A stretch of 64,000 nt of DNA from Methanolobus sp. ZRKC5 (lineage in GTDB: Archaea > Halobacteriota > Methanosarcinia > Methanosarcinales > Methanosarcinaceae), in the NCBI RefSeq assembly GCF_038446525.1, contig NZ_CP151792.1, positions 744,001 to 808,000 of the forward strand, given 5' to 3'. A program made the position numbers and the translations under genes. Within the stretch, counting starts at the first letter, position 1; each line of letters starts with the position of its first letter. Below, one piece after another: positions 1-64,000 of this stretch. The notes under the pieces were generated by a model. That model had not been told where the DNA came from, did no database searches, and worked only from the letters and a program-made list of their open reading frames with translations.

Positions 1-367
1 TAACATAGAAGTTGTTTTCAATTACGACCTTCCTCAGGGACTTGAAACATATGTCCACAGGATAGGAAGAACTGCAAGGGCAGGCAGACCGGGACTTGCC
101 TATACTTTTGCATCAAACAAAGATCATGGGAAACTGAAGGACATAATGCGTATCACAAATACCGAAATCATTAAAAGGGAGCTCCCAAGCCACAGAGACA
201 TAGAAAGAATTAAAGAGAATCGAATCGCGGATGACATCAGGATGCACATCAAGCGAGGACATCTAGACAAATATGATGATTTTGTCTCAAATATCGCAGG
301 CGATGATATGAACTATCGCCAAATTGCAGCTGCGCTTGCAAAGATAATACTTAAGGATGAGAAATAA
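1..367 (+). CDS. DEAD-box RNA helicase, C-terminal end (5' partial)
   Basis: The frame is open from base 2 and runs to TAA at 365-367, so the gene starts outside the window. The visible residues carry helicase motif VI as [13 protein letters not shown], followed by a basic tail of about 90 residues rich in Lys, Arg and Asp. Motif VI binds ATP and RNA in the second RecA-like domain of DEAD-box helicases, which unwind short RNA duplexes during ribosome assembly or RNA decay. TrmY begins 15 bp downstream on the same strand, so the two may be co-transcribed. An internal ATG at 146 is not the true start, because the conserved motif lies upstream of it. Confidence 0.88.
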
Positions 368-382
368 AACAGAGGAAAATAA

Positions 383-979
383 ATGAAAGATTTTGTGATA
401 ATTGGACATAAAGTATTAACAACCGCTGACTTTTCACTGAACGACCTGCCCGGTTCTGCCGGAAGAATGGATATTCTATGCAGATGCGTCAATTCCGCAC
501 TTTTCCTTTCGCATGGAATGAGACGTGATATCAATGTCCACCTGGTACTTCTTGGAGAACCAGACCCAGGAAAAGTAATAAGATTCAACGGAGAGAAGTT
601 GAAGTACCTTAACCCCGACGAAAGAAGTAGCGGCTCTCTCATAAAGAAGGCACTTGAAAGAGATGCAATTAAATATGAGACACAATCTACCCCCGGCGTA
701 TGGATACGTCGCGCAGGACTTGAAGAACTGCTTATGGAATTCAAGGATGCAGGCAGGGACATCTATTATCTGAGAGAGGATGGGGAAGATATCAGAGAAT
801 ACACCGACCTTAACACAGATGCTGTATTCGTGCTTGGAGACCATATGGGAGTTACTGAAGAAGAAGAGGAGATAATTGCAAGACTTGCAAAGCAGACGCT
901 TAATATAGGGCCCATTTCACTCCATTCAGACCACTGTATGATAATAATTCATAATGAACTGGACAGAAAAGAAGCATAA
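383..979 (+). CDS. trmY: tRNA (pseudouridine(54)-N1)-methyltransferase TrmY
   Basis: The 198-residue product matches the archaeal TrmY family (COG1901, formerly DUF358) in length and in its opening KDFVIIGHKVLTTADFSLND. TrmY is a SPOUT (knotted) methyltransferase that uses S-adenosylmethionine to methylate N1 of pseudouridine 54 in the tRNA T-loop. The glycine- and histidine-containing C-terminal section (GDHMGVTEEE, then NIGPISLHSDHC) corresponds to the cofactor-binding knot. The next gene encodes Pus10, which makes pseudouridine 54, so the pair carries out consecutive steps on the same nucleotide. Family assignment is from sequence recognition. Confidence 0.93.
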   Translation: MKDFVIIGHKVLTTADFSLNDLPGSAGRMDILCRCVNSALFLSHGMRRDINVHLVLLGEPDPGKVIRFNGEKLKYLNPDERSSGSLIKKALERDAIKYETQSTPGVWIRRAGLEELLMEFKDAGRDIYYLREDGEDIREYTDLNTDAVFVLGDHMGVTEEEEEIIARLAKQTLNIGPISLHSDHCMIIIHNELDRKEA

Positions 980-1068
980 CTAAAAAGTGTTATATTAGAT
1001 AGTACCCATCTGTTGCCAATTATCCTGATAAAAACCGATATAGAAACTACATAGATAAAAGTGATCCA

Positions 1069-2361
1069 ATGACCATACTTGAAACCGCTACGAAGATAAT
1101 CAACGAAGGACCCATTTGTGACCATTGCATGGGACGACAATTCGCCAAATTATCCACAGGCCTTACCAACGTAGAAAGAGGACAGGCCATCAAATTGAGC
1201 CTGGCAATGGAAGGAGATGCTTCATTTAAAGATACAGGTGATGATTCTTTACTTGAAGAACTGTCTAAGAGCAGCGTCTATGCAAGAAAGAGCCTGAAAA
1301 TCGAAGGTGAAGATGATAAATGCTGGGTGTGCATGGGTATTTTTGACAAACTAGACCTATGGGCCGACAGAGCAATTGAAAGCATTGGAGATATAGAATA
1401 TTCCACATTCCTGATGGGAACAAAGGTCAGCGGTCTGGTCGGCGAGAATGAGGAGATCCTCTGGAGTGAATGCGGAATCACGCAGGCCGAGCAGTTTAAG
1501 ACTGAAATGAACCGTGAGGTCGGCAAACTCATAGCTGCACGCACAGAAAAAGAAGTTGAGTTTGAAAGACCGGATGTTGTTGTAACCATGGATATTGCTG
1601 AGGAATCAACCAGTATCCGGGTAAAGTCGGTTTATATACAGGGAAGGTACAGGAAACTCTTAAGGGGAATCCCTCAGACAAGATGGCCATGCAGAGGCTG
1701 TGGCGGCAGAGGCTGTGAGCAATGCAACAATACAGGAAAACAATACCCGGAATCCGTAGATGAGCTTATAGCTGAAGAAGTGATCAAGGCAACGGAGGGG
1801 ACAGATACTAAATTCCACGGTGCAGGACGCGAGGACATCGATGCCCTTATGCTTGGAACAGGAAGACCTTTCGTTGTAGAAGCACTAAACCCGGTTATTC
1901 GCAGCATAGATGTATGGGAACTTGAAAAGAAGATTAATGAGTTCGCGAATGGTAAAGTGGAAGTCGAGGGACTAAATATAGTGGAAAAAGGTGTAATTGA
2001 GAATCTAAAGTCCGCAAAGGCGGATAAAGTTTATAACCTTAAAGTTACATTCAAAGAGCCTGTTTCCACGGATAAACTTGCAGATGCTATAAACTCCCTT
2101 ATTGGAGTACAAATACATCAAAGAACTCCACAGCGGGTATCCCACAGGAGAGCAGACCTTATCCGAAAACGATATGTCCATAACATGCAGCTCATAGAGA
2201 AGACAGATGAGTATGCCATTATAGAAGTATACTGTGATGGCGGCCTGTATGTAAAAGAACTTACGTCAGGAGACGAGGGAAGAACTGTGCCAAGTCTAAC
2301 AGAAAAGTTAGGAATACAGGCAACAGTAGCTGAACTTAATGTCGTCAAAGTCGACATATAA
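1069..2361 (+). CDS. pus10: tRNA pseudouridine synthase Pus10
   Basis: The 430-residue protein has the archaeal Pus10 arrangement. An N-terminal zinc-binding part contains CDHCMGRQF near residue 18 and CWVCMG near residue 85. A middle RNA-binding part follows, then a C-terminal synthase domain. Two further CxxC pairs appear near residues 208-220 (CRGCGGRGCEQC). The catalytic region includes GTGRPFVVE. Pus10 isomerises uridine 54 (and often 55) of archaeal tRNAs; position 54 is then methylated by TrmY, encoded just upstream. An 89-bp gap separates the two genes. No frame damage is visible. Confidence 0.93.
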   Translation: MTILETATKIINEGPICDHCMGRQFAKLSTGLTNVERGQAIKLSLAMEGDASFKDTGDDSLLEELSKSSVYARKSLKIEGEDDKCWVCMGIFDKLDLWADRAIESIGDIEYSTFLMGTKVSGLVGENEEILWSECGITQAEQFKTEMNREVGKLIAARTEKEVEFERPDVVVTMDIAEESTSIRVKSVYIQGRYRKLLRGIPQTRWPCRGCGGRGCEQCNNTGKQYPESVDELIAEEVIKATEGTDTKFHGAGREDIDALMLGTGRPFVVEALNPVIRSIDVWELEKKINEFANGKVEVEGLNIVEKGVIENLKSAKADKVYNLKVTFKEPVSTDKLADAINSLIGVQIHQRTPQRVSHRRADLIRKRYVHNMQLIEKTDEYAIIEVYCDGGLYVKELTSGDEGRTVPSLTEKLGIQATVAELNVVKVDI

Positions 2362-2375
2362 CACATCAGATATAA

Positions 2376-2412
2376 CATTTATAAATTAAACTAATAATTT
2401 GATCAATGGAGG
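2376..2412 (+). promoter_or_regulatory. Likely TATA box and ribosome binding site of rpl21e
   Basis: A TTTATAAA box lies at 2378-2385, about 25 bp before the expected transcription start near 2406. A GGAGG ribosome-binding sequence at 2408-2412 precedes the ATG at 2422. The arrangement fits an archaeal promoter with a very short leader. The start site is inferred. Confidence 0.5.
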
Positions 2413-2421
2413 AAAATAATT

Positions 2422-2715
2422 ATGGGAACATCACACGGCGAAAAGCACTGTACAAGGTATAAGTTACAGAAAACCACAAGAGAAAGAGGACTTTCACCTA
2501 TCAGCAAGGCAATTCAGGAATTCGACAACGGACAGATGGTCCACATCGATATTGACCCAAGTGTACAGAAAGGAATGCCAAACGCAAGATTCCAGGGAAA
2601 GACAGGAAAAGTCATTGGTCAGCGCGGCCGAGCTTTTATCTTGCAGATAAGGGACGGAAAGGCTACAAAAGAGCTCATATCCCTCCCACAGCACCTGAAA
2701 CCGCAGAAATACTAA
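2422..2715 (+). CDS. rpl21e: 50S ribosomal protein L21e
   Basis: A 97-residue basic protein opening [15 protein letters not shown] and containing [17 protein letters not shown], characteristic of archaeal/eukaryotic L21e. It is a structural protein of the large ribosomal subunit. A GGAGG site ten bases upstream supports the ATG at 2422. The neighbours rpoF, DUF655 and ksgA form a common euryarchaeal gene string, which strengthens the call. Confidence 0.96.
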
Positions 2716-2727
2716 ATTCACAGGAAT

Positions 2728-2758
2728 TTCAGGTTTGACACCTGAATTACCTTTCTTT
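2728..2758 (+). terminator. Hairpin terminator after rpl21e
   Basis: A perfect 7-bp stem (TTCAGGT at 2728-2734, ACCTGAA at 2740-2746) with a 5-base loop begins 12 bases after the rpl21e stop and is followed by a T-rich stretch. This is consistent with a terminator or attenuator before rpoF. Confidence 0.5.
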
Positions 2759-2860
2759 ATCGTTAGATATATCTTTATTGCATGTATTTAACGATACAAA
2801 TACATCTTATTGTCATCCAGGGATGACCTAAACCCCAAATAATGCACAGAGTGTATACCA

Positions 2861-3214
2861 ATGATAGTAAAAGAAGTTCTGAGTGAAGAATTGTTAACCC
2901 TGTCTGAAGTAAAGGGTATGTTGCATGAGATTATGGAAGATCGTCTCAAAGATGAAGATGAACTTGGATATGAATTGCGTAAAGCTATCAATCATGCAGA
3001 AATGTTCTCAAAGACAAGCCCTGAAAAAGCAAGGAATCTTGTAAACAAACTTCTTGAGCTTGAAAAAATGAAGCCCGAAATAGCCATCCGGCTGGCTGAT
3101 GTAATGCCACTGACCAGAGATGAGCTTAGGTCACTTTATGCAAAAGAGAGATTCACACTTACAGAAGAAGAACTCGATGAAATGCTAAACCTTGTAGAAG
3201 AAGCAATGGATTAG
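2861..3214 (+). CDS. rpoF: DNA-directed RNA polymerase subunit F (Rpb4 homologue)
   Basis: The 117-residue acidic helical protein matches archaeal RpoF/Rpb4. It has the typical opening with TLSEVKGMLHEI and an HRDC-like C-terminal helical part (MPLTRDELRSLYAKER). Together with RpoE it forms the stalk of archaeal RNA polymerase, which helps open promoters and binds the emerging RNA. It sits between rpl21e and the DUF655 gene, the usual euryarchaeal order. Confidence 0.92.
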   Translation: MIVKEVLSEELLTLSEVKGMLHEIMEDRLKDEDELGYELRKAINHAEMFSKTSPEKARNLVNKLLELEKMKPEIAIRLADVMPLTRDELRSLYAKERFTLTEEELDEMLNLVEEAMD

Positions 3215-3293
3215 ATTTATATTCGATACATCCCTTTTTTAATTTTGATGGAAGTTGCATGAGTAGCAGCAGGTATGTCACAGGAGGAAATAT

Positions 3294-3890
3294 ATGACAA
3301 CTAGGGGAAAGCCACCTGAGAAAGAAGAATTTGCATGGATTTTAGATTATCTCCCATATGGAAGTTCAGATGATAAACGCCCAGCATATCAAAAGAAACC
3401 TCTTGTGCAGGCTGTCGGAGAAATTCATTTCGTGTTAATGGAACTTGTACCTAAAGAAGGAAAAGTACCGGACATCCAGTCCAGAGTATATATTGGAGAC
3501 GGTGACCGCGACCTTGTAGATCATGTAAAGCACCGCATACCATACCAGGATTTAAGTCATGGTGCGCAGCTCGAGCTACCCTACATCCTTGAAAAGACCG
3601 TAAAACATGATGAAGAAAGGTTTGTCAAATTCTTCAATGATGCGCACCCAATTACAAACAGGCTACATATGTTAGAGTTACTCCCAGGTATTGGAAAGAA
3701 ACTTATGTGGGCCATCATAGATGAGAGGAAGAAAGGGGCGTTCAAGACCCTTGAAGAATTACACGAGAGAGTCGGAGGAGTACACTCCCCAGGGAAAGTT
3801 GTTGTCAACAGGATCATAGATGAACTAAAGGATGACAATATCAAGTACAGACTTTTCACAATACCTCCACGTCGTCAACGTAGCCATTGA
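3294..3890 (+). CDS. DUF655 family protein (COG1491), predicted RNA-binding
   Basis: The 198-residue product belongs to the archaeal DUF655 family. The N-terminal half carries an OB-like segment (KVPDIQSRVYIGDGDRD). The C-terminal half has a helix-hairpin-helix nucleic-acid-binding motif around LLPGIGKKLMWAI (residues about 128-140). An AGGAGG sequence upstream supports the ATG at 3294. The conserved position between rpoF and ksgA suggests a role in ribosome assembly or RNA metabolism, but no function has been shown. The stop overlaps the upstream region of ksgA, implying coupled translation. Confidence 0.88.
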   Translation: MTTRGKPPEKEEFAWILDYLPYGSSDDKRPAYQKKPLVQAVGEIHFVLMELVPKEGKVPDIQSRVYIGDGDRDLVDHVKHRIPYQDLSHGAQLELPYILEKTVKHDEERFVKFFNDAHPITNRLHMLELLPGIGKKLMWAIIDERKKGAFKTLEELHERVGGVHSPGKVVVNRIIDELKDDNIKYRLFTIPPRRQRSH

Positions 3891-3904
3891 AAGGTGTTCA
3901 TTTC

Positions 3905-4714
3905 TTGGTTTATGATATTTTAAGAAAATATGGTATCCGTGGTGGATACCATGACCAGCATTTTTTAATAGATGAACGAATCCTTGACAGGATTGTAGAT
4001 GCTGCTGACATAAAACCCCATGAGACAATACTTGAGATCGGAGCAGGTATTGGCAACCTGACTGAAAGGCTCATGGAGAAAGCAGGTCACGTAATTGCTA
4101 TTGAGCGAGATCCCGAACTTATTGATGTTCTAATAGACCGTTTTGGAAACCTGGACAAACTTACCCTGATTCATGGAGATGTGCTCAAAGTCGAGTTCCC
4201 TTCTTTTGACAAAGTAGTCTCAAACCTACCATATTCCATTTCTTCCGAGATTACATTCAAGTTATTCAAACATGATTTTAAGTTAGGAATACTCATGTAC
4301 CAATACGAGTTTGCACAGAGACTTGTGGCACATGCCAATTCAAAGGATTATAGCCGCCTTTCTGTAAATGCGCACTATTTTGCTGATAATTCAATGATCA
4401 TGAAAATACCACGAGGGGCTTTTTCCCCACCACCTGAAGTCCTTTCTGCGGTGGTTGAGATCAAACCAAGACATGCAGATTTTGAAGTGCTTGATGAAAA
4501 GTATTTCCTTGATTTTGTTACTGCAGCTTTCGGCCAAAGGCGTAAGAAGATGAGGAATTCCATCATCCGGAACAAGCAACTCCTTGGTATAGATGATATG
4601 AAAGAATTCATACATGAATTACCGCAGGAACTAATTGATAAAAGACCTGAGAATCTGGAACCTGAGCAATTTGCACAACTTGCCAACATGATGTTCAGAC
4701 ATAAACAGGAATAA
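3905..4714 (+). CDS. rsmA: 16S rRNA dimethyladenosine transferase (RsmA/KsgA)
   Basis: The product dimethylates two adjacent adenines in the 3' hairpin of 16S rRNA using S-adenosylmethionine. Motifs seen are EIGAGIGNLTERL (SAM-binding loop), IERDPEL (acidic residue for the ribose) and NLPYSISSEI, the NLPY catalytic motif. I chose TTG at 3905 (269 residues, opening MVYDILRKYGIRGG) because AAGGTG lies 8 bases upstream and archaeal homologues begin close to this point. An earlier TTG at 3887 overlaps the DUF655 stop and would add six residues. No ATG is available at the N-terminus. Confidence 0.92.
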   Translation: MVYDILRKYGIRGGYHDQHFLIDERILDRIVDAADIKPHETILEIGAGIGNLTERLMEKAGHVIAIERDPELIDVLIDRFGNLDKLTLIHGDVLKVEFPSFDKVVSNLPYSISSEITFKLFKHDFKLGILMYQYEFAQRLVAHANSKDYSRLSVNAHYFADNSMIMKIPRGAFSPPPEVLSAVVEIKPRHADFEVLDEKYFLDFVTAAFGQRRKKMRNSIIRNKQLLGIDDMKEFIHELPQELIDKRPENLEPEQFAQLANMMFRHKQE

Positions 4715-4728
4715 CTATTTTTGAATCT

Positions 4729-5322
4729 ATGGTTACCATCAAACACCTTAATGCAATGATCGATCTTGCAGAACAGGTATACGAACCTGCTGAAGATTCT
4801 TATCTACTTGCAGACACTGCTCTTGAGTTTACAAAAGAGAACATGCACATCCTGGAAATTGGGACAGGCAGCGGTTTTGTATCCGCAGTCCTTAAAGCTA
4901 ACAGGAATATAAAGCTTGTAGCAACAGAAATAAGTCCTTTAGCTGCACGCTGTGCAAAATCCAATGGTATCGATGTTATCAGGACAGATATGTTTACAGG
5001 ATTGAAAAGTAAACAACAGTTTGACATTGTGATATTCAATCCCCCATACCTTCCAACTTCCGAAGAAGAGAAAGTCCCAGGATGGTTAAATTACGCTTTT
5101 GACGGTGGCATCGATGGACGTAAGGACATCAAACCATTCATGGAGCAGGTACATGCTTACCTGAAACCGAGTGGACTGATATTGCTGCTTGTATCATCCA
5201 TAACCGGCATTGAAGAAGTTATGCAGGAAATGGAACGTCATGGCTTTAATTCATGGATTAAGGCAAGAGAAAAATGTTCCTTTGAAGAGCTAGTAGTCAT
5301 TGTCGGAAAAATAGTCGATTAA
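4729..5322 (+). CDS. HemK/PrmC-like protein methyltransferase
   Basis: A 197-residue class I SAM-dependent methyltransferase. It shows the SAM loop EIGTGSGFVSAVL near residue 43 and the NPPY motif (FNPPYLPTSEEE) near residue 104, which positions an amide nitrogen substrate. Short archaeal members of this family (Mtq2-like) methylate the glutamine of the GGQ motif in release factor aRF1. The gene follows ksgA after 14 bp, closing the translation gene string. Release factor as substrate is inferred from the family. Confidence 0.88.
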   Translation: MVTIKHLNAMIDLAEQVYEPAEDSYLLADTALEFTKENMHILEIGTGSGFVSAVLKANRNIKLVATEISPLAARCAKSNGIDVIRTDMFTGLKSKQQFDIVIFNPPYLPTSEEEKVPGWLNYAFDGGIDGRKDIKPFMEQVHAYLKPSGLILLLVSSITGIEEVMQEMERHGFNSWIKAREKCSFEELVVIVGKIVD

Positions 5323-5489
5323 ATTAAGATATTTTTAACTTTTGAATTAATTATTTTTAACTATTGGATTAATTATATTACAATCATATTAAGACATAGT
5401 AAACTTAAATATGTGTAATAATATATTAGACTTGTGTATATTCCTATTGAGCATTTGCACACCCAAATCATAAGAGTGAGGAAAAACAT

Positions 5490-5906
5490 ATGAATAAAAC
5501 AGTTCTCCTCAAACATAATAAAAACGATACAGCTAAATTAAAAAAGGAAATTGAAGACATCTGCGATAATATTTCTGTGCACAATATCGACCAGGATTAT
5601 TATGCAGAAGTACAGCCTATTGGAATATCTTCATTGTTAGTCTTCAAACTAGAGAAGGACACAAGTGGTAACTTTGTAGAAAAAGCATTGAGGATCGCCT
5701 CTAAGAATAAGATACCAATACTGCTCATTGTATCCGAACCTGATAGCAGGTTCTTTGACCAGATATCTATAGCAGATGGAGTGTGGTACATTAAAGAACC
5801 ATACACCAAAAGTGAGCTGAGGTACAAAATTAAAGGTAACTATTCAGCCTGGCACGATTTGCCTATTGGTACTGATTTCATCGAAATAGAGATGTCTGCT
5901 CACTAA
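5490..5906 (+). CDS. Pseudo-receiver N-terminal fragment of a disrupted histidine kinase
   Basis: The 138-residue frame has the outline of a response-regulator receiver. A segment like the usual fourth strand (KNKIPILLIVS) is followed by YIKEPYTKSEL, resembling the conserved Lys-Pro segment. No phosphorylatable Asp is visible, so it is a pseudo-receiver. Only residues 1-115 belong to the ancestral gene. The last 23 residues (from GNYSAWH onward) are encoded by MITE A, inserted after 5835. After removal of the MITE, the frame continues directly into the PAS domains at 6038. Whether this truncated piece is still translated is unknown. Confidence 0.6.
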   Translation: MNKTVLLKHNKNDTAKLKKEIEDICDNISVHNIDQDYYAEVQPIGISSLLVFKLEKDTSGNFVEKALRIASKNKIPILLIVSEPDSRFFDQISIADGVWYIKEPYTKSELRYKIKGNYSAWHDLPIGTDFIEIEMSAH

Positions 5907-6037
5907 CAATCTAACAATCAAAAAAGCAATCAATAGCAACAATCAAAATAAATGATTCTAATGAAATTTACGTTTCAACTTTTTGTCAAGATTGTTATTG
6001 ATAGCGTTTTTATCAGGCTGAATAGTTACAATTAAAG
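5828..6037. mobile_element. MITE copy A, 194 bp, with 8-bp target duplication
   Basis: The element spans 5836-6029. Its ends are perfect inverted repeats: GTAACTATTCAGCCT at 5836-5850 and AGGCTGAATAGTTAC at 6015-6029. It is flanked by the direct duplication AATTAAAG at 5828-5835 and 6030-6037. It encodes no transposase. A second copy of identical length lies at 7204-7397 and differs at about 21 positions by eye. Removing the element plus one duplication (202 bp) joins two kinase reading frames in phase. The 8-bp duplication implies mobilisation by a transposase family making 8-bp staggered cuts, not found in this window. Confidence 0.93.
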
Positions 6038-6114
6038 AAGCTGTAAGCTCTGGAAAGATATGCGATTGGAATTACCACCTGATAACCGAAAGTGCGAATG
6101 ACATTATCTTCACA

Positions 6115-7248
6115 ATGAGTGCTACCGGTAAATTTTTTTATGTAAGCTCTTCAGTAAAAAATATCACAGGCTTTACTCCGGAAGAAATATTGGAAAATTG
6201 TCTAAAAGAACTTGTCACAGAAGAATCTTTCAATTACATCACCGGCGTGATTGGCACCTTCTTCTCCAAGCTCCAAAAAGGTACACCTGTAAAAGCACCT
6301 GTTTTTGAAATAGAGATCTTATGCAAGAACGTATCAACGTTATGGGTAGAATTGAATGTTAACCCTGTTTTTGATGAAGAGAAGAACTTCAGGTATTTTA
6401 CAGGAACAATGCGTGATATAAATGATCGCAAACAAGCAGAAGAGCGTTTCAGGATTGCAGCTGAATGTACTAATGACCTGATATATGAGTGGGACATGAA
6501 AAATAACCATTTAAAGTGGTTCGGAAACATTGATGAAGCACTAGGTTATGACCAGGGAGAAATATCGGAAACACTCAATGCATGGTCTGAAAGAGTACAT
6601 CCGGATGACCTACAAGCTGTCATGAAAAAGATAGAAAACTATCGTAACACAGGAGATATTTTTCAAGCAGAATATCGCATGATAACAAAGAGTGGACAAA
6701 TCCGACACTGGAAAGAACATGGCACGCCCATATTTGATGACGTTACAAAGGAGATAAGCAGGACAATTGGTGTCTGCTCTGACGTCACTGATAAAAAAGA
6801 ATCAGAAAAGGCCCTGAAAGAAAGCGAAGAGATGTTCCGCCTTATTGCTGAAAATGCAAATGATGTAATATGGATACTTGATGCAAGTGGTAATACTCTT
6901 TATGTCAGCCCTTCAGTTGAAAACTTAAGAGGATTTACTCCTGAAGAATTGAAGAGTTTATCTATCGAAGAAAGATTTACACCCCAATCATTCCAGGACT
7001 TGATGGAATTATGGAATGCTTTTTTTAGTACATTCAAAAAAGGATTTATCCCCGATGTCCCACGCACCATCGAACTAGAACAACCATGCAAAGATGGTTC
7101 TACCGTATGGGTAGAAATGCATATCAATCCAGTCATTGACAATGAAGGTAAGTTTAAATTCTTCTTGGGAATCAGTCGTAATATTGATAAACGTAAAATA
7201 AATGTAACTATTCAGCCTACCACAATTAGCCTATTGATACTGATTTAA
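6115..7248 (+). CDS. PAS-domain fragment of the disrupted kinase
   Basis: The 377-residue frame contains three PAS/PAC units. The first starts upstream of the ATG, since coding similarity (CDWNYHLITESANDII) continues back to 6038 without any start codon. PAC signatures appear as FRYFTGTMRDINDRKQAEE, then RTIGVCSDVTDKKESEKAL, then FKFFLGISRNIDKRK. The last 15 residues or so after RKIN are encoded by MITE B. PAS domains sense ligands or redox state and pass the signal to a kinase core, here now in a separate frame downstream. Translation from 6115 would give a damaged first PAS domain. Confidence 0.65.
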   Translation: MSATGKFFYVSSSVKNITGFTPEEILENCLKELVTEESFNYITGVIGTFFSKLQKGTPVKAPVFEIEILCKNVSTLWVELNVNPVFDEEKNFRYFTGTMRDINDRKQAEERFRIAAECTNDLIYEWDMKNNHLKWFGNIDEALGYDQGEISETLNAWSERVHPDDLQAVMKKIENYRNTGDIFQAEYRMITKSGQIRHWKEHGTPIFDDVTKEISRTIGVCSDVTDKKESEKALKESEEMFRLIAENANDVIWILDASGNTLYVSPSVENLRGFTPEELKSLSIEERFTPQSFQDLMELWNAFFSTFKKGFIPDVPRTIELEQPCKDGSTVWVEMHINPVIDNEGKFKFFLGISRNIDKRKINVTIQPTTISLLILI

Positions 7249-7405
7249 TCAAAACGGAGATGTTTGCTCACTAACAACCTAAGAATCAAAAAAGCAATCA
7301 ATGGCAACAATCAAAATTAATGATCCTAATAAAATGTAGGTCTCAACTTTTTGTCAAGATTGCTATTGATAGTGTTTTTATCAGGCTGAATAGTTACAAA
7401 TAAAT
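7196..7405. mobile_element. MITE copy B, 194 bp, with 8-bp target duplication
   Basis: The element spans 7204-7397, exactly as long as copy A, with the same 15-bp inverted ends (GTAACTATTCAGCCT and AGGCTGAATAGTTAC). The flanking duplication is AAATAAAT at 7196-7203 and 7398-7405. The different target sequence shows an independent insertion rather than a segmental duplication. It separates the third and fourth PAS domains of the kinase gene. No coding capacity beyond short fusions to the host frame is seen. Confidence 0.93.
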
Positions 7406-7468
7406 GAGCTTGAACTTAAAAAACAGGCAAAACTGCTTGACACCATTTTTGATCTTGCCCCCGTACCC

Positions 7469-8569
7469 ATGATACTTGTGAACAGAAATACAATTGTTGA
7501 GAATATAAACCAAGAATGTATGGAAATTTCAAAAACAAGTAAAGAAGCATCCATTGGTAAGAAATCTGGAGAAATATTCTCTTGTGTTAATGCGTCAAAA
7601 GGGAACGGATGCGCAGCCAATGAAGAGTGTTCCAGATGTATTTTCCATACTGCTGCGATAGAGACATTCAAAACACGAAAGAACATCCATAAAAGAGAAG
7701 GAACCACCACAATTAAGTTACCCAACAGTGTACAACTTGAACAGAACGTACTAGTCTCAACTGCCTATATCGACATATATGATGATGAAAAAGTAATCCT
7801 CAGTGTTGAGCACATAACAGAGAGAAAAAGAGCAGAGAAAGCAATGCTCATGTCTAAAATGGAAGCTGAAGAAGCAAATCGAACAAAAAGTGAATTCCTT
7901 GCAACCATGAGTCATGAACTGAGGACACCACTGAATGCTGTTATCGGCTATTCGGACATGTTACAGGAAAATATTTTTGGAGAACTGAACGTAAAGCAAA
8001 AGAGATTCGCAAGCCACATATCAACAAGTGGAAAGCATCTGCTGGAGCTAATCAATGACATCCTGGACCTTTCAAAAGTAGAGGCAGGGAAAATTGAGCT
8101 GCACTTTGAGGAATTTGATGCCAATGAAGTCATGAGAAATGTGTGCAACATTACCAGTCCCCTTGCCAGGAAAAAGCATATAGATATCGAGTTCTTGACA
8201 TCAAAAAGCCTGAAGATACACGCAGACAAGACCAGGTTTAAGCAAATACTTTACAACCTCATAAGCAATGCTATAAAATTTACTCAGGAAAGGGGCCATA
8301 TAGAGATTGTTGCAGCTGTTGAAGATGATATGTTGAAACTATCTGTAATCGATAATGGTATAGGAATGAACGAAGATGAACAAAGTAAACTTTTTACTCC
8401 ATTCTACCAGGCAGATTCCTCCATTTCAAGAAAATACCAGGGTACAGGACTTGGACTGTCAATTGCCAAACAAATGGTAGAATTACATGATGGTAAAATA
8501 GAAGTAGAAAGTAAAGCTGGCAAAGGTAGCACTTTCACTTTAAATATACCTGTCAGTCAAAATATTTAA
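7469..8569 (+). CDS. Histidine kinase core (PAS-HisKA-HATPase) of the disrupted gene
   Basis: The 366-residue frame holds a PAS domain with a cysteine cluster (CVNASKGNGCAANEEC, then SRC), a HisKA dimerisation helix with the phospho-acceptor H-box (ATMSHELRTPLNAVIGY), and an ATPase domain with N-box (NLISNAIKF), G1 (DNGIGM) and G2 (GTGLGLSIAKQM). All catalytic boxes are intact, so the piece could still autophosphorylate if translated. The ancestral frame continues upstream to 7406 (ELELKKQAKLLDTIFDLAP) before it meets MITE B, and no ATG precedes 7469. No response regulator is directly adjacent; the nearest is at 12.6 kb. Confidence 0.85.
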   Translation: MILVNRNTIVENINQECMEISKTSKEASIGKKSGEIFSCVNASKGNGCAANEECSRCIFHTAAIETFKTRKNIHKREGTTTIKLPNSVQLEQNVLVSTAYIDIYDDEKVILSVEHITERKRAEKAMLMSKMEAEEANRTKSEFLATMSHELRTPLNAVIGYSDMLQENIFGELNVKQKRFASHISTSGKHLLELINDILDLSKVEAGKIELHFEEFDANEVMRNVCNITSPLARKKHIDIEFLTSKSLKIHADKTRFKQILYNLISNAIKFTQERGHIEIVAAVEDDMLKLSVIDNGIGMNEDEQSKLFTPFYQADSSISRKYQGTGLGLSIAKQMVELHDGKIEVESKAGKGSTFTLNIPVSQNI

Positions 8570-8572
8570 AAA

Positions 8573-8592
8573 GATGGTCAAATAAAACCATC
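8573..8592. terminator. Bidirectional hairpin between kinase and oxidoreductase genes
   Basis: GATGGT at 8573-8578 pairs with ACCATC at 8587-8592 around an A-rich loop, between two convergent genes whose stops are 8 bp apart. It overlaps the stop codon of the minus-strand gene. A shared terminator is the simplest reading. Confidence 0.4.
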
Positions 8593-9432
8593 TATCAATT
8601 CTTCCACTAATTCTGTTTTTGGAGTATTCTTATAGAGAGGACCCTGAACGAGAACATCAAGGTAGTCCTCAAAACTTGGCTTTTCATTCACATAGAAAAC
8701 ACCCAGAGGAATCTTATCGCCCCATTCAAGCGATTTCTCAAAAGCCCTCACCCGGTCATTTAACTCATAGCCGGACTCATTCATTTCATAAACTCTTTCA
8801 GAGTACCACTTAAAAGTATTCAGCTTGTTGAAAGAAACACATGGCTGAAGCACATCAACAAGAGAAAGACCTTTGTGCTCTATGGCTTTTTCAATAAGTT
8901 TGGAAAGGTGGGAGATATTACCAGCATACCCACGGCTTACAAACGAACAATCCAGCGATATTGCCAGAGACAACGGATTGAGCGGCATGTTGAACACCCC
9001 ATGTGTCTGAACCTTAGTTTTCATACCGATCTCACTTGTGGGTGATGCCTGCCCTTTTGTAAGTCCATATATCTGGTTGTCATGTACTATCATAGTAATA
9101 TCAGGATTCCTGCGAACAGTGTGCAGGAAGTGGTTACCCCCTTCACCATAACAATCCCCATCCCCGGTGACAGCAAGAACTGTCATTTCATGGTTGGCAA
9201 TCTTAGCCCCTGTTGCAGGTGGCAATGAGCGACCATGTAGTCCGTTAAATGCATTACATTTCAGATAATGAGGGAGCTTACTTGACTGACCAATCCCTGA
9301 AGCTATGAATACCTCGTGAGGCGAACGCCCCAGGTTCACAAGTGCCTGTTTAATGGCTTTAAGGATACCAAAATTACCACATCCCGGACACCATGCTGTT
9401 TCAAATTTCCCATAATCTTCTATACTGACCAT
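8578..9432 (-). CDS. 2-oxoacid:ferredoxin oxidoreductase, beta subunit (TPP-binding)
   Basis: The 284-residue product has the thiamine-diphosphate-binding beta-subunit layout: WCPGCGNFGILKA near residue 14 and VTGDGDCYGEGGNH near residue 88, the GDG magnesium/TPP motif. With the alpha-gamma subunit directly upstream it would oxidatively decarboxylate a 2-oxoacid to an acyl-CoA, reducing ferredoxin. A GGGGTGATC site precedes the ATG, which abuts the stop of the upstream gene, so translation is coupled. The two-subunit form resembles broad-range archaeal enzymes and KorAB. Substrate (2-oxoglutarate, pyruvate or branched-chain acids) cannot be decided from sequence alone. Confidence 0.88.
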   Translation of the reverse strand: MVSIEDYGKFETAWCPGCGNFGILKAIKQALVNLGRSPHEVFIASGIGQSSKLPHYLKCNAFNGLHGRSLPPATGAKIANHEMTVLAVTGDGDCYGEGGNHFLHTVRRNPDITMIVHDNQIYGLTKGQASPTSEIGMKTKVQTHGVFNMPLNPLSLAISLDCSFVSRGYAGNISHLSKLIEKAIEHKGLSLVDVLQPCVSFNKLNTFKWYSERVYEMNESGYELNDRVRAFEKSLEWGDKIPLGVFYVNEKPSFEDYLDVLVQGPLYKNTPKTELVEELIDGFI

Positions 9433-11160
9433 TCAGATCACCCCTTTTTCTTTAAGAGCAGCAATTATGAATTCCGGACTGAAGGGCTTACCATCATACC
9501 TGAGTATGTGTTCTGTGACATTTATGTCGGCATCCACTTTCAAAAGGCGTGAAAACTGCCCGGTAGAATTATTTTCAACACAAACAGTCTTTTTGGCTTT
9601 TGCAAGTAATTTTTTGGTGGGCTCAACAGGAATCGGATGTATATGAGTGAAATAAACAAGATTTACAGACTTCCCCCCATCATTTAAGATGTCCACGACC
9701 TCTGCAAGTGAGCCATATGTGGAACCCCATCCCATCAACGAAATAGATGCATCCGAGCTACCATATACTTTTGCCTCCGGCATCTCCTCCCTAAGCACTT
9801 CCAGTTTTTTCATACGTTTATCATTCATCTTGATACGGTTGACAGGATCTTCATTGATGTGGCCGAACTCATCATGTTCATCGCTGTCAGCGACAACAAG
9901 TACACCTTCCTGTCCTGGAAGGGCACGGGGGGAAATTCCAAGTGGAGTGAGTTTGTAACGCTTGTATTCTTCCTTCTTCGTCCTTAGTTCCTGATCAGAC
10001 AGAAGATGCCTTTCAACTAGCACTTTTGAAGTATCGAACCTTGGACATGTGAACAGAGAATCTGCCAGATACTGGTCACTCATGACAAAAACAGGTATCT
10101 GGTATTTGTCTGCAATGTTAAAAGCTTCCGTAGTGAGATAGAAGCATTCTTCTGGCGTACCTGGTGCAAGGATACAACGTGGGAACTCACCCTGAGCAGC
10201 ATTAAGGACAAACTGGAGATCACCTTGCTCAGTCATAGTAGGAAGGCCCGTGGCAGGCCCTGGGCGCTGGCAGAGGAAAATAACGGCAGGTGTTTCTGTG
10301 ATACTGGCAAGCCCAAGAGCTTCAGTCATCAGGGAAAAACCACCTCCTGAAGTAGTTGTCATCGAGCGGGCACCTGCAAAGGATGCTCCAAGGATCATAT
10401 TCAATGCTGCAATTTCATCTTCGGCCTGCTCAACTACAACGTTGAATTTGTCTGCGTTTGCAGCCACATAGGTCATTACACCGGTAGAAGGAGTCATCGG
10501 ATAAGCTGCAAGGAACTGTACACCGGCTGCAAGGGCACCAAGGCCTACGGCCTCATTTCCATTAACAAGCATCATCTCCTCTTTTTTCCCGGGATCACTA
10601 ACTTCAAACTTACAGCCACCAGGATAATTCTCTTTGACATAATTGTAACCTGCACGTGCTGCGTCGATATTATTTTGTATTACCCCATCGCCTTTCTTTT
10701 TGAAGGCTGCTTTTAGTATAAATTCGAGATTTGACAGCTCAAGACACAACAGACCAATGACCGCCCCCATAGAAACAGAGTTTGAGTATATTTTATCGCC
10801 ACAGACATCTTTGGCTATCTTTAGCATTGGAACATGAAATATAGAATCTGCATTTTCTTTGACATCAATTACATCCGAATCAACAACTACTACACCTTCT
10901 TTCAATTCAGACATATGCTGGGTGATGGACTCACCATCCAAAGCCAATAGGATATCTACAGTTTCGGTCATTGCAAAAACAGGAGAATCACTTATGCGTA
11001 TCTGGAAAGTGTTATGTCCCCCCCGTACTCTGGAAAGATAGTACTGTGTTGCAAAAACATGGAACCCACTTTTTTTCAATGTCTTGGCTAAAGCCATACC
11101 GGTGGTTTGCAGCCCCTGACCTGCTGCACCCCCTATTTTCAAATTTAGATCAATATTCAC
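9433..11160 (-). CDS. 2-oxoacid:ferredoxin oxidoreductase, fused gamma-alpha subunit
   Basis: The 575-residue protein fuses a gamma domain (residues about 1-180, opening with KIGGAAGQGLQTTGMALA) to an alpha domain (about 195-575). The alpha domain carries AAYPMTPSTG, a variant of the YPITPST substrate-binding signature. The start is GTG at 11160, preceded by AGGGGAT. It works with the beta subunit encoded immediately downstream. No delta (ferredoxin) subunit gene is nearby, as expected for the two-subunit class. The genes form their own minus-strand transcription unit between two plus-strand signalling regions. Confidence 0.88.
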   Translation of the reverse strand: MNIDLNLKIGGAAGQGLQTTGMALAKTLKKSGFHVFATQYYLSRVRGGHNTFQIRISDSPVFAMTETVDILLALDGESITQHMSELKEGVVVVDSDVIDVKENADSIFHVPMLKIAKDVCGDKIYSNSVSMGAVIGLLCLELSNLEFILKAAFKKKGDGVIQNNIDAARAGYNYVKENYPGGCKFEVSDPGKKEEMMLVNGNEAVGLGALAAGVQFLAAYPMTPSTGVMTYVAANADKFNVVVEQAEDEIAALNMILGASFAGARSMTTTSGGGFSLMTEALGLASITETPAVIFLCQRPGPATGLPTMTEQGDLQFVLNAAQGEFPRCILAPGTPEECFYLTTEAFNIADKYQIPVFVMSDQYLADSLFTCPRFDTSKVLVERHLLSDQELRTKKEEYKRYKLTPLGISPRALPGQEGVLVVADSDEHDEFGHINEDPVNRIKMNDKRMKKLEVLREEMPEAKVYGSSDASISLMGWGSTYGSLAEVVDILNDGGKSVNLVYFTHIHPIPVEPTKKLLAKAKKTVCVENNSTGQFSRLLKVDADINVTEHILRYDGKPFSPEFIIAALKEKGVI

Positions 11161-11552
11161 GATTATCCCCTTTTATTTTCCGTGCATTAAATAAGATAGG
11201 TAACACCCTAAGACGACATTGTAAGATAGGATATTTGCCATATGAAGCCAAATCAATGCCTTACTTGAATTCTACCCGTAAGGATAGAAATGAATGTCTA
11301 ATCCCCCTTTTATTTTTTGGACTGAATCTATAAATATTATTCGTAAACAGGACCCAAATAAAATCTAAATGAAAAATAATCAGACCTTTAACTAAAAATA
11401 AGAATGTTAAACTAATAAATCACACAAGCTATCCACGAGAAAAGGGAATAAATGTATAACTAATGAACAAGAATATATTTATATAATATATTACCATTAA
11501 TAATATATAAATTTGTGAAAAATAGATAGTATTCAGGCCTAGCGTGATATAA
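11161..11552. other. AT-rich divergent intergenic region
   Basis: This 392-bp region separates the oxidoreductase operon from the KaiC-like gene. It is very AT-rich, and the part nearest the KaiC-like gene (11470-11512) has several overlapping TATA-like stretches such as ATATATAA. I see no ORF, RNA gene or convincing palindrome in it. Confidence 0.5.
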
Positions 11553-12350
11553 ATGGAAAGAATGCCCACAGGAATAGCGAATCTGGATAAAAAGATCAGC
11601 GGTGGTTATCCCAAAGGAAAAGGAATCCTCATTACCGGAGTACCTGGTGCTGGTAAGACCATATTTGGATTACATTTTCTGCATAAATCATGCATGGATG
11701 GGAAAAAGTGCATAATGGTGGCAACCGAAGAAACACCTGAAGACCTTTTAGAGCAGGCAGCAATGCTTGGTCTTGGCCTTGAATCATTCATAGAGAAAGG
11801 TCTGCTTCAAATTAAACAGGTTATAGAGTACAGAATCAGGGCTATTGCAAGAGAAGCTCATCTGATAGATGATTTCAGTGATACTGAAATACAAATCATA
11901 GAAGAAACCCAGCTTGACAGATCAATCAGACCTGACCAGGAAGGGTTCAATATTGAAGAAATAGACATTATTGATCTTGTAAGACTTATATCTGAAAATG
12001 CTGATGTGGCAGTCATTGACAATATAGGAGTATTGGCTTTTGGACTTGAAGCTAAAGAGTTCAGAGATAAATTTGATACGATCAATCGTTTACTTGCAAA
12101 ACAAGAGACTACTACTCTATACATTATGGATGAAGCCGCCTATGAGATGACACACAAAATTGCAGATTATTCCACTTACGGAGCTGTCAAATTAATGGTG
12201 AAGGAAAACCCATATACCGGCAAGAATGAGCGTTTCCTGAGTATACCAAAAATGCGAAGTACGAAGATAACCCTTGACATCAACGTATTTGACATCACAT
12301 CTGCAGGTATAAGCCTAAAAGGATCGAAGGGTAAATTAGTAGAACTCTAA
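11553..12350 (+). CDS. KaiC-like RecA-superfamily ATPase (single domain)
   Basis: The 265-residue protein has one KaiC domain. The Walker A motif GVPGAGKT sits at residues 29-36, preceded by the family opening MPTGIANLDKKISGG. A Walker B-like strand is seen as VAVIDNIGVLAF. The acidic insert between about 95 and 135 (DDFSDTEIQIIEE and following) is longer than usual. Archaeal single KaiC domains commonly act in signal-transduction neighbourhoods. Here the next gene encodes a response regulator and a multi-PAS kinase lies 3 kb upstream. No circadian role should be assumed, since kaiA and kaiB are absent. Confidence 0.85.
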   Translation: MERMPTGIANLDKKISGGYPKGKGILITGVPGAGKTIFGLHFLHKSCMDGKKCIMVATEETPEDLLEQAAMLGLGLESFIEKGLLQIKQVIEYRIRAIAREAHLIDDFSDTEIQIIEETQLDRSIRPDQEGFNIEEIDIIDLVRLISENADVAVIDNIGVLAFGLEAKEFRDKFDTINRLLAKQETTTLYIMDEAAYEMTHKIADYSTYGAVKLMVKENPYTGKNERFLSIPKMRSTKITLDINVFDITSAGISLKGSKGKLVEL

Positions 12351-12555
12351 AATTACCAGAGGACATCCTTACTTTTTTTAACAATTGGCTGAAAAGATGC
12401 ATAGTGGGAACTTTGAATTTTCTATAAAAATACCATGATAGGAAACAGTGCCATCATGTATATATAATAAAAATCATAATATATAATTAAATATTAAACA
12501 AACCTACATCATTCAATCAAAAACTTATCAAATAAGGCATCAAGGAGTTTTTACC

Positions 12556-13419
12556 ATCACACCTTCCACCACTGATCCAAAAATACTCATCGTCGATGAT
12601 GAGATAATGAATATAGAATTGCTTAAGGCATATCTTGAAGAAGAATATGCAGTTATCTCAGCCACAAATGGAAATGAGGCGCTTAAACTAGTGGGTGAAG
12701 ATGAACCTGATGTGATCCTTCTTGATGTAATGATGCCTGATATTAATGGTTACCAGGTATGTGAAATTCTCAAAGGGGATCCAAGAACCCAATTCATACC
12801 TGTTATTATGGTAACGGCCCTCTCAGGAAGAGATGACTGGATAGCAGGTATAGAGGCAGGTGCTGACGAATTCCTGACAAAACCAGTTAACAAGATGGAA
12901 CTTTTGACACGCATAAGCTCATTGCTTAAGTTAAAGAATATGCATTATGACCTTCTGACAGAGAGGGATAAACTCAATTTACAAAATAAGATCAGGTCCG
13001 TGCTCACACAGATTATTCCAGTACTCCTGAAAACATTGCCTGGTGAACAAAAAAGTATTGTTATACACCAGATGATAGACATGGTAGTGGAAGCAATTAT
13101 GGAAAATGCAGATTCTGAAAATAAAGTTATGAGCTATGAAGGCATAGGCGATGTCTGCTGCCAGATAATAAACCAGTTGGGAGCTGATTTTAAGTCAGAA
13201 CTGTTATCAGATGAGAATACCATTTTCACAATACAGGGAAATGTCTGCCCATGGGGAAAAGAAGAAGCACAACTAAACCCCATACTATGTACCCTTTCAA
13301 GAGGAATATTCTCAAGAATTGTAGATATTTATGGACAGGATATGGAAGTAGATGTGCTCGAAACCATGGGAAATGGAGACGAGCAATGCATATTCCAGCT
13401 AAATAAAATAGATTACTGA
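12556..13419 (+). CDS. Response regulator with receiver and methanogen-type output domain, non-standard start
   Basis: The receiver domain needs the segment KILIVDDE at 12580-12603, upstream of the first ATG (12607). It then shows the phospho-acceptor in [17 protein letters not shown] and FLTKPV. The only well-placed ribosome site, AAGGAG at 12542-12547, points to codon ATC at 12556, giving [16 protein letters not shown]. The sequence thus suggests an ATC start or an ATG lost by one base change. Starting at 12607 would remove the first strand and the acidic pair. The C-terminal 150 residues ([19 protein letters not shown]) resemble the output domain of methanogen regulators. The 3' end overlaps purE by 7 bp, convergently. 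Confidence 0.75.
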
Positions 13420-13802
13420 ATCAAATCCAGTATTCTTATTGCAAGATAGGCTGCATTCGCCCCATTGTCAACGCCCACACTTGCAACCGGTACACCCGGA
13501 GGCATCTGTGCAGTCGATAGCAGGGCATCAAGACCCATCATCTTTGAGCTTACAGGAACCCCTATTACCGGTTTTTTTGTTTTGGAAGCGATGACACCTG
13601 GCAGTGCAGCAGAAAGACCTGCTATGCCGATGTACACTTTTGAATCATTTTGTGCAACATATTCATCCAGTCTATCAGGATTGCGATGTGCAGATATAAC
13701 CTGAACATCATAAGAATAGTCTGTGCTATCAAGAACACCGGTTACTCTGTTTGCCACGGCCCTGTCTGATTCGGACCCCATTATTATTGCAATATCAACC
13801 AT
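13413..13802 (-). CDS. purE: N5-carboxyaminoimidazole ribonucleotide mutase / AIR carboxylase PurE
   Basis: The 129-residue product contains the PurE active-site signatures MGSESD near residue 9 and SAHRNPDRL near residue 39, and a glycine-rich loop [14 protein letters not shown]. PurE acts in de novo purine synthesis, forming carboxyaminoimidazole ribonucleotide. The protein is shorter than bacterial PurE (about 160) but typical of compact archaeal versions. It is followed on the same transcript side by chorismate mutase and shikimate kinase genes, with 9 bp to the upstream stop. Confidence 0.92.
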
Positions 13803-13811
13803 TTTCTACTC

Positions 13812-14099
13812 CTAAGGAAGATTACCTTCGCCCCTTAACTCTTGCTGACGTTCTATATTCATACGGATAAGTATGTCGAAGATCTCCTCGACAGCAGAAG
13901 CATCAAGGTTCAATTCGATTGCAGCATCAACTGCACGATCCTGAACTACTGTGTTTTGTGAAGGATCATTAATGTTTATCCTTTCTTTTTTCTTGGCTTC
14001 CAATACCTTTGCAGCCATACCAACCCTTTTATGAATAAGCTGTATGATCTCGCTATCAATCTGTTCTATTTCTTCACGTACTTCTTTGATAGTGGACAT
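13812..14099 (-). CDS. Chorismate mutase, AroQ class
   Basis: A 95-residue all-helical protein with the AroQ pattern: IKEVREEIEQIDSEIIQLI (catalytic Arg on helix 1), then KRVGMAAKVLEAKKK, with INDPSQNTVVQDRAVDAA and a C-terminal helix IRMNIERQQEL. It converts chorismate to prephenate, the entry to phenylalanine and tyrosine. It lies between purE and the shikimate kinase gene and probably forms an aromatic-pathway operon with the latter. A free-standing single-domain form is typical of archaea. Confidence 0.9.
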   Translation of the reverse strand: MSTIKEVREEIEQIDSEIIQLIHKRVGMAAKVLEAKKKERININDPSQNTVVQDRAVDAAIELNLDASAVEEIFDILIRMNIERQQELRGEGNLP

Positions 14100-14126
14100 G
14101 TATTCCCCGCTAATTTAAACTAAGCA

Positions 14127-14990
14127 TTAGATTATACTTGCACCCTTATTATGTATGTTAGTCTTTATCATGGTTCCGCTGGCACCACAGTCATTCCATG
14201 CATCCCCCAGCTCACCAGCCTGATCCGCAGTGACAAGTGCGACATAAGATGGGCCGGTGCCTGAAAGTGAAACACCTTTGACACCTATATCCAGCGCACG
14301 CATCAGAAACTCAGTATCAAAACCAAGTGCACTGCAATAAAGAAAACCATTAAGAGTCATTGCTTTTTCGAAGTCACCTTTCAGGGACAGTTCATATGCA
14401 ATGTCCACCCATGGAGCAATCACACGAGAGCGTGAAACATCAGTGTTAGAACTAAATGATTTTTCATCCGGTGCAAATATCAATACATCATATTCATGTT
14501 CTGTTCTTTGAAGTAACTTCATTTCCCTGTTGTCAGTTACAACAAAGCCTCCGTAAAATGAAGCACATGCGTCATCCAGAGCTCCTGTAATTGTTACTTT
14601 TGCATCAAGAGCAGCCCTCACACCTATTTTTACTGTTTCAAAAGGATCGAGTTCTTTATCAATAGCAGCAAGAGTAGCAAGAACAGATGCGTTTGCTGCA
14701 GCACTACTGCTTTTGAGACCACTTGCAAGAGGGACTTCTGATCTTGTTGTTACAGTCCCACCCATATCAATACCAAAATGCTCAAGTACATAAGATACAG
14801 AATTCTCAATAAGTCTTGTATCTGCATCAGGCATGCCTTCGATTGTTCCATTTATCTCAGATGCATCATCAAAAAGTCTTACATCTGCAAATGTTTTAAG
14901 ATCGATACCAAAAGCCGCACCTTTCCATGTGGCTATTGCGTTGATGACCGTACCAGCACCAAGTGCATAAGCATTTCCTTTTAAGACCAT
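14127..14990 (-). CDS. aroK: Shikimate kinase, archaeal GHMP type
   Basis: The 287-residue protein is a GHMP-family kinase, not the bacterial P-loop shikimate kinase. The GHMP phosphate-binding motif is PLASGLKSSSAAANA near residue 85, and a C-terminal glycine motif GVSLSGTGPSYVAL appears near residue 245. It phosphorylates shikimate with ATP in aromatic amino acid synthesis. The next gene on the strand is chorismate mutase, two steps further in the same pathway, which supports this over homoserine kinase. Confidence 0.92.
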   Translation of the reverse strand: MVLKGNAYALGAGTVINAIATWKGAAFGIDLKTFADVRLFDDASEINGTIEGMPDADTRLIENSVSYVLEHFGIDMGGTVTTRSEVPLASGLKSSSAAANASVLATLAAIDKELDPFETVKIGVRAALDAKVTITGALDDACASFYGGFVVTDNREMKLLQRTEHEYDVLIFAPDEKSFSSNTDVSRSRVIAPWVDIAYELSLKGDFEKAMTLNGFLYCSALGFDTEFLMRALDIGVKGVSLSGTGPSYVALVTADQAGELGDAWNDCGASGTMIKTNIHNKGASII

Positions 14991-15140
14991 TCAATATCCC
15001 TGTAACATTTATAGATTGACAAAGGTGCACCACTGCTTCCAGGCGAACCACTGTATTAATCCATACCAGTACTATAAACTATTAAAGAATAATGTTCAAA
15101 AAAAAAGAAAACAGGGATAACCACTTCCCATTTATACTAA

Positions 15141-15692
15141 TTATGAAAGTATTTGCCCCTTAAGCTTATTGTAGCAATTCCTGTATTTTTTAATAAGTTC
15201 AGGAGTATGGATGTCTTTGTTGTTTGAAAAACAATCATCTATCCTGTCTCCCATATAGCTCCCATTTTCTGAAGATAAAAATTCAAGGAAAAATTTTCGA
15301 TTATGAAAATCCAGAAGAGTATCATTAAATATTCCTTCACATGAACCATAGAACATAAGGATACCATTAGACACAAGACCATAAAACTTTATTTTTTCAT
15401 AAATTTCTCTCTTCATTTGACCTGATGAACTATATGAACTATTATCCTGTAAAGTTACAAGTACACTGAATCCTTTACTTTTCTTTAAACCACACGGTAT
15501 TGTTTCCGGAAAAAGTACATGTGGCGCTAAACCAATCTGTTCGAGGTCATTTATAAGCTCTGATGATCTGGAACCACCCACTACGATCAGGTGATCGATC
15601 ATCTTATCTTCGGCCAACAATTTCACGATCTCTTTCTCAAATTCCGTGCAACCTATTATACTCATCAAAGGAATATCATCATCTCCTGGCAA
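15141..15692 (-). CDS. DUF1638-like protein
   Basis: The 183-residue product resembles DUF1638 proteins of Methanosarcinales. It has an opening strand with IIGCTEFEKEIVKLL, a following DHLIVV segment, and a later SNGILMFYGSCEGIF that matches the conserved Tyr-Gly-x-Cys region. Function is unknown; the family is frequent in methanogens. It is somewhat shorter than usual and its C-terminal third looks diverged. It stands alone, divergent from the fwd operon. Confidence 0.55.
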   Translation of the reverse strand: MPGDDDIPLMSIIGCTEFEKEIVKLLAEDKMIDHLIVVGGSRSSELINDLEQIGLAPHVLFPETIPCGLKKSKGFSVLVTLQDNSSYSSSGQMKREIYEKIKFYGLVSNGILMFYGSCEGIFNDTLLDFHNRKFFLEFLSSENGSYMGDRIDDCFSNNKDIHTPELIKKYRNCYNKLKGQILS

Positions 15693-15791
15693 ACAGTACG
15701 AAATAATTAAAAACAGACAGGTTAAAATAAACTGATATGAACATTATGAAACCCAATAATACACCCCATATAATAAGGGGTTAAGTAGTTG

Positions 15792-15799
15792 TATATAAA
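15792..15799 (+). promoter_or_regulatory. TATA box for the fwd leader transcript (predicted)
   Basis: TATATAAA at 15792-15799 is the clearest archaeal TATA element between the DUF1638-like gene and fwdF. Transcription would start near 15820, giving an untranslated leader of about 400 nt before fwdF at 16218. A closer, unrecognised promoter remains possible. Confidence 0.45.
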
Positions 15800-15829
15800 G
15801 TCACCGAGTACTTTACTGGTTATAACAAT

Positions 15830-15910
15830 ATGGTAGATGTTGCTATGCAGGGGAAAAAACACAACTCTGGAAAATACAATCAACAACGGGTACAAACGAT
15901 ACTTTTATAA
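15830..15910 (+). CDS. Small ORF in the fwd leader (26 codons), doubtful
   Basis: ATG at 15830 opens a 26-residue basic peptide (MVDVAMQGKKHNSGKYNQQR and six more) ending at TAA 15908-15910. It begins about 10 bases after the inferred transcription start, so it could be translated leaderless or as a leader peptide. There is no recognisable family and no good ribosome binding site. Chance is a real alternative. Confidence 0.2.
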   Translation: MVDVAMQGKKHNSGKYNQQRVQTILL

Positions 15911-15916
15911 CAAATA

Positions 15917-15990
15917 CGTGTCACTATAATTACATTCTCCTGTCCATTGGATTCGGAGATCATTAAAGAATAGTGACACGATCATTAAAG
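15917..15990. repeat. Inverted and direct repeats in the fwd leader
   Basis: CGTGTCACTAT at 15917-15927 is the exact reverse complement of ATAGTGACACG at 15970-15980, with 42 bases between. Interlaced with it, GATCATTAAAG occurs at 15958-15968 and 15980-15990, 22 bp apart, about two helical turns. Together they could form an RNA stem or a set of regulator sites controlling fwdFACDB. The rest of the 525-bp gap shows only a CCCC/GGGG hairpin at 15764-15780. Confidence 0.6.
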
Positions 15991-16217
15991 TCAAGATTGT
16001 AAGCAGGCTAACCTAAATGGCTTTTTGCCTGAAAGGAAAAGTTTGTTGAAAAAGGCGTATTCATGCCGCAAACACATTAAAGTGCTAAACTGAAAAATGT
16101 TCTTTAGCAAACATCAGTATCATATCTGCAATTAATTTGTAGAACTGGTGCATATAATTAACAGGACATCGACCTGAAAGCATTTGTATTCACAGGCAGG
16201 ATTACGGAGAAGATCAG

Positions 16218-17237
16218 ATGAACGAAGTAGTGTTTGGAGTAAAAGACGACAAGCAACTTGAATACACTTCAGAGAAGTGTATCGGTTGCGGAACGTGCGT
16301 AATGGCATGTCCTAAAGGTTCATTAGTTCTCGGTTCAGTGGGAGCCGTAGCAAGAGGACTCATAGACAAAGATTTCCTTGAGAACCAGACAGAGCTCTGC
16401 ATTGTATGCGGAATCTGTGCAAAGACATGCCCTACAGGTGCACTCGAACTGAAACAGGCAGGAGAGCCTGTAAACGACAATAGTTACTTAAGCGTTGCAC
16501 TTAAAGACACAACTGTCAATGACAACTGTGTCCACTGTGGACTTTGCGAACAGGTATGTCCGCAGGGATGCATTGAAGTGAAACAGTGGCTATCAAATGA
16601 TGGAGCCGCAAGTGTTGACGGTGAAACCATAATTGATACCGAGTGTTGTATACACTGCGGATGGTGTGAAGCTGTCTGTCCTGCTAAAGCTATCACCGTA
16701 GAGAAACCATTTAAGGGAACATGGACCAGAGATGAGGATACATGTACTGCCTGCCGCAGCTGCATAGACACATGTCCATGTAATGCTTTGTTCAACCCTG
16801 ACTGGGATGCCGGTGAGAGAGTGGACAAGGTTGCACAACGTGCTGATGCATGTATATATTGTGGAGCATGTGACATGGCCTGTCCGGTAAATGCAATTAC
16901 TGTTACAAAGACAGCCATTATCCCTGAGGTCGAAAAGAAGACACTTCTTGAGAAGAAGTTGCTCAATGTTGAAATGAAAAGACCAACACTCACCTCCAGA
17001 CTTGTCATCGATGAAGATGCATGCCTGGGATGTGGAAACTGTGTAATCGTCTGTCCGGTCAATGCAACTGATGAAGAGGTTGGAGCTGGATATCTGAATG
17101 AAGTCGATGCCAAGAAGGTCCTTGAAGTAAGGAATGGTGTAGCACAGGTTGTAGACCAAGAGATGTGCGGTTCAGATGGTGCATGTGCTATGATCTGTCC
17201 GGTAAGTGCCATTGCACTTGTGAGAAGGGAGGAATAA
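16218..17237 (+). CDS. fwdF: Formylmethanofuran dehydrogenase polyferredoxin subunit F
   Basis: The 339-residue protein carries eight cysteine clusters. Seven are CxxCxxCxxxCP (for example CIGCGTCVMACP, CIHCGWCEAVCP, CLGCGNCVIVCP) and the last is a variant, CGSDGACAMICP. It would hold eight 4Fe-4S centres and feed low-potential electrons to the catalytic subunits that reduce CO2 to formylmethanofuran, or take them away in methylotrophic growth. GGAG upstream of the ATG supports this start. It is the first gene of fwdFACDB-fdhD. Whether the enzyme uses tungsten or molybdenum is not visible here. Confidence 0.93.
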   Translation: MNEVVFGVKDDKQLEYTSEKCIGCGTCVMACPKGSLVLGSVGAVARGLIDKDFLENQTELCIVCGICAKTCPTGALELKQAGEPVNDNSYLSVALKDTTVNDNCVHCGLCEQVCPQGCIEVKQWLSNDGAASVDGETIIDTECCIHCGWCEAVCPAKAITVEKPFKGTWTRDEDTCTACRSCIDTCPCNALFNPDWDAGERVDKVAQRADACIYCGACDMACPVNAITVTKTAIIPEVEKKTLLEKKLLNVEMKRPTLTSRLVIDEDACLGCGNCVIVCPVNATDEEVGAGYLNEVDAKKVLEVRNGVAQVVDQEMCGSDGACAMICPVSAIALVRREE

Positions 17238-17239
17238 AA

Positions 17240-18994
17240 ATGGCAGGAACTATTGCAATCAAGAACGGTTACGTTTATGATCCCCTCAACGAGATAAACG
17301 GGGAAATTATGGACATCTTCATCAAAAACGGAAAGGTCGTAACAGAACTTTCCGGTGCAGACATGAAAGATGTAAAGGAAATTGATGCAAAGGGCAAGAC
17401 TGTTATGCCCGGTGGTGTCGACTCACACTCCCACGTAGCAGGAGCAAAGGTCAATACAGGCAGAACGATGAGACCTGAGGACCACTACAAGCACTACCAG
17501 AAGAGAACACCACTCACACATTCAGGTTCCGGATATACTGTACCTTCAGTTTACCTTGGAGGATACGAGTACTCCAAAATGGGATATACAACTGTTTTTG
17601 AGGCAGCTGTCCCACCAATGGAAGCACGCCACACACACGAGGAAATGCGTTCAACCCCAATGCTTGACATGGGTGGATACCTTGTACTGGGTAACAACTG
17701 GTTCCTCATGAGATACCTCAAGGAAGGAGATATCGAAAAGGCAGCAGCATACGTTGCATGGATGATGAAGACACACAAGACCTATGGTATAAAATGTGTC
17801 AACCCTGCTGGTGTAGAAAACTGGGGATGGGGACAGAACGTAAGTGCTCTTGACCAGGCAAACATTCATTTTGAAACCACACCGGAAGAAATGATAAAGA
17901 ACCTGACAGAACTGAACGAACAGCTCGGAATCCCAATGCCTGTGCACCTGCACGCAAATAACCTTGGACACCCAGGATGCTGGGAAATAACAAGGGACTC
18001 ACTCAAGATACCAAAGAACGTCAAGGCAAAGCCAAATACAGATGTTGAGTGGGCAGAGACAAAGAAAAATGCAAAAAGGCACGAATCAGTTTACCTCACA
18101 CACTGCCAGTTCAATGCTTTTGGCGGTACATCCTGGAGAGACTTTGAGTCTGGTGTAAAAGGAATCACTGACTACGTCAACAGTAATGACCATGTTGTGT
18201 TTGACAGTGGTTGTGTACCTTTCGGTGATGCAACAGTCATGACCGGTGACGGTCCTGCAATCCATGACCTCTATGTACTTACCGGCCACAAATGGTCAAA
18301 TACCGATGTAGAGTGCGAGTGTGGATCAGGTGTACTTCCATTCGAATATCTAAAGGGCAATCCTGTACACAGTGTACAGTGGGCAATGGGTCTTGAATCA
18401 CTGCTCTATGTCAAGGACGCATGGAAGACGATCATGACGACTGACAGTCCTAACGGTGGACCATTTACCAAGTATCCACAGGTCATTGCATGGCTTATGT
18501 CCAACAAGGCAAGACAGGATACATTCGCCGAATGCCACAAGTGGGCAAACGACAGAACCGGTCTGGCCGGTGAAACAAGGGAAATGACACTTAACGAGAT
18601 TGCTATGGTTACACGTGCAAACCCTGCAAGAACGATTGGAATGTCATACAGGAAGGGTACACTTGGCGTTGGAGCAGACGGTGACGTTGCTATCTTCAAC
18701 ATCGACCCAAAGAAGCTCGAGGTCAACGACTACGAGAGCATCATAAGAGGCTTTGAGAACACTGCATACACCATCAAGGCCGGAGAGGTCGTATCCCAGA
18801 TGGGCGAGATCGTTGCAATCCCTGAGAAGAACACCTTCTACACGGATATTGCAATAGATGCAGACGATGAGAAGAACATGCTTGCAGATGTAAAGAAGTG
18901 GTTCAAGTACTATACAATTGGTTTCGACCGATACCCAACACCTGAAAAGTACCTGGCAAACCCAACACCGATTCAGGTCAATGCGGAGAAGTGA
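17240..18994 (+). CDS. fwdA: Formylmethanofuran dehydrogenase subunit A
   Basis: The 584-residue product is an amidohydrolase-fold subunit that hydrolyses or forms the formyl group on methanofuran using a binuclear metal centre. The metal-binding HxH appears in GVDSHSHVAGA near residue 60, and further histidines in PVHLHANN and YLTHCQF. I chose ATG 17240, preceded by GGGAGG, rather than an upstream in-frame codon inside fwdF, because the conserved N-terminus starts with AGTIAIKNGYVYDP. It follows fwdF after 2 bp and overlaps the fwdC upstream region. Confidence 0.95.
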   Translation: MAGTIAIKNGYVYDPLNEINGEIMDIFIKNGKVVTELSGADMKDVKEIDAKGKTVMPGGVDSHSHVAGAKVNTGRTMRPEDHYKHYQKRTPLTHSGSGYTVPSVYLGGYEYSKMGYTTVFEAAVPPMEARHTHEEMRSTPMLDMGGYLVLGNNWFLMRYLKEGDIEKAAAYVAWMMKTHKTYGIKCVNPAGVENWGWGQNVSALDQANIHFETTPEEMIKNLTELNEQLGIPMPVHLHANNLGHPGCWEITRDSLKIPKNVKAKPNTDVEWAETKKNAKRHESVYLTHCQFNAFGGTSWRDFESGVKGITDYVNSNDHVVFDSGCVPFGDATVMTGDGPAIHDLYVLTGHKWSNTDVECECGSGVLPFEYLKGNPVHSVQWAMGLESLLYVKDAWKTIMTTDSPNGGPFTKYPQVIAWLMSNKARQDTFAECHKWANDRTGLAGETREMTLNEIAMVTRANPARTIGMSYRKGTLGVGADGDVAIFNIDPKKLEVNDYESIIRGFENTAYTIKAGEVVSQMGEIVAIPEKNTFYTDIAIDADDEKNMLADVKKWFKYYTIGFDRYPTPEKYLANPTPIQVNAEK

Positions 18995-18999
18995 TTTTA

Positions 19000-19809
19000 A
19001 TGGCAGACGTAATTCTCAAACCAATAGGAAATTTTGACCTTACCGTAGAGGCAGAGGTTGTCACACCTGACAATTTTGCCGGAAAAACTGCCGATGAGAT
19101 TGGAAAAGTACTCGTCTGGCAGGGACCTGCAGAGTACCCTCTTACTGACTTCTTTACAGTGGAAGGTAATGGTGGAAGCTCAGCAGAAGACACCACAATC
19201 ATTGTAGACGGAAACATCCCAAGAGTCAAACGTATCGGACAACAGATGACAGCCGGTAAAATACTTATCAAAGGCTCTGCTGGAATGCATGTTGGATCTG
19301 CAATGGAAGGCGGAGAGATCATCGTAGAAGACGATGCTGATTCATGGGTAGGTATGGAAATGAGCGGTGGCTCTATCCACATCAAAGGTAACACAAAGGA
19401 CCACCTTGGATGTGCATACCGTGGTAGCTGGAAAGGAATGACCGGTGGACGCATCACCGTTGACGGAGATGCAGTTAGCCAGGTTGGCGGCGGCCTTAGT
19501 GGCGGAGAGATCATTATCGGCGGTAGTGTTAAGCACTTCTGCGGAGTCCGTATTAACGGTGGTCTTATCGCTGTAAAAGGAAACGCTTTCAGAACCGTTG
19601 GAGCAGAAATGACCGGTGGTACTATCGTGATCGGTGGTTGCATTGAGAGATTCACACCAGGATTTGAGATGACAGACATCGAGTCCGACCTCAAATTCAA
19701 CGACATCGAGTGCCCTGGAGAATATATGAAATTCACAGGTGACTATGCCATCCCACAGAAAGGAAAAGGCACACTGTACGTATCCTGTGACAATAACGAG
19801 TGTCTGTGA
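19000..19809 (+). CDS. fwdC: Formylmethanofuran dehydrogenase subunit C
   Basis: The 269-residue protein has the glycine-rich beta-helix of FwdC and the glutamate synthase C-terminal domain, with repeating GxxxGxxMxGG units (GSAMEGGEIIVEDDA, GMEMSGGSIHIKG, GGGLSGGEIIIGG, GAEMTGGTIVIGG). It packs between subunits A and B. ATG at 19000 is preferred, with GGAGAAGTGA just upstream; a GTG at 18991 overlapping the fwdA stop is possible and would add three residues. Confidence 0.93.
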   Translation: MADVILKPIGNFDLTVEAEVVTPDNFAGKTADEIGKVLVWQGPAEYPLTDFFTVEGNGGSSAEDTTIIVDGNIPRVKRIGQQMTAGKILIKGSAGMHVGSAMEGGEIIVEDDADSWVGMEMSGGSIHIKGNTKDHLGCAYRGSWKGMTGGRITVDGDAVSQVGGGLSGGEIIIGGSVKHFCGVRINGGLIAVKGNAFRTVGAEMTGGTIVIGGCIERFTPGFEMTDIESDLKFNDIECPGEYMKFTGDYAIPQKGKGTLYVSCDNNECL

Positions 19810-19819
19810 GGTAATATTC

Positions 19820-20209
19820 ATGCAAGCATTACTCAATTCAGGAAGTACGATCAACGAAGGAAGACTTGCCAAAGGCGGCAATAAGTACTCCGAAGATTAC
19901 AAAAAGGAATGTGCAGTCTGCTGGATGTGTACAGAGGACTTTACATCTCTGGGATTCCCGGAGAAAGTTTCTGTTACGTCAAGAGACGGAAAGCACTCAG
20001 TTACAGTTTACCCAAAGGTAACAGAGGCAATGAAATCCGGTCAGATTTTCATACCAAGATCCATCTGGGCAAATGTTGTTGTTGAACCTGACACATTCTC
20101 AACAGGTTCACCACGCTATAAGGGAGCTCCTGTAATGGTAGAACCTAGTGATGAAGAGGTTCTCGGCGCCGAGGAAATTGTCCTGAAGCTGTACATGGGA
20201 GGTGAATAA
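19820..20209 (+). CDS. fwdD: Formylmethanofuran dehydrogenase subunit D
   Basis: A 129-residue molybdopterin-dinucleotide-binding domain subunit, with MQALLNSGSTINEGRLAKGG at the start and a cysteine segment CAVCWMCTEDF. FwdD forms half of the pterin cofactor pocket with FwdB. ATG 19820 lies 10 bp after the fwdC stop with GTGAGG upstream; a longer in-frame extension into fwdC is not credible. It sits in the usual order C-D-B. Confidence 0.93.
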   Translation: MQALLNSGSTINEGRLAKGGNKYSEDYKKECAVCWMCTEDFTSLGFPEKVSVTSRDGKHSVTVYPKVTEAMKSGQIFIPRSIWANVVVEPDTFSTGSPRYKGAPVMVEPSDEEVLGAEEIVLKLYMGGE

Positions 20210-20210
20210 A

Positions 20211-21524
20211 ATGGTGTTTAAGAATATCATCTGTCCTGTCTGTGGAGGTTCATGTGATGACATCCAGATAGAATTGGACACTAAGAACCGTACGATAGAT
20301 GTCCAGAACGCATGTAAGATGGGTACCGCAAAGTTCCAGGAAGTTGTGAGCTCACACAGGATCTTAAAGCCAACCATCAGAGAAGGCGGCAAGGTCAAAG
20401 ATGTAAGCTGGGAAGAAGCACTTGAGATGTCAGCAGACATTCTTGTGAATGCAAGACGTCCACTTTTCTTCCTTGGAAGTGAGACCTCATGCGAAGCACA
20501 GGAAGTAGGACTTCACATAGCTGAATACCTTGGTGCACCTGCAGACTCCAACGCAACAATTTGCCACGGACCAACTGTTATGGGAATCCAGGAATCAGGT
20601 ATGGTAGGAGCTACTGCCGGTCAGGCAAAGAACAGGGCCGATATGACCGTCTACTGGGGTGTCAACCCGCTGGAATCCATGCCAAGACACATGTCAAAGT
20701 ATGGTGTATTCCCAAGAGGTTACTGGACTAAGAGAGGAAGATTTGACAGGACAATGGTCACAGTGGACCCAAGAGTAACCCCAACCGCTGTTGCATCAGA
20801 CATGCACCTGCAGCTCAATCCTAGCTCAGACTACGAGCTTCTCAGTGCAATGTTCACTATCCTTAACGGAAAGGAACCACATCCATCTGTAGAAGAGATA
20901 ACAGGAATCCCAATTTCTTCAATGAAGCAGACAGTTGAAATGATGAAGGAATCAAACTTCGTTGCTATCTACGTAGGTCTTGGTGTTTCATCCTCATATG
21001 GAAAGCACAGAAACATTGAGATTGCACTGAACTTCGTCAAAGAGATGAACAATTACACTAAGTGTAACATCGGTGCTCTCAGAGGTCACTGTAACGTAGC
21101 AGGATTCAACCAGCTTGCATCCTACCTTTACGGTTACCCATTCGGTCTTGACTTCATGAAGGGATATCCAAGGTACAACCCTGGAGAGACCACAACAGTG
21201 GACCTACTAAGGGAAAAGGATGTTGACGCAGCATTCGTCATGTCCGCTGACCTTGTGAACCATATTCCTGCAGATTGTGCAAAGTACCTTGCAGACATAC
21301 CAATGGTCTGTCTCGATATTGCACCATGCCCATCAACCACAGCAGCAGATGTAGTTCTGCCTGGTGTAATTGATGCTATGGAATGTGACGGTACGTTCTA
21401 CAGGCTCGATAATGTGCCTGTTTACTTCGAACCATTCACAGAATCACCATTCCCTGAAACAAAGAGCAATGAGGACACCCTCAAGCAGCTCTTTGCAAAG
21501 GTAAAGGCCAGAAAGGAAGCATGA
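20211..21524 (+). CDS. fwdB: Formylmethanofuran dehydrogenase subunit B (pterin/metal catalytic subunit)
   Basis: The 437-residue protein has the N-terminal 4Fe-4S motif CPVCGGSCDDIQ and the expected metal-ligand cysteine in NATICHGPTVMG near residue 116. It is therefore the Cys, not Sec, form. It catalyses CO2 reduction to formate at a tungsten or molybdenum bis-pterin centre. ATG 20211 is preceded by GGGAGGTG; the codons before it give only a three-residue extension. The stop overlaps fdhD by 4 bp (ATGA), so translation is coupled. Confidence 0.95.
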   Translation: MVFKNIICPVCGGSCDDIQIELDTKNRTIDVQNACKMGTAKFQEVVSSHRILKPTIREGGKVKDVSWEEALEMSADILVNARRPLFFLGSETSCEAQEVGLHIAEYLGAPADSNATICHGPTVMGIQESGMVGATAGQAKNRADMTVYWGVNPLESMPRHMSKYGVFPRGYWTKRGRFDRTMVTVDPRVTPTAVASDMHLQLNPSSDYELLSAMFTILNGKEPHPSVEEITGIPISSMKQTVEMMKESNFVAIYVGLGVSSSYGKHRNIEIALNFVKEMNNYTKCNIGALRGHCNVAGFNQLASYLYGYPFGLDFMKGYPRYNPGETTTVDLLREKDVDAAFVMSADLVNHIPADCAKYLADIPMVCLDIAPCPSTTAADVVLPGVIDAMECDGTFYRLDNVPVYFEPFTESPFPETKSNEDTLKQLFAKVKARKEA

Positions 21525-22336
21525 GTGAGAACTGGTACTCAGAAAGGAAAGGGAAGGATGAAACCTTCCGAAAGGACGAGGAAAGTATCTCCTCGCCTTT
21601 TTATGTCCCCATGGAGTGCCTGGAGATCACTGAGAACAGTAAACAACACATTACTGTGGACGTTATTGTCGAGGAAAAGTTCGAGCTTTTCGTGAATAAC
21701 GTCCACGTAACTACTTTTTTTGCAAGTCCTTATGAACTTGAAGAGCTTGCCTTGGGATTTCTCGTCTGCGAGGGATTCATCGAACCTGATACCAAAGTAG
21801 ATTCTATCAGAATCGAAGACAAATCTATTTTTTGTGAAATTAAAATCAACACTCCCGAGCTAGAAGAATTAACACACCTTGAACGATGCGGAACCACATC
21901 ATACCGCAAGGACGTTGTCAAGCACAACAATTCCAATACTAAATTCACCACCGATGCCATCATCCATGCAGTTGGCCAGTTAAAAGAGATTGGCAGGGTC
22001 TGGCACAGAACCGGAGGAGCACACACATCAATCATCTGCAACAACCAGGGAGAAGTACTCTTCTTCTGCGAGGACGTGGGAAGAGCATGCTCCGTGGACA
22101 AGGTTGTTGGCAAAGCTCTGATGAATGGAACTGACCTTTCAGAATGTGCACTTGTGACCACCGGCAGACTGGCATCCACAATGGTTTCAAAAGCTGTTAA
22201 CGCAGGTATTCCCCTTGTTGCAAGCAAAGGTGCTACAGTGCGCGAGGCTGTGGAACTGGCAGAGGAAGCAGGGATTGCATTGGTTGCTTTTGTGAGGGGG
22301 AGGAAATTGTATGTTTATGCCGGGAAGAGAGAGTGA
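21521..22336 (+). CDS. fdhD: FdhD family sulfurtransferase for the Mo/W cofactor
   Basis: The 271-residue protein matches FdhD, which in bacteria transfers sulfur from a cysteine desulfurase to the metal-pterin cofactor of formate dehydrogenase. It has ERCGTTSYRKDV near residue 126, where many homologues have a CxxC, here with one Cys only. It also has WHRTGGAHTS, VGRACSVDKVVGKAL and GRLASTMVSKA. It overlaps fwdB by 4 bp, which points to the formylmethanofuran dehydrogenase itself as the client enzyme. No formate dehydrogenase genes occur in the window. Confidence 0.9.
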   Translation: MSENWYSERKGKDETFRKDEESISSPFYVPMECLEITENSKQHITVDVIVEEKFELFVNNVHVTTFFASPYELEELALGFLVCEGFIEPDTKVDSIRIEDKSIFCEIKINTPELEELTHLERCGTTSYRKDVVKHNNSNTKFTTDAIIHAVGQLKEIGRVWHRTGGAHTSIICNNQGEVLFFCEDVGRACSVDKVVGKALMNGTDLSECALVTTGRLASTMVSKAVNAGIPLVASKGATVREAVELAEEAGIALVAFVRGRKLYVYAGKRE

Positions 22337-22352
22337 TTAGCTGACTTTTCGG

Positions 22353-22559
22353 CTACATAGCCCCATCAGCAGTGAGTTCCCGTAATCTTGAAAAGTCATT
22401 TAAAGAATTTCTGTTTCCTGAAATTTCTAAATAGATTGAATTTCTTTTAGAATCAATTTGCCTTGCAAAATCTGTATATTCATTTGTATCATATTCCGAC
22501 TTGATGAGTCTACCACCAAAACTATAAATATAAAATTCTGATTGACAAATTTGAATCAT
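22353..22559 (-). pseudogene. Truncated duplicate of the 597-residue membrane protein gene
   Basis: The 68-codon frame starting at ATG 22559, preceded by a GGGGGAT site, reads like the N-terminus of the gene at 24469 with an internal deletion. FYIYSFGGRLIKSEYDTNEY matches the segment FFVYNSTGKLLSGDGEIYSN, then ARQIDSKRNSIYLE matches AKQIDSKRNALYFE. It then jumps about 65 residues to NDFSRLRELTAD, matching NDFVRLQELTAD. It ends soon after, 117 bp downstream of the parent gene's stop. It may be a decaying duplicate or a small product that still interacts with the same partner. Confidence 0.7.
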
Positions 22560-22675
22560 CAAAATCCCCCATTTTATACTACGATTTAACGCGATGATAA
22601 ACGTTAACATAACATACTGATTAAGAATTTTCAAAATGTTTCGATTTATTATTTGATAAGACAAGCGTAATACTA

Positions 22676-24469
22676 TTAAACGCTCTCAGAATTATTTTCC
22701 TCCGTTAAATTTGCCGTATTATTCAAACTTTTATTGGCTGAATCTACTGATGACTCATTAAATTTAATAGAATCAGACATGTTGTCTGCACCCTGAATTA
22801 TAGTCCCTACACTAGTATTGTTTGTATTAAGAATTACAGATTCGTTGTTATGTGTCGTGTTGTCTCCTGAAATAAAACCAATAATATCATCCGTGATAGA
22901 AGAATTACTGGAGTAATTATTGCCCAAAAAGGGAATACTATTTGGGACTAACAGGAACATAACTGCAGCAATAAGCATGATTGCTACGATAGCATATGAA
23001 GCCAACATCATTGTATTTGTTTTTTTATTCTTTTTGTAGCTCTGTTTGGCAACAACATAACTTGTGCCAAAATAGGAATCCAGAATTTCTGCTTCATTAG
23101 TAGTTAACTTTGAAGATAGATCATACGCCCTTAGCTCAGTGCTTATATAATCTACAAAAATCTTACCGCCTGCTGAGGGAGTGGTGGTCACATTATTGGC
23201 TACAATTTTAAGCAGCTCTATCAATTTATTATTATCGTAGGAAGACAAAGCCATTGCTACATTATTTTTGAATCTTTCGCTGCCATCATCACCATATATA
23301 AATCCCACATTACATAATGCCGATAGTAACTCTTTATCTTCATTTGCATATATTTTGCGAATTGTGTCCCTTATCACATAACTCCATAAAGCTCTGTTTC
23401 TAAGGAGAATAATATCGAGTTTCTTTTTGACATCTGCATTCCTTATCCTTTCAAAAAGGCTTTTTAATGCTTCATCCTCACCCATATGACAATACATTGT
23501 ATTTTGAGATGAAAATTGTTTACTGTATAACTCAACTATGTTCGCAACTGTTGTTTCGTTTGTAATTGGCATTTGTCTGATTTGAGATGAACGTTCCTTA
23601 AAAACATGAGATATTACCGAAGTATTATCATTATACAAATCAAATAATTTATACAATGATTCACTGGTTGTGAAAATATCTAGAACATCCCATGTATAAA
23701 CTTTGAAGGCAACATGCTTAGTGTAAAACGAAAGAAGTTTCCTGTCACTTCTTTCCACATAGCTTTTTATTTCACCCGAATGCTCCCTGAAAACCATGGG
23801 AAGCAAAGAGTAATACTCACTGTAATGAGGAGATTGCTTCCATTTGACACCAAATTCATCCAGTTCAAAATCCGGATTTGGTTCAATAGGACAAATGGAA
23901 ATATCACTTTCATAAGGATATTGGGAAGCCGTGAATTTCAGATTTGCTTCAAGGGAATTGACTGCTGTTGTAAAAACACTACTGATCAAAGAAACCGCAT
24001 TAACTGCACTGACTGATTTTATTGAGACTTTTTCATTGGCAAGCAACTTTCCATAAACATAATTCATCATAGACTCATCAGCAGTGAGTTCCTGCAATCT
24101 TACAAAGTCATTTATATCATTCTCTTCCCAGAGACCCACAACTCTGTACTCCAGTTTTTGTAATCGGGATATCTCTGCAGAGACCGTTTCATAGAACTGC
24201 ATGATCAGCTTTGATTCATAGTTATTGTAACCGGAATACTTACCAACACACACGATTCTCTCTTCTCTGCCACCTACTTCTTCGACTATGACACTGCATC
24301 CCAGTATCAGAGTACTGCTAGTATGTAACAGTTCAAAATACAGGGCATTTCTCTTGGAATCTATCTGCTTTGCCAGATTACTATATTCATTTGAATATAT
24401 TTCACCATCCCCACTCAGAAGTTTACCGGTGGAGTTGTAGACGAAAAAATCAGAAACCGAATTTTGCAA
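22676..24469 (-). CDS. Single-span membrane protein with sequon-rich tail, unknown function
   Basis: The 597-residue protein starts at TTG 24469, with GGAGGGTGG upstream, and overlaps the GTPase gene by 20 bp. Residues 1-480 look cytoplasmic and globular or helical. One hydrophobic segment (about 487-509) follows a Lys-rich stretch. The last 88 residues are rich in Asn, Ser and Thr with about ten N-x-S/T sequons, as expected for an exported glycosylated tail. No enzyme motif is recognised. Tight coupling to the membrane GTPase suggests it is that protein's regulator or effector. A weak resemblance of the N-terminus to GTPase-associated proteins of bacterial conflict systems is unverified. Confidence 0.8.
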   Translation of the reverse strand: MQNSVSDFFVYNSTGKLLSGDGEIYSNEYSNLAKQIDSKRNALYFELLHTSSTLILGCSVIVEEVGGREERIVCVGKYSGYNNYESKLIMQFYETVSAEISRLQKLEYRVVGLWEENDINDFVRLQELTADESMMNYVYGKLLANEKVSIKSVSAVNAVSLISSVFTTAVNSLEANLKFTASQYPYESDISICPIEPNPDFELDEFGVKWKQSPHYSEYYSLLPMVFREHSGEIKSYVERSDRKLLSFYTKHVAFKVYTWDVLDIFTTSESLYKLFDLYNDNTSVISHVFKERSSQIRQMPITNETTVANIVELYSKQFSSQNTMYCHMGEDEALKSLFERIRNADVKKKLDIILLRNRALWSYVIRDTIRKIYANEDKELLSALCNVGFIYGDDGSERFKNNVAMALSSYDNNKLIELLKIVANNVTTTPSAGGKIFVDYISTELRAYDLSSKLTTNEAEILDSYFGTSYVVAKQSYKKNKKTNTMMLASYAIVAIMLIAAVMFLLVPNSIPFLGNNYSSNSSITDDIIGFISGDNTTHNNESVILNTNNTSVGTIIQGADNMSDSIKFNESSVDSANKSLNNTANLTEENNSESV

Positions 24470-25901
24470 TTTGTTCCACCCTCCATGGATAAATGTTCTT
24501 TATAGTTTCTTCCTGCTGATCAACACCCTTAAGAGCATTAGCACTTACAGCGTAGAAATGAATCGGCTCTTTTGTAGCACGGTTTTGTATCTCTTTGAAT
24601 GTATCGATCTCAGTCAGCATATTAAAAATCTCTTTTTCAATATTCAAAGCATCCTTTGAATTATCCATCACATCATTGATATTCTTAATTTTGTCTGCTT
24701 TTGTAACGACAATCGCATAGGATTTGCCTTCACCAAACAACTCCATTATTCTGGAATACTGCCCAAAAAGACGGGTCAAATAACTCGCACCACCCTCATG
24801 ATAGGAAACAATGTGTTCACCATCTACCAGAAAAACAACTTTTCCTGCACTCTCCAGTTTTTTATATATATGGGCCAGAACCAGCTGATCCAGAATATAA
24901 GCAATTTCATCCGGGTGTTTGTCCTTCAAATCCTTAATAAATTCATGGTTACCAATCTTCTCACTAAAAGTCTCTTTATCAATTTCAGGAATTTGTTTAC
25001 TTATTCTCAGGATAGCTTTGAAATACTCATCCGGAGTTAGATTTTCAGTGAATTCACCACCATAATCCACAAAAGAGAATTCTATTGGCTTGATAGACTT
25101 TTTTCCCATCAAAGTATACATGGTCAAATCTGTCTTTTGATTACTTTTTGGCTGCTTTCCGTTCTTCAATTCAGCCAGCATATTTTCGATCCTGTAATAA
25201 TCTTCCTCCCTTGATGAGGAAATGATCGTTTCGCTCCTGCGACCATTATAATAATGGACAAATTGATTGTACAGGGCAAGCAACAGCAGAGTCTTGCCTG
25301 ATTTTGAAGGACCATAGACAAATACATCCGAAGCTTTTATACCGCGTACGAATTTCATCAGCAATGCATACAGAATCATCAACGTAAAGAAACTCAGCAT
25401 GATCATGAACAAATCATTTGAGCCTGAAAGTGCATACTGAGGAATTTCCCGCATATCTTCTTTTGAAATCAGATTTATAAAGATTGCAAACAGGAAAGCT
25501 ACCATTCCCACAAAGAACAATTTTAAAAAGAAACGCGTTCTTTTTGCAACAATGTCAAAACGGTTGTTCATAAATGAATGCAATATGAACCCAACTCCGG
25601 AAAGCATACCCGGAACAAGACCGTCGAGCCTCAGTATATTATCCTGTGACCAAAAAAAGTACAGGAATGGCAAAAAGGCTGCCAATAACAACTGCCCTCC
25701 AAACCTTGACCTTTCCTCGAACAACATCCCAATTCCACTTGAAATGAACAGAGCTATAAAAAAGCTCAATATTGCAGCTATGTACCATACAATAGATAAG
25801 ACGATCTGTTCACTGGTTGCAAGCAGAAATCCGATTGATAAGGCCAAACACAACAAAAAAATAATAGGGTTAAATAAATTAAGTTTCCCCCGTACCCTCA
25901 T
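24450..25901 (-). CDS. Polytopic membrane GTPase, TRAFAC-like, unknown function
   Basis: Residues 1-185 contain about five or six hydrophobic segments. The rest is a cytoplasmic P-loop GTPase: Walker A GPSKSGKT at 197-204, G3-like DYGGE at 279-283, a VVFLVDGEH strand at 355-363, and G4-like VVTKADK at 398-404, where Lys-Ala-Asp replaces the usual NKxD. A GGTGG site precedes the ATG, 36 bp after the tubulin-like gene's stop. Domain order and motifs fit a membrane-bound regulatory GTPase working with its operon partners. I do not recognise a named family. Confidence 0.85.
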   Translation of the reverse strand: MRVRGKLNLFNPIIFLLCLALSIGFLLATSEQIVLSIVWYIAAILSFFIALFISSGIGMLFEERSRFGGQLLLAAFLPFLYFFWSQDNILRLDGLVPGMLSGVGFILHSFMNNRFDIVAKRTRFFLKLFFVGMVAFLFAIFINLISKEDMREIPQYALSGSNDLFMIMLSFFTLMILYALLMKFVRGIKASDVFVYGPSKSGKTLLLLALYNQFVHYYNGRRSETIISSSREEDYYRIENMLAELKNGKQPKSNQKTDLTMYTLMGKKSIKPIEFSFVDYGGEFTENLTPDEYFKAILRISKQIPEIDKETFSEKIGNHEFIKDLKDKHPDEIAYILDQLVLAHIYKKLESAGKVVFLVDGEHIVSYHEGGASYLTRLFGQYSRIMELFGEGKSYAIVVTKADKIKNINDVMDNSKDALNIEKEIFNMLTEIDTFKEIQNRATKEPIHFYAVSANALKGVDQQEETIKNIYPWRVEQIAKFGF

Positions 25902-25937
25902 AGTTCCACCTTTATACTTAAGTTATAATCCGATTTT

Positions 25938-28900
25938 CTATTCAAGTGCTTCACGAAGGGTTTTAACCTCATAAAGATCCTTTATTATAGGGACTATATC
26001 CTGACCGGCTTTCTCTGAGTTTGCCAGTTCACCCGCATATTTCACATCCAGTAACTTTTTTCTGGTAATATACTGACCATCCTGCATTTTCAGTACATGA
26101 TGTAGAATATTGTTACTGCTCTGCTCGTACACCTTCCAGTAGCCTCCCCCTGAAGTCAGCGGAGAAATATTATCCAGGAAACTTGTAGCTGCAAGCAGTG
26201 TTAAGGTTACTTCCCACGGTTTGGCATGAGAATGAGTGATCACACGGGCATCCTGAGCGCTCTTGAGTGACATTATGGCATTGATATCAGTGGATATTGT
26301 GCTGTTCACAACTGATGAAGAAATATATGAAGACCGTGAACCTATCACCAATCCTACTTTTCCGAAGTTCCACTTTTCAGTGGTACTTATGGGTATCATC
26401 TGGTTGTGAATTCCCAGTTTGTAGTTCTCAAGCAACGAAGGATATGTGGCTTTTACCTCAGAAAGAAGGTTGTTAAGCTCGTTCATTCCATTGTCATCGT
26501 TATCAAGACTTGTAAGGTCAGACATCTCACCAATGAGAGACAAAATCTTCGGATTGATTTCCCCTACCTTTGTTCTGTAAAGACTCTTATCAGTCTTGTT
26601 CTTAGATTTGGTCTTTTCGTTTATAGACGACATGAAATGATAGAACGATTCATAATGCTTATTGAGATCCCTTCTGGAACTGAATGTTCTTTCATGAAGT
26701 TCCTCGGCATTGTCCATCATATCGGCAAGAGAATGCTTTTCACCTATCTCTTCTTTAATGCCGTCAATTTCCCCGGTTATAGCTTTGGTTTTCAGGAAAT
26801 AGCCTTCCTTTTTAAGGTATAATTCCGTCAGACTGTCTCTTAAAGAGCCTATCAGCTCACTTCTCTCAGTTTTATCGAAAATTGCATCTATCCTGTCATA
26901 GCTCACGGAATCCTTGGCAGTATCACCTAACAAAGAATTGATAGCCTGGTTTTTGATATCAGCAGCTTTTTTGTGCAGACCCTTGTTAAGAAAGTCATCA
27001 GGAATATAGAATTCAAACGGACTGTTTATCTGGATGTTCCAGTATTTGGCATTGGATTTGATATAATCTTCTTTTTCCTTTTTCATTGCCTCGTACTTTC
27101 TTATTTTCTTCTTTTTGTCTCCCTTAATTAGGCTGACAAGGCCACCCTTTTCCTGTTTTTTCCTTTCAGAATCATAGAAATAATATAGTGCAATAGATTC
27201 GATAAGGCTTAGAAGGCCATCGAAGCTGTCACCAATCTCATGAGAGAGATCTTTGACTTCCTGCTGTATTGCCAAAACATTGGCTGCCCTGAGCCAACTA
27301 CTCTTATCCCTTGCCTTTACCTCATCACTCTTTAGAAGGGAAATGAACTCCTCAAGCTTAATCTTCAAATCTCTTTCCCTTTCATCCAGGGACTGGACCT
27401 TCCGATTGATAACAAGATACTGGTCAATCTCTTTCTCGTTATCAGAAAGCCTTTGCTCTGCCTTTTTACTAATCTGGCTCTTCAGCAGTTCTGCATTTTC
27501 ATGTTCCTCTTCCTTCTCCATCACATTTTTCTCAAGATCCCTTATTTCATCTTTAAGATTTTTGGTCTTGACATTCATGTTGCTAATAGTAGAGGACATA
27601 TTCTGATTACCTTTGAGCATATCAATAAGAGTAGATCTTGCAGATTCTTCGGTTACACCTGATACCCTCCTGAAAAGAAGAGCAGTTTCTTCCAGAACCT
27701 GAATACTTTCAGGTATTAGATTTGCCAGTTTCTTATCATTCTCATCAGTAAGCTCGCTTGGTTTGACGTTCTGCGAACCTGCTTTTAACTTTGAAAGATA
27801 TTCTACCAGATCATTAAACGTACTTATCTTATCAATCTGCATTTCAGAAGGAATCTGATTTGCAAGGAAATATTCGATGGTATCCACACTCTTATAATTG
27901 AGCAGATGTCCGATCTCATGTTTGAGAACATTTTCAATATTTCGATATTCCTTTTTAATGTACTCGAAATTCTCTTTTGTAGGTGCCGTTTCATTGAAAG
28001 AATACTGGTTCTCTAAAAATGAGGAGACCTGCTGATTCAGTTCCTTTCTTGAAATGGTTATCATCTCAAGGGAATTGATAATCTCTTCATACTGGTTCTT
28101 AAGTCCCCGAAGATCCTCTATGGGGTATTCGATTACGTGGGAATTTGCGAAAATAAATGATGAGAAAGCTCCTTTCACATCACTTATATTAATATCACCG
28201 GTTTCCACATGGAAGAAATTAGTGAACACGTTGGGAAACATTGCATCAAACTCATGGACCTCCTCACGTGCCTCTTCCCCTTTCTTGTATCCGGTCGGAC
28301 CCAGAGATGTGACAATCACATTGTTGAACAGCCTCTCAGTCATGTTGAGATACTCAAGCTCTGTCAGGGCGATAGACGCATTCAACTGTTCCTTTTCTCC
28401 CTCCTGTGTCGTGGGCAGAACTACAAAAAGGCATAACTGTGTGGAATCGCCTTTGAATGCACGTATGTAACGGGCAAGGTCGATGAACATGCCTGAACCT
28501 GTGCCCCCCCCTAGGCCCACAACAATAGCCACGCTTCCTCTGCTTGAGAAAGTAGGGAACCCGCTTGACTCACCTTCTGTTATGACCTTGTAGAATATGG
28601 CCTTTGAAATAGCCCTTCTGCGGTGCACACCACCACCAAAGTCATCCATTGCCAGATGATCAATCGTCAGCAGATCCTCAAAAGAGATACCATTTTCGGA
28701 TTCGTCATTTAGCCACCAGGTCTTCACTTTTGGTTCGGATCTCTTATTCTTGACTTTTTCAGCAATTTCCTTGCTTGCGAGGTCGGGAACCTGACTGATA
28801 TTTGCAAGGGATGGTAAGTAAAAGAATTTGCTTTCGATATTTCCCTGTGCATCACAGGAAATTATTTTATTTTTGAGCTGGACAAGACGCTCTTCATCAC

Positions 28901-29087
28901 CTTCTTTCTCGTTTGCGTCGGCATCCATAGTATATACTTTCAGACGTCTGCCATCACCCGAATAATGTTTCAGGAACCAGTCATTGTTACATATTTCCAT
29001 TGTCAGCCTTTTTCCGCAACCACCCACACCGACTATGGTCATATCAGTGGGTAATTGTAGTGGTGGTATGATCTTTTCATAGCTCAT
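25938..29087 (-). CDS. Large tubulin/FtsZ-like GTPase with coiled coil
   Basis: The 1049-residue protein opens with the nucleotide-binding strand TIVGVGGCGKRL (about 17-28) and contains the tubulin signature GLGGGTGSGM at 191-200, followed by NASIALTELEYL, the region that contacts GTP in FtsZ and tubulin. Residues about 500-600 and parts of 690-830 are charged and predicted coiled coil. A conserved-looking C-terminal domain (LTSGGGYWKVYE near 990) closes the protein. It is about three times the length of FtsZ, so it is not the cell-division FtsZ. Its start overlaps the upstream gene by 4 bp. A polymer-forming or membrane-scaffold role is inferred. Confidence 0.85.
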   Translation of the reverse strand: MSYEKIIPPLQLPTDMTIVGVGGCGKRLTMEICNNDWFLKHYSGDGRRLKVYTMDADANEKEGDEERLVQLKNKIISCDAQGNIESKFFYLPSLANISQVPDLASKEIAEKVKNKRSEPKVKTWWLNDESENGISFEDLLTIDHLAMDDFGGGVHRRRAISKAIFYKVITEGESSGFPTFSSRGSVAIVVGLGGGTGSGMFIDLARYIRAFKGDSTQLCLFVVLPTTQEGEKEQLNASIALTELEYLNMTERLFNNVIVTSLGPTGYKKGEEAREEVHEFDAMFPNVFTNFFHVETGDINISDVKGAFSSFIFANSHVIEYPIEDLRGLKNQYEEIINSLEMITISRKELNQQVSSFLENQYSFNETAPTKENFEYIKKEYRNIENVLKHEIGHLLNYKSVDTIEYFLANQIPSEMQIDKISTFNDLVEYLSKLKAGSQNVKPSELTDENDKKLANLIPESIQVLEETALLFRRVSGVTEESARSTLIDMLKGNQNMSSTISNMNVKTKNLKDEIRDLEKNVMEKEEEHENAELLKSQISKKAEQRLSDNEKEIDQYLVINRKVQSLDERERDLKIKLEEFISLLKSDEVKARDKSSWLRAANVLAIQQEVKDLSHEIGDSFDGLLSLIESIALYYFYDSERKKQEKGGLVSLIKGDKKKKIRKYEAMKKEKEDYIKSNAKYWNIQINSPFEFYIPDDFLNKGLHKKAADIKNQAINSLLGDTAKDSVSYDRIDAIFDKTERSELIGSLRDSLTELYLKKEGYFLKTKAITGEIDGIKEEIGEKHSLADMMDNAEELHERTFSSRRDLNKHYESFYHFMSSINEKTKSKNKTDKSLYRTKVGEINPKILSLIGEMSDLTSLDNDDNGMNELNNLLSEVKATYPSLLENYKLGIHNQMIPISTTEKWNFGKVGLVIGSRSSYISSSVVNSTISTDINAIMSLKSAQDARVITHSHAKPWEVTLTLLAATSFLDNISPLTSGGGYWKVYEQSSNNILHHVLKMQDGQYITRKKLLDVKYAGELANSEKAGQDIVPIIKDLYEVKTLREALE

Positions 29088-29824
29088 ATCTCATCATCCT
29101 CATCGTCGTCAGAATTGCCTATTCGAATACCAAATATTAGACCAATGATAAGAGCTACTATAATTCCTCCTGCTGCCAGATACAATGAAACTGCCGGTCC
29201 TTCTTCCCGGGAATTCAGGTAGTCTGCAAGCTCATTGGCTTCATGAACAAGTCCTTTATCAAAAAGATCCGTAAGATAATTCCTGAAGAAAGGGTCATCA
29301 ATTGTGTCAAGTTTTCCTGTGAAGGAGTCTATCTCAGGCACATTTATTGTAAAGATCCTGGTGTCACTGTCCTTCAGGGTATTCTTCTCATCATCAAGCA
29401 GATTGAAACGGTAGTAAGCGTAACCAGTTCTTTTTTCATCGAGTTTTATGAGAGTTACTTTATCTGTCTGAACAACTTCCCTGACCACAGGCACTTTACC
29501 CTGCACATGAACAAGAATTGCTTCATCACTATCATTCAGGTTCAGTACATAATTGTTGGAAGTACTGGTAATATTAAATTCGGTAAAATTGTAAAGAGGA
29601 TTATTCCCGTATGCTTCAAGATCGGTATCAAACGAGATGTAATCTGCTGACTGAGGAATTGCTGAAATCGTTAAGTAAAATTCAACCACATCCCCTTCTC
29701 TTGGTTCCGCAGGCAAATCACCTTCTATATCAACATCAACTGCCGAAACAATATAACTCAGTGACAGTAAAATAATGATACAATAAACTACAGATTTAAC
29801 TAATGATTTTTTTCCTGTTTTCAT
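29084..29824 (-). CDS. Exported, C-terminally membrane-anchored protein
   Basis: A 246-residue protein with a signal peptide (VVYCIIILLSLSYIVSAVD), an extracytoplasmic beta-rich domain of about 190 residues with N-glycosylation sequons (NFT, NIT, NDS), and a C-terminal membrane helix (LAAGGIIVALIIGLIFGI). It ends in an acidic cytoplasmic tail. No family is recognised. It is the first gene of the tubulin-like operon, overlapping it by 4 bp, so it probably provides the outward-facing part of the same complex. Confidence 0.8.
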   Translation of the reverse strand: MKTGKKSLVKSVVYCIIILLSLSYIVSAVDVDIEGDLPAEPREGDVVEFYLTISAIPQSADYISFDTDLEAYGNNPLYNFTEFNITSTSNNYVLNLNDSDEAILVHVQGKVPVVREVVQTDKVTLIKLDEKRTGYAYYRFNLLDDEKNTLKDSDTRIFTINVPEIDSFTGKLDTIDDPFFRNYLTDLFDKGLVHEANELADYLNSREEGPAVSLYLAAGGIIVALIIGLIFGIRIGNSDDDEDDEI

Positions 29825-30458
29825 AATTTCAACTCATTGATTGTCGTTAATTACTCCCACTTTTGCTGAATCCCCACTTCTTATCGTTCAACTTTTTGAG
29901 TATGGATTAATCATGAAGTTATTTATTATGTGAATCATCTAAGTATATAGTCTTTCTGATTTTATTGTAACATTCAAAGATTTATTTTTATTGATAATTA
30001 AAATTATTTATTTAAATACTATATAACGTTTACAAATAACACAATAAATATACTCAATTAAACAAAATAATATAATTTTAATTAAAATCTAAATAAAAAA
30101 ACTCATTTAATAATAAGCAAATATAATAAAAAAATAAAACAGGAATACTATTCACGTTTTTTGTACATTACATATCCCCGAACACCACCTACACAACCTA
30201 ACGTATCCAACCCATGAAATGGGTTTAAATAATTAGATATAAACTAATTGAATATTAGCTACTAAGTTAAAATCCTAAATATTAATCAGTAAAAAAATAT
30301 GGAAAATATTAGAAACATTCCAAAATCCATATTTGAGACCACATCAGCTTCAATAAATCAAACAAAAACAATTATATCCCATAACCACACTACTACCCCC
30401 TACAACGTAACACAAATACTGTTGATAATATTACTACATTTAACAAGAAGGTTACATT
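29825..30458. other. AT-rich intergenic region upstream of two operons
   Basis: These 634 bp between the tubulin-like operon and the first chelatase gene are strongly AT-rich. The only clear structure is the interrupted palindrome AACCCAT-GAA-ATGGGTT at 30209-30225. No ORF or RNA gene is supported. Promoters for both divergent units must lie here, but there are too many TATA-like runs to choose one. Confidence 0.5.
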
Positions 30459-30854
30459 ATGAGTGAAAAAATCGGAATTTTAGCTATTGGGCACGGCAGC
30501 AGATTACCTTTCAACAACCAGGTTGTCACTGAAATCGCTAACATGATCTCAGAAAATCATCCAGAGTACATTGTAAAGGCAGGATTCATGGAGAACAGCG
30601 AACCTACTGTAGAAGAGGCACTCATGTCCTTCGAAGGCACAGGTGTAACAACCATCGCTGCAGCACCTGTATTCCTTGCATCTGGCATCCACATCACAAA
30701 AGATATTCCTGGAATCCTTAAACTGGACCCTGAAACAAACGAAGGCGAGATAGAGTTTAACGGACAGAAAGTCAGGATAGTCTACGCAAAGCCTCTTGGC
30801 AGTGACGAGCTCATTGCAGACCTCATCTTCAAGAGAGCACAGGAAGTCCTTTAA
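30459..30854 (+). CDS. CfbA/CbiX-type sirohydrochlorin chelatase, copy 1
   Basis: The 131-residue protein is a short class II chelatase with the catalytic region [14 protein letters not shown] near the N-terminus and a second metal-binding histidine in ASGIHITKD. In methanogens this family (CfbA) inserts nickel into sirohydrochlorin on the route to coenzyme F430; relatives insert cobalt or iron. A near-identical copy lies at 31648. The nearby siroheme enzyme at 37.7 kb makes an iron-inserting role for one copy plausible. Which metal each prefers cannot be read from the sequence. Confidence 0.88.
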
Positions 30855-30855
30855 G

Positions 30856-30910
30856 CTGTGTCTATGACACAGTACTCTTTTTGTTGTGAAGAAATCACAA
30901 CATCTTTTTT
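30856..30910 (+). terminator. Double hairpin terminator after chelatase copy 1
   Basis: CTGTGTCTATGACACAG at 30856-30872 and GTTGTGAAGAAATCACAAC at 30883-30901 form two stems directly after the stop codon. They are followed by TTTTTT at 30905-30910. Copy 2 has a related single stem. Confidence 0.65.
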
Positions 30911-31006
30911 AAATCACTGCATCTTGAATTTGTGCATTTTCCATGAATGAATTTGCATATCAGGTCAGTCCACCTATGACAAACAGTTCCTGTTCAAAAG
31001 ATAACA

Positions 31007-31447
31007 ATGATCAAGCAATTAGAGAATTCTGAAATAGATATCATTATGGATATCTGGTTGAAGACCAATATTGCTGCTCATTATTTTATACCTGAATATT
31101 ACTGGACTAAAAACTATAATGTTGTTAAAGAAGAATATCTGCCTGTTTCTAAGACCTTTGTTTACAAAGAAGACGGTACGATCAAAGGTTTCATAAGCGT
31201 TATTGGTAACTCATTCATTGGTGCATTATTTGTTTTAGAGGCACACCAGGGGAAGGGTATTGGTCAGAAACTGCTGGAATATTGTAAGTTTCTTAGTTCA
31301 AATCTGGAATTGGCAGTTTATGCAGACAATAAACCGGCTGTTGATTTTTACACAAAAAATGGTTTCACGATAACGAAAGAACAACCCAACAAAGATTCTG
31401 GTTTTATCGAGTATATTATGTTCTGGATTAAAGAAGAAATAATCTGA
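31007..31447 (+). CDS. GNAT family N-acetyltransferase
   Basis: The 146-residue product has the GNAT acetyl-CoA-binding motif A with the EAHQGKGIGQKLLEYC signature near residue 79, and the C-terminal NKPAVDFYTKNGF motif B. It transfers an acetyl group to an amine of a small molecule or protein; the substrate is unknown. It lies between the two chelatase copies, each of which has its own terminator. That arrangement suggests it was caught up in the duplication rather than joined to the pathway. Confidence 0.85.
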   Translation: MIKQLENSEIDIIMDIWLKTNIAAHYFIPEYYWTKNYNVVKEEYLPVSKTFVYKEDGTIKGFISVIGNSFIGALFVLEAHQGKGIGQKLLEYCKFLSSNLELAVYADNKPAVDFYTKNGFTITKEQPNKDSGFIEYIMFWIKEEII

Positions 31448-31602
31448 ATTGCCAGATCAATGCATATATATGAAAAAAAATAATCATGGACAGGAATTTT
31501 GAACCTGTTTCAATGATTCGCTTATGCTATCATCAGAAGCGAAAATATTTTGTATTATATGTGGTAAATTTTTTGATTCACACGTGTTACTTTTGCAAAG
31601 AG

Positions 31603-31640
31603 TTATATACCTTATTGCTAATGATATTTTAGAAGGAAGG
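31603..31640 (+). promoter_or_regulatory. TATA box and ribosome site of chelatase copy 2
   Basis: TTATATAC at 31603-31610 precedes the AAGGAAGG ribosome-binding sequence at 31633-31640 and the ATG at 31648. Transcription would start near 31630. The copy therefore has its own promoter. Confidence 0.5.
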
Positions 31641-31647
31641 ACATATT

Positions 31648-32043
31648 ATGAGTGAAAAAATTGGAATTTTAGCTATTGGACACGGCAGCAGATTACCATA
31701 CAGCAATCAGGTGGTCACTGAGCTTGCTAACATGATCTCAGAGAAACATCCGGAATATGTTATAAAAATAGGCTTCGTAGAGCACAGTGAACCTACGGTT
31801 GAAGAAGCACTCATGTCATTTAAAGGCACAGGTGTAACAAAAATAGCTGCAACACCCGTATTCATGGCATCTGGAGTCCACCTCACTGAGGATATTCCGG
31901 GGTTTCTTAAGCTGGACCCTGAGACCAACGAAGGTGAGATCGAATTTGATGGACAGAATGTCAAAATTGTCTATGCCAAACCTCTTGGAAGTGACAGGCT
32001 TATTGCAGATATTATTTTCAAGAGAGCACAGGAAGCTCTTTAA
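31648..32043 (+). CDS. CfbA/CbiX-type sirohydrochlorin chelatase, copy 2
   Basis: Another 131-residue chelatase with the same opening ([17 protein letters not shown]) and the same histidines (GHGS, then ASGVHLTED) as the copy at 30459. The two proteins differ at roughly one position in five, mostly conservatively, so the duplication is not brand new and both appear maintained. Its own TATA box, ribosome site and terminator hairpin suggest independent regulation. Possible roles are nickel insertion for F430, cobalt for corrinoids, or iron for siroheme. Confidence 0.88.
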
Positions 32044-32068
32044 GTTGTGTCAATGGCACAACTCTTTT
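32044..32068 (+). terminator. Hairpin terminator after chelatase copy 2
   Basis: GTTGTG-TCAATGG-CACAAC at 32044-32062 forms a 6-bp stem followed by TCTTTT. It parallels the terminator after copy 1. Confidence 0.6.
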
Positions 32069-32501
32069 GTTTATACAGAACCAGACAATCAAATTCTATA
32101 GCCAATTCCAAAACGCAGGATCAGGCAAGAACAGCTTTTTCTATCAATGACTTTGGACTGACTTATTTCTGCAGCATCTAAAGCAATGATTCATATTTCT
32201 GAATGATCATTATAAGGAGTTATATCTGTTTTCTTGGCCTCTTGTATTCCCTTTTTTGAACGCCTGAAAAGTCTTTTCCCGGTGAATTTGGGCTTTCAAG
32301 CCTCTCAAGATCATTATCTTTGTAAGCCTGTATTGCATCTGCAACTGAACCTGTAGTGAAAAGCAAAGTATCTATGCCTTTTGAAGATAGCATTGAGAAA
32401 ACATTTAATCCAACAAATCTTGTAATGACTATATCAATCTCTCTGTTGAGAATCATCTGAGCTGCCTGAATACCCGCACCATCTGAAGCGGAAGTACTTT
32501 T

Positions 32502-33648
32502 GAGGATTTCGATAAACTACCATCAATACTCATACAATTCAATAAAATTTAAATAATAGCAAAGCAAATTTACTATTATGGATTCTTTTACTGATTTTGC
32601 CTTAAATGAAGAATATAAGCGTCTCCAATCTGTCGGAGATAAGCTTGCTGAAATTGAATATTTAGTAGATTGGAAGCCTTTTCGCCCTATTCTGGAGTCA
32701 ATGTACATAAACAGAACAGCTTCAGGCGGACGGCCTGAAGCTGATGTTATTGTAATGTTCAAGATGCTTGTTCTGCAACAATGGCATGGTCTTTCTGATG
32801 CTGAGCTTGAAAAGCAGTGTATTGACAGGATATCCTTTAGGAAATTCCTGGGATTTCCTGAATATGTACCAGACAGTACAACTGTCTGGTCATTCAGGAA
32901 GAGAATTATCGACAATGGTAAAGAAAAAGCGGTGTGGGATGAAATGCAGAATCAGCTTGATGCTCTTGGTTTGAAGATTAAAAAAGGAATGATCCAGGAT
33001 GCAACTTTTATTCACTCAGATCCAGGACATGCAAAAGCAGATGTACTCAGAGGAAAAGATGCGAAAACAAGAAGAAGCAAAGATGGAACCTGGACTAAGA
33101 AAAATGGTAAATCTCACTTTGGATACAAACTTCATACAATTATTGATAAGGATTATGAACTAATCAGAAGATTTGAGACAACAACTGCATCACTTCACGA
33201 TTCACAGGTTGATCTGTCTGAAAAGGGTGAAGTGGTGTATAGAGATAAAGGATATTTTGGAGCAATAGCAAAAGGTTTTGCAGCAACAATGCAACGAGCT
33301 GTAAGAGGACATCCTTTAGGAATAATGGATATCCTCAGAAATGAAAGAATAAGTGTGAAAAGAGTCCCTTGCGAAAGAGTGTATGCAGTGACAAAAGAAA
33401 TATTTAAAACCAGAAAGGTTCTTGTTACAACTGTAGAAAGAGTGAATGCAAAAATGTTGATGACAGCTTTTTGTTTTAATCTGCATCAATTGAGGACACT
33501 AAAAACCAAAGGAGTAATTTAGGATAGCGGGAGCTATACTAAAAATAAGGATTAATGAAGAGAAATTAAACAAAATGATAAAAAATGAGAGGATATAATT
33601 GAGTTTGAATACTTTAATGATCTAAAATGAGGGAATATCGAAATCCTC
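32502..33648 (+). mobile_element. IS5-type insertion sequence, 1147 bp
   Basis: The 13-bp terminal inverted repeats are GAGGATTTCGATA at 32502-32514 and TATCGAAATCCTC at 33636-33648. The flanking duplication is TTTT at 32498-32501 and 33649-33652; its length is slightly uncertain because the target is a homopolymer. The element carries one full-length transposase and looks intact and potentially active. Size, ends and a 4-bp target duplication fit the IS5 family. Confidence 0.9.
32578..33522 (+). CDS. IS5 family transposase
   Basis: A 314-residue DDE transposase. The N-terminal DNA-binding part contains GGRPEADVIVMFKMLVLQQW. The catalytic core shows the first Asp in MIQDATFIHSD, the second in VVYRDKGYFG, and a downstream Glu-containing section around CERVYAVTKEIF. 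It cuts and joins the ends of its own element. The gene lies wholly inside the inverted repeats and has no internal damage. Confidence 0.92.
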   Translation: MDSFTDFALNEEYKRLQSVGDKLAEIEYLVDWKPFRPILESMYINRTASGGRPEADVIVMFKMLVLQQWHGLSDAELEKQCIDRISFRKFLGFPEYVPDSTTVWSFRKRIIDNGKEKAVWDEMQNQLDALGLKIKKGMIQDATFIHSDPGHAKADVLRGKDAKTRRSKDGTWTKKNGKSHFGYKLHTIIDKDYELIRRFETTTASLHDSQVDLSEKGEVVYRDKGYFGAIAKGFAATMQRAVRGHPLGIMDILRNERISVKRVPCERVYAVTKEIFKTRKVLVTTVERVNAKMLMTAFCFNLHQLRTLKTKGVI

Positions 33649-34042
33649 TTTTGTTTTTAAGAATTTCAAACTCCATGGAATCTGTATCCACGAGCACAAA
33701 GTACAAACATCTTCCAAAATGAGGATCAACAGGAGCATCAAAACTAGCCGATGTAGCTGTTACACATACTTTCATCAAATTTCCCCCTGGGTTTATGATT
33801 GTTTTCTTATTATTGCGCACAAAGATTCATACAAATAGAAACAAATGGTTTTATTCGTATAGTACTCATGAAATAAAAAGATAACCCAATTACTTATATA
33901 TTTATTCTCAATAGAGCAAAAAGGTATTAGTAAAAAGAAACCAATCCCGATATCGAACACATAGCTATCAACAGAATTAAATTAGAAAGATAAATATTCT
34001 ACTAAAACAATTTTCATTATATAATTTCAAGAAGTTGATCAC

Positions 34043-34741
34043 ATGAACAATACTGAAATATCAGAAAAACTCACAGAAATACTCGAACTTAGACATGAAC
34101 CAGTTGCTGTAAAGATAATAAAGAAGGGAGAAAAGATTCCTGACGGATTTGACGAACCTGACAGCAATATAAGGCACTGCCAATCAATTATGCAAGCAAA
34201 AAACGGAGAATCTTTTGTTATTCCTGCCGACAAACACGCTTGCGTGGTTGGTGCTTCCAGCATGGGCCTGATGCCAACACCTCCCAAAGTAAAAGAAGGT
34301 GATTTCCATGCGAACCTAGGCATGTTCGAATGTGCCGACGCTGCAGCAAATATGATATCCCAACGTAGCGAACTGGAAGAAGGCAGTACAATCGCTACAG
34401 TCGTTGGTCCACTGAAGGAGTTTAAGATCAAACCTGATGTAGTGATCCTGGTGGATCTTCCTGAGACACTTTACTGGCTTGTTCCCGCAGCTACCTTCTT
34501 TGAAGGAGGCAGGCAGGACTTCAGCACAGCAGCTTTCCAGGCCACATGCGTGGATTCTACAATTATTCCTCTCCTCACAGGAAAAATGAATATGAGCCTC
34601 GGATGCTACGGATGTCGCAGATCCACAGATATAGGAAAAGACGAAATGATTGCAGGAATTCCTTATGGAAACCTCGAGAAAATGATTGAATCTCTTGATA
34701 AAATACACGACGGGCCAATGCAAAAAGCAAGACCAAAGTGA
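34043..34741 (+). CDS. DUF169 family protein (COG2043), copy 1
   Basis: The 232-residue protein matches DUF169: EILELRHEPVAVKII at the start, a cysteine in RHCQSIM, and a C-terminal GCYGCRRSTDIGKDEMIAGIP. The family is widespread in anaerobes and methanogens and has no established function; conserved cysteines suggest metal or cofactor binding. A second, more distant DUF169 gene sits at 36289 on the other strand. Both flank genes for DUF1847, a metallo-beta-lactamase fold and Fsr. A terminator-like hairpin follows. Confidence 0.85.
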   Translation: MNNTEISEKLTEILELRHEPVAVKIIKKGEKIPDGFDEPDSNIRHCQSIMQAKNGESFVIPADKHACVVGASSMGLMPTPPKVKEGDFHANLGMFECADAAANMISQRSELEEGSTIATVVGPLKEFKIKPDVVILVDLPETLYWLVPAATFFEGGRQDFSTAAFQATCVDSTIIPLLTGKMNMSLGCYGCRRSTDIGKDEMIAGIPYGNLEKMIESLDKIHDGPMQKARPK

Positions 34742-34755
34742 TCTTAAGTTTCTTT

Positions 34756-34790
34756 AAAGGAAAGGGTTGGACACAACACCCATTCCTTTT
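34756..34790 (+). terminator. Hairpin terminator after DUF169 copy 1
   Basis: AAAGGAAAGGGTTG (34757-34770 region) can pair with CAACACCCATTCCTTT downstream with a few mismatches, and a T-run follows. It lies 15 bp after the stop codon. Confidence 0.5.
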
Positions 34791-34853
34791 ATCTCATATG
34801 AGGGAATATACTCCCCCATATGACTTAGCTTAGGTCACTCTGGTGGTTTTTGA

Positions 34854-35426
34854 ATGAAATGTGCTTACTGCGATGATAAGATGTGCCGTGAAGGCAAGGA
34901 CTGTGCAGGCATAACTGATGATATCAATTATGAAGGAACTGAACTTGAATCAATGCAAACTTCAGCTGCCATCGAAGCCCGGTATTATATGCAAAAAACA
35001 AGACTGGAAGAAATAATCCTATACTCAAAAGAAATGGGATACAAAAGATTAGGTCTTGCTTTCTGTGTGGGTATGGAAAGAGAAGCAAAGATAGTTCAAA
35101 AAATACTGGAAAAGCATTTTAATGTATTCTCTGTGTGCTGCAAGGTTTCCAGTATTAACAAAGAGGACTATGACCTCGAAAAACTCCACCCTGAAACTTT
35201 TGACCCAACCTGTAATCCAATAGGTCAGGCAATGATGCTTGAAAAGAAGAAAACACAGCTAAACATCATCATAGGCCTCTGCATAGGCCATGATATTTTA
35301 TTCACCCAGCATTCAGCTGCTCCGGTTACAACTTTTATAGTCAAGGACCGTGTGCTTGCACATAACCCGGCAGGTGTAATCTATTCAGGTTATTACCTGA
35401 AAAATGTTTTCGGCATTACTGACTGA
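34854..35426 (+). CDS. DUF1847 family metal-binding protein
   Basis: The 190-residue protein begins MKCAYCDDKMCREGKDCAG, a compact cysteine cluster, and continues with LGLAFCVGMEREAKI, FDPTCNPIGQA and LCIGHDILFTQHS. These are conserved features of DUF1847 (COG4887), annotated as metal-binding. Function is unknown. It precedes a metallo-beta-lactamase-fold gene by 15 bp and probably shares its transcript. Confidence 0.85.
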   Translation: MKCAYCDDKMCREGKDCAGITDDINYEGTELESMQTSAAIEARYYMQKTRLEEIILYSKEMGYKRLGLAFCVGMEREAKIVQKILEKHFNVFSVCCKVSSINKEDYDLEKLHPETFDPTCNPIGQAMMLEKKKTQLNIIIGLCIGHDILFTQHSAAPVTTFIVKDRVLAHNPAGVIYSGYYLKNVFGITD

Positions 35427-35441
35427 TTTTGAGGCTATAGA

Positions 35442-36104
35442 ATGAAATTAACCGTTATTTACGATAATGAAGCAAACGAAGGCTTACAAAGTGGATGGGG
35501 ATTTGCCTGCTTAATAGAAACAGATGAGCATAACATACTCTTTGATACAGGGTGGGATGGCCACATACTTCTTGATAACATGAATAAGTTATCCATTGAT
35601 CCGAAGTCCATCGACATCCTCATCATTTCTCACCAACACTGGGACCATATGGGCGGTGTAAGCACTTTTCTAAATGAAAATCCGGATGTTAATATATATG
35701 TACCTGCAAGTTTTTCAGCCAATCTCAAAAAAGAGATGGCATCAAAAGGAAATGGAAAACTGTATGGAATAAAGGCTCCTCAGGAAATATGCAATAATAT
35801 CTACACCACAGGAGAACTTGGGAAAGATATAAAAGAACAATCTCTGGTGCTGAAATCTGAAAACGGCCTTTATGTCCTTACTGGCTGCGCACATCCAGGT
35901 CTTTCCCCAATAATAGAAGCTGCATCTTCTTTTGGCGATGTAACTGGCATCTTTGGTGGTTTACATGACAGCCAGGAATATGGATTATTCAAAAATATGC
36001 AACTGATAGGTGCAGGACATTGTACATCGCATAAAGATGCTATAAGAAAAATGTACCAGGATAAATTTGTAAAGATATTCGCCGGCTATTCCATAGACAT
36101 CTAA
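35442..36104 (+). CDS. Metallo-beta-lactamase fold hydrolase
   Basis: The 220-residue product has the di-metal signature SHQHWDHMGG near residue 64, with further ligands in LTGCAHPGL (about 149) and GAGHCTSHKDA (about 189). It resembles the archaeal group annotated as dihydropterin-ribofuranosylaminobenzene phosphate synthase-related (COG1237). The substrate is uncertain; homologues are linked to methanopterin synthesis or are of unknown role. It sits downstream of DUF1847 and the DUF169 gene on the same strand. Confidence 0.82.
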   Translation: MKLTVIYDNEANEGLQSGWGFACLIETDEHNILFDTGWDGHILLDNMNKLSIDPKSIDILIISHQHWDHMGGVSTFLNENPDVNIYVPASFSANLKKEMASKGNGKLYGIKAPQEICNNIYTTGELGKDIKEQSLVLKSENGLYVLTGCAHPGLSPIIEAASSFGDVTGIFGGLHDSQEYGLFKNMQLIGAGHCTSHKDAIRKMYQDKFVKIFAGYSIDI

Positions 36105-36288
36105 GATGTCACAAACCATTTGTAAATACGGAAGAAACACAGAAGATAAATATTGTAAAGCATCCTGAGACCGGACAGCTCTGGGAGAGCTGCAATAACA
36201 TATAATAGAATACTGGATTTTTTAATTTTTAATGAATTAAAACCAAGTAATTCAGTACATATGACAGTACTGAATTACATTATAAATA

Positions 36289-36984
36289 TTAACAGGCGTA
36301 ACTGCCGAACATCGATTTTGCAGACTCTACCAGATCAGGCAACATAGCCACAGGAATACCCATAATCATTTCCTCATCCTGTATCTCTGTGTATTTTCTG
36401 CTTCCACTGCAACCGATAGTGACACCAGCTTCACCGGTTAGATATGGATAGGCAACACCGTCTGCACAGACACTTTGTTTACCTGCAAAGCCTGCATTGA
36501 CACGGCCTCCTGTTTTGTGAAGCAAAGCCTGTGATAGCTCCATGACCTGTCCGGGCTTAGCGATTATGAGAACCACATCTGGTGCGAATGTAGCTTTTTC
36601 AAGCGGCGAATAAAGAATGGCTTTGACAGAATTAGCTGGTACCATTGGAACTCTCTCCATGGTTGACTTTGCAGAATCAAGAGAAGCAAAGTGGTTCAGA
36701 TTAAAATAAACTTCACCGTTCTTGAGTTTAGGACTCATTTCCGTCAACCCCATGACAGCAGCTCCACCTTTACACATCTGATTATCAAGCAAAGAATAGA
36801 ACTGGGTACCCAACCTTCTTGAGTTGTCTACCATCTGACAGTGCCTTGTTTTTTCATCTATCTGGGGAATTTCCGCAGGAATCTCTTCGTCAGCCTGTAC
36901 CAGATGGACAGCAACCGGAGATGTTGTTATTTGAAGAATATCTATGAGTTCTTTGCCTAGAATTTGAATTTTTTCGTTGTCCAT
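36289..36984 (-). CDS. DUF169 family protein (COG2043), copy 2
   Basis: A 231-residue DUF169 protein with LQITTSPVAVHLVQ, TRHCQMVD, NQMCKGGAAVMGL and a C-terminal GCSGSRKYTEIQDEEMIMGIP. The ATG at 36984 is chosen because AGGGGAGAT lies just upstream and the family N-terminus begins there. The longer frame runs through a set of palindromic repeats and is unlikely to be coding. Copy 1 shares the same layout but differs widely. Its upstream region carries three regularly spaced operator-like sites. Confidence 0.85.
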   Translation of the reverse strand: MDNEKIQILGKELIDILQITTSPVAVHLVQADEEIPAEIPQIDEKTRHCQMVDNSRRLGTQFYSLLDNQMCKGGAAVMGLTEMSPKLKNGEVYFNLNHFASLDSAKSTMERVPMVPANSVKAILYSPLEKATFAPDVVLIIAKPGQVMELSQALLHKTGGRVNAGFAGKQSVCADGVAYPYLTGEAGVTIGCSGSRKYTEIQDEEMIMGIPVAMLPDLVESAKSMFGSYAC

Positions 36985-37022
36985 TGTGATCTCCCCTATT
37001 AAATAAAAGATTATGATGTAAG

Positions 37023-37093
37023 TGTGTACGCAGTATACATGTTTCTGGATGTGCACAAAGCATGCACTACTACGGATGTGCACATAGTATGCA
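37023..37093. promoter_or_regulatory. Three 17-bp near-palindromes at 27-bp spacing
   Basis: TGTGTACGCAGTATACA (37023-37039), TGTGCACAAAGCATGCA (37050-37066) and TGTGCACATAGTATGCA (37077-37093) share the consensus TGTGYACNNAGYATRCA and start exactly 27 bp apart. The last two have perfect GTGCA/TGCAC arms. They lie 39-109 bp upstream of the DUF169 copy 2 start, where a transcription factor array would be expected. Confidence 0.65.
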
Positions 37094-37659
37094 CAACTGA
37101 TATATGAAGTTTACCACCCAAATACAGAAAATTTGAATAATACCGAATTAGGAAAGATAATCATATGAGCAACATAGCAACTATCAATTTAGTATTTAAA
37201 TGGTTTGGGTTTTGCTTATATATTTCCTCCCACTTGTGTATAATATAGCAGAAAAACACGATAAACAGATATGTTGAGATCCTTACTCAAAAATCCAAAA
37301 TATTGCCAGAATTAGATAGCAATACAAAGAAAATATCCCAGTTGTCGTGAATACTGACAAACAAATAGGCTGCATACATCTTTCTTTTGAAATGATGTAC
37401 CAATAAGGTATTGTCATAATGCTCTGCAGGAGTATTTGAAGAAATCTGTTGCCTTGTTCAAAACTTTGAAAGCGAGGTATCGCTGGTGCCACGAGGAATT
37501 TGAAGCATAAGTCTAGGATATAAGGGAAAACTTATCGGAATATCAATTTCCAGTTATTTTATTGGTCATTGATACTGAAAATCAAATCATCACTGATACC
37601 ACTACTAAGATGTTAAACCCACATCAAGCGAAAAATGAGAAAATACGAAGAGTGATTTT
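37084..37659. other. Intergenic region upstream of fsr with a decayed frame
   Basis: This 576-bp stretch holds the third operator-like repeat at its left edge, a TATA-like TTATATATT near 37217, and a partial look-alike of the operator half-site (TGTGTA at 37235). It also holds a decayed coding stretch at about 37271-37510. The last 150 bp before fsr show nothing recognisable. Transcription start of fsr cannot be placed. Confidence 0.4.
37271..37510 (+). pseudogene. Decayed coding remnant, unidentified
   Basis: Plausible peptide segments appear in three successive frames: EILTQKSKILPELDSNTKK, then ENIPVVVNTDKQIGCIH, then NALQEYLKKSVALFKTLKA followed by RYRWCHEEFEA and TAA at 37508-37510. The segments read like one gene broken by frameshifts. 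I could not identify the family; a transposase fragment is possible. Confidence 0.3.
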
Positions 37660-39570
37660 ATGTCAGATAATTACAAATGGTTTCTAAAAGATGCAGTCGT
37701 GGATAAAGGCATGTGCACATTTTGTGGTGCATGTGCTGCAGTTTGCCCATATGATATCATCGATTTTGATGAGAATGGTGCCAAAATAAAAGATGAATGC
37801 TACAGAAATGGAGAAGGTGCATGCAAAGATGTCTGCCAGAGAGTGATGACAGATGCAGCGCGTATCTCTATGAATGTATTTAATTTCAAAGCAAGGCCAC
37901 CGACACTCATTGGCCAATATGAAAGAATAGTTGCTGCACGTGCAACAGACCCACAGATACTAGAGAATGGACAGGATGGCGGAGCTGTTACAGCCCTCCT
38001 TGCATACTGCTTTGATAATGGACTCATAGATGGTGCTTCCATCATTGCGGGATTATCCAAACCCAATGTCCGAATTGTAACTAACAAAGATGAACTGTTA
38101 GAATCCCAAGGTGCCAAGTACTCAACCATACCTGTTATGAGTGCTCTTCGTCACATAGGGGATGAACTCGACAATGTTGCAATGGTAGGTTTACCCTGTC
38201 AAACCTATGGAGCAAGAAGAACACAATTCTTCAAAGGACTTAATGTTCACCCGATAGAAGTTGGAATGAACGGTGAAAAGACATCACTGCCAAATGTACC
38301 TTACGTTATAGGTCTTTTCTGTATGGAGAATTTCAATTTTGAAAAATTATCCTCTTACCTCATGGATGCAGGTGTAGATTTAAGCAAGGTCAAAAAGTAT
38401 GCCATACGCCTGGATGAACTCATAGTGAACACAGATGAAGATGAATTTAAGTTCAACATCAAGGATCTGCATGATTGCGTATGGGAAGGATGCCGTGTAT
38501 GCCGTGATGCTGTTTCAAAAGTAGCAGATATCTCAGCAGGCTATGCTGGCAGCTCAATGGGATGGACAACCCTCATTGCAAGAAATATGAAGGGACTTGA
38601 ACTTCTTGAGAAAGCAGAAAAAGCAGGATATATTGAAACTTCAGCAGATATTGATACTGATCAGATCGAAGAGTTTGCCAGTATCAAGATGGAACGCTTC
38701 AAGAAGGAACTCAAAAAACGTCTTGACGCTGAGATTCCGGTAAACCACTATTGGGTACGGGATTATCCAGGTGTGCGACCTGAAGTTAATGGAACGAATT
38801 TTGTCAAGATAAAAACAAATTCAGGTATAGTGAATCATGACTATATGGCCAAAGTTACAAGACTTGCCGAGAAATATGGAGATGGCACTCTTGAACTTAC
38901 CTCGCGAAAAAGTATTGAGATACAGGGTGTAAAAGGTGAGGACGTAGACGAACTTATGAGTGAAATATACTCAAGCGGCCTGAACACCATCGGAATGGGT
39001 TATGCAACAGCATGCCCGGGTAATACATATTGTCCGGAAGGTCTTGTAAATACTAAAGACCTGGCTAATGAGCTTACAATGTTGTTCGCCCAGAAGAACA
39101 TGCCACATAAAATGAAGATAGGTGTGGCAGGTTGCCCCAATAACTGTGTTCGTGCACATAACAATGATATTGGCATCATAGGTCAACTCTACCCTACAAT
39201 AGACCTGGACAAATGCACCGGTTGTGGCAGATGTGAAGAACTTTGTAAGGTCAATGCTATCTCCATTGAAAAGGGTAAATCTGTAATAGACCGCGATCTC
39301 TGTATCAATTGCGGATGGTGTGTCCGGGGTTGTCCGCACGAAGGTGCCATTGAAGGTCAACGTGGATTCTCCGTCTGGATCGGCGGTAATAGTGCGAGAA
39401 GACCCACAGAGGGAATTCTCCTGAAATCATTCTGCACCCCCGATGAAATTCCTGAGATCGTTGAGAGTGTCCGCTTACATTTCCTCAAACACAGAACACA
39501 ACCAGGCAAAGAACGCCTTGGCAATATTATGGAAAAAGTAGGAAAAGGAGAATTTGTAAGCACGATGTAA
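37660..39570 (+). CDS. fsr: F420-dependent sulfite reductase Fsr
   Basis: The 636-residue protein joins an N-terminal ferredoxin (CTFCGACAAVCPYD) and FrhB/FpoF-like F420H2-oxidising domain (about 1-340) to a siroheme sulfite reductase (about 360-636). The siroheme/4Fe-4S ligands are in TACPGNTYC (Cys-x5-Cys) and GVAGCPNNC (Cys-x3-Cys). A ferredoxin insert has CTGCGRCEELC and CINCGWCVRGC. Length and order match Fsr, about 620 residues in Methanocaldococcus jannaschii. It reduces sulfite to sulfide with F420H2, detoxifying sulfite, which poisons methyl-coenzyme M reductase. Two sirohydrochlorin chelatase genes lie 5.6-7 kb upstream. Confidence 0.9.
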   Translation: MSDNYKWFLKDAVVDKGMCTFCGACAAVCPYDIIDFDENGAKIKDECYRNGEGACKDVCQRVMTDAARISMNVFNFKARPPTLIGQYERIVAARATDPQILENGQDGGAVTALLAYCFDNGLIDGASIIAGLSKPNVRIVTNKDELLESQGAKYSTIPVMSALRHIGDELDNVAMVGLPCQTYGARRTQFFKGLNVHPIEVGMNGEKTSLPNVPYVIGLFCMENFNFEKLSSYLMDAGVDLSKVKKYAIRLDELIVNTDEDEFKFNIKDLHDCVWEGCRVCRDAVSKVADISAGYAGSSMGWTTLIARNMKGLELLEKAEKAGYIETSADIDTDQIEEFASIKMERFKKELKKRLDAEIPVNHYWVRDYPGVRPEVNGTNFVKIKTNSGIVNHDYMAKVTRLAEKYGDGTLELTSRKSIEIQGVKGEDVDELMSEIYSSGLNTIGMGYATACPGNTYCPEGLVNTKDLANELTMLFAQKNMPHKMKIGVAGCPNNCVRAHNNDIGIIGQLYPTIDLDKCTGCGRCEELCKVNAISIEKGKSVIDRDLCINCGWCVRGCPHEGAIEGQRGFSVWIGGNSARRPTEGILLKSFCTPDEIPEIVESVRLHFLKHRTQPGKERLGNIMEKVGKGEFVSTM

Positions 39571-39739
39571 GCTTACTTTCCTTTTTTACACTCTTAAAAC
39601 CGAATAAATTAATAAAATAATGAATCTGCTGTTCTATAAACCCCAAAGTCGGGTTCAGATTCACTATTACTTTTTCTGACTGATTTAATAAAATATAAGA
39701 TAACAGTGACGACAGTATTCTGATTAAAGTCTGATTAAT

Positions 39740-40783
39740 TCAGTCATCAGGATATATATTCAAAAGTTCATTGTAAAACTCAGTTAATACTACCTTATAA
39801 ACAATATATATAGGAATAGCAAGTATCATCCCCAGAGCGCCCAGCATATCGGCGAAGATAAGGATCAACAGGATACTAAGCAAAGGATTTACAGCTACTT
39901 TTCCTGATATCATGAAAGGTATCAGGTAGAGATTATCCACAAGCTGGGCAATGATAACAGTAATGACTGCAAACAATGCAATGGTAGGACTGACAATAAA
40001 GCCAACTATCACTGCCGGAATAGCCCCAATTATCGGACCTATATATGGCACGATATTAAGCAAACCTGCAAGGGCACCCAAGAAAAACCAGCCATTGATG
40101 CCTGCAAGATAGAAACCAATGCAACAAATAAATCCTACAATAACACTTTCAAGTATCTTGGCAGAGAAAAAATCACGAAGTCTTTTTCCAATATCTGAAA
40201 TTGACAGATCTACACTTTCCTGATATTTCACCGGAAAAATCTCAATCAACTCCCTGATCATCACATCCTTTTTCGAGAAATAGATACGGAACATCAAAGG
40301 TATAACAAGCAAACCGGTGAAAATGAAATAAGATAATTTCGAAAATATGGATGAAAGAAAATTGAATATATAATCACCAATGGACGTCAGATCGTCGGCA
40401 GAAAGGATCGGCCTCCCATCTGGAGAAGAGAGTAAGTATCCATAATTTGAAATTATGTCGGAGGTACCTGTTTCATATTGCTTTTGAGAACTGCTTATCA
40501 AATTACCCATATCATACAACTGACCCAGTAGAAGTAGATAAAATAAAAGGAAAACAAAAATAACAACCGTGATCGCATATATCCTTCTGACCCACAGGGA
40601 TTTATGCCCAAAATGTTTATTGAATTCAATAAGAGTTCTGTCAGTTACAAGAACAAGGATACAACCAACGATAAGAACAATGAACAAATTCTCAAAATGG
40701 AAAAGTATAATAAAAAATGTAGTCAAAAATGCAAACACGATGAGCATTATGCTCCATACTTTGGAATTCGTAGTTAATGCCAT
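39740..40783 (-). CDS. AI-2E/PerM family membrane transporter
   Basis: The 347-residue polytopic protein has the AI-2E (UPF0118) pattern: two N-terminal helix pairs, a soluble stretch with a long amphipathic helix, then GFYLAGINGWFFLGALAGLLNIVPYIGPIIG-type helices (LLNIVPYIGPIIGAIPAV is the family hallmark). Relatives export small molecules or sodium in exchange for protons. It is the last gene of a tightly packed envelope operon, 19 bp after the PGF-pre-PGF gene. The substrate is unknown. Confidence 0.88.
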   Translation of the reverse strand: MALTTNSKVWSIMLIVFAFLTTFFIILFHFENLFIVLIVGCILVLVTDRTLIEFNKHFGHKSLWVRRIYAITVVIFVFLLFYLLLLGQLYDMGNLISSSQKQYETGTSDIISNYGYLLSSPDGRPILSADDLTSIGDYIFNFLSSIFSKLSYFIFTGLLVIPLMFRIYFSKKDVMIRELIEIFPVKYQESVDLSISDIGKRLRDFFSAKILESVIVGFICCIGFYLAGINGWFFLGALAGLLNIVPYIGPIIGAIPAVIVGFIVSPTIALFAVITVIIAQLVDNLYLIPFMISGKVAVNPLLSILLILIFADMLGALGMILAIPIYIVYKVVLTEFYNELLNIYPDD

Positions 40784-40802
40784 ACTTTTACCTGCAAATA
40801 AT

Positions 40803-42131
40803 CTAACTATCTACAGGATTTCTTTTTATAAATAATTCTGTCATGGAGCGCAGAACAGATTTTAAGACGTCTTCTTTTTCAGACTCGAAATTTGTCCCAT
40901 TTACTGAATCTATAGAACCTTTATCAGATGAATATTCCATGCTGTTTCCCCCCATATCCACAACAACTATATCGTCTTCAAAAGTCTCAGTTGTTTTGCC
41001 AGTTATAGCGAAACTACCGAACCCACTTGTTGTTGACATAAAAGAGATATTACCGCTACTGTCATTCACAACTTTGGCAGGGAACGATTTCCAGTTAGAG
41101 CTACTGTACAGGTTCAGACGCACAGAATCAACATCGATGTTGTTCTCATCTATCCATTTCTTACCAACATGGAAAATAATGCGAGTATCATCCATTTTAT
41201 TTTCCAGCCCTGTCTTCCCAGTAATGATATTAGCATAATAATAAACGACGTCATCAGGATTTTCTGAAACAGATGATGACCTGTTATTCAGAACTTCAAT
41301 TGTAGTCTTAACATAACCTGCATTGACAGCCGAATTAAATTCAAGAGAATCTATAGGATTCTGCCCATCAGGGAATGAAAACTTTGTGGTCACACCCTTG
41401 TTAACTACCTGCATGCTGACATCTTTTACTTTGATATTACTGTAATCTTCACCTGAAGAAACAGAACCTGAAGAGCTTCCACCACCACTACCTCCTGATA
41501 TTATTTGAGAAGGTGTTGACGTAGCTACCCAGTACCATTGCTTCCATATACTGCCATTATCATTGGAAACATGGACCTTAAGACTATAATTTCCTGTTTC
41601 GGAAACAGATGGAATACAGCTTGAACTATTTGCATCATTATAGGTGCTGAGCAGTTCATCATCCAGATACCATATAATATCTGAAGTTTCGCTTATATTA
41701 ACTGAAAATTCAGGTGCACGGTCAAGCCTGGAACTTAGACCTTCAGAATCCGGTGAAAAGACCACGTCAAAATCAGGAATGACTTCCAGACACCATGTAT
41801 TATTTAAAATATCAGTACCGTCATCAACAATGACTGTCAGATTATAAGAGGCAGCTTCATCCTCTAAAGCTGAATATATAGAGGAGTTACATAAAAAATC
41901 CTGCTGTACAATGACTCCATCAAGCAACCAGGTTACATCTGATGACAGGGCAGCATCAACTGAAAAGTTAACAGTTTCACCTGTGTGAAAGGAGAAATTA
42001 GTAGCAGAGGGAGAAAATACAACACTGCCTGCTGCAGAAGCAGGAAGAATTATCAATCCAAGAGCAACAATTAACAGAAAAAAACGAAAGGAAACTGACG
42101 TAAAAGTAGTCTTCAAAAATGTCCACCTCAC
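40803..42131 (-). CDS. Secreted PGF-pre-PGF domain surface protein
   Basis: The 442-residue protein has a signal peptide (FFLLIVALGLIILPASAAG), two Ig-like repeats with WLLDG and WYLDDE cores, a Ser/Gly linker (SGGSGGGSSSGSVSSGED) and a PGF-pre-PGF domain with YYYANIITGKTGLENKM and ISFMSTTSGFGSFAITGK. This domain is common in exported proteins of methanogens and haloarchaea. The usual C-terminal anchor is missing: the protein ends in a charged tail. Its start overlaps the TrmB gene stop by 4 bp. Confidence 0.82.
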   Translation of the reverse strand: MRWTFLKTTFTSVSFRFFLLIVALGLIILPASAAGSVVFSPSATNFSFHTGETVNFSVDAALSSDVTWLLDGVIVQQDFLCNSSIYSALEDEAASYNLTVIVDDGTDILNNTWCLEVIPDFDVVFSPDSEGLSSRLDRAPEFSVNISETSDIIWYLDDELLSTYNDANSSSCIPSVSETGNYSLKVHVSNDNGSIWKQWYWVATSTPSQIISGGSGGGSSSGSVSSGEDYSNIKVKDVSMQVVNKGVTTKFSFPDGQNPIDSLEFNSAVNAGYVKTTIEVLNNRSSSVSENPDDVVYYYANIITGKTGLENKMDDTRIIFHVGKKWIDENNIDVDSVRLNLYSSSNWKSFPAKVVNDSSGNISFMSTTSGFGSFAITGKTTETFEDDIVVVDMGGNSMEYSSDKGSIDSVNGTNFESEKEDVLKSVLRSMTELFIKRNPVDS

Positions 42132-42928
42132 AAAGGACTGTATTCTTTAGATGTTTCCCATTTAGCATTCAGAAGATTTGAAATTGTGGAAGAGAATTCT
42201 TCCCCGTTAGTCCATACAGCAGTCAGATCAGCTTCACCATCATCTTCCTTTATGGTATCCACAAGCATTTCAGAATTATCTACAACGACAACAAAACTTT
42301 TGAGCTCCAATGGATTATTTTTCATAGAATCTACCCTGATAGATGCAAAAGGAACTAGGTGATGGATCTTTCTTGCCTCGTCATCACATGAACTAATAAT
42401 CCGGATACTAACACCCTCATCAGCAGTCTTTTTGTTAAAAATACCAATGATCGTAGTGTAATCTTTTTTGAGGGACACATACTTTTCTACAAGGCTCAGG
42501 AAAGGTGTTGAAGAACTCAGTATCAGGACATCTTTTTCTGCACTTTCGAGCATCTGTATAACCTTATCTGTAACATTCCTGATACCATTGATAGTCCAGA
42601 TAAGTTCTTCCGCATTATCGCAAGAAGATTTACCATACATATTGTTCAATTCATCGAGAACACCATCACATTCATCCTTATAATCGCGTTTCAGTTTCGC
42701 AATGGCATCCTTAGGAGGAATACATCTGTAACGCATTGGTTTTGTATTCTGGAATTCAATGATACCTCTTTTTTCCAGCTTTTTGAGGGCACCATATATA
42801 GCAGAATTGGGAACACCGGAATCCAGATGCAAAGCTGATACTGTTGCACTTTCGTTTTTCACAAGAGCCACAAAGACCTTTGCCTCATATGATGTAAAAC
42901 CGAGATTCTGGAGAGATGTTAAAAGCAT
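42128..42928 (-). CDS. TrmB family transcriptional regulator (envelope operon)
   Basis: The 266-residue protein has the TrmB winged helix (LGFTSYEAKVFVALVKN, then GVPNSAIYGALKKLEKRGII) and a C-terminal effector-binding region with a PLD-like fold (DVLILSSSTPFLSLVEKY). TrmB proteins bind sugars or other small molecules and repress or activate transport operons. It is embedded in the operon for an RND exporter and surface proteins and probably autoregulates it. The next gene starts inside its stop codon. Confidence 0.88.
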   Translation of the reverse strand: MLLTSLQNLGFTSYEAKVFVALVKNESATVSALHLDSGVPNSAIYGALKKLEKRGIIEFQNTKPMRYRCIPPKDAIAKLKRDYKDECDGVLDELNNMYGKSSCDNAEELIWTINGIRNVTDKVIQMLESAEKDVLILSSSTPFLSLVEKYVSLKKDYTTIIGIFNKKTADEGVSIRIISSCDDEARKIHHLVPFASIRVDSMKNNPLELKSFVVVVDNSEMLVDTIKEDDGEADLTAVWTNGEEFSSTISNLLNAKWETSKEYSPL

Positions 42929-42982
42929 TGTGATGATATCACCCTCATTAATTGTAAAGGAAAAAAAATAAAGAAAAGGAGA

Positions 42983-44080
42983 TCACTTGTCTCCTTCTTT
43001 CTTACCCATGTATTTTTTAACACCTACAAAGACAGCTCCAAGAATCAACAGGACCACTACAATTCCGATATACTTACCCATACCTGATCCTGAAGAACCT
43101 GCAGGAAGAGTTTCAGTCTGGATCTTAACAGTGTCTGATATCTGGCTGTGTCCATCGGTATCCTCGTATTTGATCTCACTATTGATGGCATAGTTCTTTG
43201 ATACTGCTGTTTCGTCCACCTTCAGTTTGAATACAGCCTCTGCAGTCTCACCTGGTGCAATTGAACCAAGGAATGACTGGTCATCGGTTGTGCTGAACGG
43301 ATCAGCAGCACTTATCCTGACAGTGGCATCTTTCACAGCTTCTTCACCTGTATTCTTGTAAACAACACGCAGAAGTCCCTCTGAGCCAGCTTCGAGCTCA
43401 CCAGTCACGTTAACGACTTCAAAATCAGCTTCATCCTCTACAATGACCGAGATGTTCTGCATCTGCTGGCCAACAGCATACCAAAGTCCAACTTCCATGT
43501 TAGTGATACCGAGATCAGTCTCATTGTCACCATCTATCTGGACATTTTCCTGATATCCATAATACAATTGCAGACTGAGAGGATATTCTCCAGCCGGAGC
43601 ATTCTTTGAAACCTCGATGTTAAACATGACAGGATCCTCGGTTTGTTCACCGGATACTAAAGTACCTGCTTCCTGCGGACCTGACTTTACCCTGACATCA
43701 GGGCCTTCTGATACAAGGATTGCAACAATACCAATAGCTGTTGTCCTCTGGGATTCATAACCCATCTCAGTCTGCTGGATCTTCTGTTCAAGATCAGAGG
43801 AATCATCAGCTTCATCATCTGACTCAAAACCCGTTATAACGCCTTTGTTCATCAGGTTGATATTAAGAGTAACTTCATCACCACGTGAGAACTCATTATC
43901 ACCTATCAGAGTTGCGGACACATCCGGACCTCCAAAGACAGTGTAGTAATTGTCATCGAAATTGAAGTACTCCGGAAGTTCCAGATTCACTGTTGTCATT
44001 TCAGCCTGCACAGGCAGTGACATGAGCACCATCATTAGTAATGATGCTGTAACGATTCTTTTAATGTTGATAACTTTCAT
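42983..44080 (-). CDS. Membrane-anchored COG1361/CARDB-type extracytoplasmic protein, copy 1
   Basis: The 365-residue product starts at ATG 44080 (GAGGGA six bases upstream). It has a signal peptide (IVTASLLMMVLMSLPVQAE), two beta-sandwich domains typical of COG1361 S-layer-related proteins (EAGSEGLLRVVYKNTGEEAV is the CARDB-like part), and a C-terminal helix (GKYIGIVVVLLILGAVFVGV). It is a paralogue of the next gene upstream. Pairs of such proteins accompany RND exporters in archaea and may form their extracellular adaptor. Confidence 0.82.
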   Translation of the reverse strand: MKVINIKRIVTASLLMMVLMSLPVQAEMTTVNLELPEYFNFDDNYYTVFGGPDVSATLIGDNEFSRGDEVTLNINLMNKGVITGFESDDEADDSSDLEQKIQQTEMGYESQRTTAIGIVAILVSEGPDVRVKSGPQEAGTLVSGEQTEDPVMFNIEVSKNAPAGEYPLSLQLYYGYQENVQIDGDNETDLGITNMEVGLWYAVGQQMQNISVIVEDEADFEVVNVTGELEAGSEGLLRVVYKNTGEEAVKDATVRISAADPFSTTDDQSFLGSIAPGETAEAVFKLKVDETAVSKNYAINSEIKYEDTDGHSQISDTVKIQTETLPAGSSGSGMGKYIGIVVVLLILGAVFVGVKKYMGKKEGDK

Positions 44081-44093
44081 AAGATCCCTCAGA

Positions 44094-45203
44094 TCAGTCA
44101 TTAGAATTATTTGATCCATTTTTTCTTCTGTTTTTGATAATCAGTACTATTCCCATAACCACAAGTCCCACAAGTGCAAGACCCGTTATATTGAGCTTTC
44201 TTTCAGGTTGCTTCAGATCTACATTTATTTTCATATTATCTGAAAACGCATCTTCACCATCTTCATCAGTATACTTGATCTCACTGTCAATACCATAATT
44301 CTTCTCAACAGCCTGGAAATCAGAAGTGATATCAAATGATACGGTGCTGCTTTCACCCGGCTGCACTGTACCAAGTGACTGTGTTGAACGGTCAGTACTC
44401 AGTGGGTCCATTACAATCAATCTTGCAACTGCATCTTCTGCAGGAAGTTCACCGATGTTGGTATAAGTAATATTGAGAGTGTCAGTATTGCCTGCTGTAA
44501 TATTTCCTGAAACACTGCTAACTTCAAATTTTGCTTCAGGCATTATAACAACAGGAATCTGAATCGTTTGCTCAACTGTTTCATAATAATTTGCATGATC
44601 CAAATCCGGCATTCCAAGTATGACAGATTCACCGCCTGTCATTCTTACATCTTGCACATATTCGTAATTCAGTGGCATTTCCAGCAAATACATTCCCGCA
44701 GGAGCATTATCTGATATCGTTACCGTGAAGATGAAAGGATCTTTTGATAATTTACCGGGACGCAATTCCTCCATTGTCTGGCTATCTGTAGCAGCATCTA
44801 TCTCAATCAGATCAGTGGAAGAAAGAAGACTTGCTTTTATTCCGTATGCTGTTGTCCTCTGTATCTCGTACTGTAACTCCGTAAGAGATAACTGGTGAGC
44901 ATTTCCTGAAGTTTCGACAACTGTGGCGGATTTGAAACCATACAATACACCCTTGTTGGATAGCATGACTCTTATCTGAGCAGTCTCACCACGTTCGAAT
45001 TCAGTGTCTCCGATAACGGAGGCATATATCTCAGGCTCCCCGTAAACCTTGTAGTAATTATTCGTATATTCATAGGTTGGAGCTATGTATTCCTTCGCGG
45101 ATACCGAAGGCATCAGCACAAAGGTAGCTGCAAGAAGGATACATAGCACTAAGGGGATAATATACAATTTTAATTTGTCAACTTTTTTGTATCTGCCATT
45201 CAT
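44094..45203 (-). CDS. Membrane-anchored COG1361/CARDB-type extracytoplasmic protein, copy 2
   Basis: The 369-residue protein is organised like its neighbour: signal peptide (LYIIPLVLCILLAATFVLMPSVSA cut at VSA), N-terminal domain with YYKVYGEPEIYASVIGDTEF, the same RTTAYGIKASLL segment, a CARDB-like domain (GNTDTLNITYTNIGELPAED) and a C-terminal anchor (LALVGLVVMGIVLII). Its start overlaps the exporter gene by 4 bp. The duplication is old, since the two copies share motifs but diverge strongly. Confidence 0.82.
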   Translation of the reverse strand: MNGRYKKVDKLKLYIIPLVLCILLAATFVLMPSVSAKEYIAPTYEYTNNYYKVYGEPEIYASVIGDTEFERGETAQIRVMLSNKGVLYGFKSATVVETSGNAHQLSLTELQYEIQRTTAYGIKASLLSSTDLIEIDAATDSQTMEELRPGKLSKDPFIFTVTISDNAPAGMYLLEMPLNYEYVQDVRMTGGESVILGMPDLDHANYYETVEQTIQIPVVIMPEAKFEVSSVSGNITAGNTDTLNITYTNIGELPAEDAVARLIVMDPLSTDRSTQSLGTVQPGESSTVSFDITSDFQAVEKNYGIDSEIKYTDEDGEDAFSDNMKINVDLKQPERKLNITGLALVGLVVMGIVLIIKNRRKNGSNNSND

Positions 45204-47575
45204 GTGGTTATACCCTCCGGAATGGTGTTTGATTCATGTGTATCAATTTGTTTGAATTCGTAACCTGCTGCATGTGCTCTTCTTTTTTCCCTGAACTTGT
45301 CAAGTGTGACAATTACAGGAGGGAAGATCACAAACGTAGCCAACAGCGCCAGGAATACGTCTATAACTGTTATCAGGCCAAAATTACTGGTAATACTAAA
45401 TGGTGATGCGATCAGCGCTGAAAAACCAAATACAGTGGTTGCACCGGATGTGACAATGGCTTTCCCGATCTTAACACTCGCTTCCTCCATTGCCTGCTCA
45501 GGGCTTGCACCCTTTTTCTTTTCCTCAAAATAACGTTCCATCATAAGGATAGCATATTCTGAACCTACTCCAAGAATGAGTGCACCAAGGGTCGCGGTCA
45601 TAGGAGTATATTCCAGACCAGTATAATACATTAGACCACCAGACCAGCCAACTACCATTATCATGGTAATCACCGGAGTTAAGGCCTTCAAGAGATCACG
45701 GTATATTACAAGCAGACCTCCAAACACCAATACGATTCCCAGTAATGTCATCATTGTTCTGCCGGACGTAAGAGCACCTATAACCTCGACAAAGACAACC
45801 GAATTTCCGGTTATGGTTACTTCTGTTCCGGGAGGAGGAGCCATCCAAAGGATATCATCTTCTACTACATCAGTAAGTTCTCCGATACCCACGAGTCCAA
45901 GCTCATCCATTGCATTGCCAATCTCCAGATTAAACAGAAGTATAGAATTTCCATGAAGATAACTTTCTTTCTGGATATCAGGCATCTGCTCATACAACAT
46001 GGCAACTTCAGCCGAGCTATCAGGAATTTCTCCACCGTTCTGGGACTTGATCAAGTCAACAATACTACTTGAACCATAAATATTGCTCCTTCCTTCCACT
46101 TCATGCTGCGAGAACTCATCCATCCATTCAAGCAACTCCGGATCGGTATTGTCATCTGTTTTTATGATCAGGTTTAACTGGTCCACCCCACCCAGAATAT
46201 CGCTCATGTGCGTCAGATCAATCAATGCAGGAAGATCCTGGGGTACAAAGGTTTGTGTATCGGTCTGAATGGGAACCATGGTATCTACGGCAAGTCCGCC
46301 AAGACAAAGGGAACCTGCAATCGCTATAACCAGTACCGAATGCTTCATTGAAAAGCCAGATATGCCCTTAAGTGCCTTTTCCAGGAAGTCAGGCTCATGT
46401 TCAGATGCTTCCATTGAAGATACTTTATTCTCAGCAGATGACTTTTTCAGTCCGAGTTTTGAGAGTATATTTTTCTCTGAAAGTTTATGGAAGCCATATA
46501 GTACTGTAACTCCCACAAACAATGAGGATAAGAAACACATCGCGATACCGATCATCAAAAGTTTTCCGAAATCCTGTATCATTGGAACAGTTGATGTAAA
46601 CAATGAAAAGAAACCAAGGGCAGTTATTATCAATGCGATCAAAACTGCAGGACCGGTATGTTTAACGGTGTTTATTACTGCTTCTTCATCACTGCTACCA
46701 TGCTCAAGTTCTTCTTCAATCCGATTATGGAACTGAATAGCATAATCAATACCAAGCCCGATAAGTACCGGAAAAGCGGACATTGAAACCATTGTCATGG
46801 GGATATCAAGATAGCCCATAGCTCCAAAAGTGAAAATGATACCAAGTATGACTATTGGAAGCGGAAGAAGTCTCCACCTTACATGTTTGAAGACAAGATA
46901 TAGCACAACTATCATGAGAAGAACGGATAGCATGAGCAACGTACCCATACTGGTATTCATTGCTTCATTCATTTCAGTCATGAAAGCAGGATCACCAGTC
47001 ACAATAACATTATAATCTCCCGGGAAATCAGCCATTTCTATAGATGTCCGTGTTTCCTTGAGTATCTCCGCTTTCTTATCGTCTGATGTGGTTGCTTCAA
47101 CGACTACAGACATGGTAGCATGAGTTTCATCTGGAACAAAATAGGTAGGAACCGATGAACTGATAATTTCATCGATCACTTCAGCATCATCCGGGATTTT
47201 GCTTTTCCCCGTCATCTCATAATTAACATCTTTGATTATAGATGATGGAGAATTGACTTGAATTACTCCTGGAATATTGACTGCGGACTCATATGCCCTG
47301 TCCATTGCTTTGAGAAGCTCAGGACCTGTTACATCAGTGCCTTCTACCATTATTACAATGGATTCGGTACCAAAGAGATTCTGATAAAGATGATCAAAAT
47401 CCTGGTATAACTGTGAGTTCTTGTCTACAAAAGTATCAGTTCCTGATGCCATCCCTATATACTGGGCACCCTGAAATGAAATAATCACAAAAAGAAACGT
47501 GATCAGCAGGATAGGTATAGTATTGCTTTCAATGAAGATACCCAGTTTTTCAAAGATGTTTTTAATGATAAACAC
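45200..47575 (-). CDS. RND superfamily exporter (MMPL-like)
   Basis: The 791-residue protein has two repeats of one helix, a large extracytoplasmic loop and five helices, giving about 12 spans. Conserved RND/MMPL features include MVSMSAFPVLIGLGIDYAIQ and the matching second-half PMTATLGALILGVGSEYAIL, which carry the proton-relay Asp (or here Glu) region. It exports lipids, hydrophobic compounds or similar. It is the first gene of a six-gene minus-strand operon with adaptor-like, regulatory and permease genes. The substrate is not predictable. Confidence 0.9.
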   Translation of the reverse strand: MFIIKNIFEKLGIFIESNTIPILLITFLFVIISFQGAQYIGMASGTDTFVDKNSQLYQDFDHLYQNLFGTESIVIMVEGTDVTGPELLKAMDRAYESAVNIPGVIQVNSPSSIIKDVNYEMTGKSKIPDDAEVIDEIISSSVPTYFVPDETHATMSVVVEATTSDDKKAEILKETRTSIEMADFPGDYNVIVTGDPAFMTEMNEAMNTSMGTLLMLSVLLMIVVLYLVFKHVRWRLLPLPIVILGIIFTFGAMGYLDIPMTMVSMSAFPVLIGLGIDYAIQFHNRIEEELEHGSSDEEAVINTVKHTGPAVLIALIITALGFFSLFTSTVPMIQDFGKLLMIGIAMCFLSSLFVGVTVLYGFHKLSEKNILSKLGLKKSSAENKVSSMEASEHEPDFLEKALKGISGFSMKHSVLVIAIAGSLCLGGLAVDTMVPIQTDTQTFVPQDLPALIDLTHMSDILGGVDQLNLIIKTDDNTDPELLEWMDEFSQHEVEGRSNIYGSSSIVDLIKSQNGGEIPDSSAEVAMLYEQMPDIQKESYLHGNSILLFNLEIGNAMDELGLVGIGELTDVVEDDILWMAPPPGTEVTITGNSVVFVEVIGALTSGRTMMTLLGIVLVFGGLLVIYRDLLKALTPVITMIMVVGWSGGLMYYTGLEYTPMTATLGALILGVGSEYAILMMERYFEEKKKGASPEQAMEEASVKIGKAIVTSGATTVFGFSALIASPFSITSNFGLITVIDVFLALLATFVIFPPVIVTLDKFREKRRAHAAGYEFKQIDTHESNTIPEGITT

Positions 47576-48128
47576 TCCTTACGATTAATTATGATAATAA
47601 AAAAACTCTACCATAGTTGTTTTAATAATAGCCATAATAGATTCATGCCATATATAAAGGTTTTACCCCGTAATAAACTGATTAATAGTTAAAAGAAATT
47701 AGCAGGTAAAAAATCTGAAATAAATAAAATGAATGCACCATCAATCAACCTGCGTTCAAATGCAGAGTAAATAGGTTTGAGACATCCTCAAAAGGATGCC
47801 TCGTTTGGGGGTTGGATAGGGTGGTACTAAACTACACGACAAGCGTGTTGTTGATGGCACACAATATGAAGTACATCACTTTTAGTTAATAAGTCTTTCT
47901 ATATATCGACAGATTTAATTTATTATTGTCTAACCTGACAATTATAATTCAAGATAAGCCAACCAGCTCACTTCAGAAGTAGAAATAAAAGTGTCGGGTA
48001 ACAAAATAAAATAATCGATTATGCAATCAAACCTAACGAATGCTGTATATACAAAACCTCGATATAAGGGTTTCACTCTTAAAAAAACACATACGGAGTT
48101 ACATTAAAAACTACATGAAGAAGTATGA
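47576..48128. other. Intergenic region with a possible structured RNA
   Basis: This 553-bp gap upstream of the exporter operon is AT-rich except for about 47770-47870. That part is richer in G and C and holds a perfect hairpin CATCCT-CAAA-AGGATG at 47783-47798, then a G-rich stretch (GTTTGGGGGTTGGATAGGG). No tRNA fold could be drawn. A small RNA or a leader element is possible; otherwise nothing is recognised. Confidence 0.3.
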
Positions 48129-48347
48129 CTAACTCCTTTTACCCATTCCGATACCATACTTAAAACCAATGCCATGATCCTTATCCTCCATCAGTGACCC
48201 AAGGTCAACTGTATTTTCCTTAATCCAATCATCATCAAGATCCCGGATGGACATCTCATCAATATGAGATCTTAATAGTTCAACGGAAGATGTTGGTCTT
48301 TTTGAATTTTGCGAATTTGATTCCATTGTAAAACACTCATAAGACAT
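48129..48347 (-). CDS. Small hypothetical protein
   Basis: A 72-codon frame (or 65 codons from ATG 48326) encoding an acidic peptide with VELLRSHIDEMSIRDLDDDW and a glycine-rich end (GIGFKYGIGMGKRS). There is no recognised family. Amino-acid composition is credible for a real protein and the frame lies in an otherwise empty interval, but no strong ribosome site precedes either start. Confidence 0.4.
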   Translation of the reverse strand: MSYECFTMESNSQNSKRPTSSVELLRSHIDEMSIRDLDDDWIKENTVDLGSLMEDKDHGIGFKYGIGMGKRS

Positions 48348-48523
48348 TATTTGCAGATTGGCGACTATGTATAGTCAAGTTAGACGATAATGTGAATGGA
48401 TAAAAAGATGTCCCTTTAAAATACCCATAAATCAATTCATCACAAGAAAACATCTTTATAGTTGTTTTAGCTTACAGATTAATAAGCATTTCACCCGCAA
48501 AAAAACAATCAAAAAGTGAAAAC

Positions 48524-49375
48524 ATGGACAATGAAAGAGAACTAAGAGACCTGGGACTTACAAAATATGAAGCATCTGCTTATTCAAATCTACTAAAAGA
48601 AGGAATTACGGGCGCTCAGGAGCTATCACGCAAATCGAACATACCTGTCGGGAAAATATACGAAGTTCTTTCCAATCTTAATAATATGGGACTTGTAGAA
48701 TTCCAGAGGTCAAGACCAAGGAAATACAGGGCAGTTAAACCAACAATAGCCCTCAACAACCTCTTCACCAAAAAGGAAGAAGAAACAAAAAACGAACTGG
48801 AAAATTTCAAATTAAAGGTTGCAGAGCTGGAAACCAGATTCTCAGATATTGCACAGCCGGACCACACAGAAATACAGTTCTGGTCTACCCTGATAGGTGA
48901 AGAGGACATCATCAAGAACCTAAAAAATATGCTCGATGAAACTGAAAAAGAAATATTGCATGTGAAACCTGGAAGGATTGCAAAGATGATGATGCAGAAA
49001 AAATGCATTGACCATAATTCGCTGGTCCCCATGATTATTGATGAATTCATAAAGGCAGTAGAAAAGGATGTGAAGATCAAAACGATCATACCTCAAGAGT
49101 TTTTTATGACAGGCCTTAAAGAAAAACTTGACCACATACAGGACACAATGCTTAGAGCCATGATAAAAAAGAACATGGAAGTAAGGGTTCTTGACTGCGA
49201 CTACGATTTCATCCTCATTGACGAGTATATCACCCACATACCCATTCCTGATCCCGCTCAGCCAAAAAAGATGTTTGGAGAACTGAAAGTGTACGATAAG
49301 GAATATGCAGGCAAATTGAAAGCTAAATTTGAGGAATTGTGGGCCAAAGGACAGAAAATTGATTTGAATCTTTGA
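48524..49375 (+). CDS. TrmB family transcriptional regulator (stand-alone)
   Basis: The 283-residue protein has the TrmB helix-turn-helix (LGLTKYEASAYSNLLKEG and SNIPVGKIYEVLSNLNNMGL), a coiled linker (KEEETKNELENFKLKVAELE) and a C-terminal regulatory domain ending with VYDKEYAGKLKAKFEELWAK. It differs clearly from the TrmB protein at 42.5 kb. A TATA-like TTTATAG lies about 70 bp upstream. Targets are unknown; the divergent exporter operon and the following membrane-protein gene are the nearest candidates. Confidence 0.88.
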   Translation: MDNERELRDLGLTKYEASAYSNLLKEGITGAQELSRKSNIPVGKIYEVLSNLNNMGLVEFQRSRPRKYRAVKPTIALNNLFTKKEEETKNELENFKLKVAELETRFSDIAQPDHTEIQFWSTLIGEEDIIKNLKNMLDETEKEILHVKPGRIAKMMMQKKCIDHNSLVPMIIDEFIKAVEKDVKIKTIIPQEFFMTGLKEKLDHIQDTMLRAMIKKNMEVRVLDCDYDFILIDEYITHIPIPDPAQPKKMFGELKVYDKEYAGKLKAKFEELWAKGQKIDLNL

Positions 49376-49600
49376 AAAACTGTCACCAAGATATAATGCA
49401 ATAAGTATAATCTTAACAAATCTTATTTAATATATAGAGAAAGTATATATTACAAGCCATCCATAAAATTAGTTAAGTCCATTAAATGAGCAGCAATGAG
49501 GCACAGGATATTCGCAGATGTGCAATTCCCCATGGTATTACAGATAAACGGGAAGCTTCATTTTTGAATTTATTATAGAACTGAGACAGGAAGTAAAAAT

Positions 49601-51250
49601 ATGGCATGGAATGACATTGTACTTGGTGTTGCCACAGGTGGCTTATATACAGTTGGAAAAGCCATCTATCAGGCAGGAAATGCAGCAGAATCAGCAGGAA
49701 ATGCTGCTGAAGAAGTAGGAATAGCACTGGCAGTGATTGGTTCGACCATGCAGGCTGTGGGAGAACAGCTCGAATCAACATTGGAGGAAGCAGAAGAACT
49801 TCTGACCATAAAAAGACTGACCCCAAGAAGTGAAGCTGATCTGTGGGATGAAGAAAAAGCAAGGCTCAATTCCCTTAAACAGGAAAAGACAAAGCTTGAG
49901 AACAAACTCAAAGAAAAAGGCATAAACGAAAAAGGTGTTTTCGATTTTAATCTATGGGACCTTGTTTCCAGCTTTGACGATATCATGGAAACTTTCATGC
50001 TACTGGCAAAGCTTGCATCTGTGAATAAGGAAATACATGATATATATTATCAGGAACCTGGCGTACTCACCACTGGCATTTATAATGCAAAGGAAGTTCT
50101 TGAGCGGTTCAACACCATTGAACAGCCAATGGTGGAGGATATACTCGCATCACTTGACGATAATCTCGACGTGAGTGAAGAGGTACTTCAGGAAGTAAAG
50201 AAACTTTTTATCACAAAGAAAAAAGTACCTGTTTCAATTACAGAGCTCAGCCCTTCAATAAAATATCAACTGGAAATGATCCAGACGGACAAACTCTACT
50301 ATAAAGGGCTAATCTCACGAAAGGACACAGTTACAGCACAATTAGGCGATATAATAAAGACCCATCCTCAAAACAAGTTTGAGATAGCTGCAGGAGCCAT
50401 TAAAGTTCCAAAAGAGAACATATACGCCAGCAATGTTCTTGATGAGGTAATGGATGCAGCCATCACACATGATATCGACATAAATATTGCAGATATTATT
50501 GATGAAAAAGATATCAATGTGAATGCAGGACTAGGTAATGTCGCTGCAGAGGAAAGATTAGCAGATAACGTCAACATAAGGGATCCAGTCAGAACTGCAG
50601 ATTCAAGTATAACTGGCAGGACTGTACGAAACCTCGCAAGCTCCCAGCCTGCCACCAGATCAACTGCTGCAACAAGTGAAGATAGTGCAGCTAGTCCAAC
50701 AGACATTAAAGCAGATGCCACGAACGTTTCCGCAATAAACATGGCAAGGATGGCAACTGCAGTTAGCAAGTCACCCGGGCATGCAATGTCTGCAATGCAA
50801 CCACATGGTGCAAAGATCTCAGCAGCTCTCAGTACCAAATTTGATGGCTACCAGAGAAACTATGATCTGATGAAAGCTCAGAAGGCATTCTATTTCAGGC
50901 AGTCCCTGAAAATGGAAAAGAAATACGAGCTTCTGTCAAACCGATGGGTTGAGGAACCGGGATTAATTCCAAAGACACTGGATGAACTGCATGGAGTCCT
51001 GGAAAATGTAAGAACTGAGGAACAGCCACGTATCGACCTTTTACTTGACAACTTCAACACAACCCTTGTAGAAGCAAAAGGAACCGTTGAAAAAGCCAAT
51101 GATACAATGGATTCTGTGAAAAATGCCCTTTTAATACTGGACTTTGATACAAAATATCTGAAAATGGGTGGTATGGTCATTGGAGGACTTGTAGTCCTTA
51201 ACTTATTAGTTGGTCTTATAGTCCTGATAAGAATGGCACTTGGATTTTAA
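49601..51250 (+). CDS. C-terminally anchored helical protein with a duplicated module
   Basis: The 549-residue protein has an N-terminal Ala/Gly-rich amphipathic stretch (residues 1-60, AGNAAESAGNAAEEVG), helical regions, a low-complexity Ala/Ser/Thr linker (about 330-400) and one C-terminal membrane helix (523-545). A module occurs twice: residues about 148-189 (YYQEPGVLTTGIYNAKEVLE and following) and about 449-489 (WVEEPGLIPKTLDELHGVLE and following), both continuing with an EQP and a DNL/DNF segment. No family is recognised. A TrmB gene precedes it on the same strand. It may tether or remodel membranes, which is speculation. Confidence 0.75.
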   Translation: MAWNDIVLGVATGGLYTVGKAIYQAGNAAESAGNAAEEVGIALAVIGSTMQAVGEQLESTLEEAEELLTIKRLTPRSEADLWDEEKARLNSLKQEKTKLENKLKEKGINEKGVFDFNLWDLVSSFDDIMETFMLLAKLASVNKEIHDIYYQEPGVLTTGIYNAKEVLERFNTIEQPMVEDILASLDDNLDVSEEVLQEVKKLFITKKKVPVSITELSPSIKYQLEMIQTDKLYYKGLISRKDTVTAQLGDIIKTHPQNKFEIAAGAIKVPKENIYASNVLDEVMDAAITHDIDINIADIIDEKDINVNAGLGNVAAEERLADNVNIRDPVRTADSSITGRTVRNLASSQPATRSTAATSEDSAASPTDIKADATNVSAINMARMATAVSKSPGHAMSAMQPHGAKISAALSTKFDGYQRNYDLMKAQKAFYFRQSLKMEKKYELLSNRWVEEPGLIPKTLDELHGVLENVRTEEQPRIDLLLDNFNTTLVEAKGTVEKANDTMDSVKNALLILDFDTKYLKMGGMVIGGLVVLNLLVGLIVLIRMALGF

Positions 51251-51275
51251 TAATGTAAACAAAGTAGAGAAGACC

Positions 51276-51332
51276 GGTTGCTCATAAAGCAACCTGTCCC
51301 CATATTTTTAAATTTTGGTTTTTTTATTCTGC
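51276..51332. terminator. Bidirectional terminator between two convergent genes
   Basis: GGTTGC at 51276-51281 pairs with GCAACC at 51289-51294 around a 7-base loop. T-runs follow on the plus side (51305-51330), between the 549-residue protein gene and clpB. Confidence 0.55.
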
Positions 51333-53939
51333 TGAACTGACATCAAAAAACAGTTCTGCCCCATTGCTGTCAACATGCACAGTGGAACCTTCAGGAATCT
51401 CACCGGCAACTATCAGCTTGGCCATCCGGGTCTCAACTTCGTTCTGAATAACCCTCTTAAGTGGCCTGGCACCGAATGTTTCGCTGTATCCTGCCTTTGA
51501 AAGATAGGCCTTTGCAGCATCTGTTATTTCAAGACTGATACGCTTATCCCTTAGCCTTTCAACGAGGTCTGCAACCTTGATGTCAACGATCTTTACCAAT
51601 TCTTCCGGCTTCAATGCATGGAAAAGAGCAATCTCATCAACACGATTAAGGAACTCCGGTCTGAAATACTTTCCAAGTTCAGTCATTGCACGCATCTGAA
51701 GAGTTGCATAATCTACGTCCTTTTCGTCTTCACTGGTCCTCAGCACTTCAGTGAGGTCACCTGCAAAGATGTTTGAGGTCATAATTATCAGTGTGTTCTT
51801 GAAGTTCACGGTTCTTCCTTTTGAATCTGTGAGTCTGCCGTCATCAAGTATCTGAAGCATGACATTGAACACATCCGGATGTGCCTTTTCTATTTCATCG
51901 AAGAGCACAACTGAGTATGGCCTTCTACGAACTGCTTCTGTGAGCTGACCGCCCTCGTCATGACCAATATAACCAGGTGGTGCGCCTATCATTCGTGCAA
52001 CTGTGTGCTTTTCCATATATTCAGACATATCAATACGTACCATGTTGTTCTCATTATCGAACAACTCAACTGCAAGTGCTTTTACAAGTTCGGTCTTACC
52101 AACACCTGTGGGACCGAGGAATATGAAACTTCCAATAGGACGTCCCGGGTCCTTGATGCCTGCGTAATTGCGTATGACTGCATCGGCTACTGCCTTTACG
52201 GCTTCACTCTGACCGATGATGCGGTTGTGGAGGTTGTCTTCGAAATGAACGAGCTTTTCACGCTGACCCTCCATGAGCCTTGTTACAGGTATGCGGGTCC
52301 ACTGACTGACGACCTCGGCAATATCCTCTTCACCAACCTCCTCATTAAGAAGCATCTCACCCTGCATTTCCTGGAGTTGCTTTTCTTCTTCTTTATATTC
52401 ATTTTCCAGTGGAGCAAGAGTTCCGTACTTCAGTCGGGATGCAAGTTCAAGGTTATTCTCATTTTCAGCAAGTTCATACTGAATCTTGGTTTCCTCTATC
52501 TGTTGCTTCAGGGCACTAAGCTTTGAGATAGCTTCCTTCTCATGATTCCATCTGGCCCTCATGGCATCGGATTCTGCCCTGATGTCGGCAAGTTCTTTTT
52601 CAAGGGCGCCCAGACGATCCTTTGAAGCTGCATCCTTCTCCTTTCTAAGTGCCTCACGCTCAATTTCAAGCTGCATAATCTTACGGTCAGCCTCATCAAG
52701 TTCTGCTGGCTTGCTGTCAATGGCGGTTCTCTTCTTTGCAGCAGCCTCATCCACAAGATCGATGGCCTTGTCCGGAAGGAACCTGTCTGCAATATAACGG
52801 CTGCTCATCACAGAAGCAGCAACAAGCGCTGAGTCCTTCAGACGAACACCATGGTGAACCTCATACTTCTCCTTCAAACCACGCAGTATGGAAATCGTAT
52901 CTTCTACTGTAGGCTCTTCTACAAACACAGGGAGGAACCTGCGCTCAAGCGCTGCATCCTTTTCGATGTACTTGCGGTACTCATCGATGGTTGTTGCACC
53001 GATACAGTGCAATTCACCACGTGCAAGCATTGGCTTCAAGAGGTTTCCTGCATCCATGGCACCTTCTGTAGCACCGGCACCAACAATGGTGTGTATCTCA
53101 TCTATGAAAAGAATTATCTGGCCTTCTGAGTCAGCGACTTCCTTGAGAACTGCCTTTAGCCTTTCCTCAAATTCACCACGGAACTTCGCACCTGCAATAA
53201 GAGAGCCCATATCAAGAGCAATGATACGCTTTTCCTTCATTGCATCGGGCACATCCCTTTTGGCAATACGCTGAGCAAGTCCCTCGACTATTGCAGTCTT
53301 ACCAACACCAGCCTCACCAATAAGTACAGGGTTGTTCTTTCTGCGCCTGGAAAGGATCTCTATGGAATGCCTTATTTCCTGATCCCTTCCAATAACAGGG
53401 TCAAGCTTTCCCTGAGCAGCAAGCTCTGTGAAATCTATCCCGTATTTCTTAAGTGGCTCCATTGTATCTTCCGGATTTTCTGAAGTAATTTTTCTATCCC
53501 CCCTTATTTGTTTGATTCCATCAAGAATTCTGTCACGTGTAACACCTTCACTTGCAAGGATCTTGCCACATTGGCTGTCCTTTTCCCCAATCATTGCAAG
53601 AAGGAGATGCTCAACGCTCACATACTCATCTTTCATCTTTCCGGCTTCCTGCACGGCAGCATCCAGGACACGCCTCATTGTCTGTGTCATGTAGACCTGT
53701 TCACCGCCCGGCCCTGAGACCTGCGGAAGGTTTGCGAGCTGAGCTTCAACCTTCTGTTTCAGGCGGTCCACCGGAACTTCCATATTATGCAATAATGTAG
53801 TTACAAGTCCACCACTCTGCTCCAGTAATGTAAGGAACATATGCTCACAATCTATCTGCTGATTCCTGTACCTTGCAGCAATCGTACTTGAGCCCTGAAT
53901 AGCTTCCTGGGCTTTCTGTGTGAAACTGTTAAGATCCAT
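51324..53939 (-). CDS. clpB: ATP-dependent disaggregase ClpB
   Basis: The 871-residue AAA+ chaperone has an N-terminal Clp repeat domain, the first Walker A GEAGVGKT (about 203) and its DEIH box, a long coiled middle domain (about 400-530) that distinguishes ClpB from ClpA/C, and the second Walker A GPTGVGKT (about 607) with the pore motif GYIGHDEGG. With DnaK it dissolves protein aggregates after heat stress. Only some archaea have it, generally by old transfer from bacteria. A winged-helix regulator is divergently encoded 240 bp upstream. Confidence 0.96.
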
Positions 53940-54146
53940 GTTATAATCTCCCCGGGATCGATATCCCCATTACCCCGTTATTTTAATTTAGAATGTTTGT
54001 TTAAAATACTGTTGACACGTTGCAAATAACCGAAATAATTCTATTTAATTTAGTAATAATAGTGCAGAACACATATATAAATGTTGTCTGAAATGTAGCT
54101 TTTTTATCAATTTTGTCGAAATCATATCTATACATTGCAGGAAATA

Positions 54147-54154
54147 TTATATAC
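54147..54154 (+). promoter_or_regulatory. TATA box of the winged-helix regulator gene
   Basis: TTATATAC at 54147-54154 lies 24 bp before the ATG at 54178, so the transcript should be leaderless or nearly so. A divergent TATA candidate (TTTATATATGTG on the minus strand near 54070) may serve clpB. Confidence 0.5.
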
Positions 54155-54177
54155 ATCCAGTGCAATAAATAAATCCT

Positions 54178-54588
54178 ATGCCTCAACAAATCGTGCTGAT
54201 TAATCTGGAGAAACCCAGGGAGAAAAAACTTGAAGAAGACATCCATTGGTTCTGTAACAGTTTTGGACTATCATCCGGAAGAGATACTGAGAACATTGCA
54301 ACACAGATAGTCCATGACCTGCTGCAACAGATTTCTGAAAGGGAAGACAGAGTGTCATCAGATGCCATCGCAGAGAATCTGGATGTTAATCTTTCAAGGG
54401 TTAACCACCATATAAGAAATCTTATCAATGCAGGCCTGGTCTACAGGCAAAAAAGAGCGCTCTATATTCGAGGAGGAAGCCTCAAAGCTGCCGTTCAGGA
54501 AATGAGAAAAGACTCAGAGCGCATGTTCCAGGAACTGGAAGAGATGGCAGAAGAAATCGATGAGCAAATGGGACTTCGGAACAGGTAA
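54178..54588 (+). CDS. Winged-helix transcriptional regulator next to clpB
   Basis: The 136-residue protein has a helix-turn-helix core (SSDAIAENLDVNLSRVNHHIRN) with a wing (LVYRQKRALYIRGG) and a charged C-terminal helix that could dimerise (MRKDSERMFQELEEMAEEID). It belongs broadly to ArsR/MarR-like archaeal regulators. Divergent placement beside clpB suggests control of heat-shock genes; this is inference from position. The promoter is close enough for a leaderless mRNA. Confidence 0.75.
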   Translation: MPQQIVLINLEKPREKKLEEDIHWFCNSFGLSSGRDTENIATQIVHDLLQQISEREDRVSSDAIAENLDVNLSRVNHHIRNLINAGLVYRQKRALYIRGGSLKAAVQEMRKDSERMFQELEEMAEEIDEQMGLRNR

Positions 54589-54619
54589 AGCCCCCACATA
54601 ATGCAGAATTACTTTAGCA

Positions 54620-55450
54620 TTAGATCTTATCGTGAACCCAGAAATCACCTTCAATAGTGAATTCCTTTTTCCAGATTGGCACATCTTCCTTAATGCGTTC
54701 GAGTGCCTCTACAAGTGTTTCAAACAATTCTTTTCTGTGGGCAGCAGCAACGACAATGTAGACGATGTCCTCGCCGGATTTGATAAGACCAGTCTTGTGA
54801 TGGATGAGCACGTCTATGATGGCATCCTTTTCCTTCAGATCATAGCATATCTTTTCTATAGCTCTGTCAGCAACACCTTCGTACTTTTCAAAATCAATGG
54901 CAGTCGTTTCCAAATCATCATTTACACGCCTTACAATTCCCGTAAATGTTGCAATCCCACCTGATAAACGTATATCAGCATTTGACCGGACCTTATTGAT
55001 AAGAGAATCAAGAGTTAACCATTCTGCCTGGTCAAGAATGACTTGCACAAGTGCATCGATAGCCCAATCCGACCTTACAGGCAACTGAACAAGAATATTG
55101 GATACGTCATCAGAACCTTCGACGTCACCAAGGAATATTTTGGGAAGCTCACTGTTCTTTGCACCTTCAACAACGGCGAAGTCAGCACCGTTATCAGCAA
55201 GTGCATCCAGGGCACCCTCAAGTGTTGGATTTCGTTTTATGGTTACAAGCTCGGTATCTGTAATGGCTGCAACTAAATCCGCCCCTGCATCGAAGTGTTT
55301 GCCGGTGTCAGTATTCTCTGGATTGAAACGGTGATGCAACATCTGTTTCACAGTTCCGACAGTTCCTTTTTTGGAAAGAGCATTAACAAGACGAGTTACC
55401 AATGTGGTTTTGCCGGAATTCTTGTAGCCTGCAACACAAATGACTTTCAT
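54620..55450 (-). CDS. MobB-MoaE fusion for molybdopterin cofactor synthesis
   Basis: The 276-residue protein joins MobB (residues about 1-130; P-loop GYKNSGKTTLVTRLV, then HHRFNPENTDTGKH) to MoaE (about 145-276; GIATFTGIVR, IDFEKYEGVADRAI, IHHKTGLIKSGEDIVYIVV, VPIWKKEF). MobB binds GTP in dinucleotide attachment to the pterin; MoaE is the catalytic subunit of molybdopterin synthase, adding the dithiolene sulfurs. Both serve Mo/W enzymes such as the formylmethanofuran dehydrogenase encoded at 16-22 kb. No MoaD gene is nearby. Confidence 0.9.
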   Translation of the reverse strand: MKVICVAGYKNSGKTTLVTRLVNALSKKGTVGTVKQMLHHRFNPENTDTGKHFDAGADLVAAITDTELVTIKRNPTLEGALDALADNGADFAVVEGAKNSELPKIFLGDVEGSDDVSNILVQLPVRSDWAIDALVQVILDQAEWLTLDSLINKVRSNADIRLSGGIATFTGIVRRVNDDLETTAIDFEKYEGVADRAIEKICYDLKEKDAIIDVLIHHKTGLIKSGEDIVYIVVAAAHRKELFETLVEALERIKEDVPIWKKEFTIEGDFWVHDKI

Positions 55451-55596
55451 GAAATAAGTTTATGAGAATTCATCATATAAGTACACAACGCGAATAGAAG
55501 GCAGTACAAATCATAGAAATCATTTTTTAGATTCAACGAAATTTATAATAGAACAATTACGAATAATTTATATTCTGATGATTTGTACCAATTGCA

Positions 55597-56286
55597 ATGA
55601 GTGATTACAAGATAAGTATCCACGATATGCCGGAAGAGGAAAGGCCACGTGAAAGGTTGCTCAAATACGGCCCTGACGCACTTTCCAATGCAGAACTTCT
55701 TGCCATCATACTTAGAACAGGCACGCAGAAGGAGAACATCATCAACCTTTGCAGCCGTATTTTTTCAGAGTACAATATCAAACAACTGAGCCACGCAAAT
55801 ATTTCCCGGCTCACACAGATCCACGGCATCGGGAATGCAAAAGCAGCACAGATAGCTGCTGTATTTGAACTTGCCCGCAAGCTTGAAGGATTTACCGATG
55901 ATCCTAAAAGGAAGATAAAATCACCTGCAGATGTTTATTCACTACTCTACCCCCGAATGCGTGAACACAAACGCGAGAGACTTGTAGCACTACTCCTCGA
56001 TACGAAAAACCATGTGATACGCGAAGAAGTTGTTTCTATCGGCAGCCTGAACGCGAACATAGTCCACCCCAGAGAAGTATTCAAGGCAGCACTCATGGAG
56101 TCCTGTGCCTCAGTGATACTCTCACATAATCACCCATCTGGTGACCCTACACCAAGCAGAGAGGACATAGCAGTTACCGAGAAATTAGTAGAAGGCGGCA
56201 AACTGCTTGGAATTGATGTGCTGGACCATGTTGTTATTGGAGATGGGAGATATGTTAGCTTGAAGGATGAGGGGTTTGTTAGATAG
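55597..56286 (+). CDS. radC: RadC/JAB-domain DNA repair-like protein
   Basis: The 229-residue protein has the RadC opening (SIHDMPEEERPRERLLKYG), a helix-hairpin-helix (QIHGIGNAKAAQIAAVFEL) and the JAMM metalloprotease-like motif SHNHPSGDPTPSREDIAVTE. The role of RadC is unsettled; a DNA-repair link was doubted. It is widespread in bacteria and present in Methanosarcinales. Its 3' end overlaps by 8 bp a minus-strand remnant of a HepT gene. Confidence 0.92.
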   Translation: MSDYKISIHDMPEEERPRERLLKYGPDALSNAELLAIILRTGTQKENIINLCSRIFSEYNIKQLSHANISRLTQIHGIGNAKAAQIAAVFELARKLEGFTDDPKRKIKSPADVYSLLYPRMREHKRERLVALLLDTKNHVIREEVVSIGSLNANIVHPREVFKAALMESCASVILSHNHPSGDPTPSREDIAVTEKLVEGGKLLGIDVLDHVVIGDGRYVSLKDEGFVR

Positions 56287-56450
56287 CATTATTCAAAATA
56301 TTCTGCACAGCCATCTTCAAATCAGGAATATCCTTTGTAATAGTGTTCCAGACCTCTTCCAGATCAACACCAAAATAGACATGGATCAACTTACACTCAT
56401 TCCTTCAATTTCCTTCCAGGGAACACAAGGGTTCTTTTCTGTCATCCTTC
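56279..56450 (-). pseudogene. HepT-like (DUF86) toxin remnant
   Basis: On the minus strand the C-terminal part reads CKLIHVYFGVDLEEVWNTI, then DIPDLKMAVQNILNNAI and TAA at 56281-56279. This is the hallmark of HepT (DUF86) HEPN-type toxins, RNases with an R-x4-6-H motif. Just upstream, VPWKEIEGM appears in a different frame, so a frameshift near 56395 broke the gene, and the N-terminal half is not recoverable. The catalytic Arg is missing. The partner MntA antitoxin gene is absent, so the unit is dead. Confidence 0.65.
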
Positions 56451-56630
56451 ATCAATCCATAAATGAAGCTTTTCAACATAATAATCCTGCATGAGCGATA
56501 TTACCCAAAGAACTCGTCAATATTCTGAAGATATCAATGCATGTATAAGGTCAAAAAGTAGGCTTTTGAAGCAAGTCCCCCACTGTTACAAACAAAACAT
56601 TTAAGGGATTAACCAGCAATTAGCACACAA

Positions 56631-57542
56631 ATGAAAGATATAGAACTTAATGACCCCTATACCACTCCATACAGAGGCATATATGCAATATGCGACAGGA
56701 ACAACGAATATGCAGAGATCATCGAGCATACGAACTGTTATGGCGGTGCCGCATGGTCAAAGTTCCATTATTCACATTCGCCGCTCATCCTGAACACGCG
56801 TTCCATTGGGAACATGATCAGATATATAGTGAAAACAGGTACATCCACCCTTGAGCTTAAGCCATCCACTGCTGCTGCAGGAATTGAATCGGTTGTTGTG
56901 GAAGGAAATGAGGTTCACATCACATATGCCGGGCTTGGCGGAGGCGGAGTAGGCGCTACAAAATGCAGGGCATTTGCGGAGGGCGTGTTATGTTGCAATT
57001 ATACAGAATCAGGCGGCGGGCGTGCTGCAAAGGGAACAGTCGTAGTCCCTAAAAGAGAGAGAGTGCTCATCGGTATAGATGACACAGACACAAAGGAAGA
57101 AGGCGCCACCTGGACACTTACACATAATATGGCAAAGGAACTGGACTGTATCGAGTCCGTTTACCTTTCTCACTCACTCGTACAGCTTTTTCCGGTATCA
57201 GCAAGGACACAGAACTGTGTATCCACTGTACTGGAATTCGGATGTGTGAATGAAGAAGCAAAGCAGGAGCTTCTTGAAAGCATAAAGGCCGCACTCCTGA
57301 AATACAGCGTTTCTGATGAGACCGGAATGGTTGTGCTCTCAGACTTTGACGCTAAGAAGATGAACGAGTACAGCAAAGAATGCCGCAACTGTGAGCTAAC
57401 GAAGGAATACGCCATGCAGAATGCAAAGGACAACAACGTCGATGTCTGGCTTGACGGCAACGGTGTCATAGGAGCACTTGCAGCACTGGCATGGTTCGCA
57501 CAACCTGATGATTCAGTTAAGCGGACTGCACAATTAGAATAA
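56631..57542 (+). CDS. Methanogenesis marker protein 11
   Basis: The 303-residue protein matches methanogenesis marker 11 by length and by YGGAAWSKFHYSHSPLIL, GLGGGGVGATKCRAFAEGV and LIGIDDTDTKEEGATWTL. The GIDDTD motif is shared with the tRNA(Ile2)-agmatinylcytidine synthetase family (DUF1743). A cysteine pair appears in SKECRNCEL. It occurs almost only in methanogens and relatives; function is unknown. The IorA-like gene follows after 7 bp. Confidence 0.87.
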   Translation: MKDIELNDPYTTPYRGIYAICDRNNEYAEIIEHTNCYGGAAWSKFHYSHSPLILNTRSIGNMIRYIVKTGTSTLELKPSTAAAGIESVVVEGNEVHITYAGLGGGGVGATKCRAFAEGVLCCNYTESGGGRAAKGTVVVPKRERVLIGIDDTDTKEEGATWTLTHNMAKELDCIESVYLSHSLVQLFPVSARTQNCVSTVLEFGCVNEEAKQELLESIKAALLKYSVSDETGMVVLSDFDAKKMNEYSKECRNCELTKEYAMQNAKDNNVDVWLDGNGVIGALAALAWFAQPDDSVKRTAQLE

Positions 57543-57549
57543 CAAAGAT

Positions 57550-59091
57550 ATGACAGATAATAAGGATATAACCGGCCTTGAAGCTATTTACCTTGCAGCT
57601 ATTGACAGCAATGTAAGGTTCATTACTGCTGTTGCCGGATATCCCATGACTGCAGTTGCAGACTACTTTTTTAAGGAAAAAGATTCCAACGATTACGACA
57701 TCCACTGGTTCACTAACGAAAAAGCAGCCATGGAAGCATCATTGGGCACATCTGTCACCGGAAGAAGGTCCATGGTATTGGTCAAACATGTGGGTATGAA
57801 CCTGCTTTCAGACCCGCTAATGACAGCGATGATGCATACCATCGGTGCAGGACTTGTCATACTTGTCGGAGACGACCCCGGAGCAAAAGCTTCACAAAAT
57901 GAGCAGGATTCCAGATTCTACGGAGCACTCTCAGAAACCGCTGTTTTTGACCCGGCAACACCAAAAGATGCTTACGATTCATTGCACCGGGCTTTTGAAC
58001 TCTCAGAAGAAGCGAAGGTTCCGGTTATTATGAGGATTACTGACAGGCTGGAAAAAAGAGAGGAAAATATCAGCAGAACACTAAGCAATAAAGAAGCTGA
58101 TGTCGCAGAAAAGAAGCTTGACCGGGATATATGGAAACTCACCATGCATGGAAAGCACCAACGGTTCCATATTGAATCAGAGCCCATTCTGATTCGTGAA
58201 GCTGAGAATTCATGCTTCAATCGCATTTCAATAAATGGGGAGAAAGTCGGGATAATATCTTCAGGTTATCCTTCAACAGTAGTGGATGACATGCTATCTA
58301 CACAACTGGTATATTCAGGTTATTCGCACCTGGCCATTGGGCTTGTCTCACCATTTCCCAAAAACATTATGAAACAATTCATTGACAAACACGAACGTAT
58401 ACTTGTTGTGGAAGAAAGCGAAGCTGTCATAGAATCATATATTTGTACCTGTAACAATGTTCTTGGAAAAAAAAGCGGACATCTTCCTGTAGGTATGATT
58501 CAAAAAGAACATGTGGAATTTGCCCTTGAGAACATAGACATGGATGAGGTCACAAAGTACACAGAAATCCAGACCATTGTTAGCAGAGGGTCAAGACCTA
58601 TCTGCAGCGATTGCCCATTCATGCCACTCTACAACGTACTGCATGATATAGAGCCAATCGCAGGAGATATGGGATGTTCCATACGCACAGCACCTGACCC
58701 ACTCAATGCAGTTAATACCGGGTTTGCACTTGGTGGTGCAATTTCCACAGCATGCGGTTTTCCAGGAAAGGGAATAGCAGTCATCGGAGATTTTGGACTC
58801 GCACACTCAGGAATTGTGGGACTCATAAATGCAGTAGACGGTGCTTTTGATATCCTCGTTATAATACTCCAGAATGAGATCGCTGCAATGACAGGCGGAC
58901 AGGAGACACCTGACCTGCATAATGTTGTGAAAGCTCTTGCACCGGACACGATTATTTTTGATATTGATAATAGTATCATTTCAGAAGGTTCGGTCAAAAC
59001 CCAGAACATAATTAAGGATATGATACGGGAAAGACTGAAAGTGAAAGGAGTTTCTGTGATCTATATCGAAGGTAAATGCACACTGTATTGA
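57550..59091 (+). CDS. IorA-like TPP enzyme lacking the ferredoxin domain
   Basis: The 513-residue protein resembles the alpha subunit of indolepyruvate:ferredoxin oxidoreductase. It has AVAGYPMTAVADYFF at the N-terminus (a YPITPxx-like pyrimidine-domain signature) and the TPP-binding GDFGLAHSGIVGLINAV near residue 415. True IorA has a C-terminal 2x4Fe-4S ferredoxin domain; this protein stops before it. Two cysteines remain in RPICSDCPFMPL. No iorB lies nearby. With Mmp11 just upstream, a methanogen-specific oxidoreductase or a non-redox TPP role is conceivable. Confidence 0.8.
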   Translation: MTDNKDITGLEAIYLAAIDSNVRFITAVAGYPMTAVADYFFKEKDSNDYDIHWFTNEKAAMEASLGTSVTGRRSMVLVKHVGMNLLSDPLMTAMMHTIGAGLVILVGDDPGAKASQNEQDSRFYGALSETAVFDPATPKDAYDSLHRAFELSEEAKVPVIMRITDRLEKREENISRTLSNKEADVAEKKLDRDIWKLTMHGKHQRFHIESEPILIREAENSCFNRISINGEKVGIISSGYPSTVVDDMLSTQLVYSGYSHLAIGLVSPFPKNIMKQFIDKHERILVVEESEAVIESYICTCNNVLGKKSGHLPVGMIQKEHVEFALENIDMDEVTKYTEIQTIVSRGSRPICSDCPFMPLYNVLHDIEPIAGDMGCSIRTAPDPLNAVNTGFALGGAISTACGFPGKGIAVIGDFGLAHSGIVGLINAVDGAFDILVIILQNEIAAMTGGQETPDLHNVVKALAPDTIIFDIDNSIISEGSVKTQNIIKDMIRERLKVKGVSVIYIEGKCTLY

Positions 59092-59177
59092 ACCTTAAGG
59101 ACATAGTGCTGCAATAAATTTGATGTTTGAAATATATCGTTTCATATTTATAATTTCAAATTTGAAATGCCAAACAA

Positions 59178-60161
59178 TTACTTCGAGAAGTTAACATTCA
59201 ATCCGAGAATATCCCGTGAACCCGAGTGAATGGCCTGTGCAATCTCAGCACATCCAATAGCAGCGCTCCACCTGTCAAGTACATGAGCCCTTACACCAAG
59301 ATGTTTTTCGATCTTTTCTACAACATAAGGAATCTCACCAACAGAGCCCTCTATAATAATCTCACCTGTTGAATCGTAATCCTTCAGCAGAATTTGCATA
59401 CCCGTAATTTCCATGGCAGCAAAGAGAGCTATACTATCCAGTGCGTGAATTGCCTTTGAGTCCTTGTTTTCAGCTGCCTTAATGAGATCATGCCTGTCTG
59501 AGAAAGGAGTGTTCTTAAGAACACCAGAATGCACAAATGCTTCATTCGCACTCATCTTTCCGGCATCTACATCTCTCAGGGCTTGCACATCAAGCGGACC
59601 ATGCTGCAATCCAGGTGCAAATATACAGGCATCTATGGCGCCAATAAGTTTGCCAGCTGCAACGCCTACTGTTACAGTATTGGAACTTATATCAGAAAGA
59701 ACGAAATCATTAAAACCAAGAGAAAATGCATGGTAAGCAATCCCTACTTTCTCCGGACTGGTAGAATGAGAGAAAATATTCAGCCGGGAATCCGTATTAC
59801 TCCCATCATGAATACCAGGTATAACAACTGCTGGAATCCCAAATGATGCGATTGAATCAAAAACACGACTTCCACCGCCTGTTTTCTTTCCAGCTCCCTC
59901 GATACTTTTAACACCCCTGTTATTGACACTTCGTATGTCCTCAATATCTGTAATACCATCGCCCATGGAATATGTCACAGCCATAAGAGATATATCAAGA
60001 CTAATGATATCGAAAGCTTTTTCGATTGATGACACCAGCTGGGACTCGGTCATATCAGCTGCTTCAGTTCTTGGAATTTCCAGTTTGAGCACTTTTCCAG
60101 ACTCTGGGAAAAATGCAGCAAAGCGCATTGCAGTCGTACCGTGATCAATTCCAACGAACAT
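59178..60161 (-). CDS. Methanogenesis marker protein 12
   Basis: The 327-residue protein begins MFVGIDHGTTAMRFAAF, an ASKHA-type (acetate/sugar kinase, Hsp70, actin) phosphate-binding strand, and contains GIHDGSNTDSRLNIFSH. These are characteristic of methanogenesis marker 12 (UPF0285). It is likely an ATP-dependent kinase-fold protein of unknown substrate. ATG 60161 is preferred, with AAAGGTG just upstream; GTG at 60170 would add three residues. The DUF2103-like gene precedes it by about 10 bp, forming an operon. Confidence 0.85.
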   Translation of the reverse strand: MFVGIDHGTTAMRFAAFFPESGKVLKLEIPRTEAADMTESQLVSSIEKAFDIISLDISLMAVTYSMGDGITDIEDIRSVNNRGVKSIEGAGKKTGGGSRVFDSIASFGIPAVVIPGIHDGSNTDSRLNIFSHSTSPEKVGIAYHAFSLGFNDFVLSDISSNTVTVGVAAGKLIGAIDACIFAPGLQHGPLDVQALRDVDAGKMSANEAFVHSGVLKNTPFSDRHDLIKAAENKDSKAIHALDSIALFAAMEITGMQILLKDYDSTGEIIIEGSVGEIPYVVEKIEKHLGVRAHVLDRWSAAIGCAEIAQAIHSGSRDILGLNVNFSK

Positions 60162-60172
60162 AATATACACCT

Positions 60173-60580
60173 TTAATCATCAATTAGCAATAAATTGAGT
60201 TCTTCCATGATACGCTCCCCTTCTGTAAAACTACCAACAGTAGTTACTAAGCGTAGTTCCTGAAAGGAAGTTCCACGAGAAAGAAGCAGCCTCAGATTAC
60301 CCCGTTCATCAGGCCTTTGTACGCGGGCGGTCAGCATACCCCCTGAATTACCTTTTCCTTTTACAGTAATCACCGAAGGTATTATCTTTTTGATCTCAGA
60401 ATGCTGACTCAACATAGATACTATCTTCTTACCACTTCGACCACCAATTATGGTGCTATGGGAACCGCCAAGTTTGGATTTCGGTTTATTAACCCCATTT
60501 GCATTGATAGTATCACTCATTTCAAGGGGAATGACAGCAGATACTATAAAATATTGGTGGTTGGAACTTATAAGCATCAC
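60173..60580 (-). CDS. DUF2103-like predicted metal-binding protein
   Basis: A 135-codon frame with KSKLGGSHSTIIGGRSGKKI, SVITVKGKGNSGG and TARVQRPDERGNLRLLLSRG, resembling archaeal DUF2103 proteins (COG4031). Function is unknown. The true start may be ATG 60520 (MSDTINANGVNKPKSK), since the first 20 residues look unlike the family. It lies directly upstream of the Mmp12 gene and probably shares its transcript. Confidence 0.65.
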   Translation of the reverse strand: MMLISSNHQYFIVSAVIPLEMSDTINANGVNKPKSKLGGSHSTIIGGRSGKKIVSMLSQHSEIKKIIPSVITVKGKGNSGGMLTARVQRPDERGNLRLLLSRGTSFQELRLVTTVGSFTEGERIMEELNLLLIDD

Positions 60581-60699
60581 TAAAAAATTTAGAGATAAAT
60601 ATATGGACAGAACCTGGTTTAAAATTTAAAATAAGTAATAATTTTGCAGACCTGTTACGGATAGTAAAAAGAATAAAATAAAGGACAATATTCAGGAAA

Positions 60700-61137
60700 T
60701 CATATCTCCTGAATATCAGCCATATCTATAAGCTTGACACCTGCACCATGAAGAATCTTGATAGCTCCCTCGATGTCACTGACCCTTAGAATCAGAAGAG
60801 CTTTCTCCGTCTTTGTGACGAAAGCATATGCATAATCAATATTTATACTCTTCTCACCAAGAACATCTGCTATTTTCCCCAGACCACCAGGTATGTCTTG
60901 CATTTCCACACCCATCACATTGGTTTCGGAAACAGTGAAACCTGCATCATGAAGAACTTCATGTGCTGCATCCGGTTTATCAACGACCATCCTGATGATT
61001 CCAAAGTCTCCTGCTTCGGCTATAGTGAATGCCCTGATATTGATGCCAGCCTTCCTGAAGTTTTCTGCGATGTTTGCAAGACGGCCAGGTTTGTTCTCAG
61101 CAAAAAGGGATATTTGTTTGATGATCTTCTCTTCCAT
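60700..61137 (-). CDS. Tandem ACT-domain regulatory protein
   Basis: The 145-residue protein consists of two ACT domains. Domain 1 opens KQISLFAENKPGRLANIAEN and domain 2 opens VEMQDIPGGLGKIADVLGEK; both contain the ligand-binding Gly turn. ACT domains bind amino acids. In archaea this protein (COG4747) regularly accompanies phenylacetate-CoA ligase-like genes, as here with a gap of 46 bp. It probably senses an aromatic or branched amino acid for that enzyme. Confidence 0.88.
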   Translation of the reverse strand: MEEKIIKQISLFAENKPGRLANIAENFRKAGINIRAFTIAEAGDFGIIRMVVDKPDAAHEVLHDAGFTVSETNVMGVEMQDIPGGLGKIADVLGEKSINIDYAYAFVTKTEKALLILRVSDIEGAIKILHGAGVKLIDMADIQEI

Positions 61138-61183
61138 GTTAGCACCTGCAATTTTATTAAAAGTTATGTTGTCCTAGTAAATA

Positions 61184-62488
61184 TTATAACTTTCTGTTGT
61201 CTATTACTTTCTTGGCTTTACCCATTGATCTTGGAATAGTTCCTTTTTCAACAAGTTCCACCTTCACAGCAAGATTGAGCACATTTTTTAGTGCTGTTCC
61301 AACTTTTTTCTCCAACGATATGATATCATTGACCTTATCGCTGAACGCTTCATCAGTTATCTCGATCTGGACCTTCATGATATCAAGTTCATTGATCCTG
61401 TCAACAACGATCATGAAATGCTCGCCGACTTCAGGGATATTCATGAGGACTGATTCCACCTGTCCAGGGAACACGTTGATACCACGAACAATAAGCATAT
61501 CATCTGCACGTCCCAGAACTCTCATGATACGAGGATGAGTACGTCCACATTCACATGGCTGCCTATTGATAACTGTAATATCGCCGATACGATACCTGAT
61601 AAGTGGAAGCGCTTCTTTGGCCAGTGTGGTAATTACAAGTTCTCCGCGCTCACCTTCTTCGAGCTGTTCTCCAGTCTCAGGGTCTATGACCTCGATCAGG
61701 AACTGATCTGCCCAGATATGTATACCATCCTGATATTGGCATTCTGTGCAAAGAGGTCCACTGAGTTCGGATGTACCATATATATCATAAGCTTTGATAC
61801 CTGTAGCTTCCTCTATCCGAGACCTCATCTCCTCAGACCAGGGCTCTGCACCAAATATACCCACACGAAGCTGAGTATCATTCTCTATGCTTAGACCACT
61901 CTGATTTGCAACCTCATTCATGAAGAGGAAGTAAGATGGAGTGCATGCCATTACACTGGAATTAAGGTCCTGCATGAGATCCAGCTGCTTTTCAGTGTTT
62001 CCGGAACTTGTCGGAAGAACTGTGCAACCTACCTCTTCAGCACCATAGTGTAAGCCAAGACCACCTGTAAAAAGACCGTATCCGTAACTTATCTGGACAA
62101 CATCACCGCGTCCGACACCAATTGAGGTAAGTGCCCTTGCAAGGGACGTAGCCCATTCATTAATGTCGTTACGAGTGTATCCGACTACCGTAGGTTTTCC
62201 GGTTGTTCCTGAAGAAACGTGGAAACGAACGAGTTGTTCATTGGGCACACAGAACATACCTGTTGGATAGGTATCCCTGAGGTCTGACTTATATGTAAAA
62301 GGCAACTTTTTTAAATCGCCCAGTGACTGTATATCCTCAGGTTTAACACCTGCATCATCAAATTTCTTTTTATAGAAATCCGAATGCTGATATACATAAT
62401 TCACCAGACTTTTTAGTTTCTTTTCCTGCATATTATCCAGTTCATCAACTGGCATCCTTTCAACCAATGGGTTCCAGTACTCTATCAT
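61184..62488 (-). CDS. Phenylacetate-CoA ligase-like AMP-forming enzyme
   Basis: The 434-residue protein has the adenylation motifs HVSSGTTGKPTVVGYT (P-loop-like) near residue 90 and YGTSELSGPLC near residue 237, and the C-terminal RADDMLIVRGINVFPGQVE hinge of PaaK. It activates an aryl acid to its CoA thioester using ATP. In methanogens such enzymes salvage aryl acids together with IorAB or resemble coenzyme F390 synthetase. Substrate is uncertain. The ACT-domain gene follows on the same strand. Confidence 0.88.
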   Translation of the reverse strand: MIEYWNPLVERMPVDELDNMQEKKLKSLVNYVYQHSDFYKKKFDDAGVKPEDIQSLGDLKKLPFTYKSDLRDTYPTGMFCVPNEQLVRFHVSSGTTGKPTVVGYTRNDINEWATSLARALTSIGVGRGDVVQISYGYGLFTGGLGLHYGAEEVGCTVLPTSSGNTEKQLDLMQDLNSSVMACTPSYFLFMNEVANQSGLSIENDTQLRVGIFGAEPWSEEMRSRIEEATGIKAYDIYGTSELSGPLCTECQYQDGIHIWADQFLIEVIDPETGEQLEEGERGELVITTLAKEALPLIRYRIGDITVINRQPCECGRTHPRIMRVLGRADDMLIVRGINVFPGQVESVLMNIPEVGEHFMIVVDRINELDIMKVQIEITDEAFSDKVNDIISLEKKVGTALKNVLNLAVKVELVEKGTIPRSMGKAKKVIDNRKL

Positions 62489-62507
62489 CTAATCGCCCTT
62501 TATTAGA

Positions 62508-63506
62508 TTATTCTGATTTTTGAGATTCTTCGTTCAGTGAATCACATATCGAGGGATTGGGTTTCCCTCTGAGGATATCACGTATCCTGTATTTGCATTC
62601 AAAAATGATGGTATCCATATCAGCAACTACATCTATGCCAGCAGCTCCTGCATGTCCTCCTCCGGTACCATCATAGTTCTTACTAATATCTTCCATTATC
62701 TTACCCAGATTCACACCTGCTGCAACTGCTTCACGCTTAGCCCTTCCGCTAACCCTTATATTGGCATCACGCGAAGTACCAATAAGAGCAACATCTGCAC
62801 CAACATTAAGAAACATAGAAGAAGCAGCACCTCCAAATGAATTTACGTGAGAATCAACTACCAGCCAGTCATCAACTCTTTCAATGGTTGCCCTTGTTGC
62901 ACATTTTAACATTGCGATGCGCATTGATATGTCCTGAGGAGTTGCAGCCATCATTTCCAGTACATCGGCATACTCCACTCCGCTGGCAGCTATTATCTCG
63001 GAAACCGTCTTGAAAGTTTCCTGCGTAGCATGTTTAAAGTGTCCTGTATCGGTAATTATACCGGTCAAAAGACCCATGGCAGTGCGACGCATGATGGGAG
63101 CACCCATGGATTGCAGAATACCAAAGACCATTTCTGCAGTGGATGTTGCATGACGATGAAGATAGAATTCGGCATTTTCAATTAAAGCTGTAGTAGCATG
63201 GTGATCGATCACACAATACTTGCCAAGCTTGATATCATTGAGCTGTGAACTAGTAGAAGTATCAACTACCAGAGTAATATCATACTCCGATGGGTCGGGT
63301 GTTTCAACAACATCAATGTTGAGTTTATCTATAAGAAGTGAAGCAACCCTGTTGCATCCATCCACAAGACCGATTGTCCCACCCAGTGCCTCAGAAAGAG
63401 CAAACGCACTGCTCACTGCATCTGGATCAGCATTCCGATGGCAAAGATAAAGAATATTAGTGTAATCCAGAAGTTTATTAAAAAACTCCGTTTCTTCAAC
63501 TTGCAT
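62508..63506 (-). CDS. DHH family phosphoesterase
   Basis: The 332-residue protein has the metal-binding LCHRNADPDAVSSAFAL (motif I, HxDxD-like), VDTSTSSQ (II), the DHH motif VIDHHATT near residue 97, and a DHHA1 domain with GTGGGHAGAAGIDV near residue 285. It cleaves phosphodiesters in short RNAs, DNA ends or cyclic dinucleotides, as in RecJ and NrnA families. A methanogen of this type usually has several. It lies upstream of the ligase gene by 19 bp, same strand. Confidence 0.9.
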   Translation of the reverse strand: MQVEETEFFNKLLDYTNILYLCHRNADPDAVSSAFALSEALGGTIGLVDGCNRVASLLIDKLNIDVVETPDPSEYDITLVVDTSTSSQLNDIKLGKYCVIDHHATTALIENAEFYLHRHATSTAEMVFGILQSMGAPIMRRTAMGLLTGIITDTGHFKHATQETFKTVSEIIAASGVEYADVLEMMAATPQDISMRIAMLKCATRATIERVDDWLVVDSHVNSFGGAASSMFLNVGADVALIGTSRDANIRVSGRAKREAVAAGVNLGKIMEDISKNYDGTGGGHAGAAGIDVVADMDTIIFECKYRIRDILRGKPNPSICDSLNEESQKSE

Positions 63507-63567
63507 GGAAACCTCTGAACATTATCAGCCTGTTAAAGTGATAATGTCATCAGTATAGGAAATAGGC

Positions 63568-63921
63568 TTATTGAGCCTGGTTCCCCATAGATTGTTCGAT
63601 CTGTTCCTGAAGTTGTGTGAAACGTTTGGAGACTCTTTCTTCCTGCCTTGAAATTGATTGTATTCTGAGTGAAAGTGTCTCGACCTTTTCATTTAATTTA
63701 GAAACGGATTCTTCCTTGCTGGACTTTATCTGCAATTCGCCTATGCTGCGATAAACAACAACATCTTCAGGAAGTTTATCCAGTTCTTCAAGTGCCATTT
63801 CAGATTCTTTTTGCAGGGACTCTATCTGGGATTTTTGCATAGCCAGGGACTGTGCCTGCTGCTGAACCTGCTGCAACTGAGATATTTGGTTCTGTATCTG
63901 CGGGGGTATTTGTGTACTCAT
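63568..63921 (-). CDS. pfdB: Prefoldin beta subunit
   Basis: The 117-residue protein is two long helices with a central beta hairpin (DKLPEDVVVYRSIGELQIK), the prefoldin beta pattern. Hexameric prefoldin (alpha2-beta4) captures unfolded proteins and passes them to the thermosome. Glutamine-rich coiled coils (QQVQQQAQSLAMQKSQ) are typical. A DUF3194-like gene end lies just upstream on the same strand, a usual archaeal neighbour. Confidence 0.93.
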   Translation of the reverse strand: MSTQIPPQIQNQISQLQQVQQQAQSLAMQKSQIESLQKESEMALEELDKLPEDVVVYRSIGELQIKSSKEESVSKLNEKVETLSLRIQSISRQEERVSKRFTQLQEQIEQSMGNQAQ

Positions 63922-63948
63922 TTGGTTTCACCTGGCATATCAATAAAC

Positions 63949-64000
63949 CTAAAGTGATTTTAATGTTTCTATGTACACAGAAGCAATAAACAACGATGTA
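63949..64000 (-). CDS. DUF3194-like protein, C-terminal end (partial)
   Basis: Only the last 17 codons are visible. They read TSLFIASVYIETLKSL and stop at 63951-63949, resembling the end of the small DUF3194 proteins usually encoded upstream of prefoldin beta in euryarchaea. The gene continues beyond the window. The call rests mostly on position. Confidence 0.45.
   Translation of the reverse strand, partial: TSLFIASVYIETLKSL

Follow-up and report, generated by a model that had tools for sequence, protein, structure and literature searches.

An archaeal FtsZl1 (Tubulin_2) protein of Methanolobus with a predicted inserted coiled-coil arm, encoded beside a membrane GTPase in an accessory gene cassette

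The window analyzed here, the whole 64,000-nucleotide stretch of DNA from Methanolobus sp. ZRKC5, carries a four-gene cassette that includes a long gene of the tubulin superfamily. The cassette and its genes are as follows:

22340-30354, no strand assigned: accessory cassette of four genes, absent as a block in genomes G125, G132 and G136
29084-29824, minus strand: 246-aa surface protein with a signal peptide-like N-terminus, an extracytoplasmic domain, a C-terminal TM helix and an acidic tail
25938-29087, minus strand: FtsZl1/Tubulin_2 gene, an intact ORF with an ATG start encoding 1049 aa (Tubulin_2 match 8.5e-13)
24450-25901, minus strand: 483-aa membrane GTPase, four predicted TM helices followed by a P-loop GTPase domain
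22676-24469, minus strand: 597-aa third-gene protein with a conserved N-terminal domain, one TM helix (490-508) and a short Asn/Ser-rich tail

Translation confirms the ORF at 25938-29087, with exactly the coordinates given in the initial annotation, which named no strand; the reading frame runs along the minus strand, and the plus strand contains stops throughout this interval. The protein is much longer than FtsZ1 (369 aa) and FtsZ2 (401 aa) of the same genome, as had been claimed, although the measured ratio is 2.6-2.8x and not the threefold length proposed. Three other tubulin-superfamily genes are present, with FtsZ and CetZ among the genome's genes, and the nearest named relative, from M. 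bombayensis, shows 90% protein identity.

Membership of the tubulin superfamily, likewise put forward in the initial annotation, is borne out by a match to Pfam PF13809 (Tubulin_2) at 8.5e-13, with 48.7 bits exceeding the curated cut-off of 27. PF00091 reaches 27.6 bits, under its curated cut-off of 33, and Pfam returns no match to FtsZ_C or Tubulin_C in the 1049-aa protein. NCBIfam gives weak coiled-coil-type matches alone (Rad50), and such proteins already carry the NCBI name 'tubulin-like doman-containing protein'. Motif conservation and the structure-model alignment draw on 39 full-length archaeal relatives, all of which match Tubulin_2; nearly all relatives are ~1030-1110 aa long, and their hosts encompass Methanosarcinales, Methanomicrobiales, haloarchaea and ANME-type archaea. 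The gene product is almost certainly an archaeal FtsZl1 (Tubulin_2) protein. Makarova and Koonin described FtsZl1 in 2010; its type protein has 1051 aa, and its layout comprises an FtsZ-like N-terminus with GGGTG(S/T)G, an extended coiled coil and a C-terminal globular domain reported as mostly alpha-helical (PMC2875224). The 1049-aa protein is thus a member of a family known since 2010, not a novel kind of tubulin. Its long helical region does set it apart from FtsZ, CetZ and TubZ, but the same architecture, once taken to be unprecedented, has defined FtsZl1 since that description (PMC2875224), and because the family was already known that part of the claim is wrong. A 2023 study set Tubulin_2 proteins aside as divergent, with N/C-terminal extensions and without FtsZ_C or Tubulin_C (PMC9871819).

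The motifs of the GTPase region, together with the two elements proposed to follow them, map as listed below:

29010-29024, minus strand: T1 loop core GGCGK (residues 22-26), with G22, G23, G25 and K26 invariant in the 39 sequences
28491-28511, minus strand: T4 signature GGGTGSG (residues 193-199), conserved in the 39 sequences
28398-28418, minus strand: T5 region LPTTQEG (residues 224-230), with E229 invariant
28245-28247, minus strand: D281 in the H7-equivalent helix, invariant, the proposed guanine-contacting Asp
28176-28199, minus strand: GDINISDV (residues 297-304), a candidate for the T7 loop; 38 of 39 sequences have an acidic residue at 303 or 304

The full T1 motif reads VGGCGK (residues 21-26), and invariant or nearly invariant positions among the 39 sequences comprise G22, G23, G25, K26, most of T4, E229, N236, E243, E245 and D281. 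T1, T4 and T5 lie within the first 260 residues, where the GTP-binding motifs had been expected, whereas D281 and the T7-like loop fall just beyond residue 260. The guanine-contacting role proposed for D281 is taken over from FtsZ. In a profile comparison by hhalign, the N-terminal region aligns with a combined FtsZ and CetZ profile at a probability of 93% (P = 4e-7).

The T7 loop is of particular interest, since the 2010 authors found T6-H7 not alignable, did not place the elements from T6 to T7, considered the T7 loop unidentifiable and left non-polymerization of FtsZl1 possible (PMC2875224). The initial annotation had called for the T1-T7 loops to be mapped and had named the absence of a T7-like catalytic loop as evidence against its reading; a candidate with a conserved acidic residue is found at residues 297-304. 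Both GDINISDV and the haloarchaeal EDPFAD, which occupies the T7-like position after the D281 helix, resemble the FtsZ T7 motif N-x-D-F-A-D-V. The candidate was placed by eye on the alignment because profile alignment is unreliable in that region; its acidic residue moves by one position from subgroup to subgroup, and one of the 39 sequences lacks it. The weaker conservation seen at T7 than in T1 and T4 is, like the unalignable T6-H7, what would be expected if the protein were a non-polymerizing, tubulin-derived GTP switch that serves the membrane GTPase as a discrete scaffold. We consider such a switch rather unlikely: a T7-like loop and the H7 Asp are both present, and the structure model matches CetZ2 over 328 columns. 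To our knowledge, the well-characterized members of the tubulin superfamily polymerize.

The full-length AlphaFold2 model, built from the 39-sequence alignment, has a mean pLDDT of 87.9 and a pTM of 0.67. Its best PDB match is CetZ2 (4b45), with an E-value of 8.6e-6 and a target TM of 0.49 over those 328 columns, and each of the 50 PDB matches listed is a tubulin/FtsZ chain or a complex that includes one. The model places the GTPase domain first, followed by an H7-like helix (271-296), a short T7 segment, a strand (311-320), a helix (323-361) and a helical region extending to ~895, after which come a strand (910-916), helices (920-938) and two further strands (947-952 and 959-969). We propose that this order corresponds to S7-H8-[insertion]-S8-H9-S9-S10 of the tubulin C-terminal domain, giving the following predicted parts:

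28005-28157, minus strand: strand S7 (311-320) and helix H8 (323-361), proposed part one of the tubulin C-terminal domain in the AlphaFold model
26403-28004, minus strand: modeled helical/coiled-coil insertion, residues ~362-895, with helices 498-549, 551-586 and 763-828
25941-26402, minus strand: proposed part two of the tubulin C-terminal domain and the C-terminal end, with modeled strands 910-916, 947-952 and 959-969

Long charged helices had been anticipated after the GTPase region, and the three modeled helices agree with this, residues 498-586 consisting of 44% D/E/K/R; the heptad signal is modest (p ~0.02 for two helices and 0.2 for the third). The distinct C-terminal domain expected within the extra ~750 residues is likewise recovered, but the model suggests an insertion rather than a plain C-terminal extension, with the last tubulin strands located after the arm. 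As no strand lies near S7 in the sequence, S7 must pair with another part of the chain, most simply with the C-terminal sheet.

Fragment 886-1049 modeled alone is of moderate quality (pLDDT 73.8, pTM 0.52). Of its best 50 PDB matches, 39 are to tubulin, as single chains or in complexes, 10 are to IspF or IspDF and one is of another kind; none of its PDB matches reaches an E-value of 0.001, the tubulin fits lie at ~10 A rmsd, and the PDB is rich in tubulin chains. In SCOP, the tubulin C-terminal domain and IspF belong to one fold, d.79, and the mixture of tubulin and IspF is meaningful because this fold is common to both. Comparison of the C-terminal region with FtsZ/CetZ C-termini by hhalign profiles gives no signal (P 0.3-0.9), and a search of a viral structure library returns phage tubulins (PhuZ-like) and coiled-coil artefacts. 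With strands on either side of the helical insertion, the chain probably constitutes a full tubulin subunit bearing a long arm. On evidence that is good but not conclusive, we regard a coiled-coil arm of ~530 residues, inserted within a complete tubulin fold, as the likely architecture.

The neighboring genes form a recurrent arrangement. Across relatives' loci, the order surface protein, tubulin, GTPase and third gene recurs, with genes usually overlapping or nearly touching. Partners were counted by family profiles in testable loci only: the GTPase directly follows the tubulin gene in 48 of 49, 45 of 47 contain a relative of the third gene, and in 34 of 51 the tubulin gene is preceded by the surface-protein gene, which haloarchaea lack. 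The linkage of the tubulin to the membrane GTPase, by gene order, is strongly supported; filament bundling and bridging to the membrane, as suggested initially, may be roles of the extra regions. A membrane GTPase encoded next to the tubulin gene had been noted initially, and the gene at 24450-25901 fits that description: its product carries GPSKSGK (P-loop, 197-203), DYGG (DxxG, 279-282) and TKAD (400-403) motifs, and four membrane helices are predicted in it. A distinct GTPase, membrane-associated in archaea, is also frequent in the FtsZl1 operons described in 2010 (PMC2875224).

The third gene differs between lineages. The methanogen product combines a conserved N-terminal domain with a single membrane helix, whereas the haloarchaeal one is transthyretin-like, with variable surface beta-domains; the two versions are weakly alike by profile (P 0.008). 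Matches of the 597-aa protein to malic enzyme and other weak Pfam matches were judged to be chance. A separate 103-aa ORF at window positions 22353-22664 (minus strand) is similar to the beginning of the 597-aa protein (40% over 47 aa and 63% over 19 aa); it is probably what is left of another copy of that gene. A vWA-domain gene, common but not obligatory, occurs in most FtsZl1 operons according to the 2010 paper (PMC2875224); Pfam detects no vWA domain in the four window genes, and among third-gene relatives there is a single marginal match (0.022), in one relative. Further genes in haloarchaeal loci encode protein-kinase, beta-propeller and carboxypeptidase-regulatory domains, the kinases agreeing with the 2010 FtsZl1 description (PMC2875224), and Methanomicrobiales loci carry PEGA domains in downstream genes.

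The family is patchily distributed, with a clear match in 33 of the 186 genomes of the order and in 6 of 27 Methanolobus genomes; across the phylum, about 29 of the 295 genomes sampled have a long match. In the empty site of G125, the FdhD-like gene that precedes the cassette adjoins the CbiX-like gene that follows it, the window being ~8 kb longer there; G132 and G136 have the same appearance, and in G118 the cassette lies elsewhere, in surroundings unlike the window's flanking genes. Because no integrase is seen at the cassette, loss and gain are indistinguishable. Viral contigs contain no FtsZl1 relative, and of plasmid records only four show similarity, which is partial.

Several observations concern the surroundings and individual relatives. 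Plasmid NC_014254.1 of Methanohalobium evestigatum (163,915 bases) carries a distant FtsZl1 relative, and three haloarchaeal plasmid records also match. In metagenome bin UBA9310, the tubulin gene at L059:1443-4657 is split by stops or frameshifts, reflecting decay or assembly error. In the window, two similar 131-aa CbiX-like ORFs (30459-30854 and 31648-32043) flank an acetyltransferase-like ORF (31007-31447). An IS element at ~32504-33647 contains a transposase ORF (32578-33522), has the inverted ends AGGATTTCGAT / ATCGAAATCCT and is bordered on both sides by the 6-bp repeat CTTTTG; the uninterrupted site is present in L125 at ~6193-6198.

The patchy distribution of the family bears on two other explanations. 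An accessory role in cell division or cell shape, alongside FtsZ1, FtsZ2 and CetZ, would accord with superfamily membership and with the occurrence of FtsZ and CetZ in the same genome; it is improbable, however, as the gene is absent from most Methanolobus genomes, the genes form their own operon, and FtsZ1 and FtsZ2 are already in the genome. The other is a GTPase-centric biological-conflict (defence-like) system, in which a DO-GTPase switch would control a tubulin-plus-coiled-coil protein that assembles on infection. Kaur et al. 2020 proposed GTPase-centric conflict systems, among them DO-GTPase systems in which tubulin and coiled-coil segments are fused (PMC7159879). The DO-GTPase-like partner and the cassette-like distribution, patchy and with clean empty sites, make this a serious rival: Pfam DO-GTPase2 is matched by 14 of 19 GTPase relatives (E <= 0.1), mostly weakly, with a best value of 1.1e-5, and the occurrence of family members on archaeal plasmids and the variable surface beta-domains of haloarchaeal third genes point the same way. 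The window GTPase itself, however, remains below the DO-GTPase2 cut-off (3.8e-5; 23.9 against 27), Pfam reveals no GAP1 domain in any operon partner examined, PADLOC returns no match, no effector is recognizable among the partners, and the cassette lies beside the fwd operon without a visible defence cluster. We give the conflict system a small share of the probability.

Building on the homology, the motifs and the conserved operon observed in this analysis, the preferred reading is that of a membrane-linked, GTP-dependent scaffold or remodeling machine, for which GTP binding, polymerization, contacts and biological role are what we infer; we place this role at even chances. The N-terminal domain would bind GTP, as in FtsZ and CetZ, and the strands on both sides of the ~530-residue helical insertion would complete the tubulin C-terminal domain. 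The arms may contact the GTPase and membrane proteins, and such contacts could link the cytoplasm to the cell surface, similar to the membrane-remodeling role proposed for FtsZl1 in 2010 (PMC2875224). Taken as a whole, the account of an FtsZl1 GTP-binding tubulin subunit with an inserted arm, acting as a membrane-linked scaffold, is one we could as readily see upheld as overturned. A bolder and tentative extension is that FtsZl1 proteins are complete polymerizing tubulins with the ~530-residue arm between H8 and S8, each filament subunit directing its arm towards the membrane GTPase and surface protein, so that the whole might act as a trans-membrane signaling or remodeling scaffold.

Within the tubulin superfamily, FtsZl1 forms a deeply diverged branch that occurs in bacteria and archaea, and the literature searched contains neither a structure nor a tested function for it. 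The split-fold model, the candidate T7 loop and the conserved four-gene operon with its presence and absence go beyond that literature. Where the 2010 description left the filament-interface elements open, the model offers a concrete answer in a predicted split tubulin fold and a candidate T7 loop, and natural strains with and without the cassette provide a route to function.

Comparison with known systems places the protein among related assemblies. DO-GTPase / GAP1-N2 / tubulin conflict systems (PMC7159879) are alike in having a DO-GTPase-like GTPase adjoining a tubulin-coiled-coil protein, with a membrane link, and unlike in the GAP1 and effector components, which were not found in the Methanolobus cassette. 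FtsZ1 and FtsZ2 of the genome share the GTP-binding core and the resemblance at the T7-like motif, although their sequence similarity to the 1049-aa protein is limited to the N-terminal domain. Haloferax CetZ2 (PDB 4b45), the best solved-structure match, shares the T1, T4 and T5 motifs, whereas CetZ has ~370 aa and lacks both the insertion and a membrane-GTPase operon. Relative to the 2010 description of FtsZl1, the protein differs in a C-terminal domain whose predicted structure is mixed alpha/beta and would complete the tubulin fold, and in the T7-like loop proposed here, and its operon differs in lacking the vWA gene. Shared with the family are a length of ~1050 aa, an FtsZ-like N-terminal domain carrying GGGTGSG, a coiled-coil middle and a C-terminal domain, an associated distinct GTPase, membrane-bound in archaea, and kinases in haloarchaeal operons.
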